The notes beneath the pieces were generated by a model. That model did not search any database. It worked only from the letters and a program-made list of their open reading frames with translations, and was not told the origin of the DNA. A stretch of DNA of 20,234 bases, from the IMG/VR virus record IMGVR_UViG_3300022074_000484, positions 1 to 20,234 of that record. One strand, written 5' to 3'. This DNA comes from a virus. Positions 1 to 20,234 of the stretch are shown here, piece by piece. How positions within the stretch are numbered: position 1 is the stretch's first letter; every line of letters begins with the position of its first letter. The position numbers and the translations under genes are program-made.

Positions 1-1
1 G

Positions 2-1600
2 GAAGTATACCGCGGTTATCTGCCGGGCGAGTCCACGGTAGGCAATATACCCATCTTGGGACCCGTGGTCAGTGCGCTAGCCCCTGTTGAACGCGATGTT
101 ATTACCGCGCCGGAAACCACATACATCGAAGACATGGGTGTTCGCTACCCGGTGACTACAGCGGGCGAGTATGGGGATCCCCGGTTTGGGCCCCCTGCTG
201 CACTCCAAGGTATTTTTGACTTTGTTCAGTACCTGAGAGACGACCCCAAGGCCGCGGCAACAGCGGCAGCAGAGGGGATTATGTCTATTCCCGAGCAGCA
301 GTATTACGGTGGTCTTGCTCGGTTGCAGGGCTTTGACGCTGCATTTGATCCGGAAACGGGCGAAGAGTTTCGGTACGATGATCTCTTGTTGCCTGCCACA
401 AGCGCGATTGGTACAGCGGCCAGCATAGCGAGAGAAGGACCGGGCGGTGTAGTTCTTGGAATGATGGGTGGTGAGGGGGCGGTTTCTGGAACCAAGAAAA
501 AAAAGAAGTTTGAAAGCGCGTTGAAGGGCGGGTTTCTAAGGAATCCTGCGGATGAACGCCAAGCATTCAGTCGTACTAAAGGTTACATAGAGCCATCAGA
601 CGGTAAATTTCGGTTTGAGATAGACACCTCAAAGGCGGATTTAGGCAAGGCTTGGACTCAAACCAAGCGAAAAGTTACAGGCCAAGGCACGGAAGAAAAT
701 CCAGAATTTTATTACTCTATAGACTTTCAAAAAAGAATGCAGGATGGAAAAGCTTTTGACACCCCTACTTTGGGGGAACTTTTAGATTTTCCAGAGTTGT
801 TCAAGGAATATCCGGATTTAGCGGATATTCCTGTGAAACAGATGCCGCCGTTTTCTGCCTCAAAGGGTCAAGTGGCGGCATATGACATAGCTAACGATGA
901 AATATACTTGGGGGTAGGTTCCAGAAAAGATCTGATGGCTTCCATATTGCATGAAGTTCAACATGCAATACAAGAAAGGGAGGGTTTCACCAGAGGTACG
1001 GCTGTTGACCGATACCTTCCGGACAATCACCGAAAAAATTTGCAAAATTTACAGAAATCTTCCAACAAAAAAGCAAAGGAATTAGCTGCTGAGTTAGAAG
1101 CTAAAGCGGTGGAAATGGGTATTCCGTCGTCAAAAATAAACGTCGGTCAGTTTAATCTAGCTAGAAAAGCAAAAGCATATTTCTCAGGAAACCCTGAAGA
1201 GTACGGGTATTTTGATTTCAGCACAGTAGCGGATCAGAAACAGTTGCAGCAGCTAGCGGAACTTGTAGATGACGAACAAACAATAAACGCTATGTATGAC
1301 GCTATTATCGACGCTAATAAACTTTATCAAAGACAACCGGGAGAGGTAGAAGCCCGGACCGTTGAAAAGAAATTTAGGGAGGGTCGTCAAGGGGAGTTCC
1401 CTCGGGATGTTCAAGACACCCCTCCCGAAGATTATGTTTACAACATTGAAATGCAAAAAATGAAGGGGGCCTTTGCGGAGAAAGCAGAAGGCGGCATAGT
1501 AAGCCTGCTAGACGTAGCACGAAACACGGGCCGCGGGCCTATGGGAATAAACGCTTTAGCCCCGGTAGCTAGAGAAATGAACCGGCCTATGGTAAGTTAG
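2..1600 (+). CDS. Large phage protein with LPD23-like zinc metallopeptidase domain (5' partial)
   Basis: The frame is open to the first base, so the gene begins outside the window; a TTG at 56 could start it but has no ribosome site and lies inside the open frame. Numbered from that TTG, the middle part (about 225-310) ends in HEVQH at 299-303, an HExxH zinc site, followed by an EGF..GTAVD stretch. GEVEAR at 429-434 could supply a third, glutamate ligand. This pattern matches what I recall of the large polyvalent protein-associated domain LPD23 family. A five-lysine run is near 147-151, and the C-terminus (about 475-514) is Gly/Ala-rich with GGIVSLLDVARNTGRGPMG. Lying directly upstream of the portal gene, it may be a virion-packaged or injected protein; the peptidase role is inferred from motifs only. 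Stop TAG at 1598-1600. Confidence 0.75.
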   Translation, partial: EVYRGYLPGESTVGNIPILGPVVSALAPVERDVITAPETTYIEDMGVRYPVTTAGEYGDPRFGPPAALQGIFDFVQYLRDDPKAAATAAAEGIMSIPEQQYYGGLARLQGFDAAFDPETGEEFRYDDLLLPATSAIGTAASIAREGPGGVVLGMMGGEGAVSGTKKKKKFESALKGGFLRNPADERQAFSRTKGYIEPSDGKFRFEIDTSKADLGKAWTQTKRKVTGQGTEENPEFYYSIDFQKRMQDGKAFDTPTLGELLDFPELFKEYPDLADIPVKQMPPFSASKGQVAAYDIANDEIYLGVGSRKDLMASILHEVQHAIQEREGFTRGTAVDRYLPDNHRKNLQNLQKSSNKKAKELAAELEAKAVEMGIPSSKINVGQFNLARKAKAYFSGNPEEYGYFDFSTVADQKQLQQLAELVDDEQTINAMYDAIIDANKLYQRQPGEVEARTVEKKFREGRQGEFPRDVQDTPPEDYVYNIEMQKMKGAFAEKAEGGIVSLLDVARNTGRGPMGINALAPVAREMNRPMVS

Positions 1601-1618
1601 GGCCAAAGGAGACAACGC

Positions 1619-4057
1619 ATGGCACGTGAACCGATTGCAGGCATGGTGGAAAAGAACATTCCGTCTCAAATAGATATGGACGACGTGGCGGCAGAGGTAG
1701 AACTGGCTATGCCTCCGGGTGCCACAGAAAACATCGTAGATTTTCAAGGCACGGCGCAGAACATGGACATTGAAATCCTGCCTGATGACGACGGCGGTGT
1801 GACGATTGATTTCGACCCCAAGGATCAGCGGGGCGAAGGCGATGACTTTTATATGAATTTGGCAGAGGAGATCCCGGACAGGGAGCTTGGGCGCATTGCT
1901 GGCGAGTTGTTGTCGGAGTTTGATGCGAACAAGTCGGGCAGACAGGAGTGGGAAGATGCTTACGCCAACGGTTTGGAGCTTCTTGGTTTCTCATACGAAG
2001 AAAGAGCCCAGCCGTTCAGAGGAGCTACCGGTGTTACGCATCCCCTGCTTGCAGAGGCAGCTACACAATTCCAAGCACAAGCCTTTAACGAGTTGTTGCC
2101 TGCGTCGGGCCCAGTGCGTACTGCGGTCTTAGGGGCAGAAACAAGAGAGAAAGAGCAGCAGGCCCTTCGGGTAAAGCAGTTTATGAACTACTACATCACC
2201 AACGTGATGGAGGAGTACACCCCGGAACTTGACCAAATGCTGTTTTTCCTGCCGTTGGCAGGGTCCACCTTCAAAAAAGTTTACTATGACGAAACACGTG
2301 GTCGGGCTGTAAGCAAGTTTGTGCCTGCTGAGCACCTTGTTGTGCCGTATGAAACGTCAGATTTGGAGACTTGCCCCAACATTACGCAGGTAATTCGCAT
2401 GTCGTTGAACGATTTGCGGAAGAAACAGGTGTCTGGGTTCTATCTGGACATCAATGTGATACCCGCACAGGGCGAATCGGGCTCCGTGGACGACGAAATC
2501 CAGCGTATTGACGGTGTTACGCCCTCTCAGATCGACTATGACTGCACTATTTTGGAGTGTCACGTCGATTTGGACCTTGAGGGGTACGAAGATACCGACG
2601 ATGACGGTGAATTTACCGGTATTAAGATACCATATGTGGTTACAATCAGTCAGGACAACGGTCAAATCCTGTCTATTCGCCGTAATTACCGCGAAGATGA
2701 CCAAGATAAGCGAAAAATACAGTATTTCGTGCATTATAAGTTCCTTCCGGGCTTTGGTTTCTACGGTTTGGGGCTTATTCACACGATTGGCGGGCTGTCA
2801 CGGACCGCCACGGCGGCACTGCGACAGTTAATCGACGCTGGTACGTTGTCCAACCTCCCAGCGGGTTTCAAAGCCCGCGGACTACGGATCAGAGACGACG
2901 ATGACCCGTTGCAGCCCGGTGAGTTTCGCGATGTTGACGCTCCCGGAGGGGCTATTCGTGACAGCCTGATGCCGTTGCCATTCAAGGGGCCAGATCAAAC
3001 CCTGTTTAATCTGTTGGGTTTTGTAGTGCAGGCCGGGCAGCGGTTTGCGACGATCACGGACCTGAAAGTTGGTGATGGGGACCAGCAGGCGGCGGTGGGG
3101 ACGACTATTGCCATGCTGGAACAGGGCTCTCGCGTGATGAGTGCGGTGCATAAACGCCTGCATTATGCTATGCGGATTGAGTTTAAGATGCTGGCACGAG
3201 TGATGTCAGAGAGCTTGCCGCAAGAATATCCATATACAGTGGAGGGCGCAGAGTCCTCTGTGATGGCGAGTGATTTTGATGATCGGATTGACGTGATTCC
3301 GGTATCTGATCCCAACATGTTCAGTCAGGCGCAGCGTATTACTTTGGCACAGACCAAGCTGCAACTGGCAGGTGCGGCCCCTGAGTTGCACAACATGTAT
3401 GAAGTATACAAGGACATGTACGAGGCTCTGGGTGTGAAAGACATAGACCGGGTGATGAAGAGCATCCCGGACGAGGAGCCGACACCTAAAGATCCGGCGC
3501 AGGAGAACATTGACTCAATGGACATGGTGCCATTGCAGGCGTTTGAGGGGCAGGAACATGAAGCGCACATTATGGCTCATATGGTTTTTGGCTCTACTCC
3601 AATGGTTGCGGGAATGCCTGCGATTGCTATGGCGCTTCAGAAGCACATTATGGAGCACGTGAAGATTGCAGCCCGTGAGCGGGCGGCGGTGCAGTTTATT
3701 CAGTCTAGGCAAGCGTCTGGCGGTGAAGCGGCAACTGAAGAAGAGATGTTGCAGCTTGAGGGCCTGACAGCGCAGTTTATTGCCGAAGGGATGCAGATGG
3801 TAAAGCAGATGTCTCAGCAGGTGTCGGGTCAAGGCCCGGATCCGCTGGTCAAGCTCAAGGAGCAGGAGCTTCAAATCAGGGCACAGTCTGAGCAGGCGGA
3901 CGCACAGCTTGATGCCGCTAAACTCAATCTGGATGCACAGAACCAGCAGATGCGCTCTGATCAGTTCCAGCAGCGGCTGGCCAGCCAAGAGAGGCAGACC
4001 GCAGCGCGTATTGATGCCGCAAGAGAGCGGGAGTTGTTAAAAAATAGAGGAAGTTAA
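1619..4057 (+). CDS. Portal protein (head-tail connector)
   Basis: 812 residues, a usual size for large portal proteins of short-tailed phages. It would form the dodecameric ring at the capsid vertex through which DNA is packaged and ejected. Supporting features: an acidic N-terminal 80 residues, then an alpha/beta body with motifs common in this family (EWEDAYANGLELLGF around 110-125; GFGFYGLGLIHTIGGLSRTATA near 380; an Asp-rich DDDDPLQPGEF segment near 425; then AVGTTIAMLEQGSRVMSAVHKR near 490). The last about 85 residues are Gln/Ala/Glu-rich and helical (coiled-coil barrel or crown). The ATG start has AAGGAG at 1606-1611. It sits upstream of scaffold and capsid genes, but here a lysis block separates it from them. 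The family call comes from recalled similarity to marine phage portals, not a search. Confidence 0.8.
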   Translation: MAREPIAGMVEKNIPSQIDMDDVAAEVELAMPPGATENIVDFQGTAQNMDIEILPDDDGGVTIDFDPKDQRGEGDDFYMNLAEEIPDRELGRIAGELLSEFDANKSGRQEWEDAYANGLELLGFSYEERAQPFRGATGVTHPLLAEAATQFQAQAFNELLPASGPVRTAVLGAETREKEQQALRVKQFMNYYITNVMEEYTPELDQMLFFLPLAGSTFKKVYYDETRGRAVSKFVPAEHLVVPYETSDLETCPNITQVIRMSLNDLRKKQVSGFYLDINVIPAQGESGSVDDEIQRIDGVTPSQIDYDCTILECHVDLDLEGYEDTDDDGEFTGIKIPYVVTISQDNGQILSIRRNYREDDQDKRKIQYFVHYKFLPGFGFYGLGLIHTIGGLSRTATAALRQLIDAGTLSNLPAGFKARGLRIRDDDDPLQPGEFRDVDAPGGAIRDSLMPLPFKGPDQTLFNLLGFVVQAGQRFATITDLKVGDGDQQAAVGTTIAMLEQGSRVMSAVHKRLHYAMRIEFKMLARVMSESLPQEYPYTVEGAESSVMASDFDDRIDVIPVSDPNMFSQAQRITLAQTKLQLAGAAPELHNMYEVYKDMYEALGVKDIDRVMKSIPDEEPTPKDPAQENIDSMDMVPLQAFEGQEHEAHIMAHMVFGSTPMVAGMPAIAMALQKHIMEHVKIAARERAAVQFIQSRQASGGEAATEEEMLQLEGLTAQFIAEGMQMVKQMSQQVSGQGPDPLVKLKEQELQIRAQSEQADAQLDAAKLNLDAQNQQMRSDQFQQRLASQERQTAARIDAARERELLKNRGS

Positions 4058-4081
4058 TTAAGTTGAACTACGGGAAAATAC

Positions 4082-4777
4082 ATGGATCCAGTAACTGCTA
4101 TGGCGACTGCTTCGGCAGCGTTTGGGGCTCTTAAAAAAGGTTTTGCGATAGGACGAGACATTGAGTCTATGGCCTCGGACTTGTCCAGATGGATGGGTGC
4201 ACTTTCAGACCTAGACCAAGCTGAAAAAGAAGCTAAGAACCCACCTATATTTAAAAAACTGTTTGCCGGAAAGAGCGTAGAGCAGGAGGCCGTAGAGGCT
4301 TTTGCTGCTAAGAAAAAAGCACAACAGCAACGCTACGAGCTACAGCAATGGATTAGTCTCACTATGGGTAAGTCCAAGTGGGATGAGCTTGTGCGTATGG
4401 AGGGCCAGATACGTAAGCGCAGGCAGGAGACCCTTTATGCTCAAAGGGAGCGGCGGCGCAAGTTTGTCGAGATTGTCGCTTGGGTCGTGATGATAGGCGT
4501 AGGCATAGCTGTTCTCACATCTTTTGTTCTTTTACTCAAGTCACACTCGGCAAATGCTGCGGAGCAGATGACGGTTTGCCGTAAGGTCAAGTGTGAGAAG
4601 CTTGAGGGCAAACAGATGGTCTGTATTTTCAAAGGTCAGAACAACACCATTGAGTCGATGTTTTTTGGGCAAGGAGAGTTCATACCCAATGAGTATCTTT
4701 GCAAGTATGACCCAAACGCTCGTAGGGACCGGACGATACAGGAGACTTTGAAGGAGATACGGGAGAGCCAGAAATGA
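4082..4777 (+). CDS. Single-span membrane protein with Cys-containing C-terminal domain
   Basis: 231 residues, function not recognised. The N-terminal half is helical and charged (residues 1-125, with a KKKAQQQRYELQQW stretch). A basic patch (about 122-127, RERRRK) precedes one hydrophobic span at about 130-152. After it comes a domain with cysteines at 166, 171, 181 and 207. By the positive-inside rule the N-terminus would be cytoplasmic and the Cys-containing domain periplasmic, where disulfides could form. Its stop overlaps the next start as ATGA at 4774-4777, so it is probably translationally coupled to the EF-hand membrane protein. The position beside holin and endolysin genes suggests a lysis or membrane role (a spanin-like role is only speculation). 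No good ribosome site precedes the ATG. Confidence 0.75.
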   Translation: MDPVTAMATASAAFGALKKGFAIGRDIESMASDLSRWMGALSDLDQAEKEAKNPPIFKKLFAGKSVEQEAVEAFAAKKKAQQQRYELQQWISLTMGKSKWDELVRMEGQIRKRRQETLYAQRERRRKFVEIVAWVVMIGVGIAVLTSFVLLLKSHSANAAEQMTVCRKVKCEKLEGKQMVCIFKGQNNTIESMFFGQGEFIPNEYLCKYDPNARRDRTIQETLKEIRESQK

Positions 4778-5091
4778 GCAAGAAGTTCCAAGAGGACACA
4801 GAGTACGCCAAGTATGATCTGGACGGGGATGGCGAGATCACAGACGAGGAGCTTGAACACGCCAAAGAGATACGTGAGACAGAAAGAGATTTGCGTAAAA
4901 GCTTGGCCCAGTTGCGTATGGCCCGGTTTACCTTGATAGGCATGGGTGTCTTTACTGCGGCTATGTTCACGCCTTGGATTAGTATTGAGCGCATAGAGGC
5001 GCTGAGCGAGATAAGCAATTTGTTTTACATCAGTGGAGCAGGCATCGTTGGGGCCTACATGGGCACCACCGCTTGGATGTCTCGGAAGTGA
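4774..5091 (+). CDS. Small EF-hand two-span membrane protein, lysis-block member
   Basis: 105 residues. Residues 15-26 form a canonical EF-hand calcium loop (D15, D17, D19, G20, I22, E26; sequence DLDGDGEITDEE). A charged helix (27-48) follows, then two hydrophobic spans at about 51-69 and 83-101. Two short spans and a charged N-terminus are compatible with a class II-like holin or holin regulator, but that is inference. It overlaps the upstream membrane gene by four bases (ATGA) and the downstream small gene by GTGA, so it belongs to a coupled set running into holin and endolysin. Only one EF loop is present; single loops usually bind calcium weakly unless paired by dimerisation. Confidence 0.8.
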   Translation: MSKKFQEDTEYAKYDLDGDGEITDEELEHAKEIRETERDLRKSLAQLRMARFTLIGMGVFTAAMFTPWISIERIEALSEISNLFYISGAGIVGAYMGTTAWMSRK

Positions 5092-5315
5092 TTGATGCGT
5101 TTCTTCTGCTGGTTTATCTCGGCACAGGAGATTTTCGGAAGCTAGAGTCCGGTAACATGTACTTTTATTCTGTTACAGAATGTAACTATTTCGCCAAACA
5201 AGTTTCAAAAAGGTATGGAAACTACAGTTATTCGCAACATATTGACCCTAAAGACAGAGTAACGGCATACTGTGTGCCGCGACAGGTAAACCCTGATACC
5301 ACAAAAGTTTACTGA
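5088..5315 (+). CDS. Small conserved-looking phage protein
   Basis: 75 residues from GTG at 5088, which overlaps the preceding stop as GTGA. A TTG at 5073 would add five residues but lies inside the upstream gene. The first 12 residues are hydrophobic (IDAFLLLVYLG), too short for a certain membrane span or signal peptide. They are followed by an aromatic-rich globular part with the pattern NMYFYSVTECNYFAKQVSKR and two cysteines. I recall similar short proteins in marine phage contigs but know of no function. The stop at 5313-5315 overlaps the next ATG (TGATG). Confidence 0.7.
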   Translation: MIDAFLLLVYLGTGDFRKLESGNMYFYSVTECNYFAKQVSKRYGNYSYSQHIDPKDRVTAYCVPRQVNPDTTKVY

Positions 5316-5593
5316 TGGATTTAGATCAGCGCATATCTTGGCTCAAAATGCGAATAGCAGAAGCCAAAGCAAAGATAGAGGTAAAGCAAAATGATGAGTC
5401 TACTAGGAAGCCTGTTGGGCTTCGGGACGAGCTTTCTGCCGGAAGTTCTGAATTTCTTCAAAGCGGGTCAGGAGCACAAGCAGAAGCTAGAAACAATGAA
5501 GCTGCAAGCAGAGTTGATGGAGAAACGCTCCGCTCTGAAATTGCAAGAATTAGACAAGCAAGCCGATATCGCCGAGACAAAAGGGATATATGA
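5315..5593 (+). CDS. Possible small gene overlapping the holin out of frame
   Basis: 92 codons in the frame two positions from the holin; the last about 200 bases lie inside the holin gene. The ATG is joined to the preceding stop (TGATG), the arrangement used throughout this cluster for coupled genes. The first 26 residues (MDLDQRISWLKMRIAEAKAK and onward) look like a charged amphipathic helix, while the overlapping part has a composition expected of an out-of-frame shadow. It could be a real overlapping lysis gene, or a short leader whose translation carries ribosomes to the holin start at 5391 or 5394. No ribosome site is evident. Confidence 0.4.
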   Translation: MDLDQRISWLKMRIAEAKAKIEVKQNDESTRKPVGLRDELSAGSSEFLQSGSGAQAEARNNEAASRVDGETLRSEIARIRQASRYRRDKRDI

Positions 5594-5849
5594 GCATGAT
5601 CGAAGCATTGACGCTGGCGGATTTGTCAACGCTCTTCGCGGCAGTGTGCGCCCTGTTATTACTTACGCCTTCTTCCTGATGTTCGCAGCCACTGAAGTGG
5701 TGATTATTGTGAAGGTCATGGAGACCGGGGGAGACTGGAAGGACGCGGTGGAACTAATGTGGACGCCCGAAACACAGGGTTTGTTTGCAGCCATCATGTC
5801 CTTCTGGTTCGGTAACCGAGCGGTTAGCAAATACATGAAAGGCAAGTAA
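5391..5849 (+). CDS. Holin, 3TM family
   Basis: 152 residues from ATG 5391 (a second ATG at 5394 is also possible). It would form the inner-membrane lesions that release the endolysin. The layout is a hydrophobic N-terminal segment (4-23), a charged coiled-coil-like stretch (27-66, KLETMKLQAELMEKRSALK), a span at about 87-109 and a last span at about 127-141 ending in FWFGNRAVSKYMK. That Phe-Trp-Phe-Gly ending is what I recall as typical of the gene-transfer-agent/phage 3TM holin family (PF11351-like). The stop overlaps the endolysin start (TAATG at 5847-5851). GAGG about ten bases upstream is a plausible ribosome site. Confidence 0.85.
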   Translation: MMSLLGSLLGFGTSFLPEVLNFFKAGQEHKQKLETMKLQAELMEKRSALKLQELDKQADIAETKGIYEHDRSIDAGGFVNALRGSVRPVITYAFFLMFAATEVVIIVKVMETGGDWKDAVELMWTPETQGLFAAIMSFWFGNRAVSKYMKGK

Positions 5850-6361
5850 TGGAATCCAATTTTTTCAAAAGCCTTGAGATGGTTCTCAAGCATGAGGGTG
5901 GTTTTGTGGATCATCCGGAAGATCCCGGGGGAGCCACCAACAAAGGCATCACCCACAAAACTTATTCTGACTTTCTAGGCAGGCCCTTGGAGGACGTGAA
6001 TGAGTTACGCAACATTCCTGATGAGCATGTAGAGTTGATCTATAAGGAGGGATATTGGGATAAAGTCAAAGGCGACCAGTTGCCCGGCGGGGTAGACTTT
6101 TGCATCTTTGATTGGAGCGTAAACAGTGGCCCGGGTAGGGCAGCAAAGGCTTTGCAGAAAGCCGTGATGGCCGCGCAGGATGGGGCGATTGGTCCCATGA
6201 CATTAGCTGCTGTATCGGAGTTTAATGCAGAGGACATCATTAAGTCTGTAACAGAAGAGCGTGAGGCGTTTTACAGAAGTCTCAAGACTTTTGACACTTT
6301 TGGTAAGGGCTGGTTGCGTCGAAACGAAGAAACACGTGACTTCTCATTAGAACTGATATAA
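5849..6361 (+). CDS. Endolysin, GH108 family N-acetylmuramidase
   Basis: 170 residues, the usual length for glycoside hydrolase 108 lysozymes, which cut the peptidoglycan sugar backbone. The hallmark HEGGF (15-19) holds the probable catalytic glutamate E16. DPGGATNKGIT (25-35) is the conserved follow-on motif, and the C-terminal part (about 85-165: CIFDWSVNSGPGRAAKALQK, IGPMTLAAV, FYRSL) matches the peptidoglycan-binding half of these proteins. There is no signal peptide, so export through the adjacent holin is expected. The start overlaps the holin stop (TAATG). Its position between portal and capsid genes rather than at a genome end is notable. Confidence 0.92.
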   Translation: MESNFFKSLEMVLKHEGGFVDHPEDPGGATNKGITHKTYSDFLGRPLEDVNELRNIPDEHVELIYKEGYWDKVKGDQLPGGVDFCIFDWSVNSGPGRAAKALQKAVMAAQDGAIGPMTLAAVSEFNAEDIIKSVTEEREAFYRSLKTFDTFGKGWLRRNEETRDFSLELI

Positions 6362-6393
6362 AAACATATCAGATTTAATGTGGAGATATACGA

Positions 6394-6591
6394 GTGGATG
6401 AAGTTTATTTTGCTGAAGCCGTGTTTCGTATCATACGGGAGCGGCGGCAAGCGGTATATGATTTGCTGATTTACGATAATGTGAACAGTATGGAGCAGTA
6501 TCGTGAGCTTATGGGGAACTTAAAGTCCCTAGATCACGTGGAACAGGAACTCAAGAGCCTGCTAGAAAAACAGGAGCAAAGTAGTGAATGA
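6394..6591 (+). CDS. Small helical protein, function unknown
   Basis: 65 residues from a GTG start; no in-frame ATG is available nearby, and GGAG at 6382-6385 is a fitting ribosome site. The sequence is strongly charged and probably all helical (VFRIIRERRQAVYDLL, then EQELKSLLEKQEQ). I recall similar short proteins in marine phage genomes, without a known role. Its stop overlaps the GTG of the co-chaperonin gene (8-base overlap), so the two are likely co-translated; it could be an assembly helper, but nothing in the sequence shows that. Confidence 0.7.
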   Translation: MDEVYFAEAVFRIIRERRQAVYDLLIYDNVNSMEQYRELMGNLKSLDHVEQELKSLLEKQEQSSE

Positions 6592-7033
6592 AGCGCAAGT
6601 TGACTTGTCAGACGTAGCAGAGGGTGTCGCAAACCTTTCAGCAGCATACAAAGATGCTACGGACAAAGTTTTAGACCCCGAGGCAATCGGCGGTTCCCTC
6701 CTAGATCGAATGCCAGATCCTACGGGCTGGCGTCTTTTGATTCTTCCCTATCGTGGAAAAGGTAAAACTGACGGCGGTATCTATCTCCCGGACAAAGTTG
6801 TCGAGGAGAACACGGTATCGACGCAGGTTGGATATGTCCTCAAAGTGGGGGCATTGGCGTATCAGGACTCTGAAAAGTTTCCAGCAGGGCCGTGGTGTGA
6901 ACAAGGAGACTGGGTAATGTTTGCTCGGTATTCGGGATCACGCTTCCGGATTGATGGGGGCGAAGTTCGTATTCTGAACGACGACGAAATCTTAGCCAAG
7001 ATTGGTGAACCCGAAGACATTCTTCATTTCTAG
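6584..7033 (+). CDS. GroES-like co-chaperonin (Cpn10 family)
   Basis: 149 residues, about 50 longer than bacterial GroES because of an N-terminal extension (1-44). The Cpn10 fold is recognised from GWRLLILPYRGKGKTDGGIYLPD (48-70), where KTDGGIYL corresponds to the mobile loop that docks on GroEL. Further support comes from GYVLKVG (83-89), GDWVMF (108-113), and a C-terminal strand and helix RILNDDEILAKI (129-140) close to the GroES ending. It would cap host GroEL, probably to fold the capsid protein encoded nearby, as T4 gp31 does (family knowledge; the client here is inferred). The GTG start overlaps the upstream stop; the gene lies just before the scaffold gene. Confidence 0.85.
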   Translation: MNEAQVDLSDVAEGVANLSAAYKDATDKVLDPEAIGGSLLDRMPDPTGWRLLILPYRGKGKTDGGIYLPDKVVEENTVSTQVGYVLKVGALAYQDSEKFPAGPWCEQGDWVMFARYSGSRFRIDGGEVRILNDDEILAKIGEPEDILHF

Positions 7034-7042
7034 GAGAGATTG

Positions 7043-7915
7043 ATGAACAAGCAACAAGCCCAAGAAGACCAAATCGAACTTGATCTTGAAGAAGAGCAAG
7101 AGACTGAAGTTGAGCTAGAGGCGCAGCCGGAGCAAGAGGTTGAAGCGTCTGGTGAGGATCAGTTTGAAAAAGCGGAAAGCAATACTCAGAAGCGCATTGA
7201 TCGTCTTACAAAAAAGATGCGTGAGGCAGAGCGTCAACGCGAAGAAGCTTTGAAATATGCACAAAATGTGCAGGCAGAGGCGCAGACTCTGAAGCAGCGC
7301 ATGGACGCTTTGGACACTAGCTACGTTCAAGAATATAGCAGTCGTGTCGAAACAGAAATGACTACAGCGGAGCAAGAATTAGCGAGAGCCATCGAAGTGG
7401 GGGACACTAACGGTGTTGTTGAGGCGCAAAGGAAGATTACCCGGCTTGCCATCCAAAACGACCGTGCTGAACAGGCTAAAGCCCAGCAGGAGCGTCAAGC
7501 TCAACAGGCTAGAGCGCAGCAGGAAGCGCAGGTACATCAACCAATGCCGCAACAACAGCCGCGCCGTCCGGACCCAAAAGCCGAGGATTGGGCCTCAAGA
7601 AACGAGTGGTTTGGAACCGACGAAGCAATGACTTACGCGGCGTTTGGTATTCACAAAAAACTTGTTGAAGGTGAAGGGTTTGACCCGCAGTCAGATGACT
7701 ACTATACTGAACTGGATAGGCGTATGCAGACTGAGTTTCCGCATAAGCTTAGAAACGGTGGAAGCAAGCGGCCCGCTCAGACGGTTGCTTCTGTATCCCG
7801 CACAACATCTGGGCGCAGTAGTGGGAAAAAGGTTAGACTCACCCCTAGCCAAGTCGCGATAGCGAAGAAATTGGGTGTGCCGCTAGAAGAATACGCGAAA
7901 TACGTGAAGGAGTAG
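7043..7915 (+). CDS. Capsid scaffolding protein
   Basis: 290 residues from ATG 7043 (a TTG three bases earlier is less likely; AGGAGAG at 7032-7038 is the ribosome site). Composition fits a scaffold: a very acidic N-terminus (about 1-50, runs of Glu/Asp), a long coiled coil (about 48-160), a Gln/Ala-rich linker (about 140-175), and a basic C-terminal region ending in a helix-turn-helix-like piece, LTPSQVAIAKKLGVPLEEYA. In P22-type scaffolds the basic C-terminal helices bind coat protein; the same is inferred here. It lies two genes before the probable decoration and capsid genes. No protease domain is fused to it. Confidence 0.8.
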   Translation: MNKQQAQEDQIELDLEEEQETEVELEAQPEQEVEASGEDQFEKAESNTQKRIDRLTKKMREAERQREEALKYAQNVQAEAQTLKQRMDALDTSYVQEYSSRVETEMTTAEQELARAIEVGDTNGVVEAQRKITRLAIQNDRAEQAKAQQERQAQQARAQQEAQVHQPMPQQQPRRPDPKAEDWASRNEWFGTDEAMTYAAFGIHKKLVEGEGFDPQSDDYYTELDRRMQTEFPHKLRNGGSKRPAQTVASVSRTTSGRSSGKKVRLTPSQVAIAKKLGVPLEEYAKYVKE

Positions 7916-7918
7916 GCG

Positions 7919-8398
7919 ATGACTGAAGAAATGTTTGAAAACTCGGTTAAGCGGACTCCCCGCGCAAAAGAAACTCGGGAGAAGACGGCTAGGCGTAAGC
8001 CGTGGGCTCCCCCGTCTATGTTGGACGCACCACCTGCACCGGATGGATATAAGCATCGTTGGATCAGGGCTGAGACCCGTGGTTTTGACGATACTAAGAA
8101 TATTAGCGCGAAAATGCGCGAAGGTTATGAGCTTGTCCGTAGGGACGAGTATCCTGACTTTGAGGCCCCGGTAGTTGAATCAGGTAAATATGAAGGTGTG
8201 TTTGGAGTGGGCGGTTTGGTTCTCGCTCGTATTCCGGATGAGACGATTGCAGAAAGAACAGAGTATTTTCAACAGAGAAGCTCTGATCAGATGCAAGCGG
8301 TTGATCAGGATATGATGAGGGAGAACGCACATTCGACCATGACGATCACTAAACCAGATCGTCAATCTCGTGTAACCTTTGGTGGCCCGCAGAAATAA
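7919..8398 (+). CDS. Putative head accessory protein
   Basis: 159 residues. The first 35 are basic and Pro-rich (KRTPRAKETREKTARRKPW). A middle part, GYKHRWIRAETRGFDDTKNI followed by REGYELVRRDEYP, looks like a small folded domain, and the charged tail ends in a QSRVTFGGPQK motif. I recall similar proteins encoded between scaffold and capsid genes in marine phages, so a capsid or maturation role is plausible, but the function is unknown. AAGGAG at 7907-7912, inside the end of the scaffold gene, serves as ribosome site. Confidence 0.7.
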   Translation: MTEEMFENSVKRTPRAKETREKTARRKPWAPPSMLDAPPAPDGYKHRWIRAETRGFDDTKNISAKMREGYELVRRDEYPDFEAPVVESGKYEGVFGVGGLVLARIPDETIAERTEYFQQRSSDQMQAVDQDMMRENAHSTMTITKPDRQSRVTFGGPQK

Positions 8399-8428
8399 CG
8401 GCTACCTTTTGTCAAGTAGGAGTGACTA

Positions 8429-9061
8429 ATGGCAAATACCCTTACAGGTGGTTTTGGTCTTCGTCCTATTGGTAAAACAGGCGGTAATCCCAATAACAAC
8501 GCTACGACGATGTATGAGATTGCTAACAACTACACTACTGAAATCTATAACGGGGGCATCGTTATCCCGTTGTCTTCTGGCACCATTGCTATTTCCGATC
8601 AGGCTGTAGCTCCTCTTGGTGTGCTAGGTGGTGTTGAGTATGTTGATTCTGTTACCGGTAAAACGACGCACCTGAACTATTGGCCCGGATCAAACGCAGT
8701 GAGCGTGAACACTAACTTTCCAGTGAAAGCTTACGTGTATGATGATCCAATGCAGCTATACGTTGTAGTGGCAGATGGCACTAATACCGACCGAGCAACT
8801 GCTCTGGCCGATGTTTTTGCTAACTGCAACATGGCTTCTGTGAACAATGGCAGCACCAACACTGGTAAGTCTTCGGACATGCTGGACATTAGCACAGCAG
8901 CTACAACCGCTGGTCTAGATGTTCGTATCGTTGGCCTCTATGAAGAGGAAGGCAATACGGATTATTCTGCGGTTGGGCATCAGTACGTCGTTCGACTGAA
9001 CGCTCCGTTCAACTCAGGTTTTGCTGCTGCCGTAGGCACCGCAGCGAACACTGGCATATAA
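8429..9061 (+). CDS. Probable capsid decoration/head protein
   Basis: 210 residues, with an N-terminus MANTLTGGFGLRPIGKTGG typical of phage head-associated proteins I recall, then Thr/Ala/Val-rich beta structure (YNGGIVIPL, GVLGGVEYVDSVTGK, FPVKAYVYDDP) and an Asn/Ser-rich segment. There is no signal peptide or membrane span. AGGAG at 8418-8422 lies six bases before the ATG. It ends only 13 bases before the capsid gene, whose strong ribosome site overlaps its end, so the two are probably made together in quantity. Decoration is inferred from position and fold character; other head roles are possible. Confidence 0.72.
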   Translation: MANTLTGGFGLRPIGKTGGNPNNNATTMYEIANNYTTEIYNGGIVIPLSSGTIAISDQAVAPLGVLGGVEYVDSVTGKTTHLNYWPGSNAVSVNTNFPVKAYVYDDPMQLYVVVADGTNTDRATALADVFANCNMASVNNGSTNTGKSSDMLDISTAATTAGLDVRIVGLYEEEGNTDYSAVGHQYVVRLNAPFNSGFAAAVGTAANTGI

Positions 9062-9074
9062 GGAGGGCTTGTAA

Positions 9075-9986
9075 ATGGCTATTTCAAGAGCACAACTAGC
9101 TAAAGAGCTAGAGCCCGGCCTCAATGCTTTGTTCGGGCTGGAGTATGATCGTTACGAGAACGAACATGCTGAAATCTTCGATGAAGAAGCGTCGGATCGT
9201 TCCTTTGAAGAGGAAGTGATGCTCGGGGGCTTCTCAACGGCACCTACTAAGGAAGAGGGCGCAGCCGTCTCCTTTGATGATGCCCAAGAGACCTTCACAG
9301 CACGGTACACACATGAGACTATCGCCTTGGCATTTTCCATTACAGAAGAAGCCATTGAAGATAACCTCTACGACCGTCTGGCATCTCGCTACACCAAGGC
9401 TCTGGCCCGCTCTATGGCTCAGACCAAGCAGATTAAAGCGGCAGCTATCCTGAACAATGCGTTCAGCACAGGTGCTTCTGCAATCGGCGATGGTGCAGCA
9501 CTTTGCTCTTCTTCACACCCATCTCTGTCGGGTAACCAGCGCAATCTGCTGTCAACCGCTGCTGACTTGAATGAAACTTCGCTTGAGCAGATGTTGATTG
9601 ATATTGCTGGTCTGACCGATGAGCGTGGTCTGAAGATTGCTGTACGCGGCATGAAGCTGATTATTCCGAAAGAACTGCAATTCATTGCAGAGCGAGTAAT
9701 CAATTCAAACCTGCGTTCGGCTACGGCAGATAACGACGCAAACGCGATCAAGAACATGGGGATGCTGCCCGAAGGCGCAGTCGTCAACCATTTCCTGACC
9801 GATACAGATGCGTTCTTTATCAAGACTGACGCCCCTAACGGCTTCAAGCACTTCAACCGTTCCCCAATCAAGACTGCAATGGAAGGTGACTTTGACACCG
9901 GAAACATGCGGTTTAAGGCACGTGAGCGTTATAGCTTTGGTGTTTCTGATTGGCGTTGTGTGTTTGGCACCCCGGGCGCAGCATAA
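9075..9986 (+). CDS. Major capsid protein, Mu gpT-like
   Basis: 303 residues. The opening LGLEYDRYENEHAEIFDEEASDRSFEEEVML-type pattern (roughly 15-55), followed by FSTAPTKEEGAAVSFDDAQETFTARYTHETIALAFSITEE in two parts, matches the Mu-like major head subunit family (gpT, PF10124-type) as I remember it. The later GGSxxxHPSLSGNQRNLL-like region (near 145-160, SSSHPSLSGNQRNL) and FKHFNRSPIKTAMEGDFDTGN (near 255-275) fit too. It would form the HK97-fold shell. The ATG has an excellent ribosome site, AGGAGGG at 9061-9067, and a strong terminator follows at 10009, both in keeping with very high expression. The sequence alone does not exclude another HK97-fold subfamily. Confidence 0.82.
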   Translation: MAISRAQLAKELEPGLNALFGLEYDRYENEHAEIFDEEASDRSFEEEVMLGGFSTAPTKEEGAAVSFDDAQETFTARYTHETIALAFSITEEAIEDNLYDRLASRYTKALARSMAQTKQIKAAAILNNAFSTGASAIGDGAALCSSSHPSLSGNQRNLLSTAADLNETSLEQMLIDIAGLTDERGLKIAVRGMKLIIPKELQFIAERVINSNLRSATADNDANAIKNMGMLPEGAVVNHFLTDTDAFFIKTDAPNGFKHFNRSPIKTAMEGDFDTGNMRFKARERYSFGVSDWRCVFGTPGAA

Positions 9987-10008
9987 AAATACCTTCTCCA
10001 AAGGTGGG

Positions 10009-10054
10009 AAAAGGGCGGCTTCACAGTCGCCCTTTTCTATTGTATAGTTTTTTT
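10009..10054 (+). terminator. Intrinsic terminator after the capsid gene
   Basis: A perfect 9-base-pair stem, AAAAGGGCG at 10009-10017 with CGCCCTTTT at 10028-10036, has a 10-base loop and is followed by a U-rich tail and a second run of seven T at 10048-10054. With A-tract and T-tract on either side it could work in both directions. It lies 22 bases after the capsid stop. Confidence 0.85.
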
Positions 10055-10061
10055 ATCCTGA

Positions 10062-10080
10062 CAGGCCCGAGGTGGGTCTG
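10062..10080 (+). other. Hairpin in the leader of the following gene
   Basis: CAGGCCC at 10062-10068 pairs with GGGTCTG at 10074-10080 (seven pairs, one G-U) around a five-base loop. It is flanked by TGACA direct repeats (10059-10063 and 10079-10083). No T-tract follows, so it is not an obvious terminator. It may be an RNA leader structure, a processing site or an operator near an undetected promoter; low certainty. Confidence 0.35.
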
Positions 10081-10105
10081 ACATTAGCCACGACAGGAGA
10101 TAGAC

Positions 10106-10726
10106 ATGGCTACCACTACCTTTTCGGGTTCCGTTCGTTCAAAGGGCGGATTCAACGTAATTAATGAGGCTTCAAGCACCGGCACCGTTACGGAAACTGG
10201 TTTTTCTGTAAATGCTACGGGTCAACTTGTTTCTTTGGGCACGAGAAAAATCCAAACTTTTGTTGGAACTCTTGCGGGCACAGACACCAGTAGTGCATAT
10301 GCAGACGGGGATGTTCTTGTAGAACTGGGTGAGTTGAACACGAATCATCCAGACGCACTGGTTACCGCTTCCAAATTCTTCATCCACAAGGCGGTCGTAG
10401 GTATTACCACCGCAGCCGGTCAGACACTGGTCGGATCTTTGCAGCTTAGCGCGACTAGCGGCACTGCTACTAATGCAGCGGTGTCCTCTGGCACAGAGAT
10501 TGTGGGAGCCGGAGTTGCAGCTTTCTCCCCGACTTTGTCTGCGGCGCTTTCAATCACAGAGGTTGATATTAACTTTAACAACTCGGCAGGAAACTTCCAC
10601 GTTTTTGAGCCGAATGTTACGGCCCCGATTGCAAGCAAGCATCTCTATGCAGCGGCAACTACAACGCTTAATGCAGACGCAACAGCAGGTAGGTTTACGG
10701 TTGAACTGGAATACTCTGTATTCTAA
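10106..10726 (+). CDS. Beta-rich virion structural protein
   Basis: 206 residues rich in Thr, Ser, Ala, Val and Gly with almost no Cys or Trp, as expected of a phage shell, fibre or tail protein. It starts MATTTFSGSVRSKGGFNVIN, and a long beta-type body ends in GRFTVELEYSVF. The opening resembles proteins I recall downstream of capsid genes in marine phages. It is preceded by AGGAG at 10095-10099 and bounded by terminator-like hairpins on both sides, so it might be its own transcription unit. No enzymatic motif is visible; the structural role is inferred from context and composition. Confidence 0.7.
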   Translation: MATTTFSGSVRSKGGFNVINEASSTGTVTETGFSVNATGQLVSLGTRKIQTFVGTLAGTDTSSAYADGDVLVELGELNTNHPDALVTASKFFIHKAVVGITTAAGQTLVGSLQLSATSGTATNAAVSSGTEIVGAGVAAFSPTLSAALSITEVDINFNNSAGNFHVFEPNVTAPIASKHLYAAATTTLNADATAGRFTVELEYSVF

Positions 10727-10731
10727 TGAAC

Positions 10732-10754
10732 GAGGGGGTTCACGCCCCCTCCTT
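10732..10754 (+). terminator. Terminator-like hairpin between two virion genes
   Basis: A perfect 7-base-pair G/C-rich stem, GAGGGGG at 10732-10738 and CCCCCTC at 10745-10751, has a six-base loop TTCACG and is followed by CTTTCAT. The T-tract is short, so it may be a partial terminator or an mRNA-stabilising 3' end. Confidence 0.65.
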
Positions 10755-10771
10755 TCATAAAGGAGTTTTAA

Positions 10772-11374
10772 ATGTCAACCACAGTTGTAACTGCAAAATT
10801 CATAAGCGACGAGAACGCTTCCGATGATGACCGCATTGTTACTGCGGCGCGGCCAGATACCTCGGCCACACTTGCCAATACAACCTTTGCTGGCGGGGGT
10901 GCTAGAAATATCATCGTGACCACGACAGGCACGGGTGATAACGGCAAAACCACCACGATTACTGGCACAGATGTCTTTGGGGATACTCTAACAGAAACCA
11001 TCACCTCAACGGGCAGCGCAGAGGCTGTAGCTGGTGAGAAGCTGTTTTTGACTGTCAGCGCAGTAGAGTGTTCTGCCAAGTACGCAGCCAATATCAAGGT
11101 TGGCTCTGGGGATCTTTGTGCAGAGGCCATTCAAGGTAACAATCGTATTCGTCTAAAAGGTTTCTCCATCGTTTCTGGGGGCACGGCGGGTGTCGTGGAC
11201 TTCTTCAACGGAACACCAGAATCTGGCACTGCGTTGTTTAAGTCGCGAACTATTGGCACGGACAATACTACCGTAGATAGGACAATACCTGACCAAGGGG
11301 TTTTGTTTGATAACGGTATGTCCGTTAAATACACCATAGCCACCATTGATATGATGACTTTCTTTCATGGCTAG
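10772..11374 (+). CDS. Beta-rich virion structural protein
   Basis: 200 residues, Thr-, Gly- and Ala-rich. The first half reads as repeated beta strands (IIVTTTGTGDNGKTTTITGT, then DVFGDTLTETITSTGSAEAV), and the C-terminal half as a compact domain with FKSRTIGTDNTTVDRTIPDQ, cut into two patches. Two cysteines are near residues 102 and 120. AAGGAG at 10760-10765 gives the ribosome site. It shares style with the preceding protein but is not obviously homologous. Function unknown; the likely role is in the head or tail surface. Confidence 0.7.
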   Translation: MSTTVVTAKFISDENASDDDRIVTAARPDTSATLANTTFAGGGARNIIVTTTGTGDNGKTTTITGTDVFGDTLTETITSTGSAEAVAGEKLFLTVSAVECSAKYAANIKVGSGDLCAEAIQGNNRIRLKGFSIVSGGTAGVVDFFNGTPESGTALFKSRTIGTDNTTVDRTIPDQGVLFDNGMSVKYTIATIDMMTFFHG

Positions 11375-11651
11375 GAAGAAGGACAAGCAGCCGCCTAAAA
11401 CTAAAAAGTATTTCCGTTCCACAAAGTCTGGTGCGGGAATGACAAAAGCCGGTGTGGAGCGTTATCGCAGAGAAAACCCCGGCAGTAAGTTGAAGACGGC
11501 TGTCACCGGCAAGGTGAAAAAGGGCAGTAAAGATGCAAAGCGGCGTAAGTCATTTTGCGCTAGATCTGCTGGGCAGATGAAGAAATTTCCGAAGGCGGCT
11601 AAGAATCCAAATAGTCGTCTGCGGCAAGCTAGAAAAAGGTGGAAGTGCTAA
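11367..11651 (+). CDS. Small basic protein, DUF6321-like
   Basis: 94 residues and extremely basic: Lys and Arg make up about a third of the chain. A recognisable block is GVERYRRENPGSKLKTAVTG followed by KVKKGSKDAKRRKSFCARSAGQM, which I recall from a family called DUF6321 seen in phages and large DNA viruses; that assignment is from memory. There are two cysteines (in SFCARS and at the end, WKC). It overlaps the upstream gene by eight bases and is the first of six tiny proteins. Binding of DNA or RNA is a reasonable inference from charge alone. Confidence 0.72.
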   Translation: MARKKDKQPPKTKKYFRSTKSGAGMTKAGVERYRRENPGSKLKTAVTGKVKKGSKDAKRRKSFCARSAGQMKKFPKAAKNPNSRLRQARKRWKC

Positions 11652-11809
11652 TGAAGGCCGACGACGTACTTAAACTTTTGGAAAAGCACGAAGAGGAGTG
11701 CAACAGCCGCTATGCTCAAATACAAAAGCAGTTGGATAAATTAGATCAACGGCTTTGGGGTATAGCTGGTTTAATTGTAGCCGCCGCTGTCGTGCAGAAA
11801 GTGTTTTAG
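11651..11809 (+). CDS. Tiny coiled-coil membrane-anchor protein
   Basis: 52 residues. A charged helix (1-33: LKLLEKHEEECNSRYAQIQK, then QLDKLDQRLW) leads into one hydrophobic span (about 37-51, WGIAGLIVAAAVVQKVF). The layout resembles XhlA-type holin-associated proteins and many marine phage membrane peptides. The start sits on the stop of the previous gene (TAATG at 11649-11653), and its own stop abuts the next ATG, so it is held within the basic-protein set although it is not basic. A membrane or lysis-accessory role is inferred. Confidence 0.75.
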   Translation: MKADDVLKLLEKHEEECNSRYAQIQKQLDKLDQRLWGIAGLIVAAAVVQKVF

Positions 11810-12058
11810 ATGACTAGCGCAGTAAGGTTGGGGGCCGGAGCTTGCCCTGTCAGGAAACGTGCTACCAAGGGCGTTGTCCGCATGAAAAAGGGCGGAAAGG
11901 TGAAGAGTGGTGGCAAGATATGTCCGGAAGGAAAGGCATGGGCTAAAAGGACGTTTGATACATACCCGTCAGCCTATGCAAACCTCGCAGCATCAAAATA
12001 TTGCAAAGACCCAAATTACGCCAAAAAGTCCAAAGGCGGAAAAAGGAAAGGTAGATAG
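11810..12058 (+). CDS. Small basic conserved protein
   Basis: 82 residues, with about a quarter Lys/Arg and several Gly-Lys pairs. The core, GKICPEGKAWAKRTFDTYPS followed by AYANLAASKYCKDPNYAK, is a pattern I recall from other marine phages, with Cys 13, 38 and 65. The ATG directly follows the preceding TAG; an internal ATG at 11881 is also possible, but the two extra dozen residues include a Cys and look coding. Function unknown. With its neighbours it might bind nucleic acid; this is inferred from charge only. Confidence 0.68.
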   Translation: MTSAVRLGAGACPVRKRATKGVVRMKKGGKVKSGGKICPEGKAWAKRTFDTYPSAYANLAASKYCKDPNYAKKSKGGKRKGR

Positions 12059-12063
12059 CAGTT

Positions 12064-12186
12064 ATGAAACCCCGAGCTAGAGCACAAGTGAAAAAGGTGG
12101 CGGGGAAGCTTAGAAAGGCTTCTAAAGCCCACGCTAAGCAAGCAAAAACTCTATCTAACTTGGTGAAGAAATCTAAGAGGTCCTAA
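12064..12186 (+). CDS. Very small basic peptide gene
   Basis: 40 residues, MKPRARAQVKKVAGKLRKAS followed by a continuing Lys/Ala/Ser-rich helix, with roughly 40 percent Lys and Arg. It reads as a single amphipathic basic helix, similar in style to histone-H1-tail-like or protamine-like peptides. It begins five bases after the previous stop and its TAA shares an A with the next ATG (TAATG at 12184-12188), the cluster's usual coupling. No ribosome site is strong. Real coding is supported by tight packing on both sides; the role is unknown. Confidence 0.6.
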   Translation: MKPRARAQVKKVAGKLRKASKAHAKQAKTLSNLVKKSKRS

Positions 12187-12566
12187 TGGGACAGCTAAAA
12201 GAATGGCTTAAACAAGATTGGGTGCGGATAGGCAGTGATGGTTCTATCAAAGGTAAGTGCGGTACTTCAAAAGACAAGAAGAACCCTGACCGGTGTCTTC
12301 CGCGGGCTAAAGCGCAAAGTCTTAGTAAGTCGGAAAGAGCCACCACTGCCCGTAAAAAGAAGCGGTCAGGAGCCAAAGGAAAGACTGTTGTATCTAACAC
12401 ACGAGCAGCTAAAGTCAGAAAGATGGGGAATGGCGGTGTTGCGATACCAACGACAACTGCAAAACGGCCATACAAAGGCAAAAATATTCCGGGGTCCGTA
12501 GTGGCCCGAGGATGCGGTGCGGTAATGCCGGGCCGGAGAAAGAGAACCACGGGTTCAGTTAGCTAG
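12186..12566 (+). CDS. Small basic protein, DUF5872-like
   Basis: 126 residues, Lys/Arg-rich throughout. The first half has LKEWLKQDWVRIGSDGSIKG then KCGTSKDKKNPDRCLPRAKA and SLSKSERATTARKKK, which I recognise from memory as the DUF5872 family found in phages and some large viruses. Two cysteines lie in that block and one more is near residue 114. The Gly-rich second half ends in GRRKRTTGSVS. It is the longest of the basic set and is coupled to the previous gene by TAATG. No catalytic motif; possible DNA-binding or packaged protein, inferred. Confidence 0.72.
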   Translation: MGQLKEWLKQDWVRIGSDGSIKGKCGTSKDKKNPDRCLPRAKAQSLSKSERATTARKKKRSGAKGKTVVSNTRAAKVRKMGNGGVAIPTTTAKRPYKGKNIPGSVVARGCGAVMPGRRKRTTGSVS

Positions 12567-12580
12567 AGCAGGAGCGAGAA

Positions 12581-12892
12581 ATGGCTAAAGAATTTATGAG
12601 TATGCAAGAGTATTACGCTGATCTTGTTGGCGGGGCAAAAGCCACACCAATGAAAAAAAAGGGTTTTGCTAACGGCGGTGCCGTCGGCAAAAAGAAGAAG
12701 AAGGGCTACGCTAATGGCGGGGCTGTAGGCATGAAGAAAAAAGGCATGGCCAAAGGTGGCAAAGTCCAGAAAATGGCTAATGGCGGCATGATGAAGAAAA
12801 AGGGCATGGCCAAAGGTGGCAAAGTCCAAAAGATGGCTAACGGGGGCATGATGAAGAAAAAGGGCATGGCTAAAGGCGGTAAGGTCAAGTAG
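12581..12892 (+). CDS. Lys/Gly repeat protein
   Basis: 103 residues. The first 25 (MAKEFMSMQEYYADLVGG and on) are ordinary; the rest is nearly all Lys, Gly, Ala, Met. It consists of KKKG...ANGGAVG elements, then a 20-residue repeat GMAKGGKVQKMANGGMMKKK, two full copies and a 9-residue third. There are no acidic residues after about residue 15, so it is strongly basic and probably disordered; nucleic-acid contact is inferred. AGGAG lies about 8 bases before the ATG. The next gene starts at GTG 12895, two bases after this stop. Copy-number change in the repeat would stay in frame. Confidence 0.7.
   Translation: MAKEFMSMQEYYADLVGGAKATPMKKKGFANGGAVGKKKKKGYANGGAVGMKKKGMAKGGKVQKMANGGMMKKKGMAKGGKVQKMANGGMMKKKGMAKGGKVK
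12743..12889 (+). repeat. 60-base in-frame tandem repeat
   Basis: Two full copies (12743-12802 and 12803-12862) plus a 27-base partial (12863-12889) of a 60-base unit coding 20 residues. The copies differ at only a few, mostly third-codon, positions. Confidence 0.9.
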
Positions 12893-12894
12893 TA

Positions 12895-13572
12895 GTGCCA
12901 TATCTTCAAAGCAACATTCCGCACTTTAAATGCTGGGTGCGGAGAGAGTACACATGCAACCATGCAAGATATCATGGTGAATTTTTACACGGCATGGCGA
13001 TAGCTGTTACAACGATGCCAAATCGTTGTTTGAGTTTTCAAATAATCTTTACGGGATGTGAAACAGACGACACAGAGGACGAAAATGTTCATGGTGGTGC
13101 CATGTGGGCAAGGATGCCGATTACGGCGTTGGTGGGTGACACGCCACTAGAGGAATGGCCGGATCCCATGCCGGTTCATGCGGCACAGCCGTGGGATTGC
13201 ATGTCTCATACTCATTCTGTGTATAGCTTAAACAGGGCGCAACCGTGTCCTTGGTTGGCAAAGATTGCAGGTCAGATGTTCCCGGCTAAATACTATTTCA
13301 CAGTAGACTATACAGAGAGTGAGATAGCGGACGACCCGGCGCAGCATAAACAAAGCCACGTTTTGGAGCTTTTAGATGCGGGTCAGTGGACAGGCAATAT
13401 CGTTGCTTTGCCAAACAATCGGGTGCGAGTAACTCATCCGGCGTGGTTTGAAACGGGACAAGGTGCTCCTGACTTTTTGCCTTCACAACACGTGCACTAT
13501 TCAAAATCTGATTTAGACTATACAATGGATGTCAATCAGATATTTGATAACCTATACGCGAAGGATGAGTAA
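12895..13572 (+). CDS. Conserved phage protein of unknown function
   Basis: 225 residues from GTG 12895. The opening MPYLQSNIPHFKCWVRREYT is one I recall from several marine phage contigs, as is the mid-protein AAQPWDCMSHTHSVYSLNRA; I know of no assigned function. It is globular with 5-6 cysteines and many aromatics, unlike the basic and beta-rich neighbours, and has no membrane span. AAGG at 12881-12884 is a weak ribosome site. Its TAA is joined to the next ATG (TAATG at 13570-13574), linking it to the neck-protein genes and suggesting a virion or assembly role by context. Confidence 0.7.
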   Translation: MPYLQSNIPHFKCWVRREYTCNHARYHGEFLHGMAIAVTTMPNRCLSFQIIFTGCETDDTEDENVHGGAMWARMPITALVGDTPLEEWPDPMPVHAAQPWDCMSHTHSVYSLNRAQPCPWLAKIAGQMFPAKYYFTVDYTESEIADDPAQHKQSHVLELLDAGQWTGNIVALPNNRVRVTHPAWFETGQGAPDFLPSQHVHYSKSDLDYTMDVNQIFDNLYAKDE

Positions 13573-14240
13573 TGGCCGTATCTGGGAGCGTAAACTTTGA
13601 ACTAAACGTAGCCGATTACGTTGAAGAAGCCTTTGAGCGTTGTGGCTTGGAGGTAAAAACCGGCTATGATTTGGTTACGGCCAGACGCTCCTTAAATCTT
13701 ATGCTAGCTGAATGGGCCAATCGTGGCCTCAACCAATGGACTATTACGCAACGCACACAAGCCCTTATTTCTGGCACACGTACATACTCACTGTCGGCAG
13801 ACGTAATTGATATCTTGAGCGCCGTAGTGACCCGAAGCAGCACAGATTTTGCCTTGACTCGGGTCAGTCGGGATGACGATCTAAACATCCCGAACAAAGC
13901 CACCACCGGGCGTCCTAGTCAGTTCTTTTTGGACAGACAGATCACACCAAGTCTTCGATTGTGGCCCACCCCAGAAAACAGCACAGACGTTGTCGTATAT
14001 AACGCTTTGACTCGCATAGATGATGGGGACACTGCAATCAACACGATGGACGTGCCTTTCCGCTTCTATCCCTGTTTAGCCGCGGGGCTTGCTTATTATA
14101 TTTCTTTGAAACGTGCACCTAATCGCACTCAGATGTTGAAAGCGATCTATGAAGAAGAGTTTGAACGTGCTATGGGCGAGGACCGTGACCGCTCCAGCTT
14201 TACGGTAACGCCCGAATACGCTTACTTTAGGACGAACTAA
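13572..14240 (+). CDS. Head-tail adaptor, P22 gp4-like
   Basis: 222 residues. The N-terminal half shows VADYVEEAFERCGLEVKTGY then ARRSLNLMLAEWANRGLNQW, the helix pattern I associate with P22 gp4-type connector proteins that attach beneath the portal and hold packaged DNA. A middle beta part (TRTYSLSADVIDILSAVV, FLDRQITPSLRLWPTPENS) and a C-terminal helix-rich part (PCLAAGLAYYISLKRAP, LKAIYEEEFERAMGEDRDRS) complete it. Its position after the head genes and before a second adaptor fits. Family call from pattern, not a search. Confidence 0.75.
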   Translation: MAVSGSVNFELNVADYVEEAFERCGLEVKTGYDLVTARRSLNLMLAEWANRGLNQWTITQRTQALISGTRTYSLSADVIDILSAVVTRSSTDFALTRVSRDDDLNIPNKATTGRPSQFFLDRQITPSLRLWPTPENSTDVVVYNALTRIDDGDTAINTMDVPFRFYPCLAAGLAYYISLKRAPNRTQMLKAIYEEEFERAMGEDRDRSSFTVTPEYAYFRTN

Positions 14241-14554
14241 TGGCTAGGTATGCTTCTGGAAAATACGCTAAAGCAATCTCTGACCGGTCTGGGATGGAAT
14301 ACCGGTATAAAGACATGCGTAAGGAGTGGAACGGGTTAGTCGTAGGCAAAGACGAGTTTGAGAGAAAACACCCGCAGTTAGGCCCGTTTAGAAAGATACA
14401 CGACCCGCAGACTCTTAAAGAGCCCCGGCCAAACACAAACAACATTTTTAACGCTAAAGCCCAATTTCCTATTTTCAATTTGACCACTTTGCAGCATGAA
14501 AGAGTGCCGCAAGCTGAAGGTCAGGTTGGCACGGTGACTGTGAGTGTGACATGA
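14240..14554 (+). CDS. Small conserved neck-region protein
   Basis: 104 residues, charged and Pro/Asn-rich, opening MARYASGKYAKAISDRSGME followed by YKDMRKEWNGLVVG. I recall a similar short protein beside adaptor genes in marine phages. It probably binds another virion component, but the role is unknown. The start is TAATG-coupled to the gp4-like gene and its stop overlaps the next ATG (ATGA at 14551-14554), placing it inside the neck operon. Confidence 0.7.
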   Translation: MARYASGKYAKAISDRSGMEYRYKDMRKEWNGLVVGKDEFERKHPQLGPFRKIHDPQTLKEPRPNTNNIFNAKAQFPIFNLTTLQHERVPQAEGQVGTVTVSVT

Positions 14555-15405
14555 GCTACACGTTTACAACATTGAAGTCAGCGATCAAAGATTACACAGA
14601 AAACCAAGAAGCTACTTTTGTTTCTCATCTTGGTGACTTTGTTCGCACGGCAGAGGAGCGCATATTTAAAAGTGTAGACCTTGAGTTTTTCCGCAAAAAC
14701 GTGACGGGCACCACTTCTTCTGGTAATCAGTTTTTAGCGGTGCCGGATGATTATATAGCATCGTTTAGCTTATCTATTGAAAACTCTAGCTCCAAAGAGT
14801 TCTTGCTTTTTAAGGACGTGAACTTCTTACAAGAATACAACCCGAATCCAGCCACTACAGGCACACCTAGATATTATGGCATATATGATTTTCAAAACTT
14901 CTTGTTATCGCCTACCCCGGATGCCGCGTATTCTGCGGAGTTGCATTACTATTATCGTCCGGAAAGTCTTACGGCCAGCAAGTTTACACTTACGTTAAGT
15001 AGCGTAAGTGGCACTTTTCAAGCTGGAGAGACGCTAACAGGTGCCACAAGTGGCTCATCCACCACTATTTCTACTGTCCCCACCTCTGCAACTTTGAATA
15101 TTTCGGTGCCGAGCACTGATTTAACTGTTGGAGAAACGGTTACTGGTGGGACAAGCGGGGCTACGGGAACGGTGGTTTCGACCACTTCAGACACTACAAC
15201 AACGTATCTGAGCGTTAATGCCCCTAACGCCATGCTGTATGGAAGTCTTGTTGAGGCGTACACTTTTATGAAAGGTGAGCCGGATGTAATGAAGATGTAC
15301 AGTGAGCGGTTTGTAGAGTCCTTGGTTCGCCTGAAAGATTTAGGCGAGGCACGTGAAAACGATGATGCTAACAGACAGGGGCTACCAAGAAGGGCCCGTT
15401 CGTGA
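14551..15405 (+). CDS. SU10-type adaptor protein with inserted Thr-rich domain
   Basis: 284 residues. The flanks match the phage SU10 adaptor family as I remember it: TFTTLKSAIKDYTENQE, FVRTAEERIFKSVDLEFFRK (roughly 5-50), VPDDYIASFSLSIEN (64-78), ELHYYYRPESLT (130-141), then NAPNAMLYGSLVEAYTFMKG (223-242) and a helical end. Between about 142 and 222 sits an insert of two similar beta-type units, SGTFQAGETLTGATSGSSTT and TDLTVGETVTGGTSGATGTV, rich in Thr and Gly, which normal adaptors lack in my recollection. It would connect portal and tail. Overlaps both neighbours by four bases. Confidence 0.75.
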   Translation: MSYTFTTLKSAIKDYTENQEATFVSHLGDFVRTAEERIFKSVDLEFFRKNVTGTTSSGNQFLAVPDDYIASFSLSIENSSSKEFLLFKDVNFLQEYNPNPATTGTPRYYGIYDFQNFLLSPTPDAAYSAELHYYYRPESLTASKFTLTLSSVSGTFQAGETLTGATSGSSTTISTVPTSATLNISVPSTDLTVGETVTGGTSGATGTVVSTTSDTTTTYLSVNAPNAMLYGSLVEAYTFMKGEPDVMKMYSERFVESLVRLKDLGEARENDDANRQGLPRRARS

Positions 15406-16079
15406 AAATTGCTATCGTTGGTTTAGGGGGCAGCTATGCCGATTACATAGCTGCCCGAGTCGCTTCTCAAGAATTTGATGAAATTTGGGGTATTAATTGT
15501 ATTGGCGGGGTCATTCACGTTGATAAGACGTTTATGATGGACCCTGCTTCTCGTTTTATTGACACAGAAAACGCAGGGTCTCAAACGGGCATAGCTCGTG
15601 AGTTTTTGACCAAAAACAAAGCCCCTATCTTTTCGTGTGCCAAACATCCAGACTTTCCCGCTATTGAACAGTACCCCCTTGAAGATGTAGTGAAATCAAC
15701 TGGTTATTGTTATTTTAACAACACAGTTGCCTATGCTATAGCTTACGCGGTTTGGAAGAAGGTAGAAAAAATATCTTTGTACGGCATTGATTTTACGTAC
15801 AAAAATGTAAACATGGCCGAATCTGGCCGAGCTTGTTGCGAGTTTTGGTGCGCTATAGCTGTTTCAAAGGGGATTAAGCTTGAGGTGGCGCATCGTTCCG
15901 GGCTGTTAGATACTAATGTGCCCGACAACGAGAAGTTGTACGGTTATCATCGTTTAGACGATCCCTTGGTTCAAACGGTGCAAGACGGACATATTTTGAT
16001 TACAAAACAGTCAGATATAGAACCACCGGAGCCGGTAGAGTCCGACCCGGTTCTTTTTGGGAGACATGACCATGTTTGA
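15402..16079 (+). CDS. Rossmann-like protein, possibly MptE/glycan-related
   Basis: 225 residues from GTG 15402 (GTGA overlap). MKIAIVGLGGSYADYI opens like a Rossmann nucleotide-binding fold with a Gly-rich loop (7-10). EFDEIWGINCIGGVIHVDKTF, MMDPASRFIDTENAG, KKVEKISLYGIDFTY and SGLLDTNVPDNEKLYGYHRL (split patches) look like the MptE/DUF115-type alpha/beta family I recall in marine phages, where proteins of this kind often lie near sugar or surface genes. Substrate and reaction cannot be read from the sequence. The C-terminal 30 residues are Pro/Glu/Asp-rich and probably disordered. Its position inside a structural operon is unusual for an enzyme. Confidence 0.65.
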   Translation: MKIAIVGLGGSYADYIAARVASQEFDEIWGINCIGGVIHVDKTFMMDPASRFIDTENAGSQTGIAREFLTKNKAPIFSCAKHPDFPAIEQYPLEDVVKSTGYCYFNNTVAYAIAYAVWKKVEKISLYGIDFTYKNVNMAESGRACCEFWCAIAVSKGIKLEVAHRSGLLDTNVPDNEKLYGYHRLDDPLVQTVQDGHILITKQSDIEPPEPVESDPVLFGRHDHV

Positions 16080-16359
16080 GGTAAATATAGCAAGTGTTGG
16101 CGCAGTTAACGTAATCACTTCGGACAACGGTGGTTTGTCCAACGACCAAATCGCTGACATGGCTGCGGACAAAATCTTGTACATTTCTGACGAAGCTCCC
16201 GAGCCGATTCGGTTACAGGCAGAAGCTTTTAAAGACCGGGTGCGTAATTTAGTGCAATATTACGTAGAGTTGGCTAGAAAAGAAGAACGTGCTAGTATTT
16301 GCGCGAAAGTTCGTGAGGCGGGGCAGCACGAACTAGCTGAAGCTATAGGGAGACTGTAA
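16072..16359 (+). CDS. Small helical phage protein, unknown function
   Basis: 95 residues from ATG 16072, chosen because GGGAG at 16059-16063 lies eight bases upstream; ATG 16066 or TTG 16057 would add two or five residues. It opens MFEVNIASVGAVNVITSDNG and then becomes largely helical (PIRLQAEAFKDRVRNLVQYY, ELARKEERASICAKVREAG). I recall similar proteins in marine phages without a function. It overlaps the end of the Rossmann-like gene by eight bases, and its TAA shares an A with the next ATG. Confidence 0.7.
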   Translation: MFEVNIASVGAVNVITSDNGGLSNDQIADMAADKILYISDEAPEPIRLQAEAFKDRVRNLVQYYVELARKEERASICAKVREAGQHELAEAIGRL

Positions 16360-16811
16360 TGGCAATAGCACAAGCAATGTGTACAGCGTTTAAACAAGAG
16401 TTGATGCTGGGCACACATAATTTTGCGACAAACGGCAACGCCTTTAAGCTTGCTCTGTACGCGGAGAGCAGCGGCGGTAAATCGAGCACCACAGCCACTC
16501 TTGGGGCCACGACGACGGCGTTCACAACCACAGGTGAGGTTGCGTCAAGCGGCACGTATGCTACTGGGGGCGGAACGCTTACAAAAGTTGCCCCCACTAC
16601 ATCTGGTACTACCGCTTTTACTGATTTTGCGGATCTTAGCTTTACCACTGCTACGATTACTGCAATGGGTGCGTTGATCTACAACAGCACTAACAGTAAC
16701 AAAGCGGTGGCGGTGCTTGATTTTAGCTCAAATAAGACCTCCACCTCTGGTACTTTTACCGTACAGTTTCCAACTGCCGACGCTAGCAACGCGATCATAA
16801 GAATCGCGTAA
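16359..16811 (+). CDS. Small beta-rich virion protein
   Basis: 150 residues. The N-terminal MAIAQAMCTAFKQELMLGTH is followed by Thr/Ala/Ser-rich strands and a C-terminal ending AVAVLDFSSNKTSTSGTFTV then QFPTADASNAIIRIA, which I associate with tail or fibre-base proteins of marine phages. No enzymatic motif and no membrane span. Starts on the preceding stop (TAATG) and lies directly before the repeat protein, so a tail-surface role is likely by context. Confidence 0.65.
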   Translation: MAIAQAMCTAFKQELMLGTHNFATNGNAFKLALYAESSGGKSSTTATLGATTTAFTTTGEVASSGTYATGGGTLTKVAPTTSGTTAFTDFADLSFTTATITAMGALIYNSTNSNKAVAVLDFSSNKTSTSGTFTVQFPTADASNAIIRIA

Positions 16812-16822
16812 CGAGTTTTACC

Positions 16823-17512
16823 GTGGCGAACATTACGGGTTGGGGGCGAGGTACTTGGGGTCAAGGTGCTTGGAACCAAGCCATACCCGTTGTTGTCACT
16901 GGAGTTGCCGCTACCACCGCGTTAGGCAACGAAACAGTTGTTATATCTGTTTCTATTCCTGTAACAGGTTTAGCGGCCACCACCACACTAGGTTCTGAAA
17001 CAGTTACCGCCTCGGCCCTAGTTGGTGCAACGGGCGTATCTGCAACGAGTGCCCTTGGTTCAGAGACTGTAACAGGCACCGCCCTTGTTTCTCCTACAAA
17101 TGTTGTAGGCACCACCGCTCTAGGCGAGGAGCAGACAAATTGTTCTGCAAATCTCACTGGTGTGGGCGTTACTGCAACGGTCAGCTTTGGGGACGAATCT
17201 GTTAGCGCAGGAGCATTGGTTGCTGTCACCGGTGTTGCTGGCACAAGCGCCTTGGGGTCCGAGACCGTCACCGGAACTTCGGTGCTTACCCTTACGGGGC
17301 AAGCAGTTACTGGCGCAACGGGCACAGTTACCTTAGAATCCAAGTATTTAGTTACAGGGGTTACAGCTACTGGAAATACTGGTATAGTCCTCGTGTATAC
17401 GGATATTATTCCAAGTCAAGTGCCAAATTGGGTGGCAGTCGCTGGAGTATCCACAACTTGGACTGAGGAGACACCCTCACAGACACCAACGTGGGTCGAA
17501 AAAGCAGCGTAG
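16823..17512 (+). CDS. VTG-repeat virion protein
   Basis: 229 residues from GTG 16823. The first 20 residues contain GWGRGTWGQGAWN, a Trp/Gly motif common at the start of such proteins. About eight copies of a unit near 22 residues follow, beginning VTG[VL]AATTALG.ETV, at residues 25, 47, 69, 91, 111, 135, 157 and 177. The C-terminus has a shorter two-copy motif around PSQxPxWVxxA. The repeats are likely stacked beta elements of a fibre or decoration protein; this is inferred from periodicity. No Cys except one at about 107. Confidence 0.7.
   Translation: MANITGWGRGTWGQGAWNQAIPVVVTGVAATTALGNETVVISVSIPVTGLAATTTLGSETVTASALVGATGVSATSALGSETVTGTALVSPTNVVGTTALGEEQTNCSANLTGVGVTATVSFGDESVSAGALVAVTGVAGTSALGSETVTGTSVLTLTGQAVTGATGTVTLESKYLVTGVTATGNTGIVLVYTDIIPSQVPNWVAVAGVSTTWTEETPSQTPTWVEKAA
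16895..17416 (+). repeat. Tandem repeat of about 66 bases, roughly eight degenerate copies
   Basis: Coding repeat in the VTG-repeat protein. Copy starts are spaced 22, 22, 22, 20, 24, 22 and 20 codons apart, and the central copies share LGSETVT. DNA copies are diverged, so this is an old or diversified duplication. Confidence 0.8.
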
Positions 17513-17521
17513 GAGTTATAA

Positions 17522-18034
17522 ATGGCGAGTTCATTTAGCACTAATTTAGGCATAGAAAAGCCCGCTACAGGTGAATTGTCTGGTTCATGGGGCGATGTCA
17601 CAAATTTTAATTTTGACATTTTTGACAGGGTCACCGGGGCAACTGATCTTACGGCGTCGGACTTGACCACGGATCTTACTATCCGTGCGGCATCACCAAC
17701 CTCTGGTCAGAGCAACGTGCAAGTCGGCATGTTTTCGGTTATCAATCTTAAAGACAGTGGTTCAGATTTGGGCGGCACCAACGTGGTGACTATCGCCCCG
17801 AACACAGCCACTAAATTCTTTGTGATCAAAAACTCTCTTTCTGGCAGTCGCAGCGCGACGATTCAGCAAGGTAGTGGGGCTACGGTTTCTATTCCAAATG
17901 GCACAACGGATATCGTGTTTTGCGATGGTGCTGGATCAGGTGCAGCGGTTACGGCAGTTGGTTCTTCTTTCAATGTAGCCGACAATACAGAGGTGGCAGG
18001 GCAGGCCACCGCTTTAGCAATCGCCCTTGGATGA
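17522..18034 (+). CDS. Tail fibre-base-like protein
   Basis: 170 residues. MASSFSTNLGIEKPATGELS followed by GSWGDVTNFNFDIFDRVTGA matches the N-terminal module I associate with short phage fibre or tail-attached proteins. The body is beta-rich (Thr, Ser, Gly, Val) with a C-terminal SSFNVADNTEVAGQATALA. Its start has TAGGAG at 17510-17515. It is the first of a set of small fibre-like genes and might be the link between the tail and later receptor-binding proteins (inference). Confidence 0.65.
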   Translation: MASSFSTNLGIEKPATGELSGSWGDVTNFNFDIFDRVTGATDLTASDLTTDLTIRAASPTSGQSNVQVGMFSVINLKDSGSDLGGTNVVTIAPNTATKFFVIKNSLSGSRSATIQQGSGATVSIPNGTTDIVFCDGAGSGAAVTAVGSSFNVADNTEVAGQATALAIALG

Positions 18035-18046
18035 TAGGAGTACAGC

Positions 18047-18499
18047 ATGGCAAATGATGCTTCCGTAACGATACAGGCGACAGTTTTGCCAGACGAGATT
18101 GCCAAAACTTTCTCGGCGAGTATGACTGTCACCCCCGAAGACGCTAACGATAAGTGGTATTACAAAAAGACCAGTGTATCTAATTCAAGCACTGATCTTA
18201 TCGCTGGTAACTATACAGACTATACGGCTGTGGACGACGACACTGCGCCAACGGCTGTGGCAACTGGTGACAAGGTTAAGTTCATATTCATCAAGAATGT
18301 CGATACGAACAGTCGTAGCATCTACATCGTCTTAGACGCAGGGACTGCATCTTCTAGCGCAACTGATGGCATTACCATTGGCCCAAGCGAGGCTTTTGCA
18401 GCTAGACTGCCAAACACGACAGTTGCCGACATTCACGCTATTTCGTCTGCATCCACCGCAGAGGTCATCGTATGTGCTTTGCTTGACGATGTAGGATAG
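18047..18499 (+). CDS. Small beta-rich virion protein
   Basis: 150 residues, Thr/Ser/Ala/Asp-rich and probably all beta. Distinct stretches are NDKWYYKKTSVSNSSTDLIAG and KVKFIFIKNVDTNSRSIYIV, the latter looking like an Ig- or jelly-roll-type strand pair. TAGGAG at 18034-18039 is the ribosome site. No recognised family. The start MANDASVTIQATVLPDEIAK is not shared with neighbours. The virion-surface role is from context. Confidence 0.62.
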   Translation: MANDASVTIQATVLPDEIAKTFSASMTVTPEDANDKWYYKKTSVSNSSTDLIAGNYTDYTAVDDDTAPTAVATGDKVKFIFIKNVDTNSRSIYIVLDAGTASSSATDGITIGPSEAFAARLPNTTVADIHAISSASTAEVIVCALLDDVG

Positions 18500-18508
18500 G
18501 GGTAGATC

Positions 18509-18838
18509 ATGGCTAATACCTTCAAAAACAAGGTGTTTAACGGTGATAGCAGCAGTGCCAACTCTGACATGGCTGTCTATACCGTGCCAAGTTCTACCAC
18601 TACGGTTGTAATTGGTCTGACGCTGGCGAACACCTCATCTTCTCAAATCACCGCTGACATCAAGCTCAACGCGGGTGACATGGTGTTCTTGGCGAAGGAC
18701 ATACCTATTCCTGCGGCATCCAGCTTTGAATACATGGCTGGCAATAAGATCGTGATGGAAACGGGTCACAGTCTGATTGTGCAGTCTAATACGGCGAACA
18801 GCCTCGACACCGTGGCGAGTATCATGGAGATCACCTGA
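18509..18838 (+). CDS. Small beta-rich virion protein
   Basis: 109 residues with a compact beta-sandwich look: VPSSTTTVVIGLTLANTSSS, ITADIKLNAGDMVFLAKDI, IPIPAASSFEYMAGNKIVME. The strands-and-loops order resembles small phage proteins with trimeric surface roles, but I do not recognise a family. Preceded by AGGGGTAG at 18498-18505. Its stop TGA overlaps the next ATG (TGATG at 18836-18840), so the two are coupled. Confidence 0.62.
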   Translation: MANTFKNKVFNGDSSSANSDMAVYTVPSSTTTVVIGLTLANTSSSQITADIKLNAGDMVFLAKDIPIPAASSFEYMAGNKIVMETGHSLIVQSNTANSLDTVASIMEIT

Positions 18839-19287
18839 TGCCCTTTATTGGTAACCCACCGTCAACCAGCTTTCAGGCCCGACCTGCCACGCAAGAGTTT
18901 AATGGCGACGGTTCAACTACGACGTTTACGCTGAACCAAACCGTTACCCAAGAGGACATCGTTGTATCTGTAGATGGTGTCGTACAAGAAAGCGTTGATG
19001 CTTACACTGTCCCTAACGGCACGACCCTGACTTTTACCGCCGCCCCATCAAGCGGCACTGGCAACATCTTCGTCATATATCTGGGTACTTCTGTGGGGTC
19101 TGTTACTCCTGCTGCACAGAACAAGGGCAACTTCAAGGGTGGTGGCCTGTTCCGTACCAACGCACAGTCGTTGACGGCAGACATAACCATCCTTGCAACT
19201 GAGAACGCAAACGTGACTGGCCCGTTTACTGTAGCCAGTGGCGTAACCCTGACCGTTGAAAGCGGCGGGACATTGGTGACGCTATGA
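18838..19287 (+). CDS. Tail fibre N-terminal-type protein
   Basis: 149 residues. MPFIGNPPSTSFQARPATQE then FNGDGSTTTFTLNQTVTQED, IVVSVDGVVQESVDAYTVPNG and FTAAPSSGTGNIFVIYLG together match a module I recall at the start of many fibre or appendage proteins. The C-terminal part is beta-helix-like (ADITILATENANVTGPFTVA). It ends LESGGTLVTL-like, and its stop overlaps the next ATG by four bases (ATGA at 19284-19287). It seems to have been separated from the long C-terminal receptor domain found in large fibres. Confidence 0.68.
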   Translation: MPFIGNPPSTSFQARPATQEFNGDGSTTTFTLNQTVTQEDIVVSVDGVVQESVDAYTVPNGTTLTFTAAPSSGTGNIFVIYLGTSVGSVTPAAQNKGNFKGGGLFRTNAQSLTADITILATENANVTGPFTVASGVTLTVESGGTLVTL

Positions 19288-19661
19288 GTACGTTAAAGGC
19301 AGATACCATCCAGAGTACAGGCGGCGGTGCGGCTACGCTGACGAAACAACACGCTGCGAGGGCATTTGTAGTTTGTTCTTTATCTGCCAGCAACGCTGTT
19401 CTTAAAAGTTTAAATAGCAGTTCAATAACAGATCAAGGCACAGGGGTAGTTGACCAAAATTTCACAAGTTCATTCTCTGATGTAGACTACTTAGTTTTAG
19501 TACAAGCTGATGCGTCACTTGGCGACCATACATTAGGCACCTCTTCTGCCACTACAATTAGCACAACAGGCGCAGCAAGAGCCTATAACGTAAGAAGGGA
19601 TAATGGTGCGGCCGTGGATGAACCTAAAGCTGGACCTATAGTTTGGGGAGACCTCGCATGA
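19284..19661 (+). CDS. Short fibre module, first of a tandem set
   Basis: 125 residues. An opening MSTLKADTIQSTGGGAATL, a central block (residues 24-75) with ASNAVLKSLNSSSITDQGTG then VDQNFTSSFSDVDYLVL, and an end VWGDLA. The central block matches the one in the next gene (SLN..S[IL]TD.GTG, then F.T..FSD), a repeated module seen at the ends of phage fibres (SLN / SITDNGTG motif). The Gly/Asp/Leu/Ala tail codes a shared boundary. Function as a receptor-binding or surface piece is inferred. Confidence 0.68.
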   Translation: MSTLKADTIQSTGGGAATLTKQHAARAFVVCSLSASNAVLKSLNSSSITDQGTGVVDQNFTSSFSDVDYLVLVQADASLGDHTLGTSSATTISTTGAARAYNVRRDNGAAVDEPKAGPIVWGDLA

Positions 19662-20149
19662 GTACCATTCAGGTAACAAACATCAATGACCTGTCTGACA
19701 ATGCGGCTCTGGTTACAGACAATGGCGGCATCAAGACTGACAAACTGACGGGCAAAACAACTGCGGGTTCTATTACTATTGTGGGCGAAGGTAACTCCAC
19801 GACCACAAACTTGCAGAATGGATTGGCAAAACAGTGGGCTAACTTTGACCCTAATACAAGTAACAACATTGTAAACAGTCTCAATGTCGCCTCTTTAACA
19901 GATAACGGCACTGGAGATTACGCACTAAACAACACTAACAATTTTAGCGATGGGTTTTTTGTTCGCCTTGCCGGTACTACCAAAGGAGGAGGAGGTCCGT
20001 CGGGTACAAATTACACTTCAGGATTTTCTACCGAAAGCACCAGTTCAAGCACTTTGGGTGTTTGCACCGTTGGCAATGGCGGTGGTTCTGGCCCTTCTGC
20101 TATTGAGCTTGATCAGTGTTACGGACTTGGACATGGAGACCTCGCATAA
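19658..20149 (+). CDS. Short fibre module, second of a tandem set
   Basis: 163 residues from ATG 19658 (ATGA overlap with the previous stop; GGGGAG at 19645-19650 lies seven bases upstream, making the earlier TTG at 19643 unlikely). The central block (56-104: KQWANFDPNTSNNIVNSLNV, then ASLTDNGTGDYALNNTNNFS) is homologous to that of the previous gene, though the two are diverged and the N-termini differ (a KTDKLTGKTTAGSITIVGEG stretch here). The C-terminus is Gly/Ser/Thr-rich and ends GLGHGDLA. Likely fibre-tip type protein; inference. Confidence 0.68.
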   Translation: MSTIQVTNINDLSDNAALVTDNGGIKTDKLTGKTTAGSITIVGEGNSTTTNLQNGLAKQWANFDPNTSNNIVNSLNVASLTDNGTGDYALNNTNNFSDGFFVRLAGTTKGGGGPSGTNYTSGFSTESTSSSTLGVCTVGNGGGSGPSAIELDQCYGLGHGDLA

Positions 20150-20234
20150 TGCCTAGCTTCGGTACACTCAAAGCAGATACCCTGACGCACTCGACTGCGG
20201 GTTCGGTCACTACCGATAATGTTGTTGAAGGGGT
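20149..20234 (+). CDS. Fibre module, third of a tandem set (3' partial)
   Basis: Only 28 codons are in the window, opening MPSFGTLKADTLTHSTAGSV. GTLKADT is shared with the opening of the first module (STLKADT), which suggests another paralogue. The ATG uses the A of the preceding TAA. GGAG at 20135-20138, inside the preceding gene's last codons, is the likely ribosome site. Confidence 0.6.
   Translation, partial: MPSFGTLKADTLTHSTAGSVTTDNVVEG

Follow-up and report, generated by a model that had tools for sequence, protein, structure and literature searches.

We describe a family of small viral membrane proteins in which a canonical EF-hand loop is joined to two membrane spans, and whose gene lies inside lysis cassettes in three large clade groups (the window, roseophage, and freshwater types). 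The member analyzed here is encoded by ORF 4774-5091 of the window, that is the whole stretch of 20,234 nucleotides (positions 1 to 20,234) of IMG/VR virus record IMGVR_UViG_3300022074_000484. The reading that we favor, and which in our estimation carries about half of the probability, is that of a lysis-associated holin-like or co-holin protein of the inner membrane with a Ca2+-responsive cytoplasmic head. Holins time the bursting of the host in most tailed phages, and the question of what triggers them is an old one. The initial annotation of this DNA, which had proposed a calcium-triggered lysis or superinfection switch, is as a whole partly supported by the present analysis. The gene and its parts are as follows.

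4774..5091, + strand: EF-hand two-span membrane protein of 105 aa, PHROG 27150 (ORF, translation, PHROG match with E=2.8e-9, >580 viral relatives)
4816..4851, + strand: canonical EF-hand loop of 12 residues, residues 15-26, DLDGDGEITDEE (Pfam, profile, conservation)
4843..4965, + strand: long helix of residues 24-64, the EF-hand exit helix merging into span 1, with the span at about residues 52-70 (AlphaFold2; hydropathy peak 53-71)
4984..5085, + strand: helix 71-104, Gly/Ala-rich span 2 (about residues 82-102) and then the start of a basic tail (SRK), predicted to be cytoplasmic (AlphaFold2; N-in/C-in charge pattern in 19/19 clusters)

The ORF on the + strand translates to MSKKFQEDTEYAKYDLDGDGEITDEELEHAKEIRETERDLRKSLAQLRMARFTLIGMGVFTAAMFTPWISIERIEALSEISNLFYISGAGIVGAYMGTTAWMSRK, and the ORF, its coordinates and all six loop residues named in the initial annotation (D15, D17, D19, G20, I22, and E26) proved correct. 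The loop, D15-L-D17-G-D19-G20-E-I22-T-D-E-E26, is canonical and fits the EF-hand superfamily, with ligands at positions 1, 3, 5, and 12, Gly at position 6 and a hydrophobic residue at position 8. Residues 12-29 of the single window sequence match Pfam EF-hand_5 (E=6e-4) and EF-hand_1 (E=1e-3); taken alone the window protein does not reach the Pfam gathering cut-off (19.6 vs 25.9 bits), which is expected of a short single EF-hand. A profile of 28 relatives matched the EF-hands of calmodulin with E=8e-10 over profile positions 6-43, which comprise the loop and the exit helix. The pattern D.[DN].DG.[ILV]...E occurs in 4 of the 4793 other genes of the fetched loci, one of the four being a second family copy in locus L404, and chance is thus a poor explanation for the loop.

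At least 586 relatives were confirmed in the first scan of IMG/VR, and 21 out of 28 diverse relatives also match PHROG 27150, whose function is unknown. Isolates carrying the gene are the roseophages CRP-1, CRP-9, and CRP-207, the Sinorhizobium phages phiN3, phiM7, phiM12, and phiM19, the Methylophilales phage Melnitz, Limnohabitans phage DC31, and Stenotrophomonas phage DLP_6; in these the product is uniformly annotated as "hypothetical protein," and NCBIfam has no model for the EF-hand two-span family. Relatives were searched in IMG/VR with alignments of the hairpin only, so that the loop plays no part in choosing them. Among the best 80 matches of each search, a sample in which distant relatives are under-represented, 149 of 153 loci have a canonical loop upstream of the hairpin; as to the remainder, L382 has Asp at position 12, one locus is cut at the contig end, and L427 and L437 have lost the loop. 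Including L082 (phage DLP_6), three relatives keep the hairpin and lack the loop. No lysis gene was found near any of these three, and both L427 and DLP_6 lie in the gp51 slot, which is suggestive, on three cases, of loop loss away from lysis genes. Conservation of the ligands had been set beforehand as a test, and it is borne out by these counts. Within the window cluster (122 loci at least 65% identical) D15, D19, G20, and E26 are 100% conserved and D17 is conserved to 97%; the conserved residues are encoded by both or all of the available codons (minor-codon share 0.39-0.56), and loop positions 16, 21, and 23 are variable. Ligands that stay fixed while their codons and the intervening positions vary argue for purifying selection on the ligands. 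A chance EF-like motif is ruled out by the calmodulin profile match, the hairpin-only conservation, the codon variation, and the pattern count in neighboring genes.

The AlphaFold2 model of the protein (mean pLDDT 82, pTM 0.55, 124 sequences in the alignment) consists of a helix at residues 10-14, the loop, and two helices at residues 24-64 and 71-104. Helices flank the loop on both sides, the one on the entry side with low confidence (pLDDT 57-72), and span 1 continues the exit helix of the EF-hand without a break, an arrangement that in the model would be an obvious route for coupling the loop to the membrane hairpin. The loop had been placed directly before two membrane spans; the two spans stand, but about 25 residues of continuous helix intervene in the model. 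The second span of the window protein, Gly/Ala-rich and of low hydrophobicity, is missed at a Kyte-Doolittle cut-off of 1.3, and the same region is a confident helix in AlphaFold2. In 19 of 19 clusters the segment between the spans carries 0-1 Lys/Arg and 1-4 Asp/Glu, and the segment before the spans and the tail are basic; by the positive-inside rule this pattern puts the EF-hand, like the N and C termini, on the cytoplasmic side. The EF-hand loop is accordingly predicted on the side needed by the earlier idea that membrane damage is sensed as Ca2+ entry. Two spans with an N-in/C-in orientation, to which both the charge pattern of the 19 clusters and the model point, are the topology of class II holins. 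No significant fold relative of the protein was found in PDB or BFVD by Foldseek.

The neighbors of the gene in the window form a lysis cassette.

4082..4777, + strand: partner protein, helical, with one span and an extra Cys-containing C-terminal beta domain (PHROG 32327, neighbor counts, model, 4-nt overlap with the EF-hand gene)
5088..5315, + strand: 75-aa protein with a hydrophobic N-terminus and Cys residues (next gene in 48 window-cluster loci)
5391..5849, + strand: likely holin, PHROG 6637 (59% identical to a Pelagibacter phage Mosig gene; the slot holds GTA_holin_3TM in relatives)
5849..6361, + strand: endolysin, Glyco_hydro_108 and PG_binding_3 (Pfam E=3e-28; PHROG 315 endolysin E=1.5e-49)

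The gene is overlapped by both of its neighbors, as had been claimed: the stop of the upstream gene shares the ATGA at 4774-4777, and the downstream ORF overlaps the stop of the EF-hand gene by 4 nt when started from the GTG at 5088, which is backed by relatives (the program list gave a TTG at 5073). The GH108 endolysin lies directly downstream of the holin-like gene, and both are downstream of the EF-hand gene as stated in the initial annotation; the count of three genes given there hinges on the doubtful ORF 5315-5593, so that the holin-like gene is two or three genes away. About 200 nt of this ORF run out of frame across the holin-like gene, and the N-terminus of its product weakly matches DUF1192 (E=0.001); it could be a genuine short gene or a frame open by chance. 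The slot equivalent to 5391-5849 is occupied in locus L008 by GTA_holin_3TM (E=2e-21). Identity of the 5391-5849 protein to its counterpart in the Pelagibacter myophage Mosig extends over 136 residues and is much closer than that to other phage matches, which suggests exchange between very different phages. For the 75-aa protein no family match was obtained. The partner family is large, is found in many phages, and is the commonest upstream neighbor of the EF-hand gene in the window, roseophage, and freshwater clades, and other roseophages have a partner gene with no recognized EF-hand gene adjoining. The N-terminus of the partner protein is family-specific, the Cys-containing beta domain follows the span and is added in the window clade, and the protein has no significant structure match in PDB. 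Phage CRP-6 (L343, 3468-3677) encodes, between the partner gene and a PHROG 2524 holin-like gene and directly following the former, a 69-aa protein (PHROG 10198, of unknown function) with two spans and no EF-hand; this is the slot held in other phages by the EF-hand protein. Outside the cassette, the window encodes a GroES-like co-chaperonin between the lysis and head genes (6584-7033; Cpn10 E=2.4e-11), which is common in window-clade relatives, a protein of Lys-, Gly-, and Met-rich repeats (12581-12892; AKGGKVQKMANGGMMKKKGM), and a protein matching PHROG 3704, labeled ferredoxin (12895-13572; E=4e-29).

Membership of the EF-hand gene in lysis cassettes, read from the window by the initial annotation, holds in several clades, the cassette labels being derived from simple gene calling and from families spread from a few annotated seeds. 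In the window cluster a lysis gene lies within four genes of the EF-hand gene in 84 of 121 loci, and in 77 of these 121 the same distance also takes in a distinct 3TM-type holin gene close to the endolysin. The holin slot of window-clade relatives can hold GTA_holin_3TM and their endolysin is GH24 or GH108; the EF-hand gene is constant in this clade while holin and endolysin swap. In CRP-1 and CRP-9 the EF-hand gene sits in the holin slot and is followed by an M15 endolysin and then by a spanin. The endolysin was found within four genes of the EF-hand gene in 61/66 loci of the CRP-9-type cluster, and the M15 endolysin (PHROG 465, E=7e-53) and the spanin are both downstream within five genes in 40 of the 61 usable loci. 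This spanin is a lipoprotein with a C-terminal span, an architecture described for spanins in the cobavirus paper (PMC6775973), and its match to NCBIfam spanin2_3 (E=7e-11) is below cut-off. No holin is mentioned in the papers on CRP-1 and CRP-9. Of the annotated CRP-1 proteins examined, the EF-hand protein alone shows two strong hydropathy peaks. The early region of CRP-9 additionally codes for a two-span protein of 54 aa, and a one-span protein of 71 aa in this phage gives a weak holin match (PHROG 608, E=0.007). In the DC31-type clusters an Rz-like spanin (PHROG 2466) and an endolysin follow the EF-hand gene in 60 of 65 loci. When loci were weighted by cluster, the nearest lysis gene was at distance one from the EF-hand gene in 4.5 of 13 clusters, vs 1.3 clusters for the remaining genes of these loci, a descriptive comparison of few clusters that is biased towards the EF-hand gene because the lysis seeds were picked after its neighbors had been seen.

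For the clades with CRP-1-type cassettes no single explanation does better than a holin role, in view of the position in the holin-endolysin-spanin series, the two spans with N-in/C-in topology, and the lack of another recognized holin there; as judged from sequence and gene order, the EF-hand protein itself is most likely the holin in the CRP-1/CRP-9 and DC31-type cassettes. In the window phage there is a separate holin-like gene, so that hole formation there need not fall to the EF-hand protein, which is better called a co-holin or a regulator of holin timing, the more likely role in this phage. Across these settings we would put hole formation by the EF-hand protein at about even. A step further, the protein could be an accessory regulator which never forms a hole, its hairpin binding the true holin or the partner protein so as to delay or synchronize lysis, with Ca2+ as the antiholin-like release signal. 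A second small hairpin protein in one operon with a separate 3TM-type holin, as in the 77 window-cluster loci, would fit such an antiholin or co-holin, and the 4-nt gene overlaps suggest coupled translation; however, the CRP-1/CRP-9 and DC31-type cassettes are without another recognized holin and hence offer nothing to regulate, and the hairpin has no homology to the 3TM holin, which leaves this possibility rather doubtful. Derivation of the hairpin from the neighboring 3TM holin is not supported, since comparison of the hairpin with the 3TM holin profile by hhalign gave 7.5% probability and a faint alignment of the last hairpin that is not significant. A holin/antiholin pair of paralogues within the family was likewise rejected, the family being single-copy in 22 of the 23 records searched. 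The one record with two copies, L404 (9436 bases), has two different EF-hand two-span genes 1.7 kb apart, one after the partner gene and the other directly after a 3TM-type holin, and these are a possible holin/antiholin pair.

The vicinity of the holin, another element of the initial annotation, is found in several cassettes but is not general, as T4-like phages mostly place the EF-hand gene by gp51 and the tape-measure gene. In the Melnitz cluster a tape-measure gene lies within four genes in 43, gp51 in 20, and lysis genes in 9 of 98 loci, and in Melnitz, phiN3, phiM12, and DLP_6 the family gene lies between gp51 and the tape-measure gene. The two cyanophages that were checked have gp51 directly before the next large gene and the slot empty, and the EF-hand gene therefore looks inserted there in the T4-like phages. 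This slot would suit a membrane protein of infection or of the tail, for genome entry or as a partner of the tape measure, which is found near lysis genes since both are late. We consider this improbable, because in phages of the window, roseophage, and freshwater types the gene shares compact lysis operons with endolysin or spanins, and because even the loci with Melnitz-like proteins L156 (GH19 endolysin, i-spanin, o-spanin, XhlA-like, EF-hand gene) and L159 (i-spanin, o-spanin, EF-hand gene) adjoin spanins and not tail genes. CRP-9, which carries the gene, has a short tail (PMC8528129), so that the gene is not bound to a long-tail tape measure. A fixed tail function fits most T4-like loci and is contradicted by the other clades. 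Adjacency to endolysin or spanin, as expected of a class II holin, is seen in the window, roseophage, and freshwater clusters and is mostly absent in the T4-like clusters. The small size, the two spans, and the place beside the tape-measure gene in T4-like phages would also be compatible with superinfection exclusion in the manner of T4 Imm, the protein blocking incoming DNA at the inner membrane and perhaps sensing Ca2+ at the injection site. Exclusion genes are usually expressed early, though, most clades have the EF-hand gene in a lysis cassette, and no exclusion family in PHROGs was matched, and we regard exclusion as very improbable. In DLP_6 (L082, 4433-6595) the tape-measure-like gene adjoining the loop-less homolog is annotated as lysozyme, and by eye a stretch of it resembles the GH108 endolysin of the window.

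Returning to the holin-like or co-holin reading, the N-terminal EF-hand would lie in the cytoplasm and its exit helix would lead into the two-helix hairpin, with N and C termini inside as in the class II topology. The loop very likely binds Ca2+, given its Glu at position 12, a residue that in EF-hand loops favors Ca2+ over Mg2+. Cytosolic free Ca2+ stays below micromolar levels in living cells, so that a loop on the inside would hold no Ca2+ as long as the membrane is sound and would fill upon leakage. The most likely role of the loop would be that Ca2+ loading alters the assembly of the hairpin, and filling on a membrane leak could render the collapse cooperative, in which case Ca2+ would promote lysis; the sign may also be the reverse, with Ca2+ restraining assembly. 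Control of assembly by Ca2+, of either sign, is plausible. The most specific form of the proposal, i.e., a widespread family of Ca2+-gated holins whose empty loop fills at the first leak, drives cooperative assembly of the hairpins and couples the timing of lysis to membrane integrity and to outside Ca2+, is in our view unlikely as it stands. We give similarly little weight to a purely structural EF-hand, a constitutive divalent cation steadying the head of a holin-like protein with no switching, which competes with the Ca2+-control part only. Single unpaired EF-hands often bind Ca2+ weakly, and the loop is retained in freshwater, soil, and marine phages alike; but the predicted cytoplasmic site, with its very low free Ca2+, makes constitutive loading unlikely, the invariant Glu at position 12 is a Ca2+-type residue, and affinity could rise if loops paired through oligomers. 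The argument from the high Ca2+ of seawater made in the initial annotation has been dropped: Limnohabitans (freshwater) and Sinorhizobium (soil) phages retain the loop, so that a seawater-specific role is not needed and no particular outside Ca2+ level is implied. The family suggests that some phages tune lysis with calcium, and if it is Ca2+-gated the conserved loop would be a chemical handle on the holin trigger. It also supplies a candidate holin where none had been recognized, e.g., in the CRP-1/CRP-9 roseophages and in Melnitz-type methylophages, the Melnitz genome paper naming no holin and proposing a curli pore as pinholin analog (PMC9004378).

With respect to known systems, no homology to known holins was detected, the best holin matches being PHROG 2073 (E=0.098) and PHROG 565 (E=0.016), each by single members. 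No EF-hand holin or lysis-cassette EF-hand was found in a search covering 5.39 million open-access papers; literature matches for EF-hand and holin appear from their titles to concern lysins, and the single match for EF-hand and lysis cassette, phage S144, has the EF-hand words confined to an appendix table on other genes. The novelty of holin-like proteins with a cytoplasmic EF-hand is provisional, since the search was confined to open papers. Like the class II holins, e.g., S21 of phage 21, the EF-hand protein is small and has two spans, one of them Gly/Ala-rich, with both termini predicted inside, and in several clades its gene stands in lysis cassettes next to endolysin and spanin; unlike them it has an N-terminal EF-hand head, and no sequence similarity was detected. 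To our knowledge class II holins do not carry such a head. In PBSX of Bacillus XhlA precedes the two-span XhlB, and the EF-hand gene of L156 is immediately preceded by a one-span gene resembling XhlA (Pfam XhlA E=2.6e-4, below cut-off); similarity to XhlB was not detected, however, other EF-hand clades are without a recognized XhlA, and XhlB has no EF-hand as far as we know. GTA_holin_3TM and the PHROG 2524/6637-type proteins share cassettes with the EF-hand gene but have three spans and no EF-hand and are encoded by a separate gene in the window clade, and the window protein, with two spans and not three, has no Pfam match to GTA_holin_3TM (PF11351). In contrast to the EF-hands of calmodulin type, the one in the window is single, unpaired, and fused to a membrane hairpin. 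The EF-hand-containing endolysins also have an EF-hand in a phage lysis gene, the Ca2+ site being there in a soluble wall-degrading enzyme and here in a membrane protein.

Follow-up and report, generated by a model that had tools for sequence, protein, structure and literature searches.

Phage T4 internal proteins IPI, IPII, and IPIII are found in about 360 copies each, bind DNA at low salt, and are ejected (PMC9026906), and ascovirus P64 is a DNA-condensing cationic virion protein with repeated two-cysteine motifs and basic repeats (PMC6163548). Like the five basic products of the six-gene cassette described here (genes A through F, Table 1), the T4 proteins are small, basic, and encoded with the head genes; this likeness is functional, no sequence relation was found between the two sets, and the propeptide and head protease feature of T4 was not seen here (no head protease family match was found among the window genes searched). 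P64 and the cassette proteins A, C, and E are cationic and have cysteine pairs, but P64 is an Arg/Ser-rich protein of a eukaryotic virus, and its motif (PF08793) is not matched by the cassette. On the other hand, the T4-GC119/phrog_727 proteins of cyanophages (PSSM2_123, S-SM1 SSM1_115, RN05-S, and S-SCSM1 gp029) share E-like, C-like, and DUF6321 segments with the cassette; they are single chains of 271-517 amino acids with an extra CW.GY..KG...NCV segment and belong to another class of phage, whereas the window has three separate genes. In the cultured SAR11 phage HTVC027P the same families are also separate (gp47-gp52; a Lys/Gly-type protein, C, E, D, and A), but there the C-E-D-A genes lie between portal and GroES, whereas the window cassette lies between capsid and adaptor.

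The DNA analyzed (the window) is a virus fragment of 20,234 bases, positions 1 to 20,234 of IMGVR_UViG_3300022074_000484. Its capsid protein shares 70-73% identity with those of the Pelagibacter phages HTVC023P and HTVC027P and of DSL-LC04 (73% for HTVC023P), and its gene order of portal, GroES, scaffold-like genes, capsid, cassette, and adaptor is that of HTVC023P-type phages. Judged by capsid identity and the matching gene order, the source phage is a marine relative of these podoviruses and akin to the phages of SAR11 bacteria. A sequence search of the PDB with the capsid and adaptor proteins gave no match. The order of head genes, cassette, and neck genes given in a preliminary description of this DNA holds, with the adaptor gene downstream and a single extra gene (12895-13572) in between. 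That gene has a PHROG match labeled "ferredoxin" and its HTVC023P counterpart is labeled PurM; both labels look wrong. At 5391-6361, amid the head genes in the portal-GroES interval, the window encodes a predicted endolysin and a possible membrane lysis protein.

Table 1. Cassette genes and the flanking head and neck genes in the window
Feature	Coordinates	Strand	Basis
A: DUF6321 protein, 94 aa, net +30, two invariant Cys	11367..11651	+	PF19846 50.2 bits; 52-sequence alignment
B: neutral short coiled coil plus membrane segment, 52 aa	11651..11809	+	family matches all sub-threshold
C: CPxGKAxAKRxFDTYPSAYAN...C protein, 82 aa, net +20	11810..12058	+	phrog_27331 6.5e-23; DUF5872 N-half type
D: basic peptide, 40 aa, net +15, HAKQAK motif	12064..12186	+	HMM matches in relatives
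E: 126 aa, net +27, three invariant Cys	12186..12566	+	phrog_23735 3.1e-23; DUF5872 C-half type
F: 103 aa, net +25, conserved N-terminal peptide then Lys/Gly repeats	12581..12892	+	tandem repeat, dN/dS
Major capsid protein (upstream anchor)	9075..9986	+	Pfam Phage_capsid_4 1.2e-14
Neck adaptor (downstream anchor)	13572..14240	+	phrog_12985 5e-24; homologue is the DSL-LC04 gene annotated as a Pam1-type adaptor

Six consecutive tiny genes, five of them strongly basic, had been reported at 11367-12892, and all six open reading frames are indeed there, nearly end to end, overlapping or separated by just a few bases. The five basic proteins have isoelectric points of 11.6 (A), 10.6 (C), 12.0 (D), 11.4 (E), and 10.5 (F), against 6.5 and no net charge for B and 4.8 and a net charge of -15 for the capsid protein. 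Shuffled sequence of the region gave 0-4 such basic frames (mean 0.75) against 3 observed; since shuffles sometimes reach the observed count, this test is not decisive, and Lys/Arg composition alone is weak proof. In NCBIfam the five basic proteins had no match other than a chance one to L13.

Chance origin is excluded by recurrence of the families in relatives, by invariant residues, and by low dN/dS ratios. Two samples of relatives were used. Across 80 loci collected via E the cassette families lie in recognizable order. The second sample comprises 57 loci that were collected via the capsid protein and run through to the adaptor; 45 of them carry E, 44 C, 38 F, 33 B, 28 A, and 10 D. The alignments of A, C, and E contain many invariant residues, including all the core cysteines (C64 and C94 of A; C38 and C65 of C; C25, C37, and C110 of E). 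Median dN/dS is 0.09 for C, 0.11 for E, and 0.13 for F (0.03 for the capsid protein) and, from few unsaturated pairs in each case, 0.08 for A, 0.17 for B, and 0.41 for D. Thus, A, C, E, and F are under purifying selection; D, which is under weaker constraint than the other families, has HMM matches in about 45 loci and in HTVC027P gp51. The preliminary description had let its proposal of a system depend on conservation as a set, and this is what is found for A, C, and E, which recur together and change address together, with B, D, and F joining them variably.

The change of address was followed in 25 loci that span both the portal-GroES and the capsid-adaptor intervals. In six of these A, C, and E are at the portal-GroES address, all three together each time, as they are in HTVC027P; at the capsid-adaptor address A is found in 16, C in 13, and E in 15, and none of the 25 loci has any of the three at both. 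Parsimony on the capsid tree gives at least two changes of address, although the strongly supported branches require only one; in the clade of the window all rows with a scored address are of the capsid-adaptor type. This occupation of one address or the other but never both, together with the joint relocation, shows that the A/C/E set behaves as one unit.

Protein A is a full member of Pfam family DUF6321 (PF19846), as its appearance had earlier suggested; it matches profile positions 6-72 of 72, well above the cut-off of 28.5 bits. DUF6321 is frequently the C-terminal domain of longer proteins, whereas A is a stand-alone member of the family. The family is present in >500 public phage records, mostly of cyanophages and SAR11 phages; it is labeled "hypothetical protein" in nearly all records among the matches listed and is named in no paper of the literature searched. 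In unrelated phages it adjoins head, neck, or terminase genes, and in S-TIP28 it is close to the terminase large-subunit genes. The matches from genome assemblies belong to a scatter of unrelated taxa, many of them adjoin homologs of phage capsid, portal, or adaptor genes, and a cellular origin was judged unneeded. The predicted structure of A is mostly helical (AF2 pLDDT 83), and that of E, of which the core only was modeled, is a small mixed core (mean pLDDT 65). Neither predicted fold found anything below an E value of 4 in the PDB, and the confident returns of a BFVD fold search were DUF6321 proteins, besides a few proteins that bear another name or none. A decoration role for DUF6321 is disfavored by phage P-SCSP1u, whose gene between the capsid and tail-tube genes is identical to the DUF6321 gene of P-SCSP1o; the cryo-EM shell of P-SCSP1u holds capsid protein only, so the DUF6321 protein is no ordered component of the shell there.

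The likeness to DUF5872 (PF19197) that had been noted for the cluster stands by way of the relatives, while the window proteins C and E themselves have no match to the model (cut-off 27.5 bits) and are not formal members. The C genes of relatives match DUF5872 positions 1-39, with the L180 gene (36.9 bits) the sole one to pass among the relatives tested, and the E genes of relatives match positions 47-109 below the cut-off. C and E would thus correspond to the N- and C-terminal halves of DUF5872 as separate genes; they are separate in the window, as in almost every relative, and the DUF5872 model is a single chain. Whole records of 12 phages gave only sub-threshold matches to the model. The genome of a Chrysochromulina virus has one named DUF5872 member (PMC12085832). 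The C-terminal tail of E (12489-12566 in the window, ARGCG.VM..RRK.T) also ends the C protein of 023Pt_psg01 (L085 5157-5351), from which it appears that short tails move between cassette genes.

In T4-like cyanophages the same modules are found fused. PSSM2_123 of P-SSM2 (T4-GC119) consists, in order, of an E-like segment, the CW.GY segment, a C-like segment, and DUF6321, and S-SCSM1 gp029 carries in one chain E (i-E 4e-8), A (2e-24), and, weakly, C (full E 1e-3). In S-CREM2 the modules are on two chains: gp137, a virion protein to whose C-terminus A is homologous, contains the A/DUF6321 segment (6.6e-29), and gp160 has a C-like segment (i-E 1e-4) and an E-like one that was recognized by reading and not by the E profile. 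Both PSSM2_123 and the S-CREM2 fused protein adjoin the terminase small-subunit gene. In profile comparison the window E protein matches the cyanophage E segments with an E value of 2.5e-6, and the match of the window C protein to the cyanophage C segment is weak (hhalign E 0.002, probability 13%); in neither comparison did any of 200 column shuffles score as high. Window-type and cyanophage-type C proteins both match the N-terminal half of DUF5872. The weak C comparison gains support from this and from stand-alone genes like the C segment of P-SSM2, which occur in the window-type loci L132, L151, L184, and L196 (72-84% identity; 72-87% with L187 included); in L184, L187, and L196 such a gene is flanked by A and an E-type gene. 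Roseobacter phage CRP-901 also has, between annotated genes (L087 6164-6292), an unannotated C segment of the cyanophage type with 72% identity to that of P-SSM2. By these comparisons A, C, and E appear to be the split-gene form of small cationic modules, each with conserved cysteines, that are fused on one or two chains in T4-like cyanophages; taken jointly with packaging alongside the DNA, as discussed below, this has in our judgment an even chance of being correct. When proteins occur as a fusion in one lineage and as separate chains in another, they frequently belong to a single complex.

Presence in the virion has been shown by others, for cyanophage homologs only. In CsCl-purified S-CREM2 virions, mass spectrometry detected 4 unique peptides of ORF137 and 7 of ORF160 (PMC10665884 Table 3), compared with 165 peptides of the capsid protein (PMC10665884); the ORF137 peptides could derive from the acidic N-terminal portion of that protein. 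S-SCSM1 gp029 was deposited as "virion protein", and the text of the S-SCSM1 study reports 45 virion proteins detected by MS (PMC9602691). The DUF6321 protein S-SZBM1_192 was absent from 30 detected virion proteins (PMC9146016). However, proteins rich in Lys and Arg are ill suited to tryptic digestion, and A yields one tryptic peptide of 7-30 amino acids (14 for the capsid protein), so this absence says little, and the poor yield suggests why proteomics may miss DUF6321 proteins. The preliminary idea of internal virion proteins is thus partly and indirectly supported, by the A, C, and E homologs in purified S-CREM2 particles, while a place inside the head is a supposition; "protamine- or histone-like" is apt as an analogy only, given the Lys-rich composition, the conserved cysteine pairs of A, C, and E, and the lack of any solved fold that A or E matches.

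The explanation we prefer, by analogy with the T4 internal proteins and with confidence that is evenly balanced, is that the basic members of the cassette are late, virion-associated cationic proteins that accompany the DNA in the particle. A, C, and E, and alongside them D and F, which are basic but variable, would be produced together with the head proteins, presumably late; they would enter the particle, as homologs of A, C, and E do, and sit against the packaged DNA inside the head, where they could contact it and neutralize its phosphate charge, and they would probably exit with the DNA at infection and so be delivered into the host. Charges of +15 to +30 on only 40-126 amino acids and the position among head genes support this reading, to which as a whole we give equal weight for and against; the fact that no more than 28 of the 57 complete capsid-anchored loci have A in the capsid-adaptor interval counts against it.

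The low S-CREM2 peptide counts (4 and 7 against 165) argue against a bulk condensing role, and they make a serious rival of the idea that the proteins are injected effectors, packed in low copy and acting in the host right after entry on the nucleoid, restriction-modification, transcription, or the ribosome, with DNA neutralization incidental. T4 IPI and Alt would be the models; the T4 precedent, conserved cysteines that suggest a specific fold, and the occurrence of A and D in some relatives but not in others, a pattern that resembles arms-race genes, all fit. But A, C, and E are under strong purifying selection and spread over very different hosts, unlike host-specific effectors, and we regard this idea as unlikely. 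The gene neighbors could also point to assembly or packaging factors, basic cofactors of the portal, terminase, scaffold, or neck that leave only traces in virions: at either address the neighbors are portal, scaffold, capsid, or adaptor genes, and homologs neighbor the terminase small-subunit genes in P-SSM2 and S-CREM2 and the large-subunit genes in S-TIP28. Any head protein would have such neighbors, however, and the S-CREM2 homologs were detected in CsCl-purified particles, which leaves this a rather improbable alternative.

Detection of homologs in virions likewise argues against a role in early host takeover, in which the proteins would bind nucleic acid of the host, be absent from the virion, and lie near head genes by accident, as does the fact that the cassette remains in the head region even after relocation. 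Small, very basic proteins are frequent among early phage proteins, and the temporal classes of HTVC027P genes are described as mosaic and discontinuous in an article whose text names no cassette gene in its expression classes (PMC12753301); we nevertheless hold the early role to be very unlikely. Similarly little credence is given to the last alternative, a hot spot that has gathered unrelated small genes with charge as their sole common feature. B, D, F, and other tiny families do come and go, and raw composition is near chance, but A, C, and E relocate jointly and are fused in other phages. A broader form of the packaged-protein reading is possible but doubtful: a mobile "phage chromatin" kit, in which several unrelated tiny Lys-rich families, with cysteine pairs in the core members, would cover or compact the packaged genomes of SAR11-type phages and cyanophages, and the parts would be freely split, fused, and relocated.

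Recognition of the split cassette and of its two addresses appears to be new, as do its match to cyanophage fusion proteins and its connection with virion proteomics. Together, the split SAR11-type genes, the fused cyanophage proteins, and the proteomics turn unknown ORFs into one testable hypothesis, namely that very abundant ocean phages package cationic proteins along with their DNA, and HTVC027P, which is cultured and has published RNA-seq (PMC12753301), is a ready test case.

The remaining cassette genes are more individual. B (56 amino acids if started at an upstream GTG in place of the ATG) accompanies the cassette and weakly resembles short coiled-coil proteins; it is a neutral coiled-coil membrane protein and stands outside the basic set. 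The Lys/Gly repeats reported earlier for one protein are those of F, in which a 60-nt tandem repeat (2.4 copies, 93% match) encodes KKKGMAKGGKVQKMANGGMM. The N-terminus of F (12581-12650) is a conserved acidic/hydrophobic peptide, MAKEFM.M.EY...LVGG, and a candidate targeting or cleavage peptide. The five basic proteins differ at their N-termini, and no capsid-targeting peptide common to them was found; the conserved acidic one is present only in F. Some A, C, and E homologs (in L083, L085, L182, L201, and L208) have the peptide YYxx[MLI][LIV] at their N- or C-terminus, with 6 cases seen in E against 0.2 expected from shuffling and 5 against 0.7 in A; it is rare in other head genes. With few cases, this possible terminal tag (YYxx[MLI]) is a lead only. 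An extra tiny basic family, GLYANIHAKRKRI...KGAPTAANFKRAAKTA, for which no Pfam family was found, lies repeatedly beside A/C/E (L182, L188, L190, L192, L195, and P-SCSP1o, L091 4189-4365). Cassette phages or parts of them are also present in single-cell contigs, mostly of Pelagibacteraceae (L182, L183, L188, L190, and L191), suggesting that these contigs derive from infected SAR11 cells.
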